DNA of 64,000 nucleotides from Flavobacteriaceae bacterium (GTDB lineage Bacteria; Bacteroidota; Bacteroidia; Flavobacteriales; Flavobacteriaceae). The notes beneath the pieces are model-generated. The model made no database searches. It saw only the letters and a program-made list of their open reading frames with translations, and was not told the origin of the DNA. Shown here in pieces: positions 1-64,000 of the stretch. The stretch spans positions 45,492 to 109,491 of the forward strand of contig JAHQVM010000003.1 in the NCBI GenBank assembly GCA_019634365.1, read 5' to 3'. Each line of letters starts with the position of its first letter. Position 1 is the first letter of the stretch. The translations under genes and the position numbers were made by a program.

Positions 1-85
1 CTCTGGAGACTATTGGTTTATTGTAGAAACCGATAGATCTGGCGAAATACGTGACTTTGTCGGACACTTTACATTGTATAGATAA
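1..85 (+). CDS. C-terminus of a T9SS type B sorting-domain protein (partial)
   Basis: A reading frame enters from the left edge (codons in phase from base 2) and stops at TAA 83-85. The visible 27 residues include SGDYWFIVE and GHFTLYR. This matches the end of the type B (gliding-motility-associated, CHU_C-like) C-terminal domain that directs proteins through the type IX secretion system. The following gene is a PorP/SprF protein, which is the usual neighbour of large type B cargo and is thought to hold it at the outer membrane. The body of the protein lies outside the window, so its function cannot be given. Confidence 0.75.
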   Translation, partial: SGDYWFIVETDRSGEIRDFVGHFTLYR

Positions 86-132
86 AATAGCACACCATGA
101 ATTGATACGTCACCCTAACAAAACCTACTTCT

Positions 133-1119
133 ATGAAAAAACTATTACAATACCTATTGATCGCCCTAGCCATGCAGAGCTACGGTCAAGAACTTAACTT
201 ACCTGTGTTTACACAGTATTTAGCAGACAATGATTTTGTGGTTTCCCCCACTTTTGCAGGTATCGGTGATAATTTTAGAATTAGAGCCAATGGATTGACA
301 CAGTGGGTCGGGATTAAAAATGCACCGCAAAACTTAGCCTTTTATAGCGATATTAGATTGGGAACCCGCTCCGGTGCCGGAATTTCGGCCTATGTGGACC
401 GCAATGGGCATACTCGGCAAAACGGGGTGAAACTATCCTTTGCGCATCACCTTATTCTCGATTTGACTACGCAACAGTACCTATCCTTTGGTTTATCCTA
501 TAATGTAAATAATTTTAGGATTGCTATTGAAGATTTCAATACAACCTATGAAAACCCAACGATCGATCCCAGGGTGACGGACGACCGATCGACGACAAGC
601 CATAATTTCGATGTGGGTGCGTTGTATAGAATTGGTGAGTTTTGGTTGAGTGCAAATGCCAATAACATTCTTCCTAAAGACGATGACCCATTTACGGGAT
701 TTGAACCCAATGGACTTCTTAATCTTCAGTTTTATTCGGGGTACATTTTTAAGTTGAGTAATTATTCTGAAGTAGAACCTTCTACGTTCGTTCAGGTATT
801 TACTGGGGATGGAAGGTCCAGTACCGACTTGAATTTTAGGTACCGAAAATACAATGGCAATGACGACTTTTATTGGGTGGGAGGATCTGCTCGTTTTTTG
901 AACGATCAGGTATTACAACCGCTTAATATTGGCCCAATGGCTGGACTCAAAAAATCGTTTTTCTATGTTTCCTATGCTTACCAAATAACACTGAACGACC
1001 TTACCACCTACAATACAGGAACGCATGCAGTAACCATTGGTTTCGACCTATTTCAATCCCTGAGTGTTTGTCCGTGTACCAAAGGAAAGTATCGAAAAGG
1101 AAACAAACTGTATCAATAA
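133..1119 (+). CDS. PorP/SprF family type IX secretion system membrane protein
   Basis: A 328-residue protein with a cleavable signal peptide (MKKLLQYLLIALAMQSYGQ, residues 1-19). The rest is rich in alternating beta-strand segments, as in the PorP/SprF outer-membrane family. The early mature segment (VFTQYLADNDFVVSPTFAG) is the usual family start, in which the mature protein reads PxFTQYxxNxxxxNPAYAG or similar. It lies 47 bp after the type B cargo gene on the same strand, and such pairs recur in Flavobacteriaceae. By family knowledge it should assist secretion or surface attachment of that partner. Length is normal. A strong hairpin terminator follows at 1203-1231. Confidence 0.9.
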   Translation: MKKLLQYLLIALAMQSYGQELNLPVFTQYLADNDFVVSPTFAGIGDNFRIRANGLTQWVGIKNAPQNLAFYSDIRLGTRSGAGISAYVDRNGHTRQNGVKLSFAHHLILDLTTQQYLSFGLSYNVNNFRIAIEDFNTTYENPTIDPRVTDDRSTTSHNFDVGALYRIGEFWLSANANNILPKDDDPFTGFEPNGLLNLQFYSGYIFKLSNYSEVEPSTFVQVFTGDGRSSTDLNFRYRKYNGNDDFYWVGGSARFLNDQVLQPLNIGPMAGLKKSFFYVSYAYQITLNDLTTYNTGTHAVTIGFDLFQSLSVCPCTKGKYRKGNKLYQ

Positions 1120-1202
1120 ATATCCAGTATAACCGCTTTTAAAAAGAAGTAGGAAACATTAAACGTACATGAGCGAAAGGTTTGGCAGCCTTTATTTACT
1201 GG

Positions 1203-1231
1203 AGAACAGGCCTTGATATAAGGCCTGTTCT
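1203..1231. terminator. Bidirectional intrinsic terminator
   Basis: Perfect 12-bp stem (1203-1214 with 1220-1231) around a 5-nt loop, followed on the plus strand by a T-rich run. It sits between two convergent genes, PorP/SprF and the LamG protein, and can serve both. Confidence 0.85.
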
Positions 1232-1256
1232 ATTTTATTGCCTATAGCAATCTACT

Positions 1257-2222
1257 TTATTTCTTAAGAAGTTGTTTGGTATACTTCGCCCCGTATTCTG
1301 AAGTGAACGTAAGATGATAAACTCCAGATTTCAAGAAATTCACATCCACGGTTTGATTCAATTCGGTGACCTGTATTCGCAGTAACACACTTCCTTTCAT
1401 ATCAGTAATTTCCATAGATGTCAAAGCGCCTAGGACCGATGCATCATAGGTCATGCTAAAACTTGCTGAAGTTGGATTAGGCGAAAGCTTGATGTTTTTT
1501 GCCAATGCGCTGGCATCGTTTATACTCAATGGTACATTTTCATAAATATCAACCACTTCCTGATCAGATAAAGCGCGATTATATACCAAGATTTCGTCTA
1601 TAGTACCCGGAAATTTATTGGTATCATTATCCGATTGCGACCCTACCACAAAAGGAAACACACTAGGGGTTAAATCGGCACTAGGAGCAGCTATGCTCGT
1701 TAAAATACCGTCCAAATACACCCTAGAAGTCGTCCCATCGAAAGCGGCAACCACGTGCATCCAAACACCGGTTGGAACAGGATCCGTGTCGATTACTTCA
1801 TCCGCATTTACATTCCAACGAATTTGTTGAGTGGGCGTTAACCCCAGATAATATCCCCCAGCATCGAAACCAGCCCAGTTATTGAGAAGTCCTGTCCAGT
1901 CGATGACAGTTTGATCTATTTTAATCCATGCAGCCAGCGAAATCGCATTCTCCGAATCAAAGTCGAACACTCCAGGGGCACTCGCCAAGGTTAAATAATC
2001 TTCCACGAACAATAGGGCTTTCATGGGCTCCCCAAATCGATCGTCTGCCGGTAATAAGGTGCCCGTACCTATGGGAGCCAGATCGTATCCATTGGCCGTG
2101 GCATCGACATAGGTGCCATTGTCCAATTCGTAACGTCCCATAAGGCCATCTTCGGGAATTTGAGCCTGCGCTTCCGCTAGGGAGAATAGACTAATAAGTG
2201 TAAAGAGTAATAGTTTTTTCAT
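1257..2222 (-). CDS. LamG-like jelly-roll domain protein with T9SS type A sorting domain
   Basis: A 321-residue secreted protein. The start chosen is the ATG at 2222, because MKKLLLFTLISLFSLAEAQA forms a clean signal peptide; 16 further in-frame codons upstream lack signal-peptide character. Residues of about 25-220 are a LamG/concanavalin-like domain (AAWIKID, GVWMHVVAAFDG, TIDEILVYNRALSDQEV are typical motifs). The last 70 or so residues are a type A sorting domain (LSPNPTSASF near its start, a final QLLKK). The protein should be exported by the T9SS and could bind a glycan or protein at the cell surface. No catalytic module is present. Confidence 0.88.
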   Translation of the reverse strand: MKKLLLFTLISLFSLAEAQAQIPEDGLMGRYELDNGTYVDATANGYDLAPIGTGTLLPADDRFGEPMKALLFVEDYLTLASAPGVFDFDSENAISLAAWIKIDQTVIDWTGLLNNWAGFDAGGYYLGLTPTQQIRWNVNADEVIDTDPVPTGVWMHVVAAFDGTTSRVYLDGILTSIAAPSADLTPSVFPFVVGSQSDNDTNKFPGTIDEILVYNRALSDQEVVDIYENVPLSINDASALAKNIKLSPNPTSASFSMTYDASVLGALTSMEITDMKGSVLLRIQVTELNQTVDVNFLKSGVYHLTFTSEYGAKYTKQLLKK

Positions 2223-2336
2223 AATGGTGGGTTTGAATTGAATGCTGAAGTTACTAAAATTTAAATTCACTCAATTGATTTGCAGTTCATTAAAACCAAA
2301 CCATATGCTAAAACCTTCCATAGAATCTAAAACAAC

Positions 2337-2357
2337 GAAGAAGAAGAAGAAGAAGAA
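2337..2357. repeat. (GAA)7 simple repeat
   Basis: Seven uninterrupted GAA triplets in the spacer between the LamG gene and tRNA-His. On the minus strand this gives a pyrimidine tract (TTC repeats) directly after the tRNA terminator stem, so it may act as its interrupted U-rich tail. Confidence 0.85.
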
Positions 2358-2384
2358 AACCCTTCAACGAATGTTGAAGGGTTT
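2357..2384 (-). terminator. Intrinsic terminator of tRNA-His
   Basis: Perfect 12-bp stem (2357-2368 with 2373-2384) with a GAAT-type 4-nt loop, only 3 nt beyond the tRNA 3' end on the minus strand. It is followed by a TTTTC-TTC pyrimidine tract. Confidence 0.85.
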
Positions 2385-2387
2385 ATG

Positions 2388-2462
2388 GGTGGAAGACCGG
2401 GTTCGAACCGGCGACCTCCTGAACCACAATCAGGCGCTCTAACCAGCTGAGCTACAACCACC
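2388..2462 (-). tRNA. tRNA-His (anticodon GTG)
   Basis: Read on the minus strand, it has the T8-A9-GCTC D-arm start, an anticodon arm CCTGA-TT-GTG-GT-TCAGG, a variable region, and the T-arm with TTCGAAC loop. The GTG anticodon, the extra 5' G (position -1) and the C73 discriminator identify histidine. CCA is not encoded. Oddly, the acceptor stem GTGGTTG/CTTCCAC has two adjacent U-U mismatches at pairs 5-68 and 6-67, while all other stems pair. A consensus promoter (2490-2520) precedes it and a terminator follows. Confidence 0.93.
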
Positions 2463-2489
2463 ATTTCACTTTCTTGGCAAAAGCGGATG

Positions 2490-2520
2490 CAAATATAGTG
2501 CATTTAAGCGCTATGCACAA
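2490..2520 (-). promoter_or_regulatory. Promoter of tRNA-His (TTG-N20-TATATTTG)
   Basis: On the minus strand a TTG (2520-2518) is followed after 20 nt by TATATTTG (2497-2490), a full match to the Bacteroidota TAnnTTTG box. It lies 27 bp before the tRNA 5' end, in the gap after bshB1. The SRP RNA promoter near 63.95 kb has the same box and spacer. Confidence 0.65.
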
Positions 2521-2539
2521 AGCTCTTTTCGAAGATTTT

Positions 2540-3256
2540 TTAAATCAGATCAAAGATAGAGTGTACCGCCGGATACCGTTCTACCGTAAATCCTTCAGCG
2601 GCTTCGGTTTGGATAATTCTTCCCAAATTCCGGTTCCTGTAACGTAAGCTCTCATAAAGATTTTTAGACGAAGTATGAGTTTCCGGTTCTTTGGATTCTG
2701 GATCGTAAAACTGACTTTTATATGCTTTTATCGCTTCCATTTTTACATCCATATACCCTGTTACATCCACGACTACATTGGGCTCAATATCCTTCCATTG
2801 TATATAATGGTATACAGCCTTGGGTCGCCAAGCTTCCTGTAACTTACCATTGAGGCTTGTTTCAATGCGGCGTAACCCACTTAAAAAACAGGCATCGCTG
2901 GCCAACTTACTCCCTTTGCCGTGGTCTATATGACGATCCTCAACAGCGTTGCAAAAAACAATCTCCGGGCGGTACTTACGAAGTATTTGAATGATCGCCA
3001 ATTGTTCCTTTTTTCCATTTTGAAAGAATCCATCTCCTAAATCCAAATTCTCCCGGACCGAAGCCCCCAAAACTTTGGCAGCAGCAGCAGCTTCCTTGTC
3101 CCTTATTTCTGCCGTTCCACGGGTTCCCAATTCACCTCGGGTCAAATCCAGTATCCCAACTTTCTTTCCTTGGGCAATTTCCTTGGCAAGGGTAGCCCCA
3201 CAACTCATTTCCACATCATCGGGATGGGCGCCAATGGCTAAAATGTCTAATTTCAT
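2540..3256 (-). CDS. bshB1: Bacillithiol biosynthesis deacetylase BshB1
   Basis: A 238-residue LmbE/PIG-L family zinc deacetylase. The N-terminal motif AHPDDVEMSCGA (residues 9-20) and HIDHGKG (near residue 110) supply the metal ligands. BshB1 removes acetyl from N-acetylglucosaminyl-malate in the cytoplasmic synthesis of bacillithiol, the low-molecular-weight thiol of many Bacteroidota and Firmicutes. Its ATG overlaps the stop of the upstream PLP-enzyme gene (ATGA, 4 bp), so the two are translated together. Coupling to a Cys/Met-type enzyme fits a role in thiol metabolism. Length is normal for the family. Confidence 0.92.
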   Translation of the reverse strand: MKLDILAIGAHPDDVEMSCGATLAKEIAQGKKVGILDLTRGELGTRGTAEIRDKEAAAAAKVLGASVRENLDLGDGFFQNGKKEQLAIIQILRKYRPEIVFCNAVEDRHIDHGKGSKLASDACFLSGLRRIETSLNGKLQEAWRPKAVYHYIQWKDIEPNVVVDVTGYMDVKMEAIKAYKSQFYDPESKEPETHTSSKNLYESLRYRNRNLGRIIQTEAAEGFTVERYPAVHSIFDLI

Positions 3257-4425
3257 AGGGTGACCAATTGTTTTTTTGCAACCGTTTCAAACGCTTGTTC
3301 CAAGTCTGAAATCAAATCCTTCTTGTCTTCAATTCCTACCGAGAAACGCAGTAAACCATCTGCAATGCCCTGACGCTGTCGCTCTTCTGGTGTTAATAAG
3401 GCATGCGAAGTTTTAACTGGGGATAATATGGAAGATTCCACTCCAGCAAGGCTCATGGATTGCTTAATGAGTTTTAAGGATGACATAAATGCATCCGGAT
3501 CTATGGAATCAATCAATTCAAAAGAAAGCATTCCTGTAAAACCACGCATCTGACGTTTCGCTATATCATGATCTGGATGATTCTTCAATCCAGGATAGTA
3601 TACCTTATGAACCAGTGGATGCTTGTCCAGCCACTTGGCTAATTTCTTAGCATTCCTATTTTGTGCCTTCACACGAACCACCATAGTTTTCATGCTACGT
3701 TCCAAAAGCCAAACTGTATAATCGCTCAAACTGCCTCCGAAATTCTTGGCCAAATTCCAAATCCGGTCTATATGCTCTTGGCTAGCCGCTACGGCACCCG
3801 CACAGATATCGCTATGTCCTCCCATATATTTGGTGGCACTGTGCACCATGATATCGATTCCAAAATCGGCAGGGTTCTGGTTTACTGGAGATGCAAATGT
3901 ATTATCGATAATACTTGTTATTCCACGTTCTTTGCAAATACGGGTAATCATCTCTAGATCAGTTATAAGCATCAATGGATTTGAAGGCGTTTCCACGTAG
4001 ATAATTTTTGTATTGGGCTTCACCTTCGACAAGAAATCCTCTTCAGAAAAGCCATCGGTAAAATCGAATTCAATCCCCAACTTGGGTAACTCTTCGACCA
4101 TAAAATTAAAAGCACCCCCATAAATGGTTTTTTGCACCACCATATGGTCACCGGTTTTCAGAAAAGCCAATAAGGTATGGCTAATGGCAGCCATTCCGCT
4201 TCCAAAAATAAGACCAGCTTCACATTTTTCCAAGGCTGCAACCTTCTTGGCCAAGGCCTCTTGGTTGGGAGTATTGAAATATCTTGGATACCGCTTAATA
4301 TCCACATCTTCATAAGCATATGAACTGGAAGTGTATATAGGAGAAACAGCTCCTTTAAACTGTTCATCCTCTATGCCTCCCGTATGAGTACAAACGGTGT
4401 TCATACCAAATTCGTTGGATTTCAT
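3253..4425 (-). CDS. Cys/Met metabolism PLP-dependent enzyme (cystathionine gamma-synthase/lyase family)
   Basis: A 390-residue cytoplasmic enzyme with the full fold of the family. The PLP-binding lysine is in HSATKYMGGHSD (near residue 200); other signatures are YETPSNPLM and DNTFASP (residues 150-180) and GVESSILSP (near residue 335). Family members make or cleave cystathionine or release methanethiol from methionine, and sequence inspection alone does not decide between these. The 4-bp overlap with bshB1 suggests a role in cysteine supply for bacillithiol, which would favour a gamma-lyase/synthase; this is inference. It is divergent from hutI with only a 61-bp gap. Confidence 0.85.
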   Translation of the reverse strand: MKSNEFGMNTVCTHTGGIEDEQFKGAVSPIYTSSSYAYEDVDIKRYPRYFNTPNQEALAKKVAALEKCEAGLIFGSGMAAISHTLLAFLKTGDHMVVQKTIYGGAFNFMVEELPKLGIEFDFTDGFSEEDFLSKVKPNTKIIYVETPSNPLMLITDLEMITRICKERGITSIIDNTFASPVNQNPADFGIDIMVHSATKYMGGHSDICAGAVAASQEHIDRIWNLAKNFGGSLSDYTVWLLERSMKTMVVRVKAQNRNAKKLAKWLDKHPLVHKVYYPGLKNHPDHDIAKRQMRGFTGMLSFELIDSIDPDAFMSSLKLIKQSMSLAGVESSILSPVKTSHALLTPEERQRQGIADGLLRFSVGIEDKKDLISDLEQAFETVAKKQLVTL

Positions 4426-4486
4426 AATGCATAAATTTTGAACCTCTAAGGTATTAATTCCTTTTCAGGTTTGCTATATTTAACCA

Positions 4487-5722
4487 ATGAAACTTTTGCT
4501 AACCAACATTAAGGAATTACTGCAAATCCGCGACAGTACTATCCAAAAAGTAAGTGGTTCGGATATGAGCCACCTACCCTCCCTGAAGAACGCATGGCTC
4601 TTGTTTGAAGATGAGGTTATAAGCGATTTTGGCAACATGGATTCATGCCCTAAAGCAATGGACTCCCAGAAAATCGATTGTACCGGTAAAATGGTTTTGC
4701 CAACTTGGTGCGATAGCCATACCCATCTGGTTTATGCCGGAAATCGGGAACAGGAATTTGTGGATAGGATCAATGGTTTAAGCTATCAAGAGATTGCCGT
4801 AAAAGGCGGCGGTATTTTAAACAGTGCCAAAAAGTTACAGGCAACTTCTGAAGAAGACCTCTACAAACAATCTGCTAAAAGACTGGAAGAAGTCATGGCG
4901 TTGGGAACAGGTGCCTTGGAAATTAAAAGTGGATACGGTCTTACCACCGAAGCCGAACTGAAAATGCTTCGCGTGGCGAAACAGCTGGAAAAACAATACC
5001 CTATCACCATTAAAACCACCTTTTTAGGAGCGCATGCAGTCCCAGCAGCCTATAAAGACAACAAGGATGGCTATCTGGATTTGGTATGTGATGAAATGAT
5101 TCCGAAAGTGGCCGATGAAGGGTTAGCAACGTATGTGGATATATTCTGTGAGGAAGGTTATTTTACAGTGGCCGATACCCATCGGGTACTTGCTGCCGGG
5201 AAAAAACATGGTCTCATCCCCAAAATTCATGTCAATCAGTTTCATGCCATTGGTGGTGTCGCCGCGGGAGTAGAACATCATGCCCTTAGTGTGGATCACT
5301 TGGAAGTTCTAACCCCAGAAGATATCGAGGTTTTAAAAGAAAGTGACACCATGCCTGTGGCACTCCCCTCCTGCTCTTTTTTCCTTGGGATACCCTATAC
5401 CCCAGGTCGCGAGCTCATCAATGCCAATCTCCCTTTGGCACTTGCAACCGATTACAACCCGGGTTCTACACCCAGCGGTAATATGAATTTCGTGGTAGCG
5501 ACGGCTTGTATTAAAATGAGACTGACACCAGAAGAAGCCATCAATGCAGCCACAATAAATGGCGCCTACGCTATGGGAATAAGCAGCACGCATGGCAGTA
5601 TTACCCAAGGAAAAAGCGCCAATGTTATTATTACCAAAGATATTCCTTCCATTGGCTATTTGCCCTATGCCTTTGGAAGTAACCTTATTGATAAAGTCAT
5701 CATTAATGGAACCTGCTTATGA
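4487..5722 (+). CDS. hutI: Imidazolonepropionase
   Basis: A 411-residue amidohydrolase-superfamily enzyme for the third step of histidine degradation: 4-imidazolone-5-propanoate to N-formimidoyl-L-glutamate. The metal-binding DSHTHLVYAGNR motif is near residues 76-87. ALEIKSGYGL (near residue 145), HVNQFHAIGG (near 250) and DYNPGSTPSGNM (near 323) are family signatures. It overlaps hutG by 4 bp (ATGA). The earlier pathway genes hutH and hutU are not in the window. Cytoplasmic. Length is normal. Confidence 0.95.
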   Translation: MKLLLTNIKELLQIRDSTIQKVSGSDMSHLPSLKNAWLLFEDEVISDFGNMDSCPKAMDSQKIDCTGKMVLPTWCDSHTHLVYAGNREQEFVDRINGLSYQEIAVKGGGILNSAKKLQATSEEDLYKQSAKRLEEVMALGTGALEIKSGYGLTTEAELKMLRVAKQLEKQYPITIKTTFLGAHAVPAAYKDNKDGYLDLVCDEMIPKVADEGLATYVDIFCEEGYFTVADTHRVLAAGKKHGLIPKIHVNQFHAIGGVAAGVEHHALSVDHLEVLTPEDIEVLKESDTMPVALPSCSFFLGIPYTPGRELINANLPLALATDYNPGSTPSGNMNFVVATACIKMRLTPEEAINAATINGAYAMGISSTHGSITQGKSANVIITKDIPSIGYLPYAFGSNLIDKVIINGTCL

Positions 5723-6720
5723 ACTTGATTTTTTACAATCGCGAAAAACTGAAACAACACACCAAATGGCGTTGGGGTGAAGAGAAATTAGGAGAAGTAT
5801 GTGGCGTGGTTGACGATTGGGAACAGCTGGCCGAAAGTGAGGCTCAGTATGTATTGCTTGGTATCCCGGAGGACGTAGGTGTTCGGGCAAATTACGGACG
5901 CGTGGGAACCAGCAAAGCTTGGAACGCCTGTTTGGATGCCATTTGCAACATACAAGGCAACCGTTATATTCAAGCTGAAAATTTGGTGATATTGGGTGCC
6001 TTAGACTGTTCGGAAGAAATGATGGATGCCCAGCAATTGGAGAGTGACGACCCTTTCTTCCCTTCAAAAATAGGGAGTCTCGTAAAAGATATAGACGATA
6101 AGGTTACGGCGGTGATTGAAAAAATCATCACCCTGAACAAAACCCCTATTGTTGTAGGAGGCGGTCACAATAATTCTTACGGAAATATAAAGGGTACTTC
6201 ACAAGCTTATGACAAACCCATAAATTGCATTAATATCGATGCGCACTCCGATTTTATGGCCCTGGAGCACCGGCATAGCAGTAATGGATTCAGCTATGCG
6301 ATGGAAGAAGGGTACTTGGACAAGTATTTTATTCTTGGTTTGCATAGAAACTATAGTTCCAAAACCATTTTAACCCGCATTGAGGAAACCAAGGGCAAGG
6401 TGCAATTCGAACGATTTGAAGACATTGCCCTATATGGAAAGTCAACCGTTAACGATGCCATACAAAAGGCAAAAAAGCACTGTGCGGGTACCAATTTTGG
6501 TTTGGAGGTAGATGTAGATACCATAAAGGCAATGGGAAGCAGCGCTATTTCCCCAAGCGGTTTCACTATGGAAGAAGTTCGCCTATGTGTATCTTCCTTG
6601 TCCAAACATAAAAATTGTATGTACATCCATCTATGCGAAGGCAACCCACTTTTCGAAGTATTCGAAACACAAGTAAGCAAAACCCTTGCCTATCTCATAA
6701 GTGACATTCTAGGAATTTAA
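5719..6720 (+). CDS. hutG: Formimidoylglutamase
   Basis: A 333-residue arginase/agmatinase-fold enzyme that hydrolyses N-formimidoyl-L-glutamate to glutamate and formamide, the last step of this hut branch. Manganese ligands are visible in GGGHNNSYG (near residue 147), NIDAHSDF (near 173) and EVDVDTIKAMGSSAISPSG (near 260). It is translationally coupled to hutI by a 4-bp overlap. The assignment as formimidoylglutamase, not agmatinase, rests on that coupling. The next gene is a MarR-GNAT regulator with its own promoter. Confidence 0.92.
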   Translation: MNLIFYNREKLKQHTKWRWGEEKLGEVCGVVDDWEQLAESEAQYVLLGIPEDVGVRANYGRVGTSKAWNACLDAICNIQGNRYIQAENLVILGALDCSEEMMDAQQLESDDPFFPSKIGSLVKDIDDKVTAVIEKIITLNKTPIVVGGGHNNSYGNIKGTSQAYDKPINCINIDAHSDFMALEHRHSSNGFSYAMEEGYLDKYFILGLHRNYSSKTILTRIEETKGKVQFERFEDIALYGKSTVNDAIQKAKKHCAGTNFGLEVDVDTIKAMGSSAISPSGFTMEEVRLCVSSLSKHKNCMYIHLCEGNPLFEVFETQVSKTLAYLISDILGI

Positions 6721-6730
6721 TCTTCAAAAT

Positions 6731-6759
6731 TTGGTGATTTGAATGATTATATATATTTT
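6731..6759 (+). promoter_or_regulatory. Promoter of the MarR-GNAT gene (TTG-N18-TATATTTT)
   Basis: TTG at 6731-6733, an 18-bp spacer and TATATTTT at 6752-6759 form a near-consensus Bacteroidota promoter. It ends 2 bp before the inverted repeat at 6762-6787. Confidence 0.5.
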
Positions 6760-6761
6760 TA

Positions 6762-6787
6762 CATAAGCACTTATATAATTACTTATG
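6762..6787. promoter_or_regulatory. Operator-like nested inverted repeat at the MarR-GNAT start codon
   Basis: CATAAG (6762-6767) and CTTATG (6782-6787) are an inverted repeat, the right arm holding the ATG start codon. Inside it, ATAAG-CA-CTTAT (6763-6774) is a second, tighter inverted repeat. The site lies directly downstream of the TA box, where a bound dimer would block transcription. MarR proteins commonly repress their own genes from such sites, so autoregulation is inferred. Confidence 0.5.
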
Positions 6788-7723
6788 GATACGATTAAAT
6801 CACTGGGAGAATTGAGCATGGGGTCTCGTTTAAAACGATTGAGCGATCAATGCATGCGGAACATTCAATTGGCTTATAATCAACACCACATAGATTTTGA
6901 CCCTTACCTTTTCCCAGCTTTTCACCATATTGCCAAATTGGGATCGACCACCACCAAGGAATTGTTCGAATCCCTCAAGACTTCACAACCTGCAGTGACC
7001 CAAACGGTCAATAAACTCTTGAAAAAAAGGCTAATTGAAACGTCCACGGATGCTGAAGACAAACGCAAAAAAACCATTACCCTTTCCGAAAAAGGAAAGG
7101 ACTTCCATACCCAAGTACGGCCTGTTTGGAGGGGCATGGAACGTGCCGTAAAGAAATTCACGCAGCACCCCGCCGATTCCCTCATTGAGCACCTCAATAA
7201 TTTCGAAGCAGTATTGCAATCTGGGGAGTTTTTAAATACCGTAAACGAATACATTGACATTGAAATGCAAATACAGATTATCAACTATCAAGAACAGTAC
7301 AAACAGGATTTTTATGACCTCAATATAGAATGGGTGCAAAAACACTTCTTTGTAGAAGATTTGGACCGTGAAGTTCTCAGCAAACCCCATCAATACATAT
7401 TGGATCCTGGGGGATACATCTTTTTCGCGGTTGAAAATGGTAAGGCGCTCGGCACTGTGGCCCTTATGAAAGCTGAAGACAACTTTTTCGAATTGACGAA
7501 AATGGCGGTGCACCCTGATGCAAGAGGCCGGAAAATCGGACAGCAATTGATGCAATATTGCTTGGACTTCGCCAAAGAGCATGATTTCGATCTCCTGCTC
7601 TACTCCAATACCGTTTTGGAAAATGCCATTCATATTTACCGCAAATACGGTTTCGAAGAAGTTCCTGTAGAGCCCGATAGTCCTTATGTTCGAAGTAACA
7701 TTAAAATGGTTTGGCATCGATAG
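6785..7723 (+). CDS. Bifunctional MarR-type transcriptional regulator / GNAT N-acetyltransferase
   Basis: A 312-residue fusion. Residues of about 1-145 form a MarR winged helix (TTKELFESLKTSQPAVTQTV is the recognition region, followed by wing residues DAEDKRKKTITLSEKG). Residues of about 160-312 form a GNAT fold with the acetyl-CoA binding signature VHPDARGRKIGQQLM near residue 243. Proteins with this order are known in Bacteroidota; their ligands and acetyl acceptors are mostly unknown. It follows hutG by 64 bp but has its own promoter and an operator-like repeat overlapping its ATG, which suggests autorepression. A link to histidine use is only positional. Confidence 0.88.
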   Translation: MDTIKSLGELSMGSRLKRLSDQCMRNIQLAYNQHHIDFDPYLFPAFHHIAKLGSTTTKELFESLKTSQPAVTQTVNKLLKKRLIETSTDAEDKRKKTITLSEKGKDFHTQVRPVWRGMERAVKKFTQHPADSLIEHLNNFEAVLQSGEFLNTVNEYIDIEMQIQIINYQEQYKQDFYDLNIEWVQKHFFVEDLDREVLSKPHQYILDPGGYIFFAVENGKALGTVALMKAEDNFFELTKMAVHPDARGRKIGQQLMQYCLDFAKEHDFDLLLYSNTVLENAIHIYRKYGFEEVPVEPDSPYVRSNIKMVWHR

Positions 7724-7731
7724 AATTTTTC

Positions 7732-7763
7732 TTGGTATTGAGGATGGGGAATTCGTATTTTTG
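7732..7763 (+). promoter_or_regulatory. Candidate promoter of the MBL-fold lipoprotein (TTG-N21-TATTTTTG)
   Basis: TATTTTTG at 7756-7763 fully matches TAnnTTTG and lies 17 bp before the start codon. A TTG at 7732-7734 is spaced by 21 bp, slightly long. Confidence 0.4.
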
Positions 7764-7780
7764 AGGTCAAATCAAATTCC

Positions 7781-8584
7781 ATGAAAAAAGTTACCATCCT
7801 TCTTTTGGGCCTATTAACCATCGCCAGCTGTAAAAACGACTCCAAAGACACCGAGAATAAAGAGTCGATTGTCACTACTACCGAAACAACAGAAACAGAA
7901 GACACAAAGGTGTCTAAAAAAAGTAGTTTTCGTGTAAGCCCTATACAACATGCCACCATGGTCATTACTTGGGATGATGCTACCATTTATGTGGATCCTG
8001 TGGGTGGCGCAGAGGCATTCAAGAATTTCGAAGCGCCCGATCTCATATTAATTACCGATATACATCAAGACCATTTTAGTGCTGAAACGATTCAGGCCTT
8101 AAACACTTCGAATGCGAAGATCGTATTGCCTCAGGCGGTTGCAGATGAGATGCCTTCAGAATTTAGCACCAAGATCGAGGTACTGAACAATGGGGATTTG
8201 AAAGCACATCTCGGATTCAATATTGAAGCCATACCCATGTATAATTTAAGACCCGAGTCCTTAAAGTTTCATGAAAAGGGTCGTGGAAATGGCTATGTGA
8301 TGGAAAAAAATGGAAAACGGGTTTACATTTCAGGCGACACCGAAGATATCCCAGAGATGTTGGCACTAAAGGATATTGATATTGCCTTTGTATGTATGAA
8401 CTTACCTTATACCATGACCGAAGTTCAGGCTGCAAACGCGGTGGCAACTTTTAAACCGCGAATCGTTTATCCTTATCATTATCGCGGAGCAAGCGGCTTT
8501 AGTAACATCGAAGTATTCAAAGCGCGCTTAAAGAGTCTTAGTGGAAGTGAAGTTCAAGTGGTCGCCCTGGATTGGTATCAATAA
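7781..8584 (+). CDS. Metallo-beta-lactamase-fold hydrolase-like lipoprotein
   Basis: A 267-residue protein with a lipoprotein signal (lipobox TIASC, Cys at residue 17) and a Thr/Glu-rich linker to about residue 48, so it is anchored in the periplasm or outer membrane. The remainder resembles UlaG-like metallo-beta-lactamase folds. Metal motif 1, normally HxHxDH, reads DIHQDH (near residue 92), so the first histidine is aspartate. Later elements ISGDTED (near residue 186) and PYHYRGA (near 230) fit the other ligand positions. Substrate unknown. Its end overlaps the convergent lipoprotein gene by 7 bp. Confidence 0.82.
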   Translation: MKKVTILLLGLLTIASCKNDSKDTENKESIVTTTETTETEDTKVSKKSSFRVSPIQHATMVITWDDATIYVDPVGGAEAFKNFEAPDLILITDIHQDHFSAETIQALNTSNAKIVLPQAVADEMPSEFSTKIEVLNNGDLKAHLGFNIEAIPMYNLRPESLKFHEKGRGNGYVMEKNGKRVYISGDTEDIPEMLALKDIDIAFVCMNLPYTMTEVQAANAVATFKPRIVYPYHYRGASGFSNIEVFKARLKSLSGSEVQVVALDWYQ

Positions 8585-9087
8585 TGAAATGAGCGATCGC
8601 CTATATCCAGATCCTCCCTTACCAAATAATCAGTTATTCTTCTTTTCTTGCCAAATTGGTTGTGCGAAAAGGAGAGAGTCAGTGAATCCTTGGACAGGAA
8701 AAGTATTTTGAAATATTTGTACTCTTTATCTGTTCCCAATAATTCTGGCAGTAAACTACTTGACAACTTAATATAGGAATGCCCTTTTTCACTTTGGGTA
8801 ATTTCCCAAGTTCCCTTTAAACTAGGCCCACATTGAGCATTGCGCTCATTATTGTCTACTACGGAATCATTGGTAAAATAGGTCTGCCCATATTTTATGA
8901 AACAGTCACCTTCTTCCATATTCATTCGTACTTTACCATTGTATCGTTTGGCGATTTTCCAGGTTTTTAAAGAATCCGAAGCAATAAGATATTCAGCTTG
9001 GGTCGGCAAAGCATAGACTGTTTTTTCTTTCTGATTTCCACAGGAAATAGTGAATAACAGGATGCCGCAAATCGCGAATAACCTCAC
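8578..9087 (-). CDS. Small lipocalin-like lipoprotein, function unknown
   Basis: A 169-residue protein if started at the GTG at 9087. This start lies 5 bp after the stop of the S9 peptidase gene and gives a compact lipoprotein signal ending in FTISC. A TTG at 9090 is an equally close alternative. An ATG at 9168 also lies in frame but would put 27 charged residues before the signal and overlap the peptidase gene. The mature part (LKTWKI, CGPSLKGTWEI, LSKDSLTLSF) resembles lipocalin-like DUF families of Bacteroidota that bind small ligands. It is probably co-transcribed with the peptidase. No known function. Confidence 0.7.
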   Translation of the reverse strand: MRLFAICGILLFTISCGNQKEKTVYALPTQAEYLIASDSLKTWKIAKRYNGKVRMNMEEGDCFIKYGQTYFTNDSVVDNNERNAQCGPSLKGTWEITQSEKGHSYIKLSSSLLPELLGTDKEYKYFKILFLSKDSLTLSFSHNQFGKKRRITDYLVREDLDIGDRSFHY

Positions 9088-9091
9088 CAAA

Positions 9092-11122
9092 TTACTTATA
9101 CTTTTCGAACCACGCCAGCGTGTGAGCCACTTTCGTGATGAGGTTAGACGGCCGGGCTGCAATACCATGGGAAGCTTCAGGAATTTCCACTAACACCGTT
9201 TCAATTTTCCGCAGTTTGAGAGCGTGGTACAATTGTTTCGCTTCACTAGGTGGCGTTCGCAGATCGTTCATACCCACCATGACCATCGTGGGCGTTTCCA
9301 CATTGCCCACCAATGAGATTGGTGAAAACTTCCAATACCCTTCAAAATTTTCCCAGGGTTGGCCTGGATAGCGACTGTTGGCATAGCCGTAGTAATTATC
9401 TGCCACAAGCGTCTTGCTAATCCAATTCATTACGGGTTTCGCGACCACAGCAGCCTTAAATTCATTGGTTTTTCCAATAATCCAAGCCGTCATTATCCCT
9501 CCAGCACTTCCTCCAGTAACAAATAGATTATCCTTATCTACCACTCCTTTCTTGACCAATTCATGCACCCCATCCATAACATCATTGTAATCCTGTCCTG
9601 GATAATTGTTGTAGAGCAAATTTCCGAATGCCTCACCATAGCTGGTACTTCCCCGTGGGTTCGGATAAAACACCACATACCCTGCAGCAGCATACAACTG
9701 AATTTCCGCAGAAAAATGGGGTCCATAATTAAGGATTGGGCCCCCATGGTTTTCGACCAAAAGAGGGTACTTTTTGTTTTTGTCGTAATTGGGTGGATAA
9801 ACGATCCATCCTTGAATATCCCTATTGTCATAGGTGGATTTGTACCAGATTTCTTCAACCTCACCCATGGTACGGTACGAAATGAGGTCGTCATTCAATC
9901 CTGTTAACACCAGCGGTTCTCTCAGTTTTCGAGAGGTTATGGCTACCTCAGCTGGGCGGTCCGTTCGAGACGAAGTATAGGCGACTCTTCCATCCTTGGC
10001 TACCGTAAAACTTCCGCTTGCATAGGGTCTTCCCAAGGTGGTACCTCCTACGTTGTCAACCAATACACTCACATTGCCTTTCAGATCCAGATACGCTATT
10101 TTCGTCAATCCCAAATCGTTGTATTGAATGTACAAGCCTTTACTATCGGCCGCCCATTTAGCACTGGAAATACTTCTATCCAAGTTACCGGAAACAACCC
10201 GCTTATTGCTCCCATCGACATTCATGACTTGCAACTTGCGCGTTTGATACGCTTGAACTTTATCTTCAAAACCGATATAGGCAATCATGCGGCCATCGGG
10301 GGAAACTTTGGGCGCACCGTCTGGTCCCGAGCGGGAGGTTAATGCATCAATAGTACCCGAATTTACATCTACCGAGTACACTTCACTATTTCTAAAATCA
10401 TATTCCCACTCTTCATTTCGATTCGCCGAAAAGAAAATCTTATCCCCTTTGTTGGTCCAAGAAAGTCCACCCCCATGGTTAAAATCACCCGAGGTTAACT
10501 GCCGTGCTGCTCCTCCTTCTGAAGAAATAGTGAAAATATGCCTGAATCCAGGTTTAAGGTATCCTGCGCCATCGGCTTCATGTTTCAACCGATCGGTAAT
10601 CCTAGGAGATTTCGCCCATTTAGCTCCTTTTGGCTTTCTAGGCATTTTTGCAATAACGGGTGCGCTGGCATTCACTTTCATGGTAAATGCAATCTGGGAT
10701 CCGTCTGGTGACCAAGCTAAACTGGAAGGGCTGTTCTCCAATTGCGTAAGTTTGGCAATAACACCTGTTTCCGTCCAGTACAGATAAATTTCGCTTCCCT
10801 CACTAGAACTGCTAACAAATGCTATGCGATCTCCGCTAGGTGACCATCTTGCTTGACTTTCCCCTGCCTCCCTAGAGGTAAGTTTATGGTGTATACGGCG
10901 ATCGTCTGTACTCAATATCCATAACGACCCCTTACTTCTATCCTTCATGATATCGAATCCCGTTCTTCGATAAACAATGTAATCGCCATTGGGCGAAATT
11001 TGGGGATCACTTGCGTATTCCAGATCGAAAACATCCAGGTATTCAAAATCGGGATGTGAATTCTGTCCGTAAAGGGAAAGCGCCAACAAGGCAATGATTG
11101 CCGAAAGCAGGTATTTTTTCAT
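9092..11122 (-). CDS. S9 family prolyl oligopeptidase-like serine peptidase
   Basis: A 676-residue exported peptidase with a signal peptide of about 20 residues. Residues of about 30-400 carry WD40/TolB-type propeller repeats (SPNGDYIVYRR, WSPDGSQIAF, SPDGRMIAYIG). Residues of about 420-676 are the alpha/beta-hydrolase domain with the nucleophile in GGSAGGIM, the acid in GMNDLRTPPSEA and the histidine in EASHGIA. Family members cleave short peptides, often di- or tripeptides from N-termini. Likely periplasmic peptide use. The lipocalin-like lipoprotein gene follows in the same direction 4 bp downstream. Confidence 0.93.
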   Translation of the reverse strand: MKKYLLSAIIALLALSLYGQNSHPDFEYLDVFDLEYASDPQISPNGDYIVYRRTGFDIMKDRSKGSLWILSTDDRRIHHKLTSREAGESQARWSPSGDRIAFVSSSSEGSEIYLYWTETGVIAKLTQLENSPSSLAWSPDGSQIAFTMKVNASAPVIAKMPRKPKGAKWAKSPRITDRLKHEADGAGYLKPGFRHIFTISSEGGAARQLTSGDFNHGGGLSWTNKGDKIFFSANRNEEWEYDFRNSEVYSVDVNSGTIDALTSRSGPDGAPKVSPDGRMIAYIGFEDKVQAYQTRKLQVMNVDGSNKRVVSGNLDRSISSAKWAADSKGLYIQYNDLGLTKIAYLDLKGNVSVLVDNVGGTTLGRPYASGSFTVAKDGRVAYTSSRTDRPAEVAITSRKLREPLVLTGLNDDLISYRTMGEVEEIWYKSTYDNRDIQGWIVYPPNYDKNKKYPLLVENHGGPILNYGPHFSAEIQLYAAAGYVVFYPNPRGSTSYGEAFGNLLYNNYPGQDYNDVMDGVHELVKKGVVDKDNLFVTGGSAGGIMTAWIIGKTNEFKAAVVAKPVMNWISKTLVADNYYGYANSRYPGQPWENFEGYWKFSPISLVGNVETPTMVMVGMNDLRTPPSEAKQLYHALKLRKIETVLVEIPEASHGIAARPSNLITKVAHTLAWFEKYK

Positions 11123-11278
11123 AAGTTGTTTTTCAGAAAGCTAAAAATACGAATTGAAATCTGAATTACCGGCGTATTGAATTCTCGAATTTTTCTCATG
11201 TTTTTATAAACTATAGGAGACCTTTAACACGACAAGCCCCATTTTGTAGTATTTTTAAATATCCAAAAAAATGAAAAA

Positions 11279-13831
11279 ATGCGCTATAACCTCAAACCCG
11301 TTCATCTATTATGGATTTTCGGGGCAACTTTATCTGTTGTTTTACACTTTTCGGATGATATTATAGAACCCCAGACAAGCTCCAATGATTGGGACGAACT
11401 CAACAAGCAATACCCCGGGGAGTGGTTTTATAACGAACGTGCTTATCCCGATGGAATCATCAATGTACAGGCCATTAAAGAGGCTGAATTGCAAGCCAAG
11501 GAAATCCTTACGAATCGACTGCAACCCGCTGGGAATTGGGAATTGAATGGCCCTTTAAATACAGGAGGTAGAATTACCGATATTGCGTTGTCACCCAATA
11601 ATGACGATGTATTTTATGCCGGTGCAGCTACTGGGGGTATTTTTAAAACGACCGATCGCGGCGTATCCTGGACCGCTGTTTTCGATGAACAAGCAAAACT
11701 TTCTATTGGTGATATAGCCATTGCACCTTCTAATGCAAATACACTCTATGTGGGTACGGGAGAAGCCAACGGAAGTGTAAATACTGGGGCATTTTTTGGT
11801 GATGGTATCTACAAATCCACAGATGCCGGAGCTACTTGGAGCAATGTTGGCCTTCCCGAAAGTAATCATATAGGTCGTATAGTAGTGGACCCCACAGATG
11901 AGGACCGTGTATTTGTTGCAGCGACTGGTAAATTGTATGGATATAATCCAGAACGTGGAATTTATAGAACTACTGATGGCGGTAGCAATTGGGAACAGGT
12001 GCTTCATGTCACCGATTCTACCGCGGCTATCGATGTGGCGATGAACCCATCCAATACCGATATTGTATTTGCAGCTATGTGGGAAAGAACCCGTCAACCT
12101 TGGATACGGGACTATGGCGGAGTTACCTCGGCTATACACCGTACTATGGACGGTGGTAACACCTGGGAGGAATTAGGAGCTGCAAATGGATTACCAGCAC
12201 CAGATGCACAAACAGGGCGCATTGGATTGGCGATCTCGCAATCGGACCCTTCCACCATTTACGCGCGTTATACCACCAACGAAATCACCAATACTTTTAA
12301 TGGTTTGTATAAGTCTACCGACAATGGGGAAAACTGGACCTTGGTAACCCTCACCGAAATCGACTTTGTAGACTCCTTTTTTGGATGGTATTTTGGGAAT
12401 CTTAGGGTGAATCCTACAGATCCTGATCAGGTATATATTTTAGGACAATTGTTATTCAGAACCGACGATAGTGGTGATAATTGGAGTGAGGTGAACGGGA
12501 TGCATGTAGACCACCATGCTATGGAGTTTTCGAATAATGACAGTAACTTTATTCTGGCAGGTAATGATGGCGGACTCTATCGCTCCGAAGATGGCGGAAG
12601 TTCTTGGATAAAATATACCAATCTGCCCATTACACAATTTTACAATATTGAAGTCGATTTCCTCCAACCCGAACGGCTCTATGGAGGAACCCAGGATAAT
12701 AATACCATTAGAACCATCACGGGGGGACAAGATGATTGGAACCCGATTTGGGGAGGCGATGGATTCCATGTAAACGTGGATTATGCAGACAACAATTTTA
12801 TTTATGTAGAATCGCAATTCGGAAATCTAGGGCGTTCCATTAACGGAGGCAATACGTTTGTGAGTGCGTTGGATGGAATAGATCCAGGGGATCGGAATAA
12901 TTGGAATACCCCTGTGATAATTTCACCTTTCGACAATGAGAGGGTCTATTATGGTACGAACCGGCTCTATAGTTCTAACCGAGCTGTTTTCTGGACCGCC
13001 ATTAGCCCAGACCTTACCGACGGTCCTCATCCCAGTGGCGCTACAAGTTATGGAACCCTTACTGCCATTGGAGCCTCACACTTAAATCTGAACACCATTT
13101 ATACGGGGAGCGATGACGGAAATGTAAACGTAACCTTTGATGGCGGAACCACATGGACCAATATTAGTGCCGGTCTCCCAGATCGTTACATTACTTCCAT
13201 TGCTGTTTCCCCTTCTGATGATTTAACGGCTTATGTAGCACTATCGGGGTATCAGTTATTGGATTATGACCCACATATTTTTAAGACCACAGATGGTGGG
13301 CAGAATTGGACTGCTGTTTCTGGAAATCTGCCCGACATCCCCGTGAACGATATCCTTATTAACAGTACAGAAACGACCCTTTTCGCTGCGACCGATCTCA
13401 ATGTATGGTATTCTGAAGACGACGGTACCACTTGGACCATTTTAGGTGATAATTTACCGCTGACACTAACGAGAGACTTGAAATTACACGAACCTACCAA
13501 CACTTTGTATGCTGGAACCTACGGAAGATCCATCCATAGTTTTGATCTTTCCCAAGTATTGGATACTGAAGATTATGTCGCTGCCCAAAATTCGGTAATA
13601 GTGTATCCTGTGCCATCATCTGGAGAAATCAATATTCAGCATGCGCTCTCGGAATTCGGATCCATCAACCTTTTCGATGTAATGGGAAGAAATGTGAAGG
13701 CATTGTACCAGGGAGATCTTTCACTTTCTAATGACGCTTCTTTCTCCATTGGCGAATTACCTGCCGGAGTATATTTTGTTCAAATTCGGTCTGGCAATCA
13801 AAAAATAGCAAGGAAAATCGTAAAGCGATAA
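11279..13831 (+). CDS. BNR/Asp-box (sortilin-like) propeller protein with T9SS type A sorting domain
   Basis: An 850-residue secreted protein with an N-terminal hydrophobic signal segment. Repeated Asp-box motifs (STDAGATWS, TTDGGSNWE, STDNGENWT, SEDGGSSW, TTDGGQNWT) indicate VPS10/BNR beta-propellers across residues 90-740. The end (VYPVPSSGEINI near residue 775, final KIVKR) is a type A sorting domain. Annotation systems often call this family glycosyl hydrolase, but I see no catalytic signature, so binding or an unknown hydrolysis is equally likely. The next gene starts at the base after its stop codon (TAA-ATG), suggesting coupling to the PhyH gene. Confidence 0.88.
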   Translation: MRYNLKPVHLLWIFGATLSVVLHFSDDIIEPQTSSNDWDELNKQYPGEWFYNERAYPDGIINVQAIKEAELQAKEILTNRLQPAGNWELNGPLNTGGRITDIALSPNNDDVFYAGAATGGIFKTTDRGVSWTAVFDEQAKLSIGDIAIAPSNANTLYVGTGEANGSVNTGAFFGDGIYKSTDAGATWSNVGLPESNHIGRIVVDPTDEDRVFVAATGKLYGYNPERGIYRTTDGGSNWEQVLHVTDSTAAIDVAMNPSNTDIVFAAMWERTRQPWIRDYGGVTSAIHRTMDGGNTWEELGAANGLPAPDAQTGRIGLAISQSDPSTIYARYTTNEITNTFNGLYKSTDNGENWTLVTLTEIDFVDSFFGWYFGNLRVNPTDPDQVYILGQLLFRTDDSGDNWSEVNGMHVDHHAMEFSNNDSNFILAGNDGGLYRSEDGGSSWIKYTNLPITQFYNIEVDFLQPERLYGGTQDNNTIRTITGGQDDWNPIWGGDGFHVNVDYADNNFIYVESQFGNLGRSINGGNTFVSALDGIDPGDRNNWNTPVIISPFDNERVYYGTNRLYSSNRAVFWTAISPDLTDGPHPSGATSYGTLTAIGASHLNLNTIYTGSDDGNVNVTFDGGTTWTNISAGLPDRYITSIAVSPSDDLTAYVALSGYQLLDYDPHIFKTTDGGQNWTAVSGNLPDIPVNDILINSTETTLFAATDLNVWYSEDDGTTWTILGDNLPLTLTRDLKLHEPTNTLYAGTYGRSIHSFDLSQVLDTEDYVAAQNSVIVYPVPSSGEINIQHALSEFGSINLFDVMGRNVKALYQGDLSLSNDASFSIGELPAGVYFVQIRSGNQKIARKIVKR

Positions 13832-14545
13832 ATGAATATGAGTGCTGCCTTGGAATCTTTCCGAAAGGAAGGATATGCCATATTGCCTAATTTCTTTTCG
13901 GAAATTGAACTAGAAGAAATAGCTTCCTGTTTGGAGGTATACGGAGAGGATCGTTTCGATGAAAACTCCCAACACCTTTTCGCCATCCGACAACTTCTCA
14001 GCCGAATACCCAAACTAAAGACTCACTTATTCAATTCCAACTTGAAAGGATTGCTAAGTACCTATTACGATAAGTTGCCCGTTCTAACAAAAGCCATTTA
14101 TTTCGATAAACCCAGTGCTTCCAATTGGTTTGTGGCATATCATCAGGACCTTAGCATTTCGGTCAAGGATAAATTTGATATCAAAGGATACAAAAATTGG
14201 ACGCATAAGAAAAGCCAATATGGCGTTCAACCTCCATTGGACATATTGGAAAACATATTGACCATTCGCATACACTTGGACGATACTACAAAAGGAAACG
14301 GAGCACTTAAAGTTATTCCCAAATCGCATGGCAAGGGAGTGATGAGAAATGAAAATTTAGGTATAACTCAAGAAAATGAAGTAATTTGCAATGTATCAAG
14401 GGGAGGCATCATGCTCATGAGTCCTTTGACCATGCACGCCTCTCATAGAACCACAAACGGTAAGCGCCGACGAGTTATTCATTTGGAGTTTAGCACTCAA
14501 CAACTTCAATCACCATTAGAATGGCTGGAGGCGAAAGCCGTCTAA
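13832..14545 (+). CDS. Phytanoyl-CoA dioxygenase (PhyH) family protein
   Basis: A 237-residue cytoplasmic Fe(II)/2-oxoglutarate oxygenase-like protein. The iron-binding HxD is in AYHQDLSI (near residue 108) and the distal His is in SPLTMHASHRTT (near residue 200), followed by an Arg suited to 2-oxoglutarate. IPKSHGKG before it is typical. PhyH proteins hydroxylate diverse small molecules; the substrate here is unknown. It begins directly at the end of the BNR protein gene and is followed after 10 bp by a CAT-like acyltransferase, so a two-step small-molecule modification is possible but unproven. Confidence 0.85.
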   Translation: MNMSAALESFRKEGYAILPNFFSEIELEEIASCLEVYGEDRFDENSQHLFAIRQLLSRIPKLKTHLFNSNLKGLLSTYYDKLPVLTKAIYFDKPSASNWFVAYHQDLSISVKDKFDIKGYKNWTHKKSQYGVQPPLDILENILTIRIHLDDTTKGNGALKVIPKSHGKGVMRNENLGITQENEVICNVSRGGIMLMSPLTMHASHRTTNGKRRRVIHLEFSTQQLQSPLEWLEAKAV

Positions 14546-14555
14546 CAGCCAATAC

Positions 14556-15173
14556 GTGAAGAAAAAAATCGATCTTGAAACTTGGTCGAGAAAGGATCAT
14601 TTCCAATTCTTTTCTCAGTTCGAAGAACCCTACCACAGCATAACTGTGGAGGTAGACTGCACCCGAACCTATCATGAAAGTAAGGAAAAAGGGTATTCTC
14701 TTTTCTTGTCCTATTTGCATAAGTCGTTAATCGCCGCCAATGCTGTTCCAGCATTCCGACTCCGAATTTTAGATGGAGAGGTCTATGAATTCGATACTAT
14801 TAATGCCTCTCCAACCATTCCTAGGCCCGATGGCACCTTCGGCTTTTCGTATATTGATTTTCATCCCGACTTTTCCATTTTTCAGGAACGTGCCAAAGAA
14901 GTCATTGTGAAAGTTGAAAAGAGCACTGGATTAGATCCTGCTACTTCGGGGCAGAACGTGATCCATTACTCTTCCCTACCGTGGTTAAAGTTCACGTCTC
15001 TATCGCATGCCCGGAGCTACAGTTTTCCCGATAGTTGCCCTAAAATTTCTTTCGGAAAGATGACCGAATTAAATGGAAAAAGGGTCATGCCTATGTCTGT
15101 CCATGCTCACCACGGACTGGTTGATGGTCGCCATGTAGGCGAATACGTTAAAATCTTAGAAGAAATCCTATAG
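14556..15173 (+). CDS. CatA-like O-acetyltransferase (chloramphenicol acetyltransferase fold)
   Basis: A 205-residue protein starting with GTG. The catalytic motif HAHHGLVDGRH (residues 186-196) matches the CAT signature, with the second of the paired His as the general base and DG following. TFGFSYIDF near residue 92 and an active-site-proximal FTSLSHAR segment are also CAT-like. Family members acetylate hydroxyl groups using acetyl-CoA and form trimers. Many chromosomal Bacteroidota homologues are not shown to give chloramphenicol resistance, so the natural acceptor is unknown. The gene follows PhyH closely and its end overlaps the convergent HAD gene by 6 bp. Confidence 0.87.
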   Translation: MKKKIDLETWSRKDHFQFFSQFEEPYHSITVEVDCTRTYHESKEKGYSLFLSYLHKSLIAANAVPAFRLRILDGEVYEFDTINASPTIPRPDGTFGFSYIDFHPDFSIFQERAKEVIVKVEKSTGLDPATSGQNVIHYSSLPWLKFTSLSHARSYSFPDSCPKISFGKMTELNGKRVMPMSVHAHHGLVDGRHVGEYVKILEEIL

Positions 15174-15860
15174 TATTTGAAGCATTTCCGAAGCTTCCTT
15201 AAGTTCCTTAAAGTTAGGATGTTCCACCGGATCTTTCACCCGCTCATGTTCCCAAGTGGTATGAAATGGAATGTGAAATGCATGTCCTCCGATCTCTAAA
15301 ACGGGCAATATATCACTCTTCACACTATTCCCCACCATAAGAAACTCCCCCGGGAAAATATCCAAGTGATTAACCAATTTTTGATAATGCTTGGGCTGTT
15401 TATCACTCACAATTTCAATATGATGGAAATAGGGCTCCAATCCCGATTTTATCAACTTGCGTTCTTGGTCCAACAAATCACCTTTGGTAGCCATCACCAA
15501 ACGATACTTGGTAGACAGGTATTTCAAAGTTTCGTCAATTCCATCGATCAATTCAATGGGAGCTTCCAACATTCCTTTTCCGATATTAATAATTTCAGAA
15601 ATGGTAGTATTGGAAACCTTCCCTTTAGAAAATTGAATGGCAGCTTCAATAAGGGAAAGGGTAAAAGGTTTAATGCCATATCCATACATGGGAAGATTCT
15701 TCATTTCCATCTCGAAAAGGCGTTCATTGCACTCATCTTCGGGCATGAAATCTTTCATGAGCTTACAAAACTCCAATTCGGCATCCCGGAACAGGGTCTC
15801 ATTCACCCAAAGGGTATCGTCGGCATCGAAGGCTATTGCTTTTATATTGGCAAAGGACAT
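15168..15860 (-). CDS. HAD family hydrolase
   Basis: A 230-residue cytoplasmic phosphatase-like protein. Motif I is FDADDTLW (residues 10-17; the first Asp is the nucleophile), motif II is near VMATKGD (residue 118), and motifs III/IV are the Lys in DKQPKHY and VGNSVKSDILP (near residue 178). The start codon shares one base with the ettA stop (TAATG), so the two are coupled. Substrate not predictable. Confidence 0.88.
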   Translation of the reverse strand: MSFANIKAIAFDADDTLWVNETLFRDAELEFCKLMKDFMPEDECNERLFEMEMKNLPMYGYGIKPFTLSLIEAAIQFSKGKVSNTTISEIINIGKGMLEAPIELIDGIDETLKYLSTKYRLVMATKGDLLDQERKLIKSGLEPYFHHIEIVSDKQPKHYQKLVNHLDIFPGEFLMVGNSVKSDILPVLEIGGHAFHIPFHTTWEHERVKDPVEHPNFKELKEASEMLQIL

Positions 15861-17551
15861 TAGCGGATCAGCTTCTTGTATTTAATTCGTTTCGGTAGAA
15901 GATCACCGCCTAAACGCTTCTTCTTGTTTTCTTCGTAATCGCTAAAGCCTCCTTCGAAGAAATATACCTGGCTGTCTCCCTCGAAAGCCAATATGTGTGT
16001 ACAAATTCGATCTAAAAACCAGCGATCGTGACTAATCACCACCGCACAGCCCGCAAAGTTTTCCAGACCTTCCTCCAAAGCACGCAACGTATTTACGTCC
16101 AAATCGTTGGTAGGCTCATCCAATAACAACACGTTTCCTTCTTCCTTTAAGGTCATGGCCAAATGCAAGCGGTTGCGTTCACCCCCGGAAAGCATAGAAA
16201 CTTTTTTGTTCTGTTCGCTACCACTAAAATTGAATCTACTTAAATAGGCTCTAGAGTTGATTTGTCGTCCTCCCATCATCACCAATTCCTGCCCATCACT
16301 AAAATTCTCCCAAATCGTCTTATTGGAGTCAATATTTGAGTGCGACTGATCTACATAAGCCAATTTGGCCGTCTCCCCTACTTCGAAGGAACCTTTATCG
16401 GGTTCTAATTCGTCCATGATCATTTTGAAAATGGTGGTCTTCCCTGCTCCATTGGGGCCTATAATCCCCACAATTCCAGCCTGTGGTAGATTAAAATTGA
16501 GATCTTCATACAACAGTTTTTCACCAAAAGCTTTGGATACGCCTTTGGCCTCAATCACATTGGTACCCAGTCTGGGGCCATTAGGAATGTATATTTCGAG
16601 CTTCTCATCCAATTTCTTTTGGTCTTGGCTCATCAGTTTTTCATAATTCTGCAAACGGGCCTTTTGTTTGGTCTGTCTCCCTTTAGGGGCCATCCGTACC
16701 CATTCCAATTCGCGCTCCAAAGTTTTTTGGCGCTTGCTGGCTTGCTTTTGTTCTTGAGCCAGGCGCTTGGATTTTTGATCCAACCAAGAAGAGTAATTTC
16801 CTTTCCATGGAATTCCTTCCCCACGGTCCAATTCCAGGATCCATCCCGCCACATTGTCCAGAAAATACCGGTCGTGCGTTACAGCAATTACGGTTCCTTT
16901 ATACTGGGCAAGGTGATGTTCCAACCAATGTACACTCTCCGCATCCAAGTGGTTGGTAGGCTCGTCGAGCAAGAGTACATCAGGCTCCTGAAGCAACAAT
17001 CTACATAGCGCTACCCTTCTTCGTTCCCCTCCGGATAATACTTTAATTGGGGTATCACCTTCTGGAGTGCGAAGGGCATCCATGGCAATCTCGAGTTTGG
17101 TATCCAATTCCCAAGCATTGGTCGCGTCTATCTTGTCCTGAAGCTTGGCTTGTTTGTCCATGAGCTCCTGCATCTTGTCTGCATCTTCATAGACCTCCGG
17201 CAGCCCGAACATATCATTTATTTTATTGTATTCATCCAAAACATCCACCACCTCTTGAACGCCTTCCTTAACGATATCGATCACCGTTTTGTCTTCATCC
17301 AATTGCGGTTCCTGTTCCAAATACCCTACTGTATAGCCCGGAGAAAAAACCACATCGCCTTGGTAGTTCTTATCAACACCGGCAATGATTTTCAATAAGG
17401 TGGATTTACCACTCCCGTTAAGTCCCAAAATTCCAATTTTGGCACCATAGAAAAAACTGAGGTAAATATTTTTAAGTACAGGTGTCTGGGCATTTTGAAA
17501 GGTTTTGGTAACCCCAGACATGGAAAAGATGACTTTTTTATCGTCGGACAT
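15860..17551 (-). CDS. ettA: Energy-dependent translational throttle protein EttA (ABC-F)
   Basis: A 563-residue soluble protein with two ABC ATPase domains and no membrane segments. Domain 1 has GLNGSGKST, LSGGERRR and DEPTNHLD; the linker is rich in Arg/Lys (PtIM region, about residues 240-310); domain 2 has GPNGAGKTT, LSGGERNR and DEPTNDLD. EttA binds the ribosomal E site and gates the first elongation step according to ATP level. Both nucleotide sites look intact. A HAD gene follows with a 1-bp overlap. A second ABC-F protein is encoded at 58.9-60.6 kb. Confidence 0.95.
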   Translation of the reverse strand: MSDDKKVIFSMSGVTKTFQNAQTPVLKNIYLSFFYGAKIGILGLNGSGKSTLLKIIAGVDKNYQGDVVFSPGYTVGYLEQEPQLDEDKTVIDIVKEGVQEVVDVLDEYNKINDMFGLPEVYEDADKMQELMDKQAKLQDKIDATNAWELDTKLEIAMDALRTPEGDTPIKVLSGGERRRVALCRLLLQEPDVLLLDEPTNHLDAESVHWLEHHLAQYKGTVIAVTHDRYFLDNVAGWILELDRGEGIPWKGNYSSWLDQKSKRLAQEQKQASKRQKTLERELEWVRMAPKGRQTKQKARLQNYEKLMSQDQKKLDEKLEIYIPNGPRLGTNVIEAKGVSKAFGEKLLYEDLNFNLPQAGIVGIIGPNGAGKTTIFKMIMDELEPDKGSFEVGETAKLAYVDQSHSNIDSNKTIWENFSDGQELVMMGGRQINSRAYLSRFNFSGSEQNKKVSMLSGGERNRLHLAMTLKEEGNVLLLDEPTNDLDVNTLRALEEGLENFAGCAVVISHDRWFLDRICTHILAFEGDSQVYFFEGGFSDYEENKKKRLGGDLLPKRIKYKKLIR

Positions 17552-17579
17552 AGTTATAAAAGTTTTGGTTAGTGGTAGA

Positions 17580-17759
17580 TCAAACGCGGCCTTTCAATGC
17601 ATTAAATACCCAGGCAATGGCGAAAAAACCAAATCCCACAGCGGCAAAGCCCCATCCTGCAACATCATCGTATTTAAAAGCTCCCAACGCAATAAGCGCA
17701 CAGCCCACTACGATCATAATAAAAGTGGCCCAAGCTAGGACCGTATTCTTGTTCATCAT
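17580..17759 (-). CDS. Small two-helix membrane protein, CAL67264-like family
   Basis: A 59-residue protein starting with ATG-ATG (17759 and 17756) and stopping at 17580. It has two hydrophobic helices (residues of about 7-26 and 35-55) joined by a short loop with KYDDVAGWG, and a basic tail (LKGRV). It resembles the small Bacteroidota-restricted family called CAL67264. Function unknown. It precedes ettA by 28 bp on the same strand and is likely co-transcribed. Confidence 0.8.
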   Translation of the reverse strand: MMNKNTVLAWATFIMIVVGCALIALGAFKYDDVAGWGFAAVGFGFFAIAWVFNALKGRV

Positions 17760-17897
17760 ACATATAAATTTTTGGGGTTAATTCAGAATTACCGGAATAA
17801 TTCCGTTTTTCTCCCTAAGGCAAATATCGTTAATTAATCCTTTATTTAGGAAGACAAAGTCTCCCACTTTCGTATTTTTGGGGAAACAATGCATGCA

Positions 17898-19526
17898 ATG
17901 GATATTAACTTCAATAAAAACGAAGATCACAATAAACTCTTACGCTCCGATTTACGAAGAAAATTAGCCAAAATCAAACAAGGTGGAGGACCCAAAAGAA
18001 TTGAAAAACATCACGCCAAAGGCAAAATGACCGCCCGCGAACGGATCGATTATTTGTTGGATGAAAAGAAACCTTCGATTGAAATAGGTGCTTTTGCAGG
18101 GGACGGCATGTATGAAGAACACGGGGGATGCCCGAGTGGTGGCGTTGTAGTGAAAATTGGATATGTCCAGGGCAAACAATGCATTGTAGTCGCCAATGAT
18201 GCCACGGTTAAGGCCGGGGCTTGGTTTCCCATTACAGGAAAGAAAAACCTAAGGGCTCAAGAAATTTCCATCGAAAATAAACTTCCTATCATTTACCTGG
18301 TAGATAGTGCCGGAGTCTACCTTCCCATGCAGGATGAGATTTTTCCTGACAAAGAGCACTTCGGAAGAATATTTAGGAACAATGCCGTGATGAGCAGTAT
18401 GGGAATTACCCAGATATCGGCAGTTATGGGAAGCTGTGTCGCCGGTGGGGCCTATCTGCCCATCATGAGTGATGAAGCCCTCATCGTGGATAAAACCGGA
18501 AGTATTTTCTTGGCCGGAAGCTATTTGGTAAAAGCTGCCATTGGTGAAACCATCGACAATGAAACTTTGGGAGGTGCCACAACGCACTGTGAGATTAGTG
18601 GTGTCACCGACTATAAGGCAAAGGATGATAAAGATGCATTGGATACCATTAAGAACATCATTTCCAAAATAGGGGATTATGACAAAGCGGGATTCAACCG
18701 TATTGAAGCTGAAAAACCCGCCGATGATCCAGAGGAAATTTTTGGAATCCTTCCGAAATCGAGAGCCGATCAATACGATATGCGTGAAATTATAAAGCGA
18801 CTGGTCGATGGAGGAAAATTCGATGAATATAAGGAAGGTTATGGAAAGACGATCCTAACGGGCTATGCCCGTATCGATGGTTGGGCTGTAGGTATCGTTG
18901 CCAATCAACGAACCTTGGTGAAGACCAAAAAAGGGGAAATGCAATTTGGAGGTGTAATCTATAGCGACAGTGCCGATAAGGCGACCCGATTTATCGCAAA
19001 TTGCAATCAGAAAAAGATCCCGCTAGTGTTTCTACAGGATGTTACCGGATTCATGGTGGGGAGCAAGAGTGAACATGGTGGTATTATTAAAGATGGCGCC
19101 AAAATGGTGAATGCTGTAAGTAATAGTGTGGTTCCTAAATTCACCATAGTCATCGGAAATTCTTACGGTGCCGGGAATTATGCCATGTGTGGTAAAGCCT
19201 ATGATCCCAGACTCATTGCAGCTTGGCCTAGTGCAGAACTGGCGGTAATGAGCGGTAACAGTGCTGCCAAAGTATTGTTGCAGATTGAAACGGCTTCTTT
19301 AAAGAAAGAAGGTAAGGAGATTACCCCCGAGGTAGAAAAAGAACTGTACGATAAGATTAAGGCTCGTTATGACAAACAGATCTCACCCTATTACGCCGCT
19401 GCTCGAATTTGGACGGATGCCGTTATAGATCCTATGGATACCCGCACTTGGATTTCAATGGGGATCGAAGCTGCGGATCATGCACCCATAGAAAAACCCT
19501 TTAATTTGGGGGTGATTCAAGTATAG
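17898..19526 (+). CDS. Acyl-CoA carboxylase carboxyltransferase (beta) subunit
   Basis: A 542-residue protein from the ATG at 17898; an ATG three codons upstream (17889) is possible, but MDINFNKNEDHN is the more usual start. It has the crotonase-like carboxyltransferase fold: GKMTARERIDYLLD near residue 40, GACVAGGAYLP-like GSCVAGGAYLP near residue 180, and FLQDVTGFMVG and GNSYGAGNYAM in the C-terminal half. The family transfers carboxyl from biotin to propionyl-, methylcrotonyl- or similar acyl-CoA. Which substrate applies is unclear, and no biotin-carboxylase subunit lies in the window. A VOC gene follows after 9 bp. Confidence 0.9.
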   Translation: MDINFNKNEDHNKLLRSDLRRKLAKIKQGGGPKRIEKHHAKGKMTARERIDYLLDEKKPSIEIGAFAGDGMYEEHGGCPSGGVVVKIGYVQGKQCIVVANDATVKAGAWFPITGKKNLRAQEISIENKLPIIYLVDSAGVYLPMQDEIFPDKEHFGRIFRNNAVMSSMGITQISAVMGSCVAGGAYLPIMSDEALIVDKTGSIFLAGSYLVKAAIGETIDNETLGGATTHCEISGVTDYKAKDDKDALDTIKNIISKIGDYDKAGFNRIEAEKPADDPEEIFGILPKSRADQYDMREIIKRLVDGGKFDEYKEGYGKTILTGYARIDGWAVGIVANQRTLVKTKKGEMQFGGVIYSDSADKATRFIANCNQKKIPLVFLQDVTGFMVGSKSEHGGIIKDGAKMVNAVSNSVVPKFTIVIGNSYGAGNYAMCGKAYDPRLIAAWPSAELAVMSGNSAAKVLLQIETASLKKEGKEITPEVEKELYDKIKARYDKQISPYYAAARIWTDAVIDPMDTRTWISMGIEAADHAPIEKPFNLGVIQV

Positions 19527-19535
19527 TGTATAAGT

Positions 19536-19943
19536 ATGAAATTTTTAAGCGCAAAAACAGTCATTCGGACCAAAGACTTTGAAGCTTCCAAAGCATTCTA
19601 CATGGAAGTTTTACAACTGGAACTATACGAGTCCTATGATGACGGAGATGGTTCTTGTGGTATTATTTTGAGGATTGGGGATGAAAACAGCACAGCGCTA
19701 TTGGAGATTTCTGAAATCAAAGACTTTCACGAATACCATCAAAAAGCATTCGATAAAAAATTTGCCAGTAATAAGGCGGGATTACAGATTCGCACCGACG
19801 ATGTACACTTTTGGGCCGACCGACTGAAAGCAATGAAATGGTCTGTACGCGGCCCAGTCCTAAGACCATGGGGATCCCATTACTTATACCTTCGAGATCC
19901 TGATGGACTTCAAATTATTATATACCAAGAAAAAAGCAATTAG
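19536..19943 (+). CDS. VOC family protein (glyoxalase/bleomycin-resistance fold)
   Basis: A 135-residue single-domain protein with the beta-alpha-beta-beta-beta pattern. The N-terminal TVIRTKDFEASKAFYMEVL and C-terminal GSHYLYLRDPDGLQIIIYQ are family signatures. Metal ligand candidates are a Glu in LLEIS and a Glu/Gln near the C-terminus, not fully conserved. It is 9 bp after the carboxylase gene; methylmalonyl-CoA epimerases share this fold and would fit the neighbour, but the sequence does not clearly show that activity. Its end runs into the coding region of the MFS transporter. Confidence 0.85.
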   Translation: MKFLSAKTVIRTKDFEASKAFYMEVLQLELYESYDDGDGSCGIILRIGDENSTALLEISEIKDFHEYHQKAFDKKFASNKAGLQIRTDDVHFWADRLKAMKWSVRGPVLRPWGSHYLYLRDPDGLQIIIYQEKSN

Positions 19944-20017
19944 TCATCCCAACCCATAAAGCCTCCCATACCTTTTATCTTATCCTCCTTATCCTTGCCG
20001 GGGAAGCCGTTTTTATT

Positions 20018-21217
20018 TTGCCCTTCGTATTGGCCCGAGTATTTCGCCCAACAGTGTTGGAAGCCTTTCAGCTTTCGAATACAGAATTGGGATTATGCTA
20101 TTCGGTTTATGGATTGGTAGCACTCCCCGCCTATCTTTTTGGTGGACCGTTAGCAGACCGCTTTCCACCTAGAAAATTGATTGCCATTGCGCTGTGGGCT
20201 ACTGCTTTGGGAGGTTTGGTATATGCTTCCTATCCCTCTCCTTTGGTTTTAAAAATACTTTATGGGTATTGGGGATGTACTACCATTTTCCTATTCTGGG
20301 CAGCCATGATAAAAGCTACACGGGTCTGGGGTGGAAACACCTCTCAAGGGAAAGCGTTCGGATTTTTAGATGGTGGGCGTGGCCTTGTGGGAGCTTCATT
20401 CGGTCTATTGGGCGTATTTATTTTTAGTCTATTCGCCTCAGGGGATTTCGAAAATATCTCTTTTGAAGAACGCAAGGAGGCCTTTAAATATGTAGTTTGG
20501 GTATCCGCCATAATCGTTACTGTAGTTGGGATATTGGTTTGGTTCTTTTTAAAATCTGATAGGGACGAGAAAGAGCTATTGGTAGAACGAATTTCTGCCA
20601 AGGAAATAGGAACACTGCTCCGAATTCCCTCGGTATGGTTGTTAATGATCATCATCCTTTGTGCTTACGTGGGCTACAAGTTCACAGATATCTTTTCCCA
20701 ATATGCCAACGAAGTCATGGGATATAACCAAGTCGATTCTGCCAAGGTAGGTACCTTTTTATTGTCCATACGTCCCATTGTAGGGGTTCTCATTGGTTTT
20801 ATGGCAGATCGGAGCCGAGTCTCCTTTTGGTTAGTGATAGGGTTTGCGGTTAGCATCGTAGGATCCCTACTGTTTGCCTCTGGATGGGTGATTCCTAACT
20901 TCACGGCCTTGTTTTTCCTTTCGGTACTCATTACGGCTACTGGAATCTACGCAGCTCGTTCGCTCTATTTCGCCGTCATGAAAGAAGGAAGAATTCCATT
21001 GGTGTTAACCGGTACGGCCGTTGGGCTTATTTCATTGGTAGGATACACTCCAGATATTTTCGCCGGTGCAGCCATGGGATATCTCTTGGATCAGACGCCT
21101 GGAATAGGCGGTCATCAAAATGTGTTTTGGTTGCTTACCGGCTTTTCCGTTGTGGGCGGTATTGCCTCCGTAATTTTTTGGATATGGAGTCGGAAATCTT
21201 CAAAAAACAACACCTAA
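20018..21217 (+). CDS. MFS transporter (N-terminus lacks a standard start codon)
   Basis: A major facilitator protein with about 12 hydrophobic helices. The given start is the only canonical codon available (TTG at 20018) and yields 399 residues. However, the open frame upstream from 19946 encodes residues IPTHKASHTFYLL and a hydrophobic stretch LILLILAGEAVFILPFVLAR, which is transmembrane helix 1. Starting at 20018 would cut that helix. No ATG, GTG or TTG exists in frame between the stop at 19901 and 20018. The real start is probably a non-standard codon (ATC at 19946 is best placed), giving about 423 residues. Substrate unknown. Confidence 0.85.
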   Translation: MPFVLARVFRPTVLEAFQLSNTELGLCYSVYGLVALPAYLFGGPLADRFPPRKLIAIALWATALGGLVYASYPSPLVLKILYGYWGCTTIFLFWAAMIKATRVWGGNTSQGKAFGFLDGGRGLVGASFGLLGVFIFSLFASGDFENISFEERKEAFKYVVWVSAIIVTVVGILVWFFLKSDRDEKELLVERISAKEIGTLLRIPSVWLLMIIILCAYVGYKFTDIFSQYANEVMGYNQVDSAKVGTFLLSIRPIVGVLIGFMADRSRVSFWLVIGFAVSIVGSLLFASGWVIPNFTALFFLSVLITATGIYAARSLYFAVMKEGRIPLVLTGTAVGLISLVGYTPDIFAGAAMGYLLDQTPGIGGHQNVFWLLTGFSVVGGIASVIFWIWSRKSSKNNT

Positions 21218-21276
21218 TTTTCGCATTGTTCTAAAAATGAGTATCTTATGATGACCTAATCAATATATTTTACGTC

Positions 21277-21699
21277 ATGGGAACCATTAAAAGCCTTAAC
21301 AAATGGGCTAATGCCCATTCCTATTATCCATTAGACTTTCTTCGGATTGCTTTGGGTGCATTCTTAATCATTAAAGGTTTTAATTTCATGGGAAATACCC
21401 TTGAATTATTAGAACTGATTAAACCTATGAAAAGTTTGGTGGGAGAAATGATCGCCATTCATTATGTCGTTCCTGCTCACTTTATTGGCGGATTGCTCAT
21501 TGCATTCGGATTATTGACCCGCTGGGCCTGCATTGCACAACTACCTATTTTAATTGGTGCGGTAATCATTAATTTTGCTGGCACCATGAATGCAACCAAT
21601 TTGATTTTAGCAAGTGTTGCACTCTTACTATGTGTTTTCTTTGCCATTTTCGGCTCGGACAAGCACTCTATGGACAAGTACTTTAAAATGTACCAGTAG
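21277..21699 (+). CDS. DoxX family membrane protein
   Basis: A 140-residue inner-membrane protein with four hydrophobic helices and the family pattern LRIALGAFLIIKGFNFM at the N-terminus and LIAFGLLTRWACIAQLP in the middle. DoxX-like proteins are linked to quinone or thiol redox in some species, but the function here is not known. Its stop is followed at once by the convergent M24 peptidase gene. A second DoxX protein is at 34.4 kb. Confidence 0.88.
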   Translation: MGTIKSLNKWANAHSYYPLDFLRIALGAFLIIKGFNFMGNTLELLELIKPMKSLVGEMIAIHYVVPAHFIGGLLIAFGLLTRWACIAQLPILIGAVIINFAGTMNATNLILASVALLLCVFFAIFGSDKHSMDKYFKMYQ

Positions 21700-23013
21700 T
21701 TACCAAGAAATGGGTTTAATTGCCTCTTGGCGACCATTTACATACCGAAAACCATTTTCACCGTAGAATCCAGCTTCTTCGAGCATGATTCGTATGTCCT
21801 TACTCCATTCTGGAAGGGTTACGGTGGTGTTCAATTCGATAGCATATACGGTATTTTCAAATAAAGGATAGTCGCCCGTACCCGGAACACCTCCTTGAGA
21901 ATCCCACATGCCAATGGTAGGCCCAGCACTATGTCCGTAGGTTCCCAATGGATGGGTATATATCGACGGGCGCATTCCTTCTGCTTTCCCTTCAGACAAT
22001 GACTTTAAAAGGATTTCATTGCCCGACTTGCCCGTTTCGAAATTCCCCGTAAAAATATCCTGAATCCGATTCCCCTTTGCAAAAGCCTCCTTCAAAAAAT
22101 CAGGTACCTCCTGCTCCCCTTCCCGCAAAACATAGGCATGTTGCTGGCAATCTGTATTCAAACCAATGTAAGTGATGCCAAAATCACAATGCAATAAGTC
22201 CCCTGGTAAAATCACTTTGTTCTTTTCACCTTTAGAAAAGGAATAGATGTGACTTTTAAGGGCTTCCTCGCTCCTTTGAACATCGATCGTTGGATGGAAC
22301 CAAGTCTCCAGTCCCATATCGGTAACCTTTTGGCGCAACCACCATACAACATCATCTGTGGTGGTAGTTCCAGGAGTAATTACTTTGTCACTGAAAGCTT
22401 CATCAATGATTCCATGTGTAACTTCTACGAGCGTATTGTACAATTCCATTTCTTGGTCGGTGCGCGTCTCAATCCATCCAACCGCAAGCTTCTCTGCCGA
22501 CACCAATTTATCTTCCCACTGTTGGGGTAAGGCTTCCTTTAATTCTTTGTAATCGGTAACGACCAAACCATCGGCAATTCCGAAGTGTTCGGACATATTA
22601 ATACCAATTTTGTTGGGATTTCGTTCTTCAATAATTTCTACCAAACGAGCCCATTGATCAGGCTGTTTTTCCTTATCCCAAGCAGATACTATATTTTCGC
22701 CCACATCGTAACGGGCCACTGCTAACTTTTCGATAAGTCCTTGGGCCTGGTTCCTATAAAACACCAATATCGTTCTACGACGGGCATTCAACCATTTGGC
22801 TGGTAACATGGTTTTCATCACCGGATCTTCGTTATATTCCCGGGAAATTACCAACCACATATCAATTTCGGTACGATCCATTAACATGGGCAATACTGTA
22901 TTGAAACGATTGGCCAAAAGCTCATCTTTCAGTAGTGACCTATCCCTTTCTGGTAGCATCTGAGCCGTTAACGTTGAAGTGATAAAAGCGGTAAGAAACA
23001 GGAAATATTTCAT
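21700..23013 (-). CDS. M24 family metallopeptidase (Xaa-Pro aminopeptidase-like), exported
   Basis: A 437-residue protein from the ATG at 23013, chosen because MKYFLFLTAFITSTLTAQ is a signal peptide. An N-terminal creatinase-like domain precedes the C-terminal pita-bread domain. Metal ligand motifs are HCDFGITYIGLNTDCQ (two Asp), THPLGTYGHSAGP (His), AIELNTTV (Glu) and MLEEAGFY (Glu). The family removes N-terminal residues next to proline or cleaves related amide bonds. Periplasmic location is unusual compared with cytoplasmic PepP but common in Bacteroidota. Confidence 0.88.
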   Translation of the reverse strand: MKYFLFLTAFITSTLTAQMLPERDRSLLKDELLANRFNTVLPMLMDRTEIDMWLVISREYNEDPVMKTMLPAKWLNARRRTILVFYRNQAQGLIEKLAVARYDVGENIVSAWDKEKQPDQWARLVEIIEERNPNKIGINMSEHFGIADGLVVTDYKELKEALPQQWEDKLVSAEKLAVGWIETRTDQEMELYNTLVEVTHGIIDEAFSDKVITPGTTTTDDVVWWLRQKVTDMGLETWFHPTIDVQRSEEALKSHIYSFSKGEKNKVILPGDLLHCDFGITYIGLNTDCQQHAYVLREGEQEVPDFLKEAFAKGNRIQDIFTGNFETGKSGNEILLKSLSEGKAEGMRPSIYTHPLGTYGHSAGPTIGMWDSQGGVPGTGDYPLFENTVYAIELNTTVTLPEWSKDIRIMLEEAGFYGENGFRYVNGRQEAIKPISW

Positions 23014-23055
23014 GGAGGATAATTTTCCTAAAAATACACATTTCACCATAAAGAA

Positions 23056-23079
23056 AGGGAACCGAACAAACGGTTCCCT
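23056..23079 (-). terminator. Intrinsic terminator of the plug-only gene
   Basis: A 9-bp stem (23056-23064 with 23071-23079) around a 6-nt loop, followed on the minus strand by TTTCTTTAT. It lies 48 bp beyond the stop of the plug-only gene and before the M24 gene. Confidence 0.7.
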
Positions 23080-23126
23080 CAACCCCAATTAAAACTGGCC
23101 GTAACTAGCGCAGTATTATTTTTCTG

Positions 23127-23867
23127 CTACCTACTAGCGTAGGCTCCCGATTTGGTCGTAATAAGGACGACGCCATTCCTACCCAATGAACCGTAGAGAT
23201 TGGTAGCTGCAAGACCTTTCAATATTTTTACGCTTTCTATGTTATTTGGATCAATATCGAAGGATCGATTCGACCCCAAATCACCACAAACTGGGTTGCC
23301 AGGATGTGTTATGGTAGTATCAAACGGCACACCATCCACCACATACAAAGGATGGCTCGATCCATTAATGGTGTTCAACCCTCTAATGGTTACCAAATTA
23401 CTGGAACCTACAAATCCCGATTGGGGTTTCACCATAATTCCCGCTGTGGTTCCTTCGAGCATGCGGGAAAAATCTTTTTGAAGGTTATCGCTTAATTGCG
23501 TTCCACAGAGCGTAGAAACTGCATATCCTTGAGCTTTCTTATCGGAATACCCTCCCGTAAACAAGGCCATAATGGAAGCGTTGTCCCGCTCCATAACCAT
23601 ATTGATGGGACTGTCATCTTCGACAAGTACGGTCATGGTATAATATCCTGCATGACTGAAGGTGATGTGTTTTCCTGTTTCGACGATTAAGGAATATGCG
23701 CCCATTTCATCGGTACGGGTAAGCAATTGTTCGTCTTCTCCGATGATCTTCACGTTGGGAAAAGGCTCATTGTTTTCATCTGTAACGGTTCCTTCAATTT
23801 GAACCTGTTGACTGTAAACGTTAACCATTGAAAGTGCAAAAATTAAGATGGCGGATAGTGTTCTCAT
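23127..23867 (-). CDS. Barrel-less SusC-type protein: carboxypeptidase-regulatory domain plus TonB plug only
   Basis: A 246-residue exported protein from the ATG at 23867 (signal MRTLSAILIFALSMVNVYS). Residues of about 21-95 form a carboxypeptidase D-regulatory-like domain (GTVTDENNEPFPNV). Residues of about 110-240 are a TonB-dependent receptor plug with VTIRGLNTINGSSHPLYVVDGVP and NLYGSLGRNGVVLITTKSG, the SusC family signatures. The protein stops exactly where the 22-strand barrel would begin. The DNA downstream has no barrel and holds a terminator, so it is not a fresh truncation. Its neighbour has the same head fused to a VWA module. Function unknown. Confidence 0.82.
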   Translation of the reverse strand: MRTLSAILIFALSMVNVYSQQVQIEGTVTDENNEPFPNVKIIGEDEQLLTRTDEMGAYSLIVETGKHITFSHAGYYTMTVLVEDDSPINMVMERDNASIMALFTGGYSDKKAQGYAVSTLCGTQLSDNLQKDFSRMLEGTTAGIMVKPQSGFVGSSNLVTIRGLNTINGSSHPLYVVDGVPFDTTITHPGNPVCGDLGSNRSFDIDPNNIESVKILKGLAATNLYGSLGRNGVVLITTKSGAYASR

Positions 23868-23893
23868 AATTGATTGATTAAAAGTTAATAACC

Positions 23894-23961
23894 TGAAACT
23901 ACCCCATGAAAATGTTTTAGGCAATGTAGAATGAGTGAAACGGCATTTTCATTGAGGGAAA
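23894..23961 (-). promoter_or_regulatory. Tandem TGAG-element promoter A (plug-only gene)
   Basis: On the plus strand two elements, AATGAGTGAAA (23930-23940) and ATTGAGGGAAA (23951-23961), start 21 bp apart. The proximal one begins 29 bp from the TA box TAGTTTCA (minus strand, 23901-23894) and 63 bp from the start codon. A TTG lies 20 bp upstream of the TA box. The arrangement repeats at two other places in the next 2.5 kb. Confidence 0.6.
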
Positions 23962-23984
23962 ACGCTATCCATGCATCCATATCT

Positions 23985-24026
23985 AAAATTACTGGGGAAC
24001 CATTGGTTTGGTTCCCCAGTAATTTT
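23985..24026 (-). terminator. Strong intrinsic terminator of the plug-VWA gene
   Basis: A perfect 17-bp stem (23985-24001 with 24010-24026) with an 8-nt loop, its first bases overlapping the plug-VWA stop codon and TTTTAG following on the minus strand. It insulates promoter A from the gene above. Confidence 0.88.
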
Positions 24027-26175
24027 AATAACTTTTCACCAAACGAATGAATTCGGCTTTATAGCCATCTTCATCATTGCCTTTACCGGCTACTGCCAGA
24101 TCGATGACATCTTCTCGATTGAAAGTGTCAATAAAGATTGACTTTCGTAGCTGAAGCCCAAAAAGAGCCACTGCCGCTGAAAATTTGAAATCCTGTGAAG
24201 CCTTTTCAAAGCCTACATCTGAATCATTAAGGGTTTTAACAATAAGCTTGCTCTTGTTACCATCTGGTTCCTTATATCGAAACTTCACCGTAAGCAGCTC
24301 CTTATTATCATCCTTAAGGGAGAATTTTCTGTACTTCAATGCATCTACTTTTCCAACATAAACACTTTCCACACCTACAGGAATGACTTCATACAATGCA
24401 GTAACCGTATGACCGCTACCAATTTCTCCTGCATCTTTGGTATCATCATTAAAATCGCTGTCTTCCAGTAATCTGTTTTCGTATCCAATAAGTCTATGTG
24501 CTTGGACTAAGGTTGGATTGAATTCTACTTGAATCTTAACATCCTTAGCTATGGTATACATGGTTCCAAAAAATTCTGCTCCAAGTACCTTTCTAGCTTC
24601 CTGCATGGTATCTATATATGCATGGTTGCCATTTCCTTTATCGGCTAGGGTTTCCATTTTTGAGTCTTTGTAATTCCCCATTCCGAAACCGAGAACCGTA
24701 AGAAAAACTCCACTTTTACGTTTCTCCTCAATGAGTTCTTCCATAGCCATATCACTGGATGCACCTACATTAAAATCGCCATCGGTAGCTAAGATCACTC
24801 GATTGTTGCCTCCTTTAATGAAGTTTTTTTCAGCAGTTTTATAGGCTAGTTCTATACCTTCGCCTCCTGCCGTGGATCCTCCAGCGCTAAGACTTCTAAT
24901 CGCTTTCATGATGGTCTCTTTATCATCCCCATGGGTAGGCTCCAATACCATTCCCGCGGCACCGGCATATACGACAATGGATACTTTGTCTTTTTCGCGT
25001 AATTGATCAACCAATACCCCAAAAGCAGGTTTTAGTAGCCCTAACTTATTACTTGAATTCATAGATCCAGAGACGTCAATAAGAAATACAAGATTCGAAG
25101 GAGGTGCATCCCCTTTGGGAAGGTCTTTACCCTTTAAACCAATTTTAACCAATTTGGCGTCCTTGTTCCAAGGCGAATTGGCCATTTCGGTATGAATGGA
25201 AAATGGATGCTCATCTTCAGGGTTAGGATAGTCGTATGAGAAATAGTTAATCATTTCCTCAATTTTAACCGCTTCCTGCGGAACCTTTTGTCCATTGTTG
25301 ATCATTCTCCGAATATTGCTATAACCCGCCTTATCAACATCTATAGAAAAGGTGGAAAGTGGACTGGTACTTACATTTTTAAAGGTATTTTCAGGAATGT
25401 ATTTGTAGCTTTCATTGTCCGAAACTGGATTGTGATTCCCGTTCTGAGTTGTGATTAGAATTACTCCATTTATCGCCTTACTCCCATAAAGTCCAGTTGC
25501 TTCCTCTCCTTTAAGAATAGACACATCTTTTATGTTTCCGGGTTTAATATTAAGTGTGTTCTCCATCCAATAACTGTCTTTCTCTGTCTTTTCCATTCCA
25601 GTTTCAGGTCCGACATATGGGACACCGTCTATAACATATAGGACATCGTTGTGCCCAGTAATTGAATTGGTTCCTCTAATAACAACTTTACTACCCGCAC
25701 CAGAATTACCATTCTGGGCACTAATCTGAATGCCGGCTGCCTTACCTTGCATTTTTTTAGATTTAGTTCGCCTTGTTCCATTCCTGCCGATAGATTCTGC
25801 TTGCACTGAACTCACTGCATAACCAAGGGCTCTTTTTTCCTTTTTAATAGCAAATCCCGTAACAACCACCTCTTCCAATAATGCAGGATCTGGTTCCATT
25901 TGGAAGGAAATCTCTTTGGTTTTTGAGTCAATCTTCTTTTCGGCAGTTTTATAGCTGATATAGCTAAAAACCAATGTTTGGCCAACCTCTGCAACAATAC
26001 TATAATTGCCATCGAAATCGGTACGGGTGCCATTGGAGGTTCCTTTAACAATGACATTGACCCCTGGCAATGGCATTTTTGTTTCATCGGTAATAGTTCC
26101 ACTAACCTCTGCTTTTTGAGCTTGTAACAGGCTGTGTGATAGTACGAATGCAAGAAAGAATAGTAATGTTCTCAT
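24025..26175 (-). CDS. Plug-VWA fusion: SusC-type head joined to a YfbK-like von Willebrand A module
   Basis: A 716-residue exported protein from the ATG at 26175 (signal residues 1-19). Residues of about 22-95 are a carboxypeptidase-regulatory domain; EEVVVTG (101-107) is TonB-box-like; residues of about 115-245 are a SusC-type plug (VVIRGTNSITG, LYGSKAINGVILITT). Instead of the barrel come a YfbK-type N-terminal segment (about 273-355), a VWA domain (about 360-535) with an intact MIDAS (DVSGS at 367-371, T435, D465), and a C-terminal YfbK-like region. VWA modules with MIDAS bind proteins through a metal ion. The plug could still touch TonB or an outer-membrane partner. Role unknown. Confidence 0.85.
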   Translation of the reverse strand: MRTLLFFLAFVLSHSLLQAQKAEVSGTITDETKMPLPGVNVIVKGTSNGTRTDFDGNYSIVAEVGQTLVFSYISYKTAEKKIDSKTKEISFQMEPDPALLEEVVVTGFAIKKEKRALGYAVSSVQAESIGRNGTRRTKSKKMQGKAAGIQISAQNGNSGAGSKVVIRGTNSITGHNDVLYVIDGVPYVGPETGMEKTEKDSYWMENTLNIKPGNIKDVSILKGEEATGLYGSKAINGVILITTQNGNHNPVSDNESYKYIPENTFKNVSTSPLSTFSIDVDKAGYSNIRRMINNGQKVPQEAVKIEEMINYFSYDYPNPEDEHPFSIHTEMANSPWNKDAKLVKIGLKGKDLPKGDAPPSNLVFLIDVSGSMNSSNKLGLLKPAFGVLVDQLREKDKVSIVVYAGAAGMVLEPTHGDDKETIMKAIRSLSAGGSTAGGEGIELAYKTAEKNFIKGGNNRVILATDGDFNVGASSDMAMEELIEEKRKSGVFLTVLGFGMGNYKDSKMETLADKGNGNHAYIDTMQEARKVLGAEFFGTMYTIAKDVKIQVEFNPTLVQAHRLIGYENRLLEDSDFNDDTKDAGEIGSGHTVTALYEVIPVGVESVYVGKVDALKYRKFSLKDDNKELLTVKFRYKEPDGNKSKLIVKTLNDSDVGFEKASQDFKFSAAVALFGLQLRKSIFIDTFNREDVIDLAVAGKGNDEDGYKAEFIRLVKSY

Positions 26176-26201
26176 ATCTGTATGGATTAAAAGTGATGGG
26201 A

Positions 26202-26269
26202 TAAAACTAGCAGGGACACTCATCTTAAAAAAAGAACAATGAGGCATCAGGTACTTTGAGTGAGGGAAC
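26202..26269 (-). promoter_or_regulatory. Tandem TGAG-element promoter B (plug-VWA gene)
   Basis: Plus-strand elements AATGAGGCATC (26238) and AGTGAGGGAAC (26259) start 21 bp apart. The proximal one is 29 bp from the TA box TAGTTTTA (minus, 26209-26202) and 63 bp from the start codon, exactly as in promoter A. No TTG is found at the usual -33 spacing. The sequence between TA box and start codon also shares GATTAAAAGT with promoter A. Confidence 0.6.
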
Positions 26270-26302
26270 TCACAATTAGCAATTTAACGTTGTTCAAATA
26301 AG

Positions 26303-26333
26303 AAAAGGGAGCCCAACCAAGCGACTCCCCTTT
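26303..26333 (-). terminator. Intrinsic terminator (menE operon and/or candidate small RNA)
   Basis: On the minus strand AAAGGGGAG pairs with CTCCCTTTT (9 bp including one G-U) around a 13-nt loop, followed by CTTATTT. It ends transcription from menE or from promoter C. Confidence 0.75.
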
Positions 26334-26388
26334 CCCAAAAAAACCAACCAAAAAAACTAAGATGACTTACTTATGTTAATAAATAAAT
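26303..26388 (-). ncRNA. Candidate small RNA between promoter C and a terminator
   Basis: Promoter C (26394-26461) would start a transcript near 26388 that meets the terminator after about 85 nt. The stretch has no ATG on the minus strand, is T-rich (two runs of seven T), and ends in the hairpin. Either this is a small RNA or the promoter is a second, attenuated start for the plug-VWA gene. Prediction from promoter and terminator positions only. Confidence 0.35.
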
Positions 26389-26393
26389 ACACT

Positions 26394-26461
26394 CAAACTT
26401 ACTTTGGATGTCTATAAAATAAAAGTGGGATTGAGGGAAGTACCCACCCCATTGAGGGAAG
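26394..26461 (-). promoter_or_regulatory. Tandem TGAG-element promoter C
   Basis: Two identical copies of ATTGAGGGAAG (26430-26440 and 26451-26461) start 21 bp apart, the proximal one 29 bp from TAAGTTTG (minus, 26401-26394), a full match to TAnnTTTG. It lies directly after the menE stop. No annotated gene begins at the spacing seen at A and B. Confidence 0.6.
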
Positions 26462-26464
26462 CTG

Positions 26465-27541
26465 TTACTTGTGCTTGTGAAGCAAGGAAAGCACGTCCTG
26501 TCGTTTTATTTTTCCGGTTTCCGTATACGGAAACTGTGACAAGGAATATATTTTTTTGGGACGCTCGTATTTATGTAGGCCTTGAAAGGCTTTAGTATAA
26601 ACGGCTTCGCTTGGCAATTCCTGTCCTTCCACAATAAGAATAAGGCGATCACCCAAAGCTTCATCTTTCTCTGAAGCCACGATAAAGGAAAAATTGAAAT
26701 GCTTGGAAAGTTTCATTTCGATCTCTTCGGGACTCAACTTAATGCCCCCGCTGTTAATTACGTTGTCGATCCTACCCAACCAGCTAAATGACACTGGGGA
26801 GTGCAAGGTGACCAAATCGTTCGTTATCACTGTGTGGTAACTTACTTTAGGGGCTTCTATTACAAGACACCCTCGATCATCATGAGAAAACGTAACATGA
26901 GGTAAGGCCGAAAAAACATCCGATTTGGCAAAACCATTCAACCTTCTTACTGCCACATGTGTTATGGTTTCGGTCATACCATAAGTGGCAAAAACCTCGG
27001 TAGTCTTATGCTGAAGTTGTTTTTCCAATTCCGTAGAAATAGCTCCACCACCCACAATCATTTTCTTGACCTTGTCTAACGCCTCCAAAGAGTGGTGGAG
27101 TTGAAAGGGCACCATCGCCACGAAGTCATAATTGTTATCGTATTCGGTAAGAGCATCTTTATTGGGTGCAACCGCATGTAAATCCCAACCCAGCACCAAT
27201 GCACGTACCAACATCATTTTTCCAGCGATATAATCGGCAGATAGGCATAAAAGAGCTTTTGTGCCCTCTCCTATTTTAAAATAGGCGCCGGTGGCTTCAG
27301 CACTATTGATCATGTGCTCTTTTTCAAGAAATATTTCCTTAGGAATGCCTGTTGAGCCTGAAGTTCGCACCCTAATGGTTTCACCAAAATCCAACCATTC
27401 TTCCATAAAATTGGCAATACTTACCTCATAAGGTGCTCCATGGGTTTTAAGGTCATCAACGAAATTCAATAATTCCTCGGCAGAGGAATAGGACAGCCCA
27501 TTGAACTTAAACTTTGGATGTATAGAGGGTGAGGTTGGCAT
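26465..27541 (-). CDS. menE: o-Succinylbenzoate-CoA ligase (MenE-like AMP-binding enzyme)
   Basis: A 358-residue adenylate-forming enzyme, shorter than average as is usual for Bacteroidota MenE. The AMP-binding loop is TSGSTGIPKEI (near residue 60); FATYGMTETITH (near 190), WLGRIDNVINSGGIKLSPEEIE (near 258, split here by the hinge) and a final Lys in TGKIKRQ are family motifs. It activates o-succinylbenzoate with CoA for the ring-closing step of menaquinone synthesis. The operon order (UPF0173, menC, CPBP, menE) supports MenE over other ligases. Confidence 0.9.
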   Translation of the reverse strand: MPTSPSIHPKFKFNGLSYSSAEELLNFVDDLKTHGAPYEVSIANFMEEWLDFGETIRVRTSGSTGIPKEIFLEKEHMINSAEATGAYFKIGEGTKALLCLSADYIAGKMMLVRALVLGWDLHAVAPNKDALTEYDNNYDFVAMVPFQLHHSLEALDKVKKMIVGGGAISTELEKQLQHKTTEVFATYGMTETITHVAVRRLNGFAKSDVFSALPHVTFSHDDRGCLVIEAPKVSYHTVITNDLVTLHSPVSFSWLGRIDNVINSGGIKLSPEEIEMKLSKHFNFSFIVASEKDEALGDRLILIVEGQELPSEAVYTKAFQGLHKYERPKKIYSLSQFPYTETGKIKRQDVLSLLHKHK

Positions 27542-27552
27542 CTTGTTTGGTT

Positions 27553-28515
27553 CTAAGCGTTTCCGATTTCGGCAACGGTTTCATCGGGGGGGCGTTCTAC
27601 CTTACCGAAGAGCTTTCCACCCCAATCCTTCCATTTGTACCGCCATGCCATGATTAACAAAAAGACTGGGTATACAATCAATACAGGAATAAGCACGTCC
27701 CATCCCATGGTAGGTTCTGAAACATCCTTTAAAATAGAATGGGTCTTGAAGGCGGTCCAATCGGCAGTGACCAATAAAGCGGCAATAAGATTATTTCCAG
27801 CATGGAATCCCAAAGCGAGTTCCAATCCTTCGTCCATTAAAGTCATGATTCCCAAGAAGAAGCCCGTCCCAATATAATATACCATAACAATAGGACCCAA
27901 TTTATCCACTTCTGGATTGAAATAATGCATTCCTCCAAATACCACAGAGGTAATGATTAAGGGCAACCATTTATTCCCAAACATTACCCCAAATCCTTGC
28001 ATGAGGTAGCCTCGAAACAGATATTCTTCAAAACTGGTTTGCAATGGAATCATAACGATGGCTACCAATGCCAAAATGATAAAAGGTTGCCAATTAAATT
28101 GCACCACATAATCTTCTGGTGATTGATAATAGTCATATACTGTGGTTCCAATGGTAAAAACTGCAACTAAAACAAACCCAAACCAAAAACGGCCCCAATC
28201 AATTTTTTTGCGTGATGTGGTCACGGCGCGCATGGGTTGCTGATGTACATATCGCACCCATATATAAAGGCCCAAAAGCCCAATGGCAAAGGCCAGTAAC
28301 ATTAAAAACAAGGTGAGATTGGAATCCAATATTCCCATAATGGCATTGGGGTCTTCCATAAGGGCAAAGGCATCCATGCCTTCGGATACGGCTTTCATCA
28401 TGGCTGCAATGATGAAAGGAAAGGAACCAAATTGCCAGATAAAAAATATAACCAAAAACCCCACAATATAGCGCCAGCCTTCGTGTAGGTATTTATAAGC
28501 AAGCTGTATAAACAT
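27553..28515 (-). CDS. CPBP family intramembrane metalloprotease
   Basis: A 320-residue inner-membrane protein with about eight hydrophobic helices. The three CPBP/Abi motifs are present: EE in TSFEEYLFRGYLMQ (near residue 163), FGGMHYFNPE (near 198) and HAGNN (near 240). CPBP proteins are Rce1-like membrane proteases with roles in processing peptides or, in other phyla, bacteriocin immunity. Here it is embedded in the menaquinone operon, 11 bp before menE and 43 bp after menC. A role in that pathway is not known. Confidence 0.9.
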   Translation of the reverse strand: MFIQLAYKYLHEGWRYIVGFLVIFFIWQFGSFPFIIAAMMKAVSEGMDAFALMEDPNAIMGILDSNLTLFLMLLAFAIGLLGLYIWVRYVHQQPMRAVTTSRKKIDWGRFWFGFVLVAVFTIGTTVYDYYQSPEDYVVQFNWQPFIILALVAIVMIPLQTSFEEYLFRGYLMQGFGVMFGNKWLPLIITSVVFGGMHYFNPEVDKLGPIVMVYYIGTGFFLGIMTLMDEGLELALGFHAGNNLIAALLVTADWTAFKTHSILKDVSEPTMGWDVLIPVLIVYPVFLLIMAWRYKWKDWGGKLFGKVERPPDETVAEIGNA

Positions 28516-28558
28516 AGTATCTTTTTAAAACGGATTAGAGGGCGATTCCTGCATTTTG

Positions 28559-29599
28559 TTACGGAATCTGGGAAATATCCCATTGTTTATCGGAATCGTA
28601 CCAAATATTCCCTTGTTTTATGGTTAATGGTGAGGGCATATTGTTGGTGTATAAGCTGCCGGTTCCCAATCCTTGCGGCAATTTACTATTTTTTGTGAAG
28701 GTATATTGCGAAATGGCATTCAATCCAACATTACTTTCCAAGGCTGAGGTAATCCACCATCCCACATTTTTTTCTTCTGCTAGGGAAATCCAGGTGTCAC
28801 TCCCTTGAAAACCACCAATAAAACTGGGCTTCAAAATGATAAATTGTGGTTGAATGGTATCGAGTAACTCCCATTTCCTTTCGGAAGAAAATACCCCAAT
28901 TAATTCTTCATCCAAGGCAATGGGTAATGGAGTCACTTCACACAAATGTGCCATTTCCTGCCATTGTCCTTGTTTAATGGGTTGTTCGATGGAATGAATC
29001 TGAAGCTCTGAAAGGTACTTCAATTTCTCCAAGGCTTCCGAAGGAGCAAAAGCACCGTTGGCATCTACCCTGAGTTCTATTTGTGAAGGGTTGAATTCTT
29101 TTCGGATGGCTTTAAGTAGTTGCAATTCCGTATCAAAATCGATCGCACCAATCTTCATTTTAATACAAGTAAAGCCTTTGTCAATTCGCGCTGCGATCTG
29201 TTCCTTCATAAAGGTTTCATCGCCCATCCATATAAGTCCGTTGATAGGAATACCTTCAGTACCATTTGAAAATCCAGAAGGATACAATTGAAACGGATCT
29301 CCTGCATGGAGGGATCGAAAAGCCGCCTCCACGCCTATCTGAATGGAAGGAAATTCCTCCAATTCCGAATAGAGCCACTCCAAACCCTTTTCTATATGTT
29401 GGCAAGTCCATGCCAGCTTTTCCTCATAATCGGGACGATCGTCAATGCTCAATCCTCTTAGCAGGCCACATTCCCCAAGACCCCATCGATCTCCCTCCTG
29501 AATTTTCAGGTAATAGGTTTCCTTGGTTCTAAGGACGCCTCGGGAAGTTCCCGCAGGGCTTTTAAATTCTAGAATGTGCTTTGTGTAATTTGCTTTCAA
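28559..29599 (-). CDS. menC: o-Succinylbenzoate synthase
   Basis: A 346-residue enolase-superfamily enzyme that dehydrates SHCHC to o-succinylbenzoate in menaquinone synthesis. Motifs: the catalytic Lys in CIKMKIG (near residue 145), metal ligands in LRVDANGAF (near 172), SIEQPI (near 200) and ALDEELIG (near 228), and the second Lys in ILKPSFIGGFQ (near 253). It is 24 bp after the UPF0173 gene and upstream of CPBP and menE. Cytoplasmic. Confidence 0.92.
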   Translation of the reverse strand: MKANYTKHILEFKSPAGTSRGVLRTKETYYLKIQEGDRWGLGECGLLRGLSIDDRPDYEEKLAWTCQHIEKGLEWLYSELEEFPSIQIGVEAAFRSLHAGDPFQLYPSGFSNGTEGIPINGLIWMGDETFMKEQIAARIDKGFTCIKMKIGAIDFDTELQLLKAIRKEFNPSQIELRVDANGAFAPSEALEKLKYLSELQIHSIEQPIKQGQWQEMAHLCEVTPLPIALDEELIGVFSSERKWELLDTIQPQFIILKPSFIGGFQGSDTWISLAEEKNVGWWITSALESNVGLNAISQYTFTKNSKLPQGLGTGSLYTNNMPSPLTIKQGNIWYDSDKQWDISQIP

Positions 29600-29623
29600 T
29601 CGAATTGAATATGATAATGAACA

Positions 29624-30301
29624 CTAAACTTCCATAAAGGCTCCAATGTCTAACAGAACTAGTTCCTTACCTGCTTTACTAAAGGCATCCTGAGCTCCTT
29701 GGGTATCAATTTCAATATAACCGAAGGTATTGTAATGAACTCCCAATACACGATTGCATTCCACAAAATCACTGGCTATTACGGCGTCTTCAATTCCCAT
29801 GGTGAAATTATCACCTATGGGTAAGATGGCAAGATCGAGTTTGGTTCGCATAGGAATCAACTTCATGTCCATTGTCAAGGCGGTATCGCCTGCGATATAG
29901 ATGTTCTTTTCACCCTCAATGACAAATCCACCGGGAAAACCACCATCAGATCCATCGTCAAAGGTGCTAGTATGAATGGCATTTACGTATTTTACCTTTC
30001 CGAAGTCAAAAGACCAACTTCCACCATGATTCATAGGATGAACAGTGCAACCTTTGGCTTGATAGTGCATGGCGATTTCATAATTGGAAACAATGGTTGC
30101 TCCCGTATTTTTTGCAATGGCTTCGGCGTCCAACACATGATCCAAATGGGCATGTGTCAACAATATATAATCGGCTTTTAAGTCATTTACAGAAACGGCA
30201 TCTTTAGAGAGCGGATTTCCCGAGATAAAAGGATCAACGATTATGTGCTTTCCAGTGGTTTCAATGGCTAGACTGTTTTGACCGTAGAATGTGATTTTCA
30301 T
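29624..30301 (-). CDS. UPF0173-type metal-dependent hydrolase (metallo-beta-lactamase fold)
   Basis: A 225-residue cytoplasmic protein. The metal motif THAHLDH (residues 49-55) is intact, with further ligands in NHGGSW, AGDTAL (near 137) and GVHYNTFG (near 195). It resembles the UPF0173/UlaG-like family, whose substrates are mostly unknown. It opens the operon with menC, CPBP and menE, with a 151-bp gap to menA upstream. In many Flavobacteriaceae the same gene sits among men genes, but no menaquinone step is assigned to it. Confidence 0.9.
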   Translation of the reverse strand: MKITFYGQNSLAIETTGKHIIVDPFISGNPLSKDAVSVNDLKADYILLTHAHLDHVLDAEAIAKNTGATIVSNYEIAMHYQAKGCTVHPMNHGGSWSFDFGKVKYVNAIHTSTFDDGSDGGFPGGFVIEGEKNIYIAGDTALTMDMKLIPMRTKLDLAILPIGDNFTMGIEDAVIASDFVECNRVLGVHYNTFGYIEIDTQGAQDAFSKAGKELVLLDIGAFMEV

Positions 30302-30452
30302 GTGCTATAATTTATGATGAGAGGGTAAAACTTTGTTCCTTCTGTAAATTTAGTGGATTTTACCTTCTCAGTTTATGTCTACAGGTGTTCATTTTATGCT
30401 TGGGCAAATCATTCACCCTTCAAATTATTCGAATCCCAAAATGAAAAGGTGT

Positions 30453-31343
30453 TTAGTGAAAAATTCCGAAGAGAAAAGCGAACGCAAAGGTACTTAGGGC
30501 CACCTTCTTTAATTCTGCATCCAAAAGGCGTGGTTCCCTGTTCTTCTTTACCACAATCATATTCAAGATAAGAGGAACGAAGGCGATGAGGTAAATAAAC
30601 TGTAACGGTTGGTTATAATTCAATAGCGTGTACACAATTGCCGTCGCCATTCCTGAACAGAGCAAGAAATAATGGTACTTTTTGGCTTTTTCACTTCCCA
30701 TTTTCACCACGAGTGTATTCTTCCCAACGTTGGCATCGTTCTCAATATCCCGCATATTGTTTACATTCAGTACAGCGGTACTGAATACTCCAATACTTAT
30801 GGCAGGCAACAATAACTCCCAATCGAGTGACTTTGTAAACAAGAAATAGGTTCCCATCACGCTCAGTAATCCGAAGAACAAAAACACAAAGATGTCTCCC
30901 TTACCCGAATACCCATAAGCACTTTTCCCCACGGTATATTTTATGGCTGCTATGACTGCGGCAATCGCCAGATTAAAGAAAATAAATGCCAACAAAAAGT
31001 TTTCATTACCAAAGGCCATGAATATGAGCATACTGGCAATGAGTAGCGTAATTCCTCCCGTAATATACATGGCCCGTTTCATTTGCTTGGGAGTAATGAT
31101 CCCACTTGCCACCATGCGTTGTTCCCCTTCCCGGTTTGCATCGGTTCCCTTCACGCCATCTCCGTAGTCATTGGCGAAATTGGATAGTACCTGAAAACCG
31201 ATGGTGGTTAATACAGCAAGCCAGAACATGGGAGACTTCAGTACATATTCAGTTGCTAATGATGATCCAACAATGATCCCAGAAATTGAAAGTGGAAGGG
31301 TTCTTAAACGGGCTGCTCCTAACCAGGCTTTTACTTTTGACAT
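30453..31343 (-). CDS. menA: 1,4-dihydroxy-2-naphthoate polyprenyltransferase
   Basis: A 296-residue UbiA-superfamily membrane protein with about nine helices. The prenyl-diphosphate binding motif NFANDYGDGVKGTD (near residues 55-68) and the second Asp-rich motif NNMRDIENDANVGK (near 185) are both visible. It attaches the isoprenoid tail to dihydroxynaphthoate to give demethylmenaquinone. The other men genes follow 151 bp downstream on the same strand. Confidence 0.94.
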   Translation of the reverse strand: MSKVKAWLGAARLRTLPLSISGIIVGSSLATEYVLKSPMFWLAVLTTIGFQVLSNFANDYGDGVKGTDANREGEQRMVASGIITPKQMKRAMYITGGITLLIASMLIFMAFGNENFLLAFIFFNLAIAAVIAAIKYTVGKSAYGYSGKGDIFVFLFFGLLSVMGTYFLFTKSLDWELLLPAISIGVFSTAVLNVNNMRDIENDANVGKNTLVVKMGSEKAKKYHYFLLCSGMATAIVYTLLNYNQPLQFIYLIAFVPLILNMIVVKKNREPRLLDAELKKVALSTFAFAFLFGIFH

Positions 31344-31379
31344 GGATAAAAATTATCTCGCAAAAATAGGGTAAAAAAG

Positions 31380-31413
31380 AAAATCCGCCCCCACAATAGC
31401 GAGAACGGACTTT
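31380..31413 (-). terminator. Intrinsic terminator after the choice-of-anchor I gene
   Basis: On the minus strand AAAGTCCG pairs with CGGATTTT (8 bp with one G-U) around an 18-nt loop, followed by TTTTTTAC. It lies 20 bp past the stop codon at 31433. Confidence 0.7.
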
Positions 31414-31432
31414 CCATTACTAACTAACTAAT

Positions 31433-34222
31433 TTATCTAACTATGAATCTTGAAATTTGTCCTTTGGAACTCTTAATAATATAGGTTCCGCTTGTAAAGG
31501 AGGCAATATCAATAACTGCGACCTCTCCAGTAGTAGCGATCAATCTTCCGGTAATGTCATAAATTTGATAGGTTCCCGGCTTGCTCAAGAAAATCATATC
31601 ATCTGCTGGGTTCGGATACACCACCAAAGCTTCCGAAGCGATTTCGACATCGTTTATGGATAGAATGTCATTGTTAATTTCGAATACGCTCAAGGTAGCA
31701 CTACCTTCATTCGCGATCACCAACAAACCAGTGTCGGTTGGGCTTTCTTCAAAAGGAATGTAAAGAACACCTTCTGGCGCCAAATCTCCCATTTCGTCTC
31801 CTCCAGGTGTAGCATCACGACTGTTTTCGTACTCCAAGAATACTGGATTGGCAGGGTCGGTTACGTTGTACACCATAACACCACCTATTCTTTCCAATAA
31901 AATGAAAGCGTAATACTCACCGTTAATTTCCTGAACAATGACACCTTCTGGTTCAGGGCCCTTGTTATCACTTCTGTTTTTAAAGTTGTTGTTGCTGTTA
32001 CTGGCATTGAAGATTCCTCCATATACAGGATCATTGGCCGTGATTACTTCAAAATCGTTGGCACTATCGTACACCAAGTTTCCTGTGTCTGCTTCGAAAA
32101 TACTGAAGGAACGTCCTCCAAACACGTGAATCTGCTCGAACAGACCGTCATTGTCGATATCACCGGAAGCATTGGTTACATTGATTTCGGCCAGATTGCT
32201 TTCCAATTCCAACACATCGATATCCGAAAATAATGCTGGATCCAAGGTGTAATCGTCGTCATCTATTTTGCGCTCTTCTTCGTAGGTATCATACTCCCTT
32301 GCATCTCCTTCGTTGGCAGTTACCACATAAGTAGTTCCATTTACTTCGTAGGTAGTAATGGCATCGGGCATGTACATTCCGTAAATGGGCCAATTGGCAT
32401 CGAAAATAAAATCGGTTTCGTCACTCACATCGATGGTATTTGGGAACTGACTGTGATCTTTCAATCCGAAAGGCAGTACTTCTGTGATCTCCATGTTTAC
32501 TAAATCGACCACGGCGTAAGCATTGTTTTCCTGAAGGGAAACATAAGCCATTTGCGAATCATCGGAAACTGCCACGTATTCTGGCTCAAGGTCTTGGGAA
32601 ACAGTAGCTCCAGGGCCATAAATTCGTACTCCAGCATCCTCCAATTCCGTCTCCTGCGAATCGAATGCATTAAAACTTAACGTAGTAACATTCGCTTGTG
32701 AGATAGTACCCAAACCTCCACTTACATCGATAATGGAGATACTTCCTTCGGGATCGATAGAGTAATCGTCGTTAGGCTCACCTTCATTGGCTACGATTAC
32801 TTTGGTCCCATCGGGTGTAAAGGTCACCATATCGGGCAGGGCTCCTACTTCCAGGTATACCCCATCTGTATTAGCCACATCACCAATAAGAACGGTTCCG
32901 TTATCGGTTTTTTCTATTCCAGAAATTGCCAAAGCGTACAAACCACCATAGGTTGCAACACTCTGTACACCGTCACCTGTGGCGGCAAAATCGATGGATA
33001 GATTGGTCGACATATTACTTGGATCGGAAAAATCGATGAATTCCAATTTCGTGTCATTCGTTACTAAAATCTGCTGACTATCGGCATCGTAAGCAGCAAT
33101 TTCTGCTGTTCCGTCACCATCCACCAAGAAACTTGCTAAATAGGAAAGGTCCAGTTCGGTATCATCACCGGCAGGAACCACAGTGTCATCATCCAAGATG
33201 TACACTCCTAAGGTGTCATTTCCTCCTAAAGTAACATTGTTTTCATTCTGAAGTTGAAGTACGAAAAACAAATCCCCTTCGTCATCTGAATTATTGGTAA
33301 TAGGAATAGTAACAGTCTGTGCTCCGGACTGGGACACAGGAAATGTTAGTGTTTCGGTTGAAACGTAGTTGAAATCGGAACCATTTACCGCCGTTCCTCC
33401 TGAGATCAAAACCACATCTACAGATCCTTCTTCTGTAGGAGCCTGGTCCGGTACCACGGAAATTTCAACCGAGCTATCGTTTTCGTTTACTGAAACAAAG
33501 GCATTGTCGAACTCCACATCGGCAATGATAATAGGATCTGCTTCAAAACGTACATTGTCCAAATACAAGGCTTCGCTACCAGAATTGGATCGTAGCTCAA
33601 CCACCAATTGCACCATGGCATTGTCTGGCACGGCAGCACTTCCGTTTTGCCATGCATCTTCGATATTAAGGTCGTCAATGTCAGACCCCTCTGTATTTAA
33701 AATGTCTATTTCGGTGCTATTGGTCAAGTCGCGAACATAAATGCGAATTCTGTCGTTAGAATCGTCATTGGCAGTTCCATCGCCTTCCCATCCAGTACCA
33801 TTTACGAAGTAATCTATAAAAACCACATTGTTTGAGAAACCTGCAAAGTCTACTATATCGAACTCTAGGATCATATTTCCATCGGCATCAGACATTTGGT
33901 ATCCGTTAGCACCGTCGGTATATGCAGTAACATCTCCCGTGAAATCTGTAGTTCCTACAAAGTCACCATCGGTAAGGCCACTTCCAGGAGTGTCGTAAGG
34001 AACATAGGTTGCATTGTATCCCATTTCTCCTCCGGTTGTTGTGAAGTCTACTTCAGGTTCGCCAGCATTATTGATTAGATCATGGGCTGTACTGGCATCG
34101 CCCGTATCTGTATATTGACCTCCAGGTACTGGGGGTTCTTCAAAACTAGTGGCAGCCACTTGGGCAGTAAGTGTGCTCAGGCATCCTAAAAAGGCCAGGG
34201 CAAAAAGGGTAATTTTTTTCAT
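31433..34222 (-). CDS. Choice-of-anchor I family protein with Calx-beta segment and T9SS type A sorting domain
   Basis: A 929-residue secreted protein (signal MKKITLFALAFLGCLSTLTAQ). Residues of about 22-230 are a beta-sandwich ligand-binding-like region; about 235-345 a Calx-beta-like domain (VNENDSSVEISV); about 355-850 a seven-bladed propeller-like domain of the choice-of-anchor I family (PDMVTFTPDGTKVIVANEGEPN, YVVTANEGDAREY, KGPEPEGVI). The last 80 residues form a sorting domain (VYPNPADD). Related domains occur in phosphatase/phytase-type proteins, but no catalytic assignment is possible here. Surface or secreted, possibly Ca-binding. Confidence 0.9.
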   Translation of the reverse strand: MKKITLFALAFLGCLSTLTAQVAATSFEEPPVPGGQYTDTGDASTAHDLINNAGEPEVDFTTTGGEMGYNATYVPYDTPGSGLTDGDFVGTTDFTGDVTAYTDGANGYQMSDADGNMILEFDIVDFAGFSNNVVFIDYFVNGTGWEGDGTANDDSNDRIRIYVRDLTNSTEIDILNTEGSDIDDLNIEDAWQNGSAAVPDNAMVQLVVELRSNSGSEALYLDNVRFEADPIIIADVEFDNAFVSVNENDSSVEISVVPDQAPTEEGSVDVVLISGGTAVNGSDFNYVSTETLTFPVSQSGAQTVTIPITNNSDDEGDLFFVLQLQNENNVTLGGNDTLGVYILDDDTVVPAGDDTELDLSYLASFLVDGDGTAEIAAYDADSQQILVTNDTKLEFIDFSDPSNMSTNLSIDFAATGDGVQSVATYGGLYALAISGIEKTDNGTVLIGDVANTDGVYLEVGALPDMVTFTPDGTKVIVANEGEPNDDYSIDPEGSISIIDVSGGLGTISQANVTTLSFNAFDSQETELEDAGVRIYGPGATVSQDLEPEYVAVSDDSQMAYVSLQENNAYAVVDLVNMEITEVLPFGLKDHSQFPNTIDVSDETDFIFDANWPIYGMYMPDAITTYEVNGTTYVVTANEGDAREYDTYEEERKIDDDDYTLDPALFSDIDVLELESNLAEINVTNASGDIDNDGLFEQIHVFGGRSFSIFEADTGNLVYDSANDFEVITANDPVYGGIFNASNSNNNFKNRSDNKGPEPEGVIVQEINGEYYAFILLERIGGVMVYNVTDPANPVFLEYENSRDATPGGDEMGDLAPEGVLYIPFEESPTDTGLLVIANEGSATLSVFEINNDILSINDVEIASEALVVYPNPADDMIFLSKPGTYQIYDITGRLIATTGEVAVIDIASFTSGTYIIKSSKGQISRFIVR

Positions 34223-34434
34223 TATGGTATTCGTTTTTTAATTAGCACTACAAAATTACCCAGCAAGGATGCGAAGGGTTTTAGCTAATCTTTAAGGAAT
34301 GATGAAGTGTATATTGTATTGCTGTAGTCCATGCCTTTCAAAATTTAAGAGAAGGTAAAGTAAACGTTAGCTGTTCCCCGAGATGCTATAATTTTTATAT
34401 TTTTAACAAATAACCCATCAAAAACAAACAACGA

Positions 34435-34809
34435 ATGAAAAGAAACCCTGACATTGGATTGCTCGTACTTCGAGTAGGACTCTCCGCCCTAATGCTTACG
34501 CATGGAATCCCTAAATTTTTGGAACTCATTGGAGGAAATACGAACGTGGTAGGAGACCCTATCGGTGTAGGAGGACTTCTTAGTTCCATATTGGTTGTCC
34601 TAGGAGAGTTTATTGCTCCCGTACTTATTATCATTGGACTAAAAACGAGGATGTCGGCTGTTGTAGCTGCCATTACCATGGCTGTTGCTGCCTTTATTGT
34701 TCATGCAGCAGATCCAATTGCCACCAAGGAAAAAGCCCTACTTTATCTAGTAGGTTTTATCGCAATCGCCCTGATGGGTGCAGGACGAATTTCTGTTGAC
34801 AAAAAATAA
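34435..34809 (+). CDS. DoxX family membrane protein
   Basis: A 124-residue four-helix membrane protein with family motifs LLVLRVGLSALMLTHGIPKF and LGEFIAPVLIIIGLKTRMSA. Function not established. The next gene begins at the base after its stop (TAA-ATG), so the two are translated together. The 212 bp before it hold only A/T-rich DNA with no consensus promoter that I can defend. Confidence 0.88.
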   Translation: MKRNPDIGLLVLRVGLSALMLTHGIPKFLELIGGNTNVVGDPIGVGGLLSSILVVLGEFIAPVLIIIGLKTRMSAVVAAITMAVAAFIVHAADPIATKEKALLYLVGFIAIALMGAGRISVDKK

Positions 34810-35541
34810 ATGCCTTTATTCACAAAAAGCTTGAAATTAAAGTCCTTTAACGATCGTCGTTTGGGGCGTTACTTATTGTACGCCCTAGGCGAGATTGTGT
34901 TGGTGGTTGCTGGTATTCTTATTGCCTTAAGTATCAATAATCATAATGAAGAGGTAAAGCAGAAGAAGTACCTCAACGGAATTTTTCAAAGTATCTCTGC
35001 CGATCTCGAAAGGGATACACTTATTGTGGGACAAGCGGTAAAGAATTACGAGCAACGGGAAGAAATTCTTCAGAAAATATTGAACGATTCCCTTTCGTTG
35101 GAAGATTACAAAAAATGCGTATTGTGCACGGCTGTTATCTCTTCCTACGTTCCTTTCGATATTAATGACAAAGGCTACCTTCAGCTTCGTGATTTCAATG
35201 CTTCATCTAAAGAAAAGGACAGTTTGGCGGTGAGTCTTGTTCAGTTTTACAAGTCCTACCAACTTACGTTGACACAGTTGAGTGATGAAATAAAGAATAA
35301 CTCCCTAGAAAATCTAAAATACTGGAGGGATCATTATCCTTGGTTTAGTTCTATGATGGCCAACAAACAAGATGATCGCATTGCCGATTACATGAAAAAC
35401 GATCCCGATTTTAAGAATCGAGCCGGATATTACAATTTAATTGCCTGCAAAAATTTCAAGCTCGTGGTTTCCTTGTACAAGGATGATGCTATAGAGGCAC
35501 TTGAAGAAATTGAAAAACGATTGCAAGAAGCGGAAGATTAG
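34810..35541 (+). CDS. DUF6090 family single-pass membrane protein
   Basis: A 243-residue protein with a basic N-terminus, one membrane helix (YALGEIVLVVAGILIALSIN, about residues 25-44) and the motif NNHNEE right after it, as in DUF6090 proteins of Bacteroidota. The remainder (about 50-243) is predicted mostly helical and periplasmic. Function unknown. Directly coupled to the DoxX gene. Its end overlaps the convergent holA by 4 bp. Confidence 0.85.
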   Translation: MPLFTKSLKLKSFNDRRLGRYLLYALGEIVLVVAGILIALSINNHNEEVKQKKYLNGIFQSISADLERDTLIVGQAVKNYEQREEILQKILNDSLSLEDYKKCVLCTAVISSYVPFDINDKGYLQLRDFNASSKEKDSLAVSLVQFYKSYQLTLTQLSDEIKNNSLENLKYWRDHYPWFSSMMANKQDDRIADYMKNDPDFKNRAGYYNLIACKNFKLVVSLYKDDAIEALEEIEKRLQEAED

Positions 35542-36542
35542 TCGAATATCTTCGTCAGGAGTTCTTTTAAAAGATCTCCCTGTGGCATATTGGAAGCACC
35601 TACCCCTTTACTTTTCATATCAATTTCGCGAATGGCAGTTATAATCTTACTCACTTTTTTCATGGGATAATTACGTGCAGCCACCTCATAGTCCTTAATG
35701 AAATAGGGACTCACCCCTAATGCCTTTGGGGCCTGGGAAGGGTTGGAGAGTGAGTGATACTTCAGCAATTTAGAGAAGAAACTGTAAAGCAGGGCAATCG
35801 TCATTACGATAGGATGGTTCTTAGGATTCTGGGCAAAATACTGTACGATGCCAAAAGCTTTTTTTACATCCTTCACTCCTATGGCATTCTGCAATTCGAA
35901 GTTATTGAAATCCTTACTTATCCCAATGTTTTCTTCAATAACCTGCGGGGTGATCTCCTCACCGGGCTTTATAATAAGCTGTAGTTTTTTCAACTCATTG
36001 TTCACCTTACTCAAATCGTTGCCCAAGAACTCCGTGAGCATTTGGGCGGCCTTTGGACTTATGGAATACCCCTTACCTCCCATGACCCTTCGGATCCAAT
36101 CGGGCACCTGATTTTCATAAAGTCTTTTACTTTCGAAAAGAATACCGTTCTTTTTTAGCACCTTCGAAAGTTTTTTACGGGCATCCAACTTTTTGTACTT
36201 ATAGCAAAGTACCAGTACCGTGGTTGGTTGGGGGTTTTCTGCATAAGGAACCAAATTCTCAATAGTTCGAGCCAAATCCTGAGCTTCCTTAACGATCACC
36301 ACTTGTCGTTCGGCCATCATGGGATAGCGCTTGGCATTGCTTACAATGTCATCGATGGAAACGTCGCGGCCATATAGCACCATTTGATTAAACCCCTTTT
36401 CTTCTTCCGATAAAAAGTTGTCCTCTATATAGTCGCTAATGCCGTCGATATAATAGGGTTCTTCCCCCATTAGAAAATAAATGGGAGCCGCGTTGCCATT
36501 TTTAATGTCTGAAATGATCTGTTTTACTTGATCTAGTGCCAA
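35538..36542 (-). CDS. holA: DNA polymerase III subunit delta
   Basis: A 334-residue clamp-loader subunit that opens the beta sliding clamp. The N-terminus (APIYFLMGEEPYYID), the middle (VLVLCYKYKKLDARKK, ESKRLYENQVPDWI) and the C-terminal helical collar (FGIVQYFAQNPKNHPIV) are typical of HolA. Length is normal. The HsdR-N protein gene is divergent, with a 120-bp gap. Confidence 0.93.
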   Translation of the reverse strand: MALDQVKQIISDIKNGNAAPIYFLMGEEPYYIDGISDYIEDNFLSEEEKGFNQMVLYGRDVSIDDIVSNAKRYPMMAERQVVIVKEAQDLARTIENLVPYAENPQPTTVLVLCYKYKKLDARKKLSKVLKKNGILFESKRLYENQVPDWIRRVMGGKGYSISPKAAQMLTEFLGNDLSKVNNELKKLQLIIKPGEEITPQVIEENIGISKDFNNFELQNAIGVKDVKKAFGIVQYFAQNPKNHPIVMTIALLYSFFSKLLKYHSLSNPSQAPKALGVSPYFIKDYEVAARNYPMKKVSKIITAIREIDMKSKGVGASNMPQGDLLKELLTKIFD

Positions 36543-36662
36543 ATTAACCTATCTGTGTGTTAGAGCGCAGTGGAAAACTTAATGCTCCTATCGACTGCGC
36601 TCGAAGGGACAAGTTCCATGCTTAAATTATGAAATCTGGTGTGGAAAGTGTTACTTTGTTCG

Positions 36663-37103
36663 ATGTCGAAACTGAATTTTCCAGCCTATACCTTCCGATT
36701 CAAAAATAGGGAAAACAAACGACTGATTTTCGATCCCATCCGAAAAAAATTTGTTGTTCTTACCCCCGAGGAATGGGTACGCCAGCATACCGTTCAGTAT
36801 TTAATTACAGAAAAAGGTAATTCGGCCAACCTCATCAATGTAGAAAAACAATTGATCCTAAATGAAACCAAAAAGCGGTATGACATTGTCGTTTTTAGAC
36901 CGGATGGCTCCATTTTCTTGATTGTGGAGTGCAAGGCGCCCCATATAGAAATCACACAGGAGACTTTCGACCAAATAGCCCGTTACAATCTAGTTACCCA
37001 AGCTACTAATCTCATGGTGACCAATGGCATTGTTCATTACTACTGCAGAATGGACTATGAAAACGAACGGTATGTGTTTTTGGAAGACCTGCCCAAGAAC
37101 TAA
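36663..37103 (+). CDS. Small protein with type I restriction HsdR N-terminal (PD-D/ExK) domain
   Basis: A 146-residue protein from the ATG at 36663; an upstream GTG at 36639 adds eight unlikely residues. It is nearly all one HsdR-N-type nuclease domain, with the PD-(D/E)xK core in RYDIVVFRPDG and LIVECKAP (Asp near residue 76, Glu/Lys near 94-96). It has no helicase, HsdM or HsdS partner nearby, so it is not a classical restriction enzyme. The place between holA and a glycosyltransferase gene is common in Bacteroidota, which suggests a conserved housekeeping or repair role; this is inference. Confidence 0.85.
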   Translation: MSKLNFPAYTFRFKNRENKRLIFDPIRKKFVVLTPEEWVRQHTVQYLITEKGNSANLINVEKQLILNETKKRYDIVVFRPDGSIFLIVECKAPHIEITQETFDQIARYNLVTQATNLMVTNGIVHYYCRMDYENERYVFLEDLPKN

Positions 37104-37126
37104 TCAAAAATGTTTTTCTTTGCCCT

Positions 37127-38119
37127 GTGAAAGTAGCCGTTGTCATACTTAACTGGAATGGTAAATCCCTTTTGGAACAATTCCTGCCCTCGGTGTTAGC
37201 GCATTCCAAAGAAGCGAACATTTATGTGGCCGACAATGCTTCTACGGATGACAGTTTGCATTTCCTTTCCGAACATTATCCGCAGGTTGATGTGATTCAG
37301 AATTCGGAGAATGGAGGATATGCAAAAGGGTACAACGATGCACTAATAAATCTTACGGAAGATGTCTTTGTACTCCTTAACAACGATGTGGAAGTGACCA
37401 AAGGATGGTTGACTCCAATGATAACTGCTTTTGAAAACGATCCTTCGTTGGTGGCTGCACAACCCAAAATTTTGGATTATAAAGACAAGTCCTATTTCGA
37501 ATATGCGGGTGCCGGCGGTGGTTTTATTGACAGGCTTGGTTATCCCTATTGCCGTGGACGGATTTTCAACACACTTGAAGTAGATGAAGGACAATATGAT
37601 GATGTAATTTCCATCTTCTGGGCAACGGGCGCATGCCTGTTCGTGCGGAATGAGGCATTTTGGGAAGTTGGTGGTTTGGATGAGGACTTGTTTGCACATA
37701 TGGAAGAGATCGACCTTTGCTGGCGATTGCAAATTCGGGGAGGCGCTATCAAGTATTTTGGCAATTCGACCCTATACCATTTGGGCGGTGCCACATTAAC
37801 GGCAGCCAATCCCAAGAAAACCTTCTATAATTTTAGGAACTCACTGCTTATTCTCTTAAAGAATGTAAAAGGCTTTGTCGCTTGGCGTCGCATTTTCATA
37901 CGGATGTTATGGGATGGTGTTGCTGGAATTTTATTTCTTTTACAAGGAAAACCAAGTCACTTCCTTGCTGTGATCAAGGCCCATATTAGCTTTTACAGAC
38001 TACTTCCCAAATTTCTGAAGAAGCGTAAAAAATGGGCATCGGATCTTTCTTACTCCACAATTAATTCTATTGTTTGGAAGTACTTTATTGCAAAAAAACG
38101 TAACTTTAACAACCTCTAA
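37127..38119 (+). CDS. Glycosyltransferase family 2 protein
   Basis: A 330-residue protein starting with GTG. GT-A fold motifs: ILNWNGKSLLEQFLPSVLAH near the start, ADNASTDDS (near residue 35), LNNDVEVTKGWL (near 84, the metal-binding region), TGACLFVRNEAFWEVGGLDE (near 167, split by a turn) and EEIDLCWR. The C-terminal 80 residues are basic with an amphipathic or membrane-contacting helix. It resembles rhamnosyl/WcaA-like transferases acting on surface glycans. The acceptor is unknown. Confidence 0.9.
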   Translation: MKVAVVILNWNGKSLLEQFLPSVLAHSKEANIYVADNASTDDSLHFLSEHYPQVDVIQNSENGGYAKGYNDALINLTEDVFVLLNNDVEVTKGWLTPMITAFENDPSLVAAQPKILDYKDKSYFEYAGAGGGFIDRLGYPYCRGRIFNTLEVDEGQYDDVISIFWATGACLFVRNEAFWEVGGLDEDLFAHMEEIDLCWRLQIRGGAIKYFGNSTLYHLGGATLTAANPKKTFYNFRNSLLILLKNVKGFVAWRRIFIRMLWDGVAGILFLLQGKPSHFLAVIKAHISFYRLLPKFLKKRKKWASDLSYSTINSIVWKYFIAKKRNFNNL

Positions 38120-38151
38120 TAAACTTTACCTAAAATAATGTTAAGTGCCGG

Positions 38152-38179
38152 TTGGCAACTGAATGAATTTATAATTTTG
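38152..38179 (+). promoter_or_regulatory. Promoter of the OmpA lipoprotein (TTG-N17-TAATTTTG)
   Basis: TTG at 38152-38154, a 17-bp spacer and TAATTTTG at 38172-38179, a full match to TAnnTTTG, 22 bp before the start codon. Confidence 0.6.
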
Positions 38180-38201
38180 ACTCACCTAATTTCGTAACAA
38201 A

Positions 38202-39104
38202 ATGAAAAAGCTATTCATCTTAATGGTATCTGTCGGATTTGTTTTTACTTCCTGCGTGTCGAAAAAAACATATGCCGAATTAGAAGCCAGACAAAAAGAA
38301 ACTCAAGATCTTTTAAATACAGCAACGGTTAAACTCAATGCCTGCGAAGCAGATAGAGCTGCGGCCAATGCACGGATTGCTTCCTTGGAAGACCGTATTG
38401 CCGATCTTCGAAAAACCAATTCGGATCTTATTCAAAGCTCGAAAGATCTAACGATTCTTACCAAACAAGGAGCAACGAACCTAGAGAAGTCATTAGAAAG
38501 TTTAAAGGAAAAAGACCTTAAGATTAGTCGACTCCAGGACGCCTTGAATAAAAAGGACAGTGTAACACTGGCATTAGTGACCAGTCTTAAGAAAGAGGTA
38601 GGACTGGACGATGAGGACATTGAAATCAATGTTGAAAAAGGCGTGGTATTCATTTCCTTAAGTGATAAAGTACTATTTAGAAGCGGAAGCTATAACCTAT
38701 CTACAAGAGCCAACGAAATCCTTGGAAAAGTTGCTACGGTAATCAATAGTAAACCAGACTTCGAAGCCTTGGTAGAAGGGCACACCGATAACGTTCCATA
38801 CAAAAAAGGAGTACTGGAAGACAACTGGGACTTAAGTGCGAAACGTTCTACTGCCGTAGTAAGAAAACTAATGGAACTAGGAGCCAATCCAGCACAGCTC
38901 ATCGCTGCAGGAAGAAGTGAGTTCGTTCCATTAGTTCCTAACGATACTGCTGAGAATAAATCGACCAACCGAAGAACCAAAATATACATCTTACCGAAGA
39001 TCGATCAATTCTATGAAATGATTGAAGACGAATTGGAAGTGCTTTCCTCTGAAGGAGGCGGCGGTGATGTTGAAGGTGGCGGTGAAGATGGCGACGGAAA
39101 CTAG
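38202..39104 (+). CDS. OmpA family lipoprotein
   Basis: A 300-residue lipoprotein (lipobox FTSC, Cys at about residue 18). Residues of about 25-125 form a coiled coil (ELEARQKETQDLL, heptad-like). Residues of about 140-270 are an OmpA-like peptidoglycan-binding domain with GHTDNVPYKK and NWDLSAKRSTAVVRKL and the NRRTKI motif. The C-terminal tail is Glu/Gly-rich (GGGGDVEGGGEDGDGN). It should tie the outer membrane to the cell wall. It has a consensus promoter and a perfect terminator and is therefore a single-gene unit. Confidence 0.93.
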   Translation: MKKLFILMVSVGFVFTSCVSKKTYAELEARQKETQDLLNTATVKLNACEADRAAANARIASLEDRIADLRKTNSDLIQSSKDLTILTKQGATNLEKSLESLKEKDLKISRLQDALNKKDSVTLALVTSLKKEVGLDDEDIEINVEKGVVFISLSDKVLFRSGSYNLSTRANEILGKVATVINSKPDFEALVEGHTDNVPYKKGVLEDNWDLSAKRSTAVVRKLMELGANPAQLIAAGRSEFVPLVPNDTAENKSTNRRTKIYILPKIDQFYEMIEDELEVLSSEGGGGDVEGGGEDGDGN

Positions 39105-39122
39105 TCATTAAATCAGAAGATT

Positions 39123-39154
39123 ATAAAAAGCCCAGCACTTGCTGGGCTTTTTAT
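39123..39154. terminator. Perfect intrinsic terminator
   Basis: A 14-bp perfect stem (39123-39136 with 39141-39154) with a 4-nt loop, closing in A5/T5 runs. It serves the OmpA gene and the convergent sheath-domain gene. Confidence 0.92.
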
Positions 39155-39174
39155 GTTTCCTATGCAATTTATTC

Positions 39175-39576
39175 TTAAGATCCCTTTGCCATCTCTTGGG
39201 AAAATTCCAGAACAATGTACTCGGCAGGATGTACGATGGCCACCTTCACACTAACATTCATGACCCCATTGGTAATATCTTCGGCCGTCATGGTGGACCC
39301 CAGACCGCATTCCACGGAAAAGGCGTCCGATGCCTTGGCTCCTTGTAGGGCTCCCTCCTTCCATATAGCAGTTAAAAAACTCCCTATTTCACTTTTCACA
39401 GCTTCCCAGGTATTTTTATCATTGGGTTGAAATATATAGTTCTGAGCGGCAAGCTTGCAAGATTGTTCGATAAAAGTCATGGTTCTCCGAACCGAAATAT
39501 CGCTCCAGTCCATGGATTTAACAGTTTCCATGGCACTTGCTAAATTTTGGGGCATTAAATTCTCCTGGTTCTCCAT
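39175..39576 (-). CDS. Standalone contractile-tail-sheath C-terminal domain protein
   Basis: A 133-residue cytoplasmic protein from the ATG at 39576 (a TTG three codons earlier is weaker). Most of it matches the C-terminal domain of phage and phage-like contractile tail sheaths: RRTMTFIEQSCKLAAQNYIFQPND, then FLTAIWKEGALQGAKASDAF, GLGSTMTAEDI and VAIVHPAEYIVLEFSQ appear in the same order. Full sheaths are 350-500 residues; the N-terminal domains are missing, and no other tail, baseplate or phage gene is near. It follows the Sua5 gene by 10 bp and is likely co-transcribed. Function unknown. Confidence 0.75.
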   Translation of the reverse strand: MENQENLMPQNLASAMETVKSMDWSDISVRRTMTFIEQSCKLAAQNYIFQPNDKNTWEAVKSEIGSFLTAIWKEGALQGAKASDAFSVECGLGSTMTAEDITNGVMNVSVKVAIVHPAEYIVLEFSQEMAKGS

Positions 39577-39586
39577 TAATTTCAAA

Positions 39587-40204
39587 TTAAATCTCCAAAC
39601 TCCCCTTCCCTTCTCGAATGAGTTCGGGTTCTCCAGAGGTTAAATCGATAACGGTCGATGCTACATTGCCACCATACCCCCCATCGATCACCACATCGAC
39701 CAGATCACTCCATTTTTCATAGATCAATTCGGGATCGGTAGTATATTCTATCACTTCATCCTCATCCTTAATAGAGGTAGATACAATGGGATGCCCTAAC
39801 TCACGCACAATCGCCTGAGCAATAGAATGATCGGGTACGCGGATTCCGACCTCTTTCTTCTTTTTAAAAACACTGGGTAAATTATTGTTGCCAGGCAATA
39901 TAAAAGTATAGGGGCCTGGCAAGGCTCGTTTCAACAACTTAAATGTACTGGTGTCGATTTGCTTTACATAATCGCTCAAATTGCTCAGGTCTTCACAGAT
40001 AAAAGAAAAGTTGGCTTTTTCCAACTTCACGCCTTTAATTTTTGCAATGCGTTCCAGAGCACCTTTATGGGTAATATCACAGCCTAGGGCATACACGGTA
40101 TCACTGGGATAAATTACCAATCCACCCGCCTTTAGTGCATCCACTACCTTCTTTATTTCTTTGGGATTGGGATTTTCTTCGTAAATTTTAAGGAATTCTG
40201 CCAT
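39587..40204 (-). CDS. Sua5/YrdC-type L-threonylcarbamoyladenylate synthase
   Basis: A 205-residue cytoplasmic protein with the YrdC fold: LKAGGLVIYPSDTVYALGCD (residues 25-44), LKRALPGPYTFIL (near 90), VGIRVPDH (near 118) and HPIVSTSIK. The single YrdC domain, without the C-terminal Sua5 extension, is the TsaC/YciO length. TsaC makes threonylcarbamoyl-AMP for the t6A37 tRNA modification; YciO paralogues look alike, and I cannot exclude one. Co-directional with the sheath-domain gene. Confidence 0.88.
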   Translation of the reverse strand: MAEFLKIYEENPNPKEIKKVVDALKAGGLVIYPSDTVYALGCDITHKGALERIAKIKGVKLEKANFSFICEDLSNLSDYVKQIDTSTFKLLKRALPGPYTFILPGNNNLPSVFKKKKEVGIRVPDHSIAQAIVRELGHPIVSTSIKDEDEVIEYTTDPELIYEKWSDLVDVVIDGGYGGNVASTVIDLTSGEPELIREGKGSLEI

Positions 40205-40323
40205 AGCGTTGATTTTTAGGGTTGCACAGAATAGTTCCTGAGTCTTCTAAAGATACGTCTCTTTTGGCTTTCATCATAATAGTTCATTAATTATTTCGTT
40301 TGAATAAACAAACCATCCGTTTT

Positions 40324-41205
40324 ATGAAAAAAATAGTTGCATCCGTTGTTTTTTTCTGTAGCCTTACGCTCTTACTGGTTTCTTGTTCTTCGGAAGATGA
40401 TACTGCTTTGGAAGAAACAGGTGAAGCTTCACTGGAAGCCACAGAATTCTTGGATGTTTCTTACGGAATCCATACACGACAAACCTATGATATTTTCCTC
40501 CCTGAAGGAAGATCTATGGAAAAAACGAAAACCCTTATCCTTATTCATGGCGGAGGATGGACCCAAGGTGATAAAGAAGATATGTCTGGTTTTGTGGATG
40601 CCATCCAATTGCTGCATCCCGACCATGCCATAGTGAACATCAATTATGTGTTATCCAATGTTACGACCCCTGCCTTTCCCAATCAGTTTTTGGATATAGA
40701 TGCAGTCATCGAAAAATTGAATTCTGAACAGGAAACGCTTCAAATTTCTACGGAATTTGGTATGATCGGAACTAGTGCTGGTGCCCATTTGGCGCTTATG
40801 TACGATTCGCTGTACGATTTGGATGACCAAGTTAAGTTTGTGGCGAATATCGTTGGCCCAACCGATTTAACAGATCCCTTTTATTTAGAGGATCCTAACT
40901 TCAATTTTGCATTTTCTTTATTGGTCGATGAAAACGAGTATCCCGAAAACGCCATTGAAGCGGTGAGCCCAATTTATAATATTCATTCAGGTACCAGCCC
41001 AGTGGTAATGTTCTATGGCAATCAGGATCCCTTGGTTCCATTGTCCAATGGAATGGCCTTAGAAACGGCTTTGAATAACCATCAGGTGTCTCATAGTTTC
41101 ACAGTGTATGAAGGGGGCCATGGCGATGACTGGAGTGATGCTGATTTTGATAATCTGAAATCACAAATCAGCGATTACATCAATACGTATCTTTTTATTG
41201 ATTAA
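40324..41205 (+). CDS. Alpha/beta-hydrolase esterase-like lipoprotein
   Basis: A 293-residue protein from the ATG at 40324; a TTG at 40300 adds eight residues before a normal lipoprotein signal (lipobox LVSC). The oxyanion motif HGGGW (near residue 76) and nucleophile in GTSAGAH (near 155), the acid in GNQDPLVP (near 235) and the His in GGHGDDW (near 267) place it with the hormone-sensitive lipase/carboxylesterase group. It should act on small esters at the periplasmic face. Its end overlaps the convergent helicase gene by 4 bp. Confidence 0.87.
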   Translation: MKKIVASVVFFCSLTLLLVSCSSEDDTALEETGEASLEATEFLDVSYGIHTRQTYDIFLPEGRSMEKTKTLILIHGGGWTQGDKEDMSGFVDAIQLLHPDHAIVNINYVLSNVTTPAFPNQFLDIDAVIEKLNSEQETLQISTEFGMIGTSAGAHLALMYDSLYDLDDQVKFVANIVGPTDLTDPFYLEDPNFNFAFSLLVDENEYPENAIEAVSPIYNIHSGTSPVVMFYGNQDPLVPLSNGMALETALNNHQVSHSFTVYEGGHGDDWSDADFDNLKSQISDYINTYLFID

Positions 41206-43520
41206 TCGACAACATTTAATTTCGCAAAACGAAGCAACAACTTTTTCAAACCGCCATTTTCAAACTGAATCTCGGCCTTCGTATCGGCCCCTACGCCTTC
41301 TATTTTCAGTATTTTTCCTTTTCCGAAGCGCACATGCTCCACAATTTTGCCTACTTCAATATTAGCTGTTGACGGATCGAAGTTCTTGCTGGCCGAACTA
41401 CTAACTGGTTTTAGCTTACGTAGCTTGCGAAGTTGTTCTTCGGTGGGGCCTTTGGGCGGAGATCCAGCAACGGGTTTTCGTAAGCGCAGCTTGCTTTTAT
41501 CCACTTCCCCAAAAATATCGGCATCCAAAAGGGGTTTATATCTATGTTCGGTAACTGGGGTTAGATACTCCAAATAAACGTCATCTATTTCTTCAATGAA
41601 TCGGCTGGGTTCAGCATCGATCAACTTACCCCAACGGTATCTACTTTGGGTATAGGTTAAGAATGCTTGCTTTTCTGCCCGTGTTAATGCCACATAAAAC
41701 AAACGGCGTTCCTCTTCAAGCTCTGCTCGTGTGTTCATGCTCATCCCACTGGGAAAGAGATCTTCCTCCATCCCAACAATATACACATAAGGAAATTCCA
41801 ATCCTTTGGCCAAATGCACGGTCATCAGGGCCACTCGATCATCATCTCCCTTATCATTGTCCATATCGGTTGCCAAGGCTACATCTTCCAAAAATTCGGC
41901 CAAGGAACCTGTAGTATCGGCCAGTTCTTTTTGCTCTTCCACAAAATCCCGAATACCATTAAGGAGTTCTTCTATGTTCTCGATTCGTGCAATCCCTTCT
42001 GGGGTTCCATCTTTTTTCAATTCTTGAACCAACCCTGTCTTCTTGGTGACCTGCTCAGTAATTTGAAACGCATTGTAACCCTGATTCATCACCTGAAAGC
42101 TCTCGATCATGGTCACGAAATTCAGCAGTTTCGTCTTTGTTCCACTATTGATCTTCAGGTCGATTTTATCGATCGCCTTAATGACATCGAAAATAGGACG
42201 GTCGTAATGATTGGCAGCCACTACCAATTTATCCATGGTGGTTTGCCCAATGCCTCGCGCGGGATAGTTGATCACTCGTTTTAATGCTTCTTCGTCCTTC
42301 GGATTAAGGATTAATCGTAAATAGGCCAGTACGTCCTTTATTTCCTTTCGCTGATAGAAGCTTAAGCCTCCATAAATACGGTAGGGAATGTCCTTTTTGC
42401 GGAGTGCATCTTCCATGGCCCTTGACTGGGCATTGGTTCTGTAAAGAATTGCGAAATCCCCATAACCAATTTGATTGTTCATGGCAGTTTCAAAAATATT
42501 GCTAGCAACAAAACGTCCTTCGTCCCCATCGGTCATGCTGCGATTCACCTTGATTTTATTCCCTTCGGCATTGGCTGTCCACACGACCTTCTCCAATCGG
42601 TTTTTATTTTTTTCGATAATGCTATTGGCCGCATTTACGATATTCTTGGTCGATCGGTAATTTTGCTCCAAACGGTACACCTGAACATCGTCGTAATCTT
42701 TCTGAAAATTGAGTATATTATTAATATTTGCCCCGCGGAAAGCGTAAATACTCTGTGCATCGTCCCCTACCACACAAATGTTCTGAAAACGATCACTCAA
42801 TGCCCGAACAATAAGATATTGACTGTGGTTGGTATCCTGATACTCATCTACTAGTATGTAGCGGAAACGATCTTGGTACTTGGCCAGCACTGCCGGAAAA
42901 CGAGTCAACAATTCGTTGGTCTTCAACAACAAATCATCGAAGTCCATGGCTCCTGCCTTAAAACATCTGTCCACATAGTTTTTATAAATATCGCCAAGAC
43001 GCGGCATCTTTGCCATGGCATCGGCTTCCACCAATTCAGGATTCTGGAAATAGGCCTTAACGGTGATCAGACTGTTTTTATAAGACGAAATTCGCGAATA
43101 GACCTGCTTGTACTTATAAATGTCCTTGTCGAGCTGCATCTCCTTGATGATGGCCCGAATTACACTCTGCGAATCTTGGGTGTCATAAATCGTAAAATTG
43201 GAAGGATAGCCTAATTTATCCGCTTCGAAACGAAGAATCTTGGCAAAAATACTGTGGAAGGTTCCCATCCATAGATTCTTGGCCTCGCTATTCCCCACAA
43301 TTTGGGCAATACGCTTTTTCATCTCACGTGCCGCCTTATTCGTAAAGGTGAGGGATAATATATTAAAAGCATCCACTCCTTGTGACATTAAATAGGCTAT
43401 GCGATACGTAAGCACACGTGTCTTACCAGATCCCGCTCCAGCGATCACAATCATCGCCCCATCCTTTTGCAATACGGGAGCCCTTTGGGCATCATTCAAC
43501 TGTTCTAAGTAATCCTGCAA
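41202..43520 (-). CDS. UvrD/PcrA-type superfamily 1A DNA helicase
   Basis: A 772-residue 3'-5' helicase. Motif Q/N-terminal LNDAQRAPV, Walker A AGAGSGKTRVLTYR (residues 27-40), motif II DEYQD (near 226), motif III GDDAQSIYAFRGA, motif IV YRT-type FAILYRTNAQSRAMED, motif V VALMTVHLAKGLEFPYV (near 560) and motif VI FYVALTRAEK. The C-terminal 50 residues form the RNA-polymerase-contacting Tudor-like fold (VEHVRFGKGKILKIEG). It acts in repair and replication restart. Length is normal. Confidence 0.94.
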   Translation of the reverse strand: MQDYLEQLNDAQRAPVLQKDGAMIVIAGAGSGKTRVLTYRIAYLMSQGVDAFNILSLTFTNKAAREMKKRIAQIVGNSEAKNLWMGTFHSIFAKILRFEADKLGYPSNFTIYDTQDSQSVIRAIIKEMQLDKDIYKYKQVYSRISSYKNSLITVKAYFQNPELVEADAMAKMPRLGDIYKNYVDRCFKAGAMDFDDLLLKTNELLTRFPAVLAKYQDRFRYILVDEYQDTNHSQYLIVRALSDRFQNICVVGDDAQSIYAFRGANINNILNFQKDYDDVQVYRLEQNYRSTKNIVNAANSIIEKNKNRLEKVVWTANAEGNKIKVNRSMTDGDEGRFVASNIFETAMNNQIGYGDFAILYRTNAQSRAMEDALRKKDIPYRIYGGLSFYQRKEIKDVLAYLRLILNPKDEEALKRVINYPARGIGQTTMDKLVVAANHYDRPIFDVIKAIDKIDLKINSGTKTKLLNFVTMIESFQVMNQGYNAFQITEQVTKKTGLVQELKKDGTPEGIARIENIEELLNGIRDFVEEQKELADTTGSLAEFLEDVALATDMDNDKGDDDRVALMTVHLAKGLEFPYVYIVGMEEDLFPSGMSMNTRAELEEERRLFYVALTRAEKQAFLTYTQSRYRWGKLIDAEPSRFIEEIDDVYLEYLTPVTEHRYKPLLDADIFGEVDKSKLRLRKPVAGSPPKGPTEEQLRKLRKLKPVSSSASKNFDPSTANIEVGKIVEHVRFGKGKILKIEGVGADTKAEIQFENGGLKKLLLRFAKLNVVD

Positions 43521-43654
43521 ATCCTTTCTTAAATGAAGTACAATTAAGATGTGAAAATACAGAAATTCGGTAGAAAGAAATGAGGTAGATTTCAGAATTT
43601 ATAAACAACCTAAAGGCGTTGGAGTTGCTGAAAATTTTAAATACCTTTAGCACA

Positions 43655-43729
43655 ATGGAGCAATTCCTTGAAACCAACAAATGGTGCTTAGTGCACCAAT
43701 CTCATATACAATTTACAGCTGCTTTATGA
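43655..43729 (+). CDS. Possible 24-residue upstream ORF overlapping the M20 gene start
   Basis: ATG at 43655 to TGA at 43729 encodes a 24-residue peptide (begins MEQFLETNKW). Its stop overlaps the M20 start codon as ATGA. A candidate promoter, TTG 43619-43621, 20-bp spacer, TACCTTTA 43642-43649, would start transcription at or near this ATG, making the ORF almost leaderless. It may couple translation to the M20 gene. It could be chance; no homologue is recognised. Confidence 0.3.
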   Translation: MEQFLETNKWCLVHQSHIQFTAAL

Positions 43730-45006
43730 AAAGACTACTTGTTATTTGCATTGCCATGATTTACATGGGGCAAGGCTATTCGCAGATGGATAAAGAAATC
43801 CTGAATGATATTGAAGCCATAGAATCCAAGGTGATCGATTGGCGACACCATTTCCATCAGTACCCAGAACTTTCCAATAGGGAATTTAAAACAGCCGAAA
43901 AAATAGAAAAGCATTTGAGATCCCTGGGAATGGAAGTTCAAACTGGCATTGCGAAAACGGGTGTGGTTGGAATCCTAAAAGGAGATCAGCCTGGAAAGGT
44001 AGTTGCTTTGCGTGCCGATATAGACGCCCTGCCCGTTACCGAACGCAACGACTTAGCTTTTAAAAGTGAAGTAACCACCACTTTTTTGGATAAAGAAACC
44101 GGGGTAATGCATGCTTGTGGGCATGACACCCATATTTCAATCCTGATGGGCGTTGCAGAAGTGTTATCCCAACATAAAGACAAAATAAAGGGTACTGTAA
44201 AGTTCATTTTTCAACCTGCAGAAGAAGGACCACCACCCGGGGAAGAAGGCGGTGCCAAACTAATGATTAAGGAAGGGGTACTAAAGAATCCAGATGTGGA
44301 TGCCATCTTTGGATTGCATATCAATAGTGGCACCCCCGTGGGAACCATCAAATACAAAAGCGGTGGAACCATGGCGGCTGTGGAGCGTTTCGTGGTTACC
44401 GTAAATGGAAAACAAACTCATGGCTCGGCTCCATGGTCGGGTGTAGATCCCATTCTTATTTCAGCAAAGATTATTGATGGCTTCCAAACCATTATTAGTC
44501 GTGAATCACCATTGGTGGAAGAAGCCGCTGTTATTACTGTAGGTAAAATAACGGCTGGGGTTCGTTTCAATATTATCCCAGAAAGTGCCGAAATGATCGG
44601 AACCGTGCGCACCTTGGATCCCAGAATGCGCGAGCTTATTATGCGTAGAATGAACGAAATGGCTCGGGATATTGCCAAAGCCTATGGCGGAACGGCCACG
44701 ATCGAATGGCAAAACAACACAGTTGTTACCTACAACGATCCCGCATTGACTGCACAAATGCTACCTACCTTAGAGGGCATTGCTGGAAAGGAAAATGTGA
44801 AATTGATGAAAGCTACTACAGGAGGGGAAGATTTCTCCTATTTCCAGGAAATCGTTCCCGGGTTTTACTTTTTTCTGGGAGGTATGACACCAGGAAATAC
44901 GGAGCCCTATCCGCATCACACTCCAGATTTTAAAATAGATGACGCCGGAATGCTACTGGGAGTTAAAACCATGACTCAGGTAGCTATTGATTATTTGGCC
45001 AATTAA
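43726..45006 (+). CDS. M20 family amidohydrolase/metallopeptidase, exported
   Basis: A 426-residue protein from the ATG at 43726, which gives the signal MKRLLVICIAMIYMGQGYS. Motifs: HACGHDTH (near residue 125), QPAEEGPPPGEEGG (near 163), FGLH (near 203), GSAPW and a lid-domain, and PHHTPDF (near 395). It belongs with amidohydrolases that deacylate amino acids (hippurate/indoleacetyl-type). Cleaves N-acyl amino acids or small amides in the periplasm; exact substrate unknown. A glutamate-synthase-like gene follows after 14 bp. Confidence 0.9.
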   Translation: MKRLLVICIAMIYMGQGYSQMDKEILNDIEAIESKVIDWRHHFHQYPELSNREFKTAEKIEKHLRSLGMEVQTGIAKTGVVGILKGDQPGKVVALRADIDALPVTERNDLAFKSEVTTTFLDKETGVMHACGHDTHISILMGVAEVLSQHKDKIKGTVKFIFQPAEEGPPPGEEGGAKLMIKEGVLKNPDVDAIFGLHINSGTPVGTIKYKSGGTMAAVERFVVTVNGKQTHGSAPWSGVDPILISAKIIDGFQTIISRESPLVEEAAVITVGKITAGVRFNIIPESAEMIGTVRTLDPRMRELIMRRMNEMARDIAKAYGGTATIEWQNNTVVTYNDPALTAQMLPTLEGIAGKENVKLMKATTGGEDFSYFQEIVPGFYFFLGGMTPGNTEPYPHHTPDFKIDDAGMLLGVKTMTQVAIDYLAN

Positions 45007-45020
45007 TACGATCGCAATCT

Positions 45021-46592
45021 ATGGATACTGTTTTTGACTTTATTTCATCCATTCCATGGTGGGTTTGGCCCTTACTGGTTTTAGGGTTGGTAGCCCTTCG
45101 GGATATACTACAGAAAAAGCATACCATTCAGCACAACTTTCCCATCATCGGGCATTTGCGATATATGTTCGAAAGTATTGGACCCGAGATGCGACAATAT
45201 TTTGTTGCCAACAACCGTGAAGAATTACCTTTCAACCGTATAGAACGGGGTTGGATTTATGCCTCATCCAAAAAAGAGAACAACTATGAGGGTTTCGGTA
45301 CCGACCGGGATATTTATGCACATCAGCATATTTTTATCAATAATGCCATGATGCCTTTTAAGGTGGATAAGGAACATCCCAATGCCATCGACAAAAGTTT
45401 TTTGCCGTGTGCAAAGGTGATGGGGGCTTACAATAAACGAAAACGGCCCTATCGCCCTGCTTCCATCATTAACGTTTCTGCCATGAGTTTTGGTTCTCTC
45501 AGTGCCAAGGCCGTCGAATCCCTCAACCTGGGCTGCGGTATTGCTGGCGCGTATCACAACACAGGAGAAGGCGGACTTTCGCCCTATCATAGTACGGGAA
45601 GTGACGTGGTCTTTCACTTTGGAACGGGATATTTTGGTGTACGGGATTCCGATGGGAATTTTTCCATGGAGAAAATGAAAGAATTGGTGGCCAACAATCC
45701 CTTTGTAAGAGCGATAGAAATTAAATTGTCACAAGGCGCCAAACCAGGAAAAGGTGGTGTATTGCCTGGGGCGAAAATAACCAAGGAAATTGCTGGAATT
45801 AGGGGTGTTGAAATTGGAAAAGATGTATTATCTCCCCCCAATCATTCTGCATTCTCCAATGTGCCGGAACTTCTTGATTTTATTGAAGCGATTGCCGAAG
45901 CCACAGGACTTCCAGTAGGGATAAAAGCGGCCATCGGGAAATTGGATCAATGGAAAGAACTGGCCGATCTCATGATCGAACGGGGTACCGGGCCCGATTT
46001 TATTGCCGTAGATGGCGGCGAAGGAGGAACGGGAGCCGCGCCACCCAGCTTTGCCGACCATGTCTCACTGCCTTGGGTATATGGGTTTAGCGATGTATAC
46101 AAGGTTTTTAAGGCACGTAAACTTACCGATCGTATCGTTTTTGTAGGCAGTGGGAAGTTAGGATTTCCTGCCAAAGCTGCCATGGCTTTTGCCATGGGGG
46201 CAGACTGCATCAATGTAGCTCGAGAAGCTATGATGAGCATTGGGTGTATCCAGGCTCAAATTTGTCATACCAACCGCTGCCCCAGTGGCGTGGCTACCCA
46301 GAACAAATGGTTGCAAAAAGGGATTAACATTCCGTTGAAAAGTGAACGATTGGCTCAATACTTCAAGACGTTCCGAAAAGAATTGGTAGAAATCACCCAT
46401 GCCGCAGGTTATGAGCATCCTTGTCAGTTTACCATGAATGATCTGGAGGTGAATGTAGACGACCACAACCTTTCCAAAGAATTGAGTCGCACCTATATGT
46501 ATGAAAAAGATAAGGTGGCCTATACCAATATGCAGGATTTAAAAGATTGTGTATTTTTAGGCGGCCACTATAAAAAAGCCCCAATAGAATAA
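45021..46592 (+). CDS. FMN-binding glutamate synthase-family protein
   Basis: A 523-residue protein with an N-terminal membrane helix (about residues 8-28, after a short acidic lead) followed by the GltB FMN/Fe-S synthase barrel. FMN-site motifs include SAMSFGSLSAKAVE (near residue 155) and DGGEGGTGAAPPSFADH; the Cys cluster is in CIQAQICHTNRCPSGVAT (near 413). It lacks the amidotransferase domain and GltD partner, so it is not a full glutamate synthase; the family's physiological reaction is not settled. Between the M20 amidohydrolase and a small membrane protein. Confidence 0.9.
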   Translation: MDTVFDFISSIPWWVWPLLVLGLVALRDILQKKHTIQHNFPIIGHLRYMFESIGPEMRQYFVANNREELPFNRIERGWIYASSKKENNYEGFGTDRDIYAHQHIFINNAMMPFKVDKEHPNAIDKSFLPCAKVMGAYNKRKRPYRPASIINVSAMSFGSLSAKAVESLNLGCGIAGAYHNTGEGGLSPYHSTGSDVVFHFGTGYFGVRDSDGNFSMEKMKELVANNPFVRAIEIKLSQGAKPGKGGVLPGAKITKEIAGIRGVEIGKDVLSPPNHSAFSNVPELLDFIEAIAEATGLPVGIKAAIGKLDQWKELADLMIERGTGPDFIAVDGGEGGTGAAPPSFADHVSLPWVYGFSDVYKVFKARKLTDRIVFVGSGKLGFPAKAAMAFAMGADCINVAREAMMSIGCIQAQICHTNRCPSGVATQNKWLQKGINIPLKSERLAQYFKTFRKELVEITHAAGYEHPCQFTMNDLEVNVDDHNLSKELSRTYMYEKDKVAYTNMQDLKDCVFLGGHYKKAPIE

Positions 46593-46613
46593 TTAAAACT
46601 AAGATACTACCCC

Positions 46614-47141
46614 ATGGAAGAAATGAACCAAGTCTTAAGCTACGCTTCTTATTTATTACCTGCTGTGGTAGTGGGAATTGTTGCCTACTACTTTTTTAAA
46701 GGACATATAGCCAACGAAGAAGGAAGAAGGCGCTATTTGGTGCAGAAAGAGGCTCAAAACAAAATGTTGCCTGCACGATTGCAAGCCTATGAGCGGCTTA
46801 CCCTATTATTGGAGCGCATTGACCCCAACAAACTATTGATTAGGGTCAAACCCTTCTCTGATGACATCGATAAGTATGAAGAATTGCTTATCAAGAACAT
46901 TGAGCAGGAATTCGAGCACAATGTTACCCAACAGATCTATGTTACTCCAGAATGTTGGGACCTCATAAGTGCTGCCAAAAATGCAACCATCCATATTATC
47001 CGACAAGCTGTAATGCACGAAAAAGGCTCTAATGCAGATAAGTTACGTGAGTATTTGCTTCGCAATTTTATGGAAGAAGTAACCCCTTCTCAAAAGGCTT
47101 TGGCGTATATAAAGAAAGAAGTGGCAGAATTGTTTGCCTAG
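46614..47141 (+). CDS. Conserved single-pass membrane protein, function unknown (DUF7935-like)
   Basis: A 175-residue protein with one N-terminal membrane helix (about residues 10-30, LLPAVVVGIVAYYFF), then a helical cytoplasmic part (RLQAYERLTLLLERIDPNKLL; VTPECWDLISAAKNATIHIIRQ). Bacteroidota carry such proteins widely, possibly DUF7935. Function unknown. It follows the GltB-like gene by 21 bp and its end nearly meets the convergent M1 gene. Confidence 0.7.
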   Translation: MEEMNQVLSYASYLLPAVVVGIVAYYFFKGHIANEEGRRRYLVQKEAQNKMLPARLQAYERLTLLLERIDPNKLLIRVKPFSDDIDKYEELLIKNIEQEFEHNVTQQIYVTPECWDLISAAKNATIHIIRQAVMHEKGSNADKLREYLLRNFMEEVTPSQKALAYIKKEVAELFA

Positions 47142-47148
47142 TTAGTTT

Positions 47149-49194
47149 TTAGATAACTCGCTTCAAATAGGCTTTTTCTTTTTCGGGAAAAGTTTCCATC
47201 TTACTTTTCAGGTATTGTTTCAATTCCCTTGTTTCCATTAGTTCATTAAGCATATCACGGCAAAAATCCCGGAACCGCCAATAATGATGGGTACATCCGT
47301 TTACCAAATTGCGCAAGACTTCTTCGTTCCAATTTCCCAAAGAAGATATATACTGAAAAGCATTTTCCCGAATTTCATAGCTGTATTCCGGTCTCGAATA
47401 ATTCCGTAGTTCATTTTCAAACAAGGGCTTGGCCGAAGTAGCATAGTTATCGGTGCTTAGGGCCAGTGTTAACCAAAGCAATCGTATATTTTTATCCTGA
47501 AACCCATGCACGTACTTCATTTTGTCCAAAAAACGGGACCGCTCCTCAGGATAGGATGCCCAGAGAACATATAAAGCTGTTTCCTGTGTGGAATAGGACC
47601 TATCATCGAGCAATGACTCATAGGCCGCTTTGAGACCATCAAGGATAGGTGGATCCATAGATAATGCAACAGCTTGACGGGTTGTAATACTGCCCTGGAA
47701 AGCAACTTTATAAAGCTCCACTGCTGGAGCTCCTTTTTCCAATGCCAACTGAATGATAGCCTCTTCGGCCAAATATTCGTTGCCCGACTGCAATGCTTCT
47801 ACCAACAACCCCCGCTTATCCTCCAATGTCATTTCACGAAGGGCCACCAGATCAAAGTACTGCGTTAGAAACTTGCTTTGCGTTAATGAATTCAAGGCCT
47901 GTTCTCCTTTAAAAGCAGATTGCTTTAACCAATCCTTTTCCCAATCGGAAATATTAACCTGTGCTACGGCCCTCACTTCAGAAAGAAAATTTTCTGTTGT
48001 TACATTCTTGAATTGATATTTCTCAAGGTAATTCTTAACCGCTTCCCGAAAGGCATCCCTCCCGATACGCTCGTTAAGCATATGCAAAGCCCATGCACCT
48101 TTCTCATAAAAAGTAAGGGAACTGGCTTTGGGGTTCAATAAGGATTGCCCTTTTCCCTGCTCGCTTAGTGCCCTAAGTTGTTCCGCGGTATTGTACAACT
48201 TCCAGTAATAGTAATCGTCACCAAAAAGATGGCGTTCCGCCAGTAAGGCGTAATAGGTCGCAAATCCTTCGTGCAACCAGTGGTGTTTCCCTTCGGTCTC
48301 GGTAACTAAATTCCCAAACCATTGATGTGCCAATTCATGGGCATTTACATTTACATAATTCCGATCGTGAAAACCAATACTATCTACCACAAAAGCTTCT
48401 GAAAACAAGGTAGCAGTGGTATTCTCCATACCGGCATACAGAAAATCGCGTACGGGAACCTGCTTATAATTTTGCCAGGGATAAGGAACCCCTATCTCTT
48501 GTTCGAAAAAATCGAAAATCTCCTTGGTATGCCGATATGTAGGTTCCATTTTTAAGGAATCCTCGGTACGTAGATACAATTCTATGGGGATTCCAGATTC
48601 TGATTGGATTTCCTTTTTTACAAAATCCCCTATAGCGAAGGCCACCAAATAGCTTGACATGGGTTGATCCATATTAAAAGACCAAACCGTTGAGCCAGCA
48701 TGCTCCTCATATTTGCGACCTCTCCCGTTAGCTATTACAGTCTTTCCCTTTTCAGCTACAAACTTAAGATCGAATTCAATCTTATCGTTCATATCATCAA
48801 TACTCGGTAACCAATTGGAGGTATATTTCCCCTGTCCCTGTGTCCAAACCTGATCATACGTAAAGTACAGGGCGCGTTTGGGGGTCATTGTATATCCAAA
48901 GTGGATACTGTACGTCTTATCTTTTTCAAAATCTGAAATGATCCATAGTTTGTCATCAGAAGCCCTAAGTCCAGAATCTACCATCCTATTCTCAATATGG
49001 TTAATACCTACTGCATCTAAATAGATGCTATCTGCTTGCTTCAACATGGTAAAGGATACCGAAACTTCTCCCTCAACCTCACGATTTTGAATGTCGGGTC
49101 TAATGAAAGCGCTAATATTAGTGAAGTCAACCACGTCGGTTTGTTGGGAAAAAACCACCGACGAGCAAAAGAAAAATAAAACTAAAATCCGCAT
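47149..49194 (-). CDS. M1 family aminopeptidase, exported
   Basis: A 681-residue zinc peptidase from the ATG at 49194 (signal MRILVLFFFCSSVVFSQ). An earlier in-frame codon would prefix 25 residues and overlap the recG start region. The GAMEN-type substrate loop reads YAGMENTTATL (near residue 263) and the zinc motif is HELAHQW with the third ligand in WLHEGFATYY (about 292-320). A C-terminal helical domain follows. It releases N-terminal amino acids from peptides, presumably in the periplasm. Divergent from recG with a 46-bp gap. Confidence 0.93.
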   Translation of the reverse strand: MRILVLFFFCSSVVFSQQTDVVDFTNISAFIRPDIQNREVEGEVSVSFTMLKQADSIYLDAVGINHIENRMVDSGLRASDDKLWIISDFEKDKTYSIHFGYTMTPKRALYFTYDQVWTQGQGKYTSNWLPSIDDMNDKIEFDLKFVAEKGKTVIANGRGRKYEEHAGSTVWSFNMDQPMSSYLVAFAIGDFVKKEIQSESGIPIELYLRTEDSLKMEPTYRHTKEIFDFFEQEIGVPYPWQNYKQVPVRDFLYAGMENTTATLFSEAFVVDSIGFHDRNYVNVNAHELAHQWFGNLVTETEGKHHWLHEGFATYYALLAERHLFGDDYYYWKLYNTAEQLRALSEQGKGQSLLNPKASSLTFYEKGAWALHMLNERIGRDAFREAVKNYLEKYQFKNVTTENFLSEVRAVAQVNISDWEKDWLKQSAFKGEQALNSLTQSKFLTQYFDLVALREMTLEDKRGLLVEALQSGNEYLAEEAIIQLALEKGAPAVELYKVAFQGSITTRQAVALSMDPPILDGLKAAYESLLDDRSYSTQETALYVLWASYPEERSRFLDKMKYVHGFQDKNIRLLWLTLALSTDNYATSAKPLFENELRNYSRPEYSYEIRENAFQYISSLGNWNEEVLRNLVNGCTHHYWRFRDFCRDMLNELMETRELKQYLKSKMETFPEKEKAYLKRVI

Positions 49195-49240
49195 ATAAGA
49201 TATACCACAATTGTTTTGCCAAAATAAGTAAATTCGTTGT

Positions 49241-51346
49241 ATGAATACCCAATTTTTACAGACACCCATCGATTATTTGAAAGGAGTTGGCCCTAACCGG
49301 GCCGATTTGCTCAAAAAGGAATTGGGGATTCACACGTATCAAGACCTCATCAACCTTTTTCCTAATCGCTATCTCGATCGAACACGCTATTATAAAATTG
49401 GGAATCTACAGCGCAATTCATCGGAAATACAGATTGTTGGGAAAATTACCCACATAAAGACGGTTGAACAAAAGAGAAACAATCGACTCGTTGCGACTTT
49501 TGTGGACGACACTGGAAAAATGGAATTGGTTTGGTTTAGGGGTCATAAATGGATTCGAGAAAATTTAAAGTTGAACGTTCCGTATGTCATTTTCGGAAAA
49601 ACCAATTGGTTTAATGGCACGCATTCCATGCCGCATCCAGAAATGGAACTGCTGTCCCAGCATGAAAAAAGTTTACGTTCTGCCATGCAACCCATTTATC
49701 CTTCTACCGAAAAATTAAGCAGCAGTGGTATTACGAATCGGGTGATCAACACCCTCATGCAAACCCTATTCAAAGAGCTGAATAACACCATAACCGAAAG
49801 CTTATCCGAATTCTTACTGAAGACGCTCAAATTAATGCCCAAAAACGAAGCGTTCTTCAATATACATTTTCCTCAGAGTCAGGAAAAATTGACAAGAGCA
49901 CAGTATCGATTAAAATTTGAGGAATTATTTTACATCCAACTACAATTGCTTCAGAAAAAGCAACTTCACAAATCTAAAATCAAGGGATATCCATTCGAAA
50001 GAGTAGGCAATTATTTCAACACCTTTTTTAAAGATCATTTGCCTTTTCAACTTACCGAAGCACAGAAACGAGTGATCAAGGAAATTAGGAATGACCTCGG
50101 AAGTAACGCCCAGATGAACCGACTTTTACAAGGGGATGTGGGTTCCGGAAAGACGATTGTAGCGTTTATGTCAATGTTAATAGCCCTTGACAACGATTTT
50201 CAAGCCTGTCTAATGGCGCCAACTGAAATTTTGTCAGTCCAACATTACCACAACTTATTTAATTGGTGCAACTTATTGAATATCAGAATAGAGTTATTAA
50301 CAGGTTCAACCAAAACTTCAAAAAGAAAAGAAATACATGAACAGCTGGAAAATGGGAGCCTTCAGCTATTAATTGGTACTCATGCGCTGCTCGAAGATAA
50401 GGTAAAATTTCGAAACCTGGGATTAGCCATTATTGATGAACAACATAGGTTTGGTGTGGCGCAAAGAAGTAGGCTCTGGCACAAAAACACCCACCCACCC
50501 CATATCTTGGTAATGACTGCCACCCCAATTCCGAGAACCCTCGCTATGAGCGTATATGGGGATTTGGATATAAGTGTTATCGATGAGCTACCACCGGGAA
50601 GAAAAGACATTAAAACAGTGCATCGTTTTGATGCAAACAGACTCAAGGTCTTTCGCTTTATGAAAGACGAAATTGCTAAAGGAAGACAGGTTTATATTGT
50701 GTATCCATTAATCAAAGAAAGTGAGGCCATGGACTACAAGGACCTCATGGATGGCTATGCAAGTATTGAAAGGGAATTTCCCAAACCCAATTATCAGATT
50801 TCAATTGTACATGGGCAAATGAAAGCTACGGACAAGGACTTTGAAATGGAGCGCTTTGTAAAGGGCGAAACCCAAATCATGGTGGCCACGACCGTAATCG
50901 AAGTGGGCGTTAATGTTCCCAATGCATCGGTTATGGTAATTGAAAGTGCCGAGCGCTTCGGACTTTCACAACTGCACCAACTTAGAGGGCGTGTGGGACG
51001 AGGGGCCGAGCAAAGCTATTGCATCTTAATGACAAGCCACAAATTGAGTGCCGATGCACGTACCCGCTTGGAAACCATGACGCGAACCAATGATGGCTTC
51101 GAAATTAGTGAAGTAGATTTAAAGTTACGTGGACCAGGCGACCTTATGGGAACCCAACAAAGCGGAGTGCTCAATCTTCGGATTGCCGATATTGTTAGAG
51201 ACAGTGAAATCCTGAAAATAGCCAGGAGTTATGCCATACAGGTAATGAACGAAGATCCTCAGTTAGCCCTTCCCCAAAATGCCCCCATACGAAATACCTA
51301 TCAACAGCTGGGACGTTATAAGAACATCTGGAATTACATTTCTTAA
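49241..51346 (+). CDS. recG: ATP-dependent DNA helicase RecG
   Basis: A 701-residue branch-migration helicase. The N-terminal wedge domain holds the OB fold (IVGKITHIKTVEQKR, residues about 65-140). Walker A is LLQGDVGSGKTIVA (near 297), the DExH-type box is IIDEQHRFG (near 398), motif III is TATPIPRTLAM, and motif VI is LHQLRGRVGRGAEQSYC (near 585). RecG regresses stalled forks and resolves Holliday-type junctions. Length is normal. Confidence 0.95.
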   Translation: MNTQFLQTPIDYLKGVGPNRADLLKKELGIHTYQDLINLFPNRYLDRTRYYKIGNLQRNSSEIQIVGKITHIKTVEQKRNNRLVATFVDDTGKMELVWFRGHKWIRENLKLNVPYVIFGKTNWFNGTHSMPHPEMELLSQHEKSLRSAMQPIYPSTEKLSSSGITNRVINTLMQTLFKELNNTITESLSEFLLKTLKLMPKNEAFFNIHFPQSQEKLTRAQYRLKFEELFYIQLQLLQKKQLHKSKIKGYPFERVGNYFNTFFKDHLPFQLTEAQKRVIKEIRNDLGSNAQMNRLLQGDVGSGKTIVAFMSMLIALDNDFQACLMAPTEILSVQHYHNLFNWCNLLNIRIELLTGSTKTSKRKEIHEQLENGSLQLLIGTHALLEDKVKFRNLGLAIIDEQHRFGVAQRSRLWHKNTHPPHILVMTATPIPRTLAMSVYGDLDISVIDELPPGRKDIKTVHRFDANRLKVFRFMKDEIAKGRQVYIVYPLIKESEAMDYKDLMDGYASIEREFPKPNYQISIVHGQMKATDKDFEMERFVKGETQIMVATTVIEVGVNVPNASVMVIESAERFGLSQLHQLRGRVGRGAEQSYCILMTSHKLSADARTRLETMTRTNDGFEISEVDLKLRGPGDLMGTQQSGVLNLRIADIVRDSEILKIARSYAIQVMNEDPQLALPQNAPIRNTYQQLGRYKNIWNYIS

Positions 51347-51456
51347 TTCTTAAACTTGGCTGCCCTACAAAAAACAATAAACTAAGTAATTGAAGCGTTT
51401 CATAATCAAACCATTACGCATAAGGACATACTACCCTAACCAATACTTTTTTAATT

Positions 51457-52050
51457 ATGATTCCTAATTACTTTAGGTTTCTAGTCCTTGGTCAATTGTT
51501 TTTATTGTCACTCCCAAACTACCTGTACTCGCAAGACACTGTAGATGACGGCGGTCATGAACAGTGGGAATTTATCCTAGAAGGTTCTGGAGATGTCTTG
51601 CAGCTGGCACTTCCCATTACTGCGCTTTCGGTAACGCTCATTGAAAAGGATTATCAAGGAACCAAACAGTTTGCTTATTCCTATGGTAGTGCTATGTTAC
51701 TTACACATACTTTAAAACACCTCATTCATAAACAGCGCCCCGAAGGTCGGGAGCGGTATGATTCGTTCCCCAGCGGCCATACTGCCTCAGCATTCTCCGG
51801 GGCGTCATTTATACAAAAGCGATATGGATGGAAATATGCCTGGCCTGCCTACATTTTAGCCACAGTCGTAGGCGTTAGCCGAATGGAAGGTCCAGATGGG
51901 TATCACGATATTTGGGATGTCATCGCAGGTGCAAGCGTTGGGGTGGGAACCACTTATCTATTCACCAATTCGTATAACGATCAACCATTCGATATAGGTT
52001 TTGCTTCTGGCAATAACAATTACTTGCTAACCATCAGATATCATTTTTAG
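51457..52050 (+). CDS. PAP2 family phosphatase
   Basis: A 197-residue membrane-associated protein (signal or first helix at residues 6-24). The three PAP2 motifs are visible: KQRPEGRERYDS, FPSGHTASAFS (near residue 108) and SRMEGPDGYHDIWDV (near 145). Family members dephosphorylate undecaprenyl diphosphate or lipid phosphates at the periplasmic side. Which substrate applies is unclear. Confidence 0.9.
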   Translation: MIPNYFRFLVLGQLFLLSLPNYLYSQDTVDDGGHEQWEFILEGSGDVLQLALPITALSVTLIEKDYQGTKQFAYSYGSAMLLTHTLKHLIHKQRPEGRERYDSFPSGHTASAFSGASFIQKRYGWKYAWPAYILATVVGVSRMEGPDGYHDIWDVIAGASVGVGTTYLFTNSYNDQPFDIGFASGNNNYLLTIRYHF

Positions 52051-52058
52051 TAATAAAA

Positions 52059-52080
52059 AAGGCCCCATTTCAGGGGCCTT
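52059..52080 (-). terminator. Intrinsic terminator of the DUF2911 gene
   Basis: An 8-bp G/C-rich stem (52059-52066 with 52073-52080), 6-nt loop, followed on the minus strand by TTTTTTATTA. On the plus strand (PAP2 side) the tail is weak. Confidence 0.85.
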
Positions 52081-52096
52081 CCTCAAAAACCAACAA

Positions 52097-53203
52097 CTAA
52101 TTTATATCCTCACCGTTCTTCAACTTCTCGATATTAGCCGCCACACGGCCTTTACTGCCAGGGTTGGGCGCATTGGCATGCGCTTTTTCCAAGTGTTTTA
52201 AGGCTGTTTTATAATCGCCCTGGGCGGAATAAGCCCTAGCCATGCCATAATGTACTGGCCAAGTATCCTTGTTCTTCTTGGCGTTATACTTAAATATCTC
52301 CATGGCCTTATCCTTCTCACCCAAACCAATAAGTTGTCTTCCATATTGATGAACCTCGAATACTGTCCCCATATCCAAATTATCGTCCAAGAGCTGCTCG
52401 GCTTCTGCTTCTTTTCCCATTTTAGCAAGGATTGCAGATTTAATCTGAAGGTTGGCAAATGTCTTCTGACTGAAAAACTGGCCTGCAATGGCATTGTCGA
52501 TCCAACCTAAAGCCTCATTCAGGTCGCCGCCATTATTCAAAGAATAATTAGCAGCCTGTTCCCAAGTCTGTCTGTTAAACCCGGGCTGATCCCGCATGCT
52601 ATTTCTTATATCGGCCAACACAATTTCTGTTACAGGGACTTCAATCTTGAAGGGAAAGGACTTTTTCTCCCACTTTAGAGCGGCGACCGCACTGGTTGGC
52701 GTTACTTCAATGAAATCGAAGGTTAGCATTTCGGTGTGATGTATGTCTTCAGCATTGATGTTCGCCGTAAGGGCATCTTCAGAAGGGTCGTAAAAAAAAC
52801 TTCCCCATGAGGTCGAATTATTCGAAAGAATAAGCTTGGCCTTATTGCCTTCGTTCACTTCTAGATGAAACCCATAGGTCCCCGCTTTAACGGGCTTGCC
52901 TTCAATTTTCATATCATGGGATAAGGTAATGGTGGTATTTTCATTGGCCCCGGCTCGCCATGGCGCCGCAGTGGAAGTTCCAAAACCTAGATTATTTAGG
53001 CCATAAGGCACGAGTTTTCCCCATATTTCACGATCATTAACGCTGGGACGTGAATAGGTGATTTCAATCGTGGAAGTCCCAACCGTTTGGGAAACGGTTG
53101 CCATTTGACTACCTCGAGGAGCATTGATTTGGGAATGGGCTGCGAAGGTGGTAATTAGAAAAAGAACGACTAAAGTAACCACCCTGGTGTAAACGTTTGA
53201 CAT
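52097..53203 (-). CDS. DUF2911 domain protein with C-terminal TPR-like repeats
   Basis: A 368-residue exported protein with a signal at residues 1-25. Residues of about 30-175 are DUF2911 (RGSQMATVSQTVGTSTIEI; SRPSVNDREIWGKLVPYG; AGTYGFHLEV). Residues of about 225-360 carry two or three tetratricopeptide-like helices (LGEKDKAMEIFKYNAKKNKD; YSAQGDYKTALKHLEKAHA). Function unknown; common in Bacteroidota, periplasmic. Upstream a perfect 12-bp palindrome (ACAGTCGACTGT, 53237-53248) lies 34 bp from the start and could bind a regulator. Confidence 0.9.
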   Translation of the reverse strand: MSNVYTRVVTLVVLFLITTFAAHSQINAPRGSQMATVSQTVGTSTIEITYSRPSVNDREIWGKLVPYGLNNLGFGTSTAAPWRAGANENTTITLSHDMKIEGKPVKAGTYGFHLEVNEGNKAKLILSNNSTSWGSFFYDPSEDALTANINAEDIHHTEMLTFDFIEVTPTSAVAALKWEKKSFPFKIEVPVTEIVLADIRNSMRDQPGFNRQTWEQAANYSLNNGGDLNEALGWIDNAIAGQFFSQKTFANLQIKSAILAKMGKEAEAEQLLDDNLDMGTVFEVHQYGRQLIGLGEKDKAMEIFKYNAKKNKDTWPVHYGMARAYSAQGDYKTALKHLEKAHANAPNPGSKGRVAANIEKLKNGEDIN

Positions 53204-53299
53204 AATTTAATGGATTTGATTGTTTCCCTTAAAAGTACAGTCGACTGTCACCCCAGAATGTTACGGGTTCGTTAAATGGAAAAGATCGATGTTAATTAA

Positions 53300-54514
53300 C
53301 TATTCCTTAAGAAGTTCCGCTAAAAAGCCTTCGAATTCCTTAGTAAACTCTTTATACTTCTCTCCCGTCGCCTTTCCATTAAAGCCGGTATGGATTTTTC
53401 GAACCTCTCCTTGCTTATCAATAAAAATGGTTGTTGGATAACTCAATACATGATTTAGCATGGGTAGTTTTTCGTTGGCCTTTTGTTTACTACTGGTTCC
53501 GTATTGCGCCAATAAAATGGGATAAGGCACACCTACCGAGGTTTTTAAACGCTCTATGGCCTTCACGGCTTTCTCTTTCGTGGGTGCATATTCGAATGCC
53601 AAGGAAACAAATTCAAGATCCGACGATGGGTGCTCCTTTAGGTATTGGGTATAATACTGAGTCTCTTCCAAACAGTTTGGGCACCAAGTACCCATGATCT
53701 GAACCACCACAACCTTGTTCTGAAAGCGCGCATCTGAAAGGGATATTATTTGACCTTCCGCATTGGGAAAAGAGAAATTAAATCGGTCGAAACCTTCCTT
53801 TAAATAGGTAAGGGAATTTTCATCCGGGAGTTCATAGTTTTCATTACGCCTGCCCATGAAGGGTTCTTTCCAATGATTCCCACTATAAAAATTTCCGTAT
53901 AGTACACTATCCTTAACTTCAGCTTCGAAAAGAAAAGCATGTGCCCCATCGAAAGTAGAAAGCCTAAGAATATCACCATCGACAACACCTTCTAAATACC
54001 GGTAATCTCCTGTTGTGGTTCGAATGGTCCCAATAACCTTGTCGCCTTTTTGTTGAAATATTCCCTTGGCGATATAACGATCTTCTTCAGATGCTTCGCT
54101 AAACACCATTTCCCAATTTCCTGAGACATTTTGGGTCGCACCCTCTCGAACCAAAAAACGAGGCTCTTCTGAATGCACCATGGTAAAGGGAACCACCCTA
54201 TCTAAACTAGGCTTAATAAAACTCCCTTCGATCTTATCGGCAGTATAAACCCCCTTAAAGACACCTTCAAAAACGGGATGCATGACTGTAATGGAATCTC
54301 CATGGTAGGCAATATCGATAACGTCAATGCGCTCGTCGGCATTCTTAATGATCCAATGCTCACTTTCTACCCATGTAACTTGAAATGGAAGTTCTTTTCC
54401 ATCCTGAATTTCCAAAGCTACTCGCCATTCCCCCAATTTTGGTTTTTCATTGGATTCTTGGCAAGACACTAAAATCAGGAACAGCAGTGATACGAAGAGG
54501 TGATTGTATTTCAT
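53300..54514 (-). CDS. TlpA/thioredoxin-family lipoprotein
   Basis: A 404-residue lipoprotein starting at the ATG near 54514 (signal to LVSC, Cys near residue 18), with a long N-terminal beta-rich region (about 20-240) and a C-terminal thioredoxin domain (about 250-400). The redox motif is intact, TWCPNCLEE (near residue 282), with cis-Pro in VLSYPTTIFIDKQG. It should reduce or oxidise disulfides in the periplasm. In-frame codons upstream extend to a TTG at 54550 but precede the signal. A terminator separates it from the coiled-coil gene. Confidence 0.88.
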   Translation of the reverse strand: MKYNHLFVSLLFLILVSCQESNEKPKLGEWRVALEIQDGKELPFQVTWVESEHWIIKNADERIDVIDIAYHGDSITVMHPVFEGVFKGVYTADKIEGSFIKPSLDRVVPFTMVHSEEPRFLVREGATQNVSGNWEMVFSEASEEDRYIAKGIFQQKGDKVIGTIRTTTGDYRYLEGVVDGDILRLSTFDGAHAFLFEAEVKDSVLYGNFYSGNHWKEPFMGRRNENYELPDENSLTYLKEGFDRFNFSFPNAEGQIISLSDARFQNKVVVVQIMGTWCPNCLEETQYYTQYLKEHPSSDLEFVSLAFEYAPTKEKAVKAIERLKTSVGVPYPILLAQYGTSSKQKANEKLPMLNHVLSYPTTIFIDKQGEVRKIHTGFNGKATGEKYKEFTKEFEGFLAELLKE

Positions 54515-54549
54515 GGAAAAATAGTCGTTTAGGCTTTTCAAACATAACA

Positions 54550-54577
54550 AAAAGGGCGCTACAAATAGCGCCCTTTT
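54550..54577. terminator. Bidirectional intrinsic terminator
   Basis: A perfect 12-bp stem (54550-54561 with 54566-54577) and 4-nt CAAA loop, flanked by A/T runs. It ends the coiled-coil/lipoprotein operon. Confidence 0.9.
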
Positions 54578-54596
54578 ACAGTATGTTATGGGTATC

Positions 54597-55403
54597 TTAG
54601 TTTTCTTTCTCTTCCTTATACATTTCGTTAAGGGTCGCTTTCTGGCGCTCGTAGGTCGCTTTTCCAGCTTCGATAGAGCTTTCTAGGTTCTTTAAACGTT
54701 CCTCGGCAGCTGCAATTTTAATGCGCTTGGCAGCAGCTTCTTCGTCGGTAATGTCTCCATTGGCAAGCGCTGCGTCAACACGATCTTGCGCTGCTCTAAT
54801 TCGGGACTTACCTCTGTTTACCATTTCTGCTTTTTTGTTCAGAGCCACTTCTCTTTCAGCCATTTTTTCCTTGGCCTTATTGGCACGATTCATTCCGTAC
54901 TGCTTGTCGACTTTGATTTCCTTAGCAGCATCAGTACCTTCTTCAACCTTCTTTTCGGCCTTTTCTTTTGCTTCGGCAGCTTCCTTCTTCACCTTTTCAA
55001 CCTCATTGGTACTGGAAACTTCTTTTTTAATTTCCTTACCTGTCTTATCCCCTTCTTCACGAATCTCACGAAGGTTTTCCATCATTTCGGCCTCCAACTT
55101 TTTCTTTTCCTTGTCGGTGGCAGCGTTTTTGATCTTCTTCTTGTATTCCGACTTTACCGCATCGTACTTCTCCTCCATTTCGTTGGCACCGCCTTTGGCT
55201 TCGTCTACTTTTTCCTGTCCGTGTTTCTTGATCTTTTCGGCACGGTCCTTGGCATCTTTTTCTGCTTGTTTAGCATCCTTTTTTACTTCAATAGACTTAT
55301 TCTCAGCGTTTTTCTTAACGTTGTCAACACTCTGTGCTTGTACAGATGCTGTGATCGCAAAAAGGAATAGTCCTGATACTAATATGTACTTTAATTTTTT
55401 CAT
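54597..55403 (-). CDS. Highly charged, exported coiled-coil protein, function unknown
   Basis: A 268-residue protein with a signal peptide (ITASVQAQ end, residues 1-24), then an almost wholly helical, Lys/Glu/Ala-rich chain with heptad-like repeats, e.g. KKDAKQAEKDAKDRAEKIKK (about 41-60) and RKSRIRAAQDRVDAA-type helices. No enzymatic motif. It resembles LEA-like or apolipoprotein-like stress proteins in composition only. It follows the small acidic lipoprotein gene by 11 bp, so the two form an operon and may act together at the outer membrane. Confidence 0.8.
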   Translation of the reverse strand: MKKLKYILVSGLFLFAITASVQAQSVDNVKKNAENKSIEVKKDAKQAEKDAKDRAEKIKKHGQEKVDEAKGGANEMEEKYDAVKSEYKKKIKNAATDKEKKKLEAEMMENLREIREEGDKTGKEIKKEVSSTNEVEKVKKEAAEAKEKAEKKVEEGTDAAKEIKVDKQYGMNRANKAKEKMAEREVALNKKAEMVNRGKSRIRAAQDRVDAALANGDITDEEAAAKRIKIAAAEERLKNLESSIEAGKATYERQKATLNEMYKEEKEN

Positions 55404-55414
55404 GTGTTCGGTTT

Positions 55415-55618
55415 TTAAATACTGTCTAGTTCCTGCAGGGCTTCTTCTAATTCTCCTGCTTCTTGTTCAATTTTTTCTGAAATTTCTTCGGCCTCACTTT
55501 CGACAGCCTCAATTTGCTCCACTACTTTTTGAGCCTCTTCTTCTTCGGCTTTCGTGTCACGGCAGGAAATAAATCCCACCAGCAATAGTGCTAATAGCAA
55601 TCTGGTTACAATCTTCAT
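55415..55618 (-). CDS. Small acidic lipoprotein (67 residues), function unknown
   Basis: A lipoprotein signal ends at FISC (Cys near residue 19). The mature 48 residues are extremely acidic and helical (about one third Glu; AQKVVEQIEAVESEAEEISE), likely a short coiled coil. The neighbour downstream is a strongly Lys/Glu coiled-coil protein, so a heterotypic pair is a reasonable guess. Entericidin-like small lipoproteins are another possibility. No known function. Confidence 0.75.
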   Translation of the reverse strand: MKIVTRLLLALLLVGFISCRDTKAEEEEAQKVVEQIEAVESEAEEISEKIEQEAGELEEALQELDSI

Positions 55619-55671
55619 AAATAAGTTGTTTTAGTTAATGGTTTTTAAATGTACAAAATATGAGGCATTAT

Positions 55672-55701
55672 TTGAATGCTACCATCAATATTTTATCTTT
55701 G
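55672..55701 (+). promoter_or_regulatory. Promoter of pheT (TTG-N19-TATCTTTG)
   Basis: TTG at 55672-55674, a 19-bp spacer and TATCTTTG (55694-55701), a full match to the Bacteroidota consensus, 22 bp before the pheT ATG. Confidence 0.7.
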
Positions 55702-55723
55702 TAGGCTTAAAATTGCACCTCTC

Positions 55724-58150
55724 ATGAAGATTTCATACAACTGGATACAACAGTTCATCAATGTGGATTGGGATGCCCAAAAGACAGGCGAACTTCTTAC
55801 CGATCTTGGATTGGAAATTGAAGGCATAGCGCCTTTTACATCCATTCCCGGAGGCTTGGAAGGAGTCGTTGTAGGAGAGGTTTTGGAATGCATGCAGCAC
55901 CCCAATGCCGATCGGCTTAAATTAACCAAAGTGGATCTTGGTAACGGTGAAGCGGTTCAGATTGTTTGTGGAGCACCCAATGTGGCAGCAGGACAGAAAG
56001 TTCCTGTAGCGACGGTAGGTACTACTTTATATGATGGCGAGGGAAAACCTTGGCAGATAAAAAAGGGGAAAATCCGAGGAGAAGTAAGCATGGGGATGAT
56101 CTGTGCCGAGGATGAACTGGGATTGGGGCAAAGCCATGACGGAATTATGATCCTAGATGAGGACTTGGTTTCCGGAACGCCTGCTTCCGAAGTGTTCGAT
56201 ATCGAAAATGACCATGTATTCGAAATTGGTCTTACCCCCAATCGTGCCGATGCGATGAGCCACTGGGGAGTCGCTCGTGATTTACGAGCAGGTTTACTAC
56301 AAAACGAGGTGTCATTAGAACTAATCACTCCTTCTACCAGTAGTTTTAAAATTGAAAACCGTACCCTTAAGATGGATGTTTCAGTGGCCGATAATGAGTT
56401 AGCTCCCCGTTATTGCGGTGTCACCATTAGCGGTCTGAAAGTAGAAGAATCACCTAACTGGCTACAAAATAGACTGAAAGCTATTGGGCTTGCACCCATA
56501 AATAATGTTGTAGACATCACCAATTATGTTTTGCACGAACTAGGACAACCGCTGCACGCTTTCGATGCCGTAAAGATCGCGCAGAACAAAGTAGAGGTTA
56601 AAACATTACCAGCAGGCACCAAGTTCGTTACCTTGGACGGTGTTGAAAGAGAACTGCACGCTGAAGACCTCATGATCTGTGATGGTGAAAAGCCCATGTG
56701 TATCGCGGGTGTTTTTGGGGGTGAGCATAGTGGTGTTACGGAAAGCACAACCAGTATATTTTTAGAAAGCGCCTATTTTAACCCAATCAGTGTTCGTAAA
56801 ACGGCAAAACGTCACGGACTTAACACGGATGCTTCCTTTAGGTTCGAACGGGGTATAGACCCCAATATAACGGAATATGCTCTAATGAGGGCAGCTATTC
56901 TTTTATGCGAAATTGCCGGTGGTGAAATCACAAGTGATATTGTTGACATTTATCCTAAAAAAATTGAAGATCATCAGGTGTTCTTAAATTTTGAGAATGC
57001 TACCAAACTCATAGGACAGGAAATTCCAAGGGAAACCATCAAGGAAATACTTACCTCTTTGGATATTAAAATTGAGAATGTCACCGAAACGGGTATAGGA
57101 ATGACCATTCCGGCTTACCGTAATGACGTTACCCGTGAAGCCGATGTTATTGAAGAGATCTTGCGTGTATTTGGTTACAACAACATAGACTTTACTGTTA
57201 AACTCAATGCATCTATCGCTTCCTCTAAGATTATAGAAGATCATGAGATTCAAAACCGTGTGGGCGACCAGTTGGCATCCTTAGGTTTTCATGAGATGCT
57301 CTGTAACTCCCTTACCAATGCCAATTATACAAACTTGGTAGATGGTCTTAAGGAAGAATACAATGTTCCTATGCTCAATCCTTTGAGCCAGGACCTGGAA
57401 GTTATGCGCCAAACCCTATTGTTTGGAGCATTGGAGGCGGTAGCCTACAATAATAACAGAAAAACTTCGATTGTAAAGCTTTTCGAATTTGGGAAGACAT
57501 ATCACAATTACCCAAGCGGGCGAGAAGAGAAGAAACATCTTTCCTTGGTAATTAGTGGAAACCGTGAAGAGGATTCGTGGGCAGTGCCAAGTAAAAAATC
57601 TGATTTCTTCTACGGAAAGGGTGTGGTAAATGCTATTCTGGATCGATTGGGCATTCATGGTTATTCTGAAAAAGGACTAAAAAACGACGCCTTCTCCGAA
57701 GGTATTAAAATCACCAAAGGGAAAAAGGATTTGGTAGAATTCGGGGTTATTTCCAAAAAAGTCACAAAACATTTCGGCATTGGAGAAACCGTACTATATG
57801 CAGATTTTAATTGGGATTCGATTCTCGAAGAGATCCCAACTGGAAATTTCTTGGTTCGACCCATTCCGAAATTCCCGAAGGTAAAGCGCGATTTTGCACT
57901 TCTTTTGGATAACGAAATTACTTTCGATGCGCTAAAAACAGCCGCACTTCAAACCGAAAAACAGCTTTTGAAGGAGGTTTCACTTTTCGATGTTTACACA
58001 GGCAAAAACCTTCCCAAGGGTAAAAAGAGTTATGCCCTAAGCTTTACATTGCTTGACGAACGCAAAACCCTTACCGATAAACAGATCGACAAGATCATGG
58101 GGAAACTGCAACAGCGATTTGAAAAAGATTTCGGAGCACAGCTTCGTTAG
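55724..58150 (+). CDS. pheT: Phenylalanine--tRNA ligase beta subunit
   Basis: An 808-residue synthetase subunit from the ATG at 55724 (MKISYNWIQQF is the usual start; 16 in-frame codons upstream include the promoter). Residues of about 40-150 are the EMAP/tRNA-binding domain (VVVGEVLECMQHPNADRLKLTKV). B3/B4 editing region (LTPNRADAMSHWGVARDL; ITNYVLHELGQPLHAFDA), B5 (AYRNDVTREADVIEEILRVFGY) and the C-terminal ferredoxin-fold anticodon-binding domain (FPKVKRDFALLLD) are in normal order. Cytoplasmic, essential. The alpha subunit is not in the window. Confidence 0.96.
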   Translation: MKISYNWIQQFINVDWDAQKTGELLTDLGLEIEGIAPFTSIPGGLEGVVVGEVLECMQHPNADRLKLTKVDLGNGEAVQIVCGAPNVAAGQKVPVATVGTTLYDGEGKPWQIKKGKIRGEVSMGMICAEDELGLGQSHDGIMILDEDLVSGTPASEVFDIENDHVFEIGLTPNRADAMSHWGVARDLRAGLLQNEVSLELITPSTSSFKIENRTLKMDVSVADNELAPRYCGVTISGLKVEESPNWLQNRLKAIGLAPINNVVDITNYVLHELGQPLHAFDAVKIAQNKVEVKTLPAGTKFVTLDGVERELHAEDLMICDGEKPMCIAGVFGGEHSGVTESTTSIFLESAYFNPISVRKTAKRHGLNTDASFRFERGIDPNITEYALMRAAILLCEIAGGEITSDIVDIYPKKIEDHQVFLNFENATKLIGQEIPRETIKEILTSLDIKIENVTETGIGMTIPAYRNDVTREADVIEEILRVFGYNNIDFTVKLNASIASSKIIEDHEIQNRVGDQLASLGFHEMLCNSLTNANYTNLVDGLKEEYNVPMLNPLSQDLEVMRQTLLFGALEAVAYNNNRKTSIVKLFEFGKTYHNYPSGREEKKHLSLVISGNREEDSWAVPSKKSDFFYGKGVVNAILDRLGIHGYSEKGLKNDAFSEGIKITKGKKDLVEFGVISKKVTKHFGIGETVLYADFNWDSILEEIPTGNFLVRPIPKFPKVKRDFALLLDNEITFDALKTAALQTEKQLLKEVSLFDVYTGKNLPKGKKSYALSFTLLDERKTLTDKQIDKIMGKLQQRFEKDFGAQLR

Positions 58151-58169
58151 ACCTGGTATTGTTAAAATG

Positions 58170-58220
58170 TTGGATTACTATAACATAGTGCGTATTTTTA
58201 TGTAAAAATTGCGCTATGTT
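58170..58220 (+). promoter_or_regulatory. Promoter with overlapping 39-bp imperfect palindrome
   Basis: TTG (58170-58172), 20-bp spacer and TATTTTTA (58193-58200) form the promoter. A palindrome spans 58182-58220: outer arms AACATAG/CTATGTT and inner arms ATTTTTA/TAAAAAT around TG are perfect, with GC pairs between. It covers the TA box and the start codon at 58216. It could be an operator, or, in a transcript reading through from pheT, a hairpin hiding the start codon. Confidence 0.5.
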
Positions 58221-58935
58221 TCAAAAAGTAGATATCCAACACAAACTTGAAAAAGAACGCAACCGCCATACCACATCACAAAAGCTATTAGAGGAAGTAA
58301 AAACTATTTTCCTGGAAAACGATCAAGATCGTGATTCGATACGGGAAAATCTTACTACCCCCTCTTCCCAGAATGAAAATGATTTTAATATCGATTTATT
58401 GGATGCTGATAAGATTTTTCATCTAGCAGATATTAAAAATCTATGTGTAGATTACCGTCTACGATTTTTAGGATCACATTTTTTTAAGGGAGCGTTTCCA
58501 GAAGAAGCCATCTCGAAAATTAGGCATATGGAGCGCGACCATGGCATTTCATTGAAAGGATTGAAAATTGTGGCTCCAGCAAAGCTTCTAAAACTGGAAA
58601 ATGCAGACGACCCCTTGCTCTTCGCGCCTATTGGAAATGATTACTTCTATTTAATCCATAAATGGGGGAATGACCTGCACCCATTGCGCCGATGGCTGAT
58701 GTGGCCCTATAAAACCTTTGGAAACCTAGTATTCACGATTTTTTTGATAAGCATAGCCCTTACTGCCATAACTCCGATGCAAGCCTTCACCAAAGGTGTA
58801 GTAACCAATACTGAATACCTGCTCATGTTCCTGTTTATGTTCAAGGCAGTGGGTGGAACCGTCTTGTTTATAGGTTTCGCAAAAGGAAAGAATTTTAATA
58901 CGGCGATATGGGATAGCCGGTATTACAATGGATAA
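58216..58935 (+). CDS. Conserved two-helix membrane protein, function unknown
   Basis: A 239-residue protein. Residues 1-165 are soluble; FHLADIKNLCVDYRLRFLGS and PEEAISKIRHMERDHGI are the better-defined parts. Two membrane helices follow (about 173-192 FTIFLISIALTAI, and 207-226 LLMFLFMFKAVGGTVLFI), and a short tail WDSRYYNG. I recognise no family name; similar proteins occur in Flavobacteriaceae. The palindrome over the start codon suggests tight regulation. It is convergent with the ABC-F gene, whose end is the next base. Confidence 0.65.
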   Translation: MFQKVDIQHKLEKERNRHTTSQKLLEEVKTIFLENDQDRDSIRENLTTPSSQNENDFNIDLLDADKIFHLADIKNLCVDYRLRFLGSHFFKGAFPEEAISKIRHMERDHGISLKGLKIVAPAKLLKLENADDPLLFAPIGNDYFYLIHKWGNDLHPLRRWLMWPYKTFGNLVFTIFLISIALTAITPMQAFTKGVVTNTEYLLMFLFMFKAVGGTVLFIGFAKGKNFNTAIWDSRYYNG

Positions 58936-60561
58936 TTAAACCGTTACTCCGTACATTTTTTCGCGAAGTTCCTTAATCTTCTTATCGTTCATGTACTCAT
59001 CGAAAGTAGTATAACGGTCGATTACTCCATTTGGGGTAAGCTCGATTACTCTATTACCCACGGTTTGAGCAAACTCATGATCATGAGTGGTTAATAAGAC
59101 AGTTCCTTTGAAATTCATGAGCGAATTGTTGAAGGCTGTAATGGATTCCAGATCCAAGTGGTTGGTGGGTTCGTCCAGCATTACCACATTGGCCCTCATC
59201 ATCATCATGCGGCTCAACATGCAACGCACTTTCTCTCCTCCAGACAATACATTCGATTGTTTTAGGGCCTCATCCCCACTAAATAGCATTTTACCCAAGA
59301 AACCGCGTAAATACACTTCTTCTTTCTCCTCCTCTGTCTTCGCCCACTGGCGCAACCAGTCTACCAAGCTCATCTCATTGTTGAAGAATTCACTATTGTC
59401 AAGAGGCAAGTAACTCTGGTTCGTAGTCACTCCCCACTGAAATTCCCCAGCATCTGCTTTCACATTTCCATTGATAATCTGATAAAAAGCCGTAGTTGCT
59501 CTCGAATCCCTGGAAAAAACCACCACTTTATCTCCTTTGGCCAGATTTACGTCCACATTACGGAACAAGGTATCTCCTTCCAAACTTGCCGTCAAGCCTT
59601 CAATATTCAAAATCTGATCCCCAGCTTCGCGCTCCCTTTCAAAAATAATGGCGGGATAACGCCTACTGGAAGGTTTAATGTCTCCAATATTCAGTTTCTC
59701 CAACATCTTCTTTCTACTGGTAGCTTGCTTGGATTTTGCCACGTTGGCCGAGAATCGTCTAATAAACTCCTCCAGTTCTTTCTTTTTCTCTTCGGCCTTT
59801 TTATTCTGCTGTGCTCGTTGTCTGGCAGCCAATTGACTACTCTCATACCAGAACGTATAGTTTCCACTGTAGTGGTTAATCTTTCCAAAATCGATATCAC
59901 TAATATGGGTACAGACCGCATCCAAGAAGTGACGGTCGTGAGAGACTACAATAACACAGTTATCATAGTTAGCCAGAAAGGTCTCCAACCATGAAATGGT
60001 TTCATAGTCCAAATCGTTAGTGGGCTCATCCATAATAAGAACATCTGGATTTCCGAAAAGCGCCTGGGCCAACAATACCCGTACTTTCTGCTTTCCGTCC
60101 AGATCGCCCATCATCGCGTAATGCAAATCCTCTTTAATCCCCAAATTAGATAACATAGCGGCAGCATCACTATCGGCATTCCATCCATCCATTTCCTCGA
60201 ATTGCACCTGGAGTTCCCCAATCTTCTCTGCATTCTCATCAGAATAATCTGCATAAAGTGCATCGATTTGTGATTTTATGGCGAATAAATCTTTGTTTCC
60301 GCGCACGACCGTTTCCAATACTGGATACTCGTCGTAAGCGTTGTGCTCCTGTTCCAATACAGACATCCGTTTCCCAGGTTCTAAATGAACATGGCCAGAA
60401 GTTGCGTCCTGTTTACCTGCAATGATCTTGAGGAACGTCGATTTTCCCGCTCCATTGGCACCAATGATACCATAGCAATTACCCTGTACGAACTGAGTAT
60501 TAACCTCATCGAACAAAACACGTTTCCCGAACTGAACCGACAAATTAGATACTGAAAGCAT
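58936..60561 (-). CDS. ABC-F family ATPase (YbiT-like), second P-loop degenerate
   Basis: A 541-residue soluble tandem ABC protein. Domain 1 has Walker A GANGAGKST (near residue 36), a signature reading DLDGKQKVRV instead of LSGGQ, and LIMDEPTNDLD. Domain 2 has LSGGEKVRCML and VMLDEPTNHLD, but its Walker A region reads FSRDSRATTAFY, lacking the GxGK core, so the second site likely binds ATP poorly. A charged linker (about 245-300) is typical of ABC-F. It should act on ribosomes like YbiT. A perfect 16-bp palindrome overlaps its candidate TA box upstream. Confidence 0.88.
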   Translation of the reverse strand: MLSVSNLSVQFGKRVLFDEVNTQFVQGNCYGIIGANGAGKSTFLKIIAGKQDATSGHVHLEPGKRMSVLEQEHNAYDEYPVLETVVRGNKDLFAIKSQIDALYADYSDENAEKIGELQVQFEEMDGWNADSDAAAMLSNLGIKEDLHYAMMGDLDGKQKVRVLLAQALFGNPDVLIMDEPTNDLDYETISWLETFLANYDNCVIVVSHDRHFLDAVCTHISDIDFGKINHYSGNYTFWYESSQLAARQRAQQNKKAEEKKKELEEFIRRFSANVAKSKQATSRKKMLEKLNIGDIKPSSRRYPAIIFEREREAGDQILNIEGLTASLEGDTLFRNVDVNLAKGDKVVVFSRDSRATTAFYQIINGNVKADAGEFQWGVTTNQSYLPLDNSEFFNNEMSLVDWLRQWAKTEEEKEEVYLRGFLGKMLFSGDEALKQSNVLSGGEKVRCMLSRMMMMRANVVMLDEPTNHLDLESITAFNNSLMNFKGTVLLTTHDHEFAQTVGNRVIELTPNGVIDRYTTFDEYMNDKKIKELREKMYGVTV

Positions 60562-60578
60562 TGGATTTCCCGTTTTTA

Positions 60579-60595
60579 AATTTTGCGCAAAATTA
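60579..60595. promoter_or_regulatory. Palindrome over the TA box of the ABC-F gene
   Basis: AATTTTGCGCAAAATT (60579-60594) is a perfect 16-bp palindrome. On the minus strand TAATTTTG (60595-60588) matches TAnnTTTG and lies within it, 26 bp before the ABC-F start codon. No TTG at the usual spacing was found. Confidence 0.4.
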
Positions 60596-60685
60596 GCTAA
60601 ATAAGCCCGATTGAGGAAACGAATGCCTCTCGAAGTTATCGGTTTTTGAAAAAATCTTTTAACTAGTAATTAACAGCAAACACAG

Positions 60686-62137
60686 ATGAAGACGATTATT
60701 TTTGCTTTCAGAATCGAAAATACTTTGCATCTGATTAGAAAAATACTACTGCTCCCCCTGATCGCCCTGTGCACCTTTTCTTGTAAGCAAAACCCGTCCA
60801 ACGCTTGTGGGACGGCATGGATTGGTGGTGAAATCGTTAATCCCAAGAAGGATTTCGTGATCATCGGCAAGAGCCGCAAGATTATTGACACAGTTCGATT
60901 GGATGAGAATAACTTCTTTTTATATAAACTGGAGCATGTAGATCCGGGCATCTATTTTATTAGCCATTACGAATACCAAGCTGTATATGTTGAGCCCAAC
61001 GATAGTCTAATGCTGCGCGTTAACACCTTGGAATTTGACGAATCTCTATCCTTTACTGGAAAAGGATCGCATCGAAACAATTTCCTAATGGATTTATTTC
61101 TTCTGAATGAAGAAGTGGATGAGCTTTTACCCTCCTATTATATATTGTCTCCAGAAGAATTCGAAAGTAAATTGGATTCTATAAAAGGAGAACGCATGAA
61201 GTTGTTTGAAGAATATTCCAGTTCGAAACCAACTTCAAAAGGCTTTGATGAAGTGGCCGAAGCGGGTATTAATTATGGACTATTTGCCAAAAAGGAACTC
61301 TATCTTTCGACCAATGCCCGAAAGAAAATTTATAATGAAAGCATCGACATTCCAGAAAGCTTTTTGAACTACCGTAAAAATATAGATTACGGGAATGAAC
61401 ATCTTCGGAGTTATTATCCCTATTATCGCTTCTTGAGTTTTCATCTGGACAACCTCGCTTATGAATTATATGAGGAAAAAGGGAATTACAACAGAAACGG
61501 ATTTCTCCACAACTATCATAAGAATATACTCATCGATAGCCTCATCACTAACGATTCCCTTCGCAATAGTTTACTTAGAACCAATGCGCATCGCTATTTC
61601 GTAAGTGCAGAGGATGAAAGCAATGAGCGAATCATCCTGGAGCAATTCAATAGGTTTAGTTCCCATGAAGCGGATAAAAAAGAAATTGCCGAACTGGCCG
61701 AAGCCACCATGAAGCTTACGCCCGGACACACCATTCCGAATCTCATGCTGCTCACGACCGATAATACGGTAAAAGACCTGCATAGCACACTTACAAAACC
61801 CACTGTGATCTATTTTTGGTCCAACCAGTTTATCAAGCACTACCGCAATATTCACAATAGGGCTGGAGAATTGGAAGCCAAGTACCCAGAATTCAATTTC
61901 ATTGGCATCAACATAGACACACACTTTAAAAAGTGGTTGAAAACTGTAAAGTCCTCAGGCTACAGCGATATTACTGAATATCAATTCGAGAATTTCGATA
62001 ACGCGGAAATGAAATTGGTCATCAATTCGGTGAACAAAGCCATGATTGTGGATACCCGTGGAAAGATTCTGGATGGCAATGCCAATATATTCGAAACTTC
62101 CATCGAAAACCAGTTATTGAGCTACCTCAATAAATAA
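60686..62137 (+). CDS. Thioredoxin-like lipoprotein lacking the CxxC motif
   Basis: A 483-residue lipoprotein with a longish n-region (lipobox TFSC, Cys near residue 33). An N-terminal DUF4369-like beta domain (about 40-120) and a helical middle (about 140-330) precede a thioredoxin-like domain (about 340-483). The active-site region, normally FWATWCGPC, reads IYFWSNQFIKHYRN (W378; FIKH at 382-385 where CxxC is expected), so no dithiol exists. The rest of the fold (GINIDTHFKKWLKTVK; AMIVDTRGKILDGNANIF) is kept. It probably has a binding role. No neighbour explains it. Confidence 0.82.
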   Translation: MKTIIFAFRIENTLHLIRKILLLPLIALCTFSCKQNPSNACGTAWIGGEIVNPKKDFVIIGKSRKIIDTVRLDENNFFLYKLEHVDPGIYFISHYEYQAVYVEPNDSLMLRVNTLEFDESLSFTGKGSHRNNFLMDLFLLNEEVDELLPSYYILSPEEFESKLDSIKGERMKLFEEYSSSKPTSKGFDEVAEAGINYGLFAKKELYLSTNARKKIYNESIDIPESFLNYRKNIDYGNEHLRSYYPYYRFLSFHLDNLAYELYEEKGNYNRNGFLHNYHKNILIDSLITNDSLRNSLLRTNAHRYFVSAEDESNERIILEQFNRFSSHEADKKEIAELAEATMKLTPGHTIPNLMLLTTDNTVKDLHSTLTKPTVIYFWSNQFIKHYRNIHNRAGELEAKYPEFNFIGINIDTHFKKWLKTVKSSGYSDITEYQFENFDNAEMKLVINSVNKAMIVDTRGKILDGNANIFETSIENQLLSYLNK

Positions 62138-62139
62138 TA

Positions 62140-62163
62140 AAAGTCCCAACTTCGTGGGACTTT
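62140..62163. terminator. Bidirectional intrinsic terminator
   Basis: A perfect 9-bp stem (62140-62148 with 62155-62163) and 6-nt ACTTCG loop, between the convergent thioredoxin-like gene and the transaldolase gene. Confidence 0.85.
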
Positions 62164-62182
62164 ACCATGCTTTAATTATCTC

Positions 62183-62836
62183 TTAGTTTCCTTTGCGATA
62201 ATCGGCCAAGAATTTTTCCAACCCAATATCGGTTAAAGGATGCTTCAATAATCCTTCGATAGAAGAAAGTGGGCCTGTCATTACATCGGCACCAATTTTG
62301 GCGCAATCTATCACATGCATAGTATGTCGAACAGAAGCTGCCAAAATCTCGGTTCCGAATCCGTAGTTATCGTAAATATGTCGGATTTCAGCAATTAAAT
62401 TAAGACCGTCGGTAGAAATATCATCCAAGCGACCAATAAATGGGGAAACATAAGTGGCTCCGGCTTTCGCAGCCAAAATGGCCTGTCCTGGAGAGAATAC
62501 CAAGGTAACATTGGTCTTTATTCCTTTATCACTAAAGTATTTGCAAGCCTGTACACCCGCTTTGATCATCGGTAATTTAATCACGATCTGATCGTGTAAG
62601 GCAGCCAATTCTTCACCTTCTTTGACCATCCCATCAAAATCGGTCGAAATCACCTCAGCAGAAACATCGCCATCCACTATATTGCAGATATCCACATAAT
62701 GCTTTAAGATATTATCACGCCCCGTGATGCCTTCTTTTGCCATGAGGGAAGGGTTGGTGGTTACACCGTCCAATACCCCTAGGTTTTGGGCTTCACGAAT
62801 TTGATCTAAATTTGCTGTATCGATGAAGAATTTCAT
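62183..62836 (-). CDS. fsa: Small transaldolase / fructose-6-phosphate aldolase
   Basis: A 217-residue cytoplasmic TIM-barrel protein from the ATG at 62836 ([16 protein letters not shown] is the usual start). Motifs are [14 protein letters not shown] (near residues 24-37), the Schiff-base Lys in [11 protein letters not shown] (near 86) and [11 protein letters not shown] followed by [11 protein letters not shown] (about 108-135). The length is that of the TalC/FSA subfamily. Whether it works as transaldolase in the pentose phosphate pathway or as F6P aldolase cannot be read from sequence. Confidence 0.92.
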
Positions 62837-62935
62837 AGTATCCGATTTTAGTTTTGATGTGGCAAAAATACGCAACTAAATAGCCTTCGGAAACGATTCC
62901 CTTCAAAATTTATAACATAAAAATGTTAATAAGGC

Positions 62936-63745
62936 TTACTTGAGCTTGTAGTGGTTCATCAGCATGCGCTCATAGACCTTGTCTGGTAAAATCCGTTTGA
63001 GGACAATTGAAAATTTCTGAAGAAAAGCCCCGACTTTATAGTGAATCTTCGGGGTTGGAGTTTCAATAATACGATATACTTTTTGAGCCATGATATTGGG
63101 ATCACTTCCTCCGTCCACATGTTCATTCATCATAGCCAATGTATCTCCATAGGCCTTCTCATAAGGAGAGCCTTCAATCACGGGTGCGTGATATCTTCCT
63201 TGTGCAATATTCGTAGCAAAATCGCCTGGAGCCACATTGGTCATCTGAATTCCAAATTGTTTGGTTTCCATCCTGTAAGCCTCGGTAATCAATTCCAAAG
63301 CCCCTTTGGTTGCACTGTAGATTCCGCGATAGGGCAAGCCCATATAACCTGCAATGGAAGTAATGTTCAGAATATGGCCCTTCCCCTGCTCCCGCATGGC
63401 AGGTATCACCGCTTTTATTACTGAAAGGGGACCGTAAAAGTTGGTTTCGAAGGCATTCCTTATCTCTTCCGTAGGAGTTTCTTCTATAGGACCCGTAATC
63501 CCTACTCCAGCATTGTTCACCAGAACATCCAATCTGCCTTCTTGTTCGAGGATGCTATGAACAGCTTCAACAATGGTTTCTTCCTTGGTAACATCCAATG
63601 CCAATAACTTAAATGGAACAGCATCTACATATTTTGAAGGATTACGGCTGGTTCCATAGACTGTGAATCCCTTTTCGTGGAGGTATTCCCCTATTGCTTT
63701 TCCAATGCCGGAAGATCCTCCGGTAATCAATACAACTTTTGGCAT
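62936..63745 (-). CDS. SDR family oxidoreductase
   Basis: A 269-residue classical short-chain dehydrogenase. The cofactor loop is TGGSSGIGKAIGE (residues 8-20), NNAGVGITGPI (near 85), the catalytic Ser in ITSIAGYMG (near 135) and YSATKGA (Tyr/Lys near 152-156). TSRNP after beta-2 favours NADP(H). The C-terminal 40 residues are basic and hydrophobic (FLQKFSIVLKRILP). Substrate not predictable. Confidence 0.9.
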   Translation of the reverse strand: MPKVVLITGGSSGIGKAIGEYLHEKGFTVYGTSRNPSKYVDAVPFKLLALDVTKEETIVEAVHSILEQEGRLDVLVNNAGVGITGPIEETPTEEIRNAFETNFYGPLSVIKAVIPAMREQGKGHILNITSIAGYMGLPYRGIYSATKGALELITEAYRMETKQFGIQMTNVAPGDFATNIAQGRYHAPVIEGSPYEKAYGDTLAMMNEHVDGGSDPNIMAQKVYRIIETPTPKIHYKVGAFLQKFSIVLKRILPDKVYERMLMNHYKLK

Positions 63746-63825
63746 AAACGTTAATGTGGGGACAAAGATGGCGATGAGAAATTAGTATTCCAAATCGAAG
63801 TGGTTTTTAGTTCGATTAGGGCCAT

Positions 63826-63927
63826 AAAAAAATGGCAAGCTACCTACATCACACCGCTACGACCGAATACCCTTGCTGCGTTCCCACCCTGGGGGATTCA
63901 ACGGGAGCTGGTTGTGTAGGACTTGCC
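63826..63927 (-). ncRNA. ffs: Signal recognition particle RNA (4.5S, small bacterial type)
   Basis: On the minus strand the RNA begins GGCAAGTCC and ends with the pairing CTTGCC followed by seven T (terminator). The apical part holds the conserved SRP element CAGGGTGGGAACGCAGCAAGG, with the GGAA tetraloop closed by GTG/CGC and the AGCA internal loop that binds Ffh. It guides nascent membrane and secreted proteins to the translocase. The promoter is at 63932-63962. Confidence 0.9.
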
Positions 63928-63931
63928 GGTG

Positions 63932-63962
63932 CAAATATACGCCCATTTTAAAGTTCCTACAA
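63932..63962 (-). promoter_or_regulatory. Promoter of SRP RNA (TTG-N20-TATATTTG)
   Basis: Minus-strand TTG (63962-63960), 20-bp spacer and TATATTTG (63939-63932), the same box and spacing as the tRNA-His promoter, 5 bp before the predicted RNA start. Beyond it to the window end I see no gene. Confidence 0.7.
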
Positions 63963-64000
63963 GCATTTTTCTATCAATTATTTATAGGCTATCTTGCCCA

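Follow-up and report, generated by a model that had tools for sequence, protein, structure and literature searches.

A barrel-free SusC-type plug gene in Flavobacteriaceae shares its promoter with a candidate envelope regulon

What use is a SusC plug without a barrel? SusC transporters are numerous in Bacteroidota, and the window analysed here (the whole 64,000-nucleotide stretch of a Flavobacteriaceae contig) carries a short gene encoding little more than the head of such a transporter, which we call plug-only (Table 1). Its neighbours are a plug-VWA gene and an M24 peptidase gene, and no SusD partner gene lies beside it. The original prediction held that the frame stops where a barrel would begin, and this proved correct. 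Pfam gives a match to CarbopepD_reg_2 (E 5e-10) and a full-length match to Plug (PF07715, profile positions 2-107 of 107, E 1.6e-15), and the stop codon falls no more than eight residues past the ITTK that ends the plug. Because the NCBIfam SusC/RagA model TIGR04056 matches over positions 2-207 of 981 alone, we place the stop at the end of the plug; the score of 177 bits, against 368 required, is about half the family cut-off, and the 22-strand barrel of a SusC/RagA transporter is absent. Nor is there room for a barrel 3' of the gene, since the M24 peptidase gene already starts at 23013, 113 nt downstream. A TTG at 23924 is offered as an alternative start, but both the promoter spacing and the orthologues agree with the ATG at 23867. 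Among the 28 plug domains counted in the same genome, the frames too short for a barrel are plug-only and a contig-end fragment (C80, a frame of 347 aa); plug-VWA has a different domain in that place, and no other such plug gene was seen.

Table 1. Positions of the features discussed. Plain coordinates refer to the window; L numbers denote loci elsewhere in this genome and in relatives.
Feature	Position	Strand	Remarks
Plug-only gene	23127..23867	-	246 aa: signal peptide (by eye), CarbopepD_reg_2, complete Plug, Cys121 and Cys194; no TonB box or barrel
Terminator-like hairpin after plug-only	23055..23080	-	Intrinsic type, hairpin with T-run; similar one 3' of three syntenic orthologues
-7 box of plug-only, TAGTTTCA	23894..23901	-	Exactly 28 nt past the repeat, 26 nt ahead of the ATG
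Direct repeat TTCCCTCAAT-N11-TTCACTCATT	23930..23960	-	Period 21; proposed LytTR-type operator of plug-only
19-pair hairpin	23984..24027		Between plug-VWA and plug-only
Plug-VWA neighbour	24025..26175	-	CarbopepD_reg-Plug-vWF_A-VWA-YfbK_C; TonB box intact
Same direct repeat before plug-VWA	26238..26268	-	-7 box TAGTTTTA at 26202-26209
Putative RNA of about 90 nt	26300..26394	-	Conserved TTTTGGTTGGTTTT and terminator; third repeat as its proposed promoter; approximate ends
Third direct repeat	26430..26460	-	-7 box TAAGTTTG at 26394-26401; no ORF behind
Syntenic VIT-VWA-plug-TPR-DUF2135 proteins	L037 7281-8939; L086 7874-11254; L087 7381-10698; L088 5589-8969		
Plug-TPR protein without VIT, same syntenic set	L031 6001-7725		
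VWA lipoprotein, kinase and LytTR locus	L194 1243-5559 (G000:C60)		Candidate master regulator; equivalents L195-L202

Like SusC/RagA transporters (TIGR04056; PDB 5fq6, BT2261-2264, and 6sli, RagA), the protein has a signal peptide, a CarboxypepD_reg domain (NTE) and a complete plug, but it lacks the barrel and the TonB box and measures 246 rather than about 1000 aa. Its best PDB matches by sequence and fold are SusC proteins, with BT2264 (5fq6) at the top; SusCdex is also represented, through its isolated NTE domain (9hfj). The EEVVVTG TonB box, whose absence had been taken to suggest a different contact with TonB, is missing from all six plug-only orthologues, which carry GG[FY] there, and is retained in the SusC, VIT-plug and plug-VWA sequences aligned beside them; contact with TonB appears to be lost. 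How might such a head hold together? Cys121 and Cys194 are confined to the four long orthologues (0 of 61 other aligned heads; the short forms of G003 and G004 lack the pair), and a disulfide between them could plausibly substitute for the support of a barrel. The AlphaFold model built from 65 heads is moderate (pLDDT 74, pTM 0.49) and counts against assuming barrel-free stability; prediction from six sequences had given the plug a pLDDT of 47.

Is the gene a relic? A search of 40 relatives, followed by reading of the loci, yielded five orthologues besides the window copy, so that an intact gene is present in six of the nine genus genomes: four are exactly 246 aa and two consist of signal peptide and plug alone. 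The long forms of G001, G007 and G008 are 57-61% identical to the window copy and share its C-terminus and its place between a menE-like ligase gene and the M24 peptidase gene (in G008 the locus is divided between two contigs). The short forms of G003 and G004, at 185 and 181 aa, lack the CarboxypepD domain, lie at other loci and are 44-50% identical to it. A GG...K..QGYxVxT plug start and an [NS]R stop are common to all six, no internal stop codons were seen, and pN/pS is 0.26-0.36, which is above most neighbours (0.10-0.34, the majority of values being 0.10-0.24) and far below neutrality, with synonymous sites saturated. A functionless SusC remnant in the course of loss would account for the restriction to one genus, a pN/pS higher than in the neighbours, the bare plug of the short forms and the two genomes, G005 and G006, in which the locus is present without the gene. 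We nevertheless regard this reading as strongly disfavoured and barely credible, given six intact frames at these levels of identity despite synonymous saturation, and an end point, promoter and start spacing that are all conserved. Decay is rejected on the strength of the intact orthologues and pN/pS, and the comparison across relatives that the original prediction proposed turned up neither a full-length form with a barrel nor accumulating stops, which upholds its view of a stable, functional form.

Beyond the genus, no plug-only orthologue was found in 400 family and 396 phylum genomes by a profile search that scored ten candidates per genome, from which weak copies could escape. Being confined to one genus, plug-only is an accessory gene. 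A contig scan gave one relative only, a plug-TPR protein (L031) at the same syntenic place.

The neighbouring plug-VWA protein and the VIT-VWA-plug-TPR-DUF2135 proteins of Flavobacteriaceae are the closest parallels, being likewise barrel-less, with a SusC-type head and with the promoter and locus of plug-only, whereas they carry VWA, VIT or DUF2135 domains and a TonB box and plug-only has neither. The two adjacent genes had been described as having the same head; the heads are indeed related, at 36% identity over 247 aa, and fall well short of near-identity. For plug-VWA itself, the ATG at 26175 matches the promoter spacing better than does the start of the 740-aa ORF. A 19-pair hairpin lies between the genes, which are therefore probably separate transcription units, and the terminator claimed for plug-only is there, with counterparts in relatives. 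An Rfam match to CRISPR-DR30 at 25092 is below threshold and within coding sequence. In five genomes of the genus we also noted a further barrel-less plug protein (L098 3310-5463, L081-L085), with a VWA-like start recognised by eye, Plug and DUF2135 (717 aa in L098); the direct repeat described below was not seen at the three loci of this family that were read (L160, L161, L163).

Could plug-only be an accessory subunit, forming complexes with plug-VWA or VIT-plug proteins through contacts of the plug or the CarboxypepD domain? Adjacency to plug-VWA, the shared promoter and the related heads would suit such a role, as would the situation in G008, where the VIT-plug gene is the neighbour instead. 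We consider it unlikely: in G003 and G004 plug-only occurs without plug-VWA and away from the locus, and in G001 it remains intact next to a neighbour that has lost most of its plug. That neighbour (L032 9172-11088) is a VWA-YfbK_C protein with CarboxypepD domain and TonB box kept and no Pfam Plug match. The presence of plug-only in G003, G004 and G008, none of which has a YfbK_C-type gene, contradicts an obligate pairing with plug-VWA.

Another question is where the head came from. The original prediction proposed a duplicate of the plug-VWA head, and the trees point elsewhere. Plug-only forms a single clade (100/100 in the 72-row and the 31-row tree) that lies next to the G008 head of VIT-VWA-plug-TPR-DUF2135 type (98/95 and 99/98) and falls within the clade of the conserved SusC encoded near rpsL in this genus. 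Forcing plug-only together with the plug-VWA heads costs 11.8 lnL at a p-AU of 0.142, so that a plug-VWA origin would be the less favoured one on these trees, though not formally rejected. A single clade of the syntenic VIT-type heads is rejected (p-AU 0.0006). Several of these heads fall beside the SusC of the genus they come from, which suggests that VIT-type heads may have been replaced repeatedly through gene conversion or recombination; the G008 VIT head is 77.5% identical in amino acids to the G008 SusC, compared with 58% to its VIT counterpart in G020. The G008 VIT protein was assembled from two contig ends (L034, L037), its continuity being inferred from G020 and G267.

The barrel protein closest to plug-only is the conserved near-rpsL SusC, at about 45% identity. 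It belongs to a highly conserved SusC-SusD pair near rpsL/rpsG in G000, in the order SusC-D-E in G008 (L038-L041), and by gene order only it resembles the abundant SusCDE Fjoh_0403-0405, of function not known (PMC12611786). The Bacteroidota BAM complex has recently been described (PMC12611786, PMC12578637), and the idea that the near-rpsL SusC is a BAM subunit was dropped, as BamG is no SusC according to these papers (PMC12611786). BamP (NF053692), which belongs to the BAM complex of Flavobacterium (PMC12611786), is periplasmic and similar in length to plug-only, and its model reaches the CarboxypepD portion of plug-VWA; against plug-only, NF053692 gave no match at E up to 1.

The kinship with the near-rpsL SusC raises the prospect of an interchangeable or repair plug, which would enter and seal plugless SusC barrels, above all those of the near-rpsL SusCDE, much as the T9SS Plug does on SprA. 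Plug-only sits within the SusC clade, retains the SusC-plug block LKGxAATNxYGSxGRNGVV-ITTK and, having no TonB box, would make a seal that TonB could not pull out. A precedent exists in the T9SS translocon of Flavobacterium, in whose SprA-Plug complex a separate Plug polypeptide seals the outer-membrane barrel (PMC10994853); unlike that protein, plug-only has SusC-family chains as its only PDB sequence matches, with the T9SS Plug not among them, and no link to SprA was found. The same block is also present in plug-VWA and VIT-plug proteins, which could not sit in a barrel as plugs normally do, and is therefore no proof of barrel contact; both short forms lack the CarboxypepD domain. A repair plug strikes us as rather improbable.

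The most informative feature of the locus may lie upstream of the gene. The promoter consists of two half sites in direct repeat (TTCCCTCAnT-N11-TTCCCTCAnT), a gap of exactly 28 nt and a -7-type box, TAgnTTtA. A promoter matching that of the neighbour had been predicted, which understated the case: the window holds three copies of the direct repeat, against 0.08 expected in shuffles. All six plug-only genes, including the two whose loci are unrelated, have the identical layout upstream, as do some 26 further genes, and in all but one of the 33 repeat-bearing promoters examined the distance to the box is exactly 28 nt, or 49 (28 + 21, the best-scoring pair being shifted); the exception is a CarboxypepD413 gene of G001. 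The composite pattern gave 53 matches in 12 genomes, compared with one for the reversed control. Of 201 family genomes, 70 contain it, while the control matched twice. A standard Bacteroidetes promoter is absent, the direct repeat occupying the position of the TTTG -33 box, and a scan for E. coli-type promoters stayed at chance level.

What else does this promoter drive? Behind the matches that were fetched, mostly 15-30 nt past the box, lie genes for plug-VWA, VIT-plug, VWA lipoprotein, squalene-cyclase-like (terpene-cyclase-like) and CarboxypepD proteins, and a DUF4139-plug gene with the promoter was found in G001. The pattern also precedes genes for alpha-2-macroglobulins of about 2000 aa (bMG10, MG2, A2M; L259/L261) in two genera and a TonB gene in one genus (L260 5512-6213, G188). 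The original prediction had not recognised this regulon. In G005 the promoter persists between the menE-like and M24 genes (L092 10599-10665) with the plug genes gone.

The third repeat of the window precedes an element that is possibly a regulated small RNA. The plug locus has it in G000, G007, G008 and G005 (L092, about 10691), where nothing else remains between both flanking genes; in G001 it follows the VWA gene. Rfam has no match for the putative RNA of about 90 nt.

Which protein would read the repeat? LytTR proteins recognise direct repeats spaced by roughly two turns of the DNA helix. In nine genomes (G000-G005, G007, G008 and G020) a VWA lipoprotein gene carrying the motif is divergent from a kinase and LytTR pair near bamA, where two Skp-like genes and one for PorP/SprF are also found. 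The kinase, of about 740 aa, combines a His_kinase domain of LytS type with CarboxypepD_reg and TPRs, and the next gene encodes a response regulator of 243 aa that carries a LytTR domain, the domains having been checked for the pair in G000 and for the kinase in G020. As this pair lies beside a motif-bearing member of the regulon and the repeat has a 21-bp period, it is the likely regulator of the plug-only promoter on grounds of synteny and operator geometry, in genomes that encode 9-40 LytTR domains each. The arrangement resembles that of LytTR response-regulator promoters in that a direct repeat with a period of 21 bp precedes an activator-type promoter and a regulon member has a LytTR gene beside it; the half site TTCCCTCAnT, a putative binding site, was by contrast not found described in the literature searched.

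The kinase also invites the thought of a sensor ligand or decoy, in which the free head and SusC heads awaiting assembly would compete for the periplasmic part of a sensor, the kinase, so that the response is tuned. The CarboxypepD_reg domain N-terminal to the TPRs and the position of plug-only inside the proposed regulon are in line with this, but the kinase match to CarboxypepD is weak (E 9e-5, under the curated cut-off) and both short forms of plug-only lack that domain, and we judge such a role decidedly improbable.

We favour, at a probability of roughly 0.45, the reading that plug-only is a soluble SusC head uncoupled from TonB, made as part of an envelope-maintenance regulon and acting as a binding module in envelope or outer-membrane-protein stress, with the LytTR pair as probable regulator. 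Sharing a promoter with envelope proteins suggests a job in envelope upkeep, not uptake, and from the genes involved and the proximity to bamA we infer envelope or outer-membrane-protein stress as the inducer; no such stress regulon is described for Bacteroidota in the literature searched. Under this reading the gene would derive from a head of SusC type or of VIT-VWA-plug type, and selection would have retained it in the genus. Its own activator-type promoter would transcribe it within a family-wide envelope regulon of VWA, VIT, plug, DUF2135, DUF4139, alpha-2-macroglobulin, TonB and CarboxypepD proteins, which the kinase-LytTR pair near bamA probably controls. During stress the free module would engage the periplasmic partners of SusC heads, be they assembly factors, an empty barrel or further regulon members with such a head, and its binding would escape TonB pulling. 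Of all this, the computation itself establishes the domain anatomy, the conservation, the loss of the TonB box, the identity of the promoter and membership of the regulon. As to the partner, sequence would accommodate a plug for an empty barrel, a companion of VWA- or VIT-plug proteins and a decoy or feedback ligand without separating them; the soluble decoy, assembly partner and interchangeable plug of the original prediction are likewise conjectures. A bolder version, which we hold as doubtful, would give plug-only, as a soluble plug, the dedicated task of dealing with SusC barrels that are unassembled or unplugged, within an undescribed outer-membrane stress response of Flavobacteriaceae that is governed by the CarboxypepD-TPR kinase and LytTR regulator near bamA and whose output comprises free or VWA-, VIT- or A2M-linked SusC heads, TonB and a short RNA.

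A stand-alone SusC plug, VWA-plug proteins and this operator were not found described in the literature, which is weak evidence given that most subscription journals lay outside the coverage. Plug-only offers a natural plug, free of barrel and TonB, for studying plugs alone, and indicates that SusC heads serve as modules outside transporters. The regulon may be a weightier discovery than the protein. Its promoter signature can be scanned for in any flavobacterial genome, and a candidate regulator near bamA is at hand.
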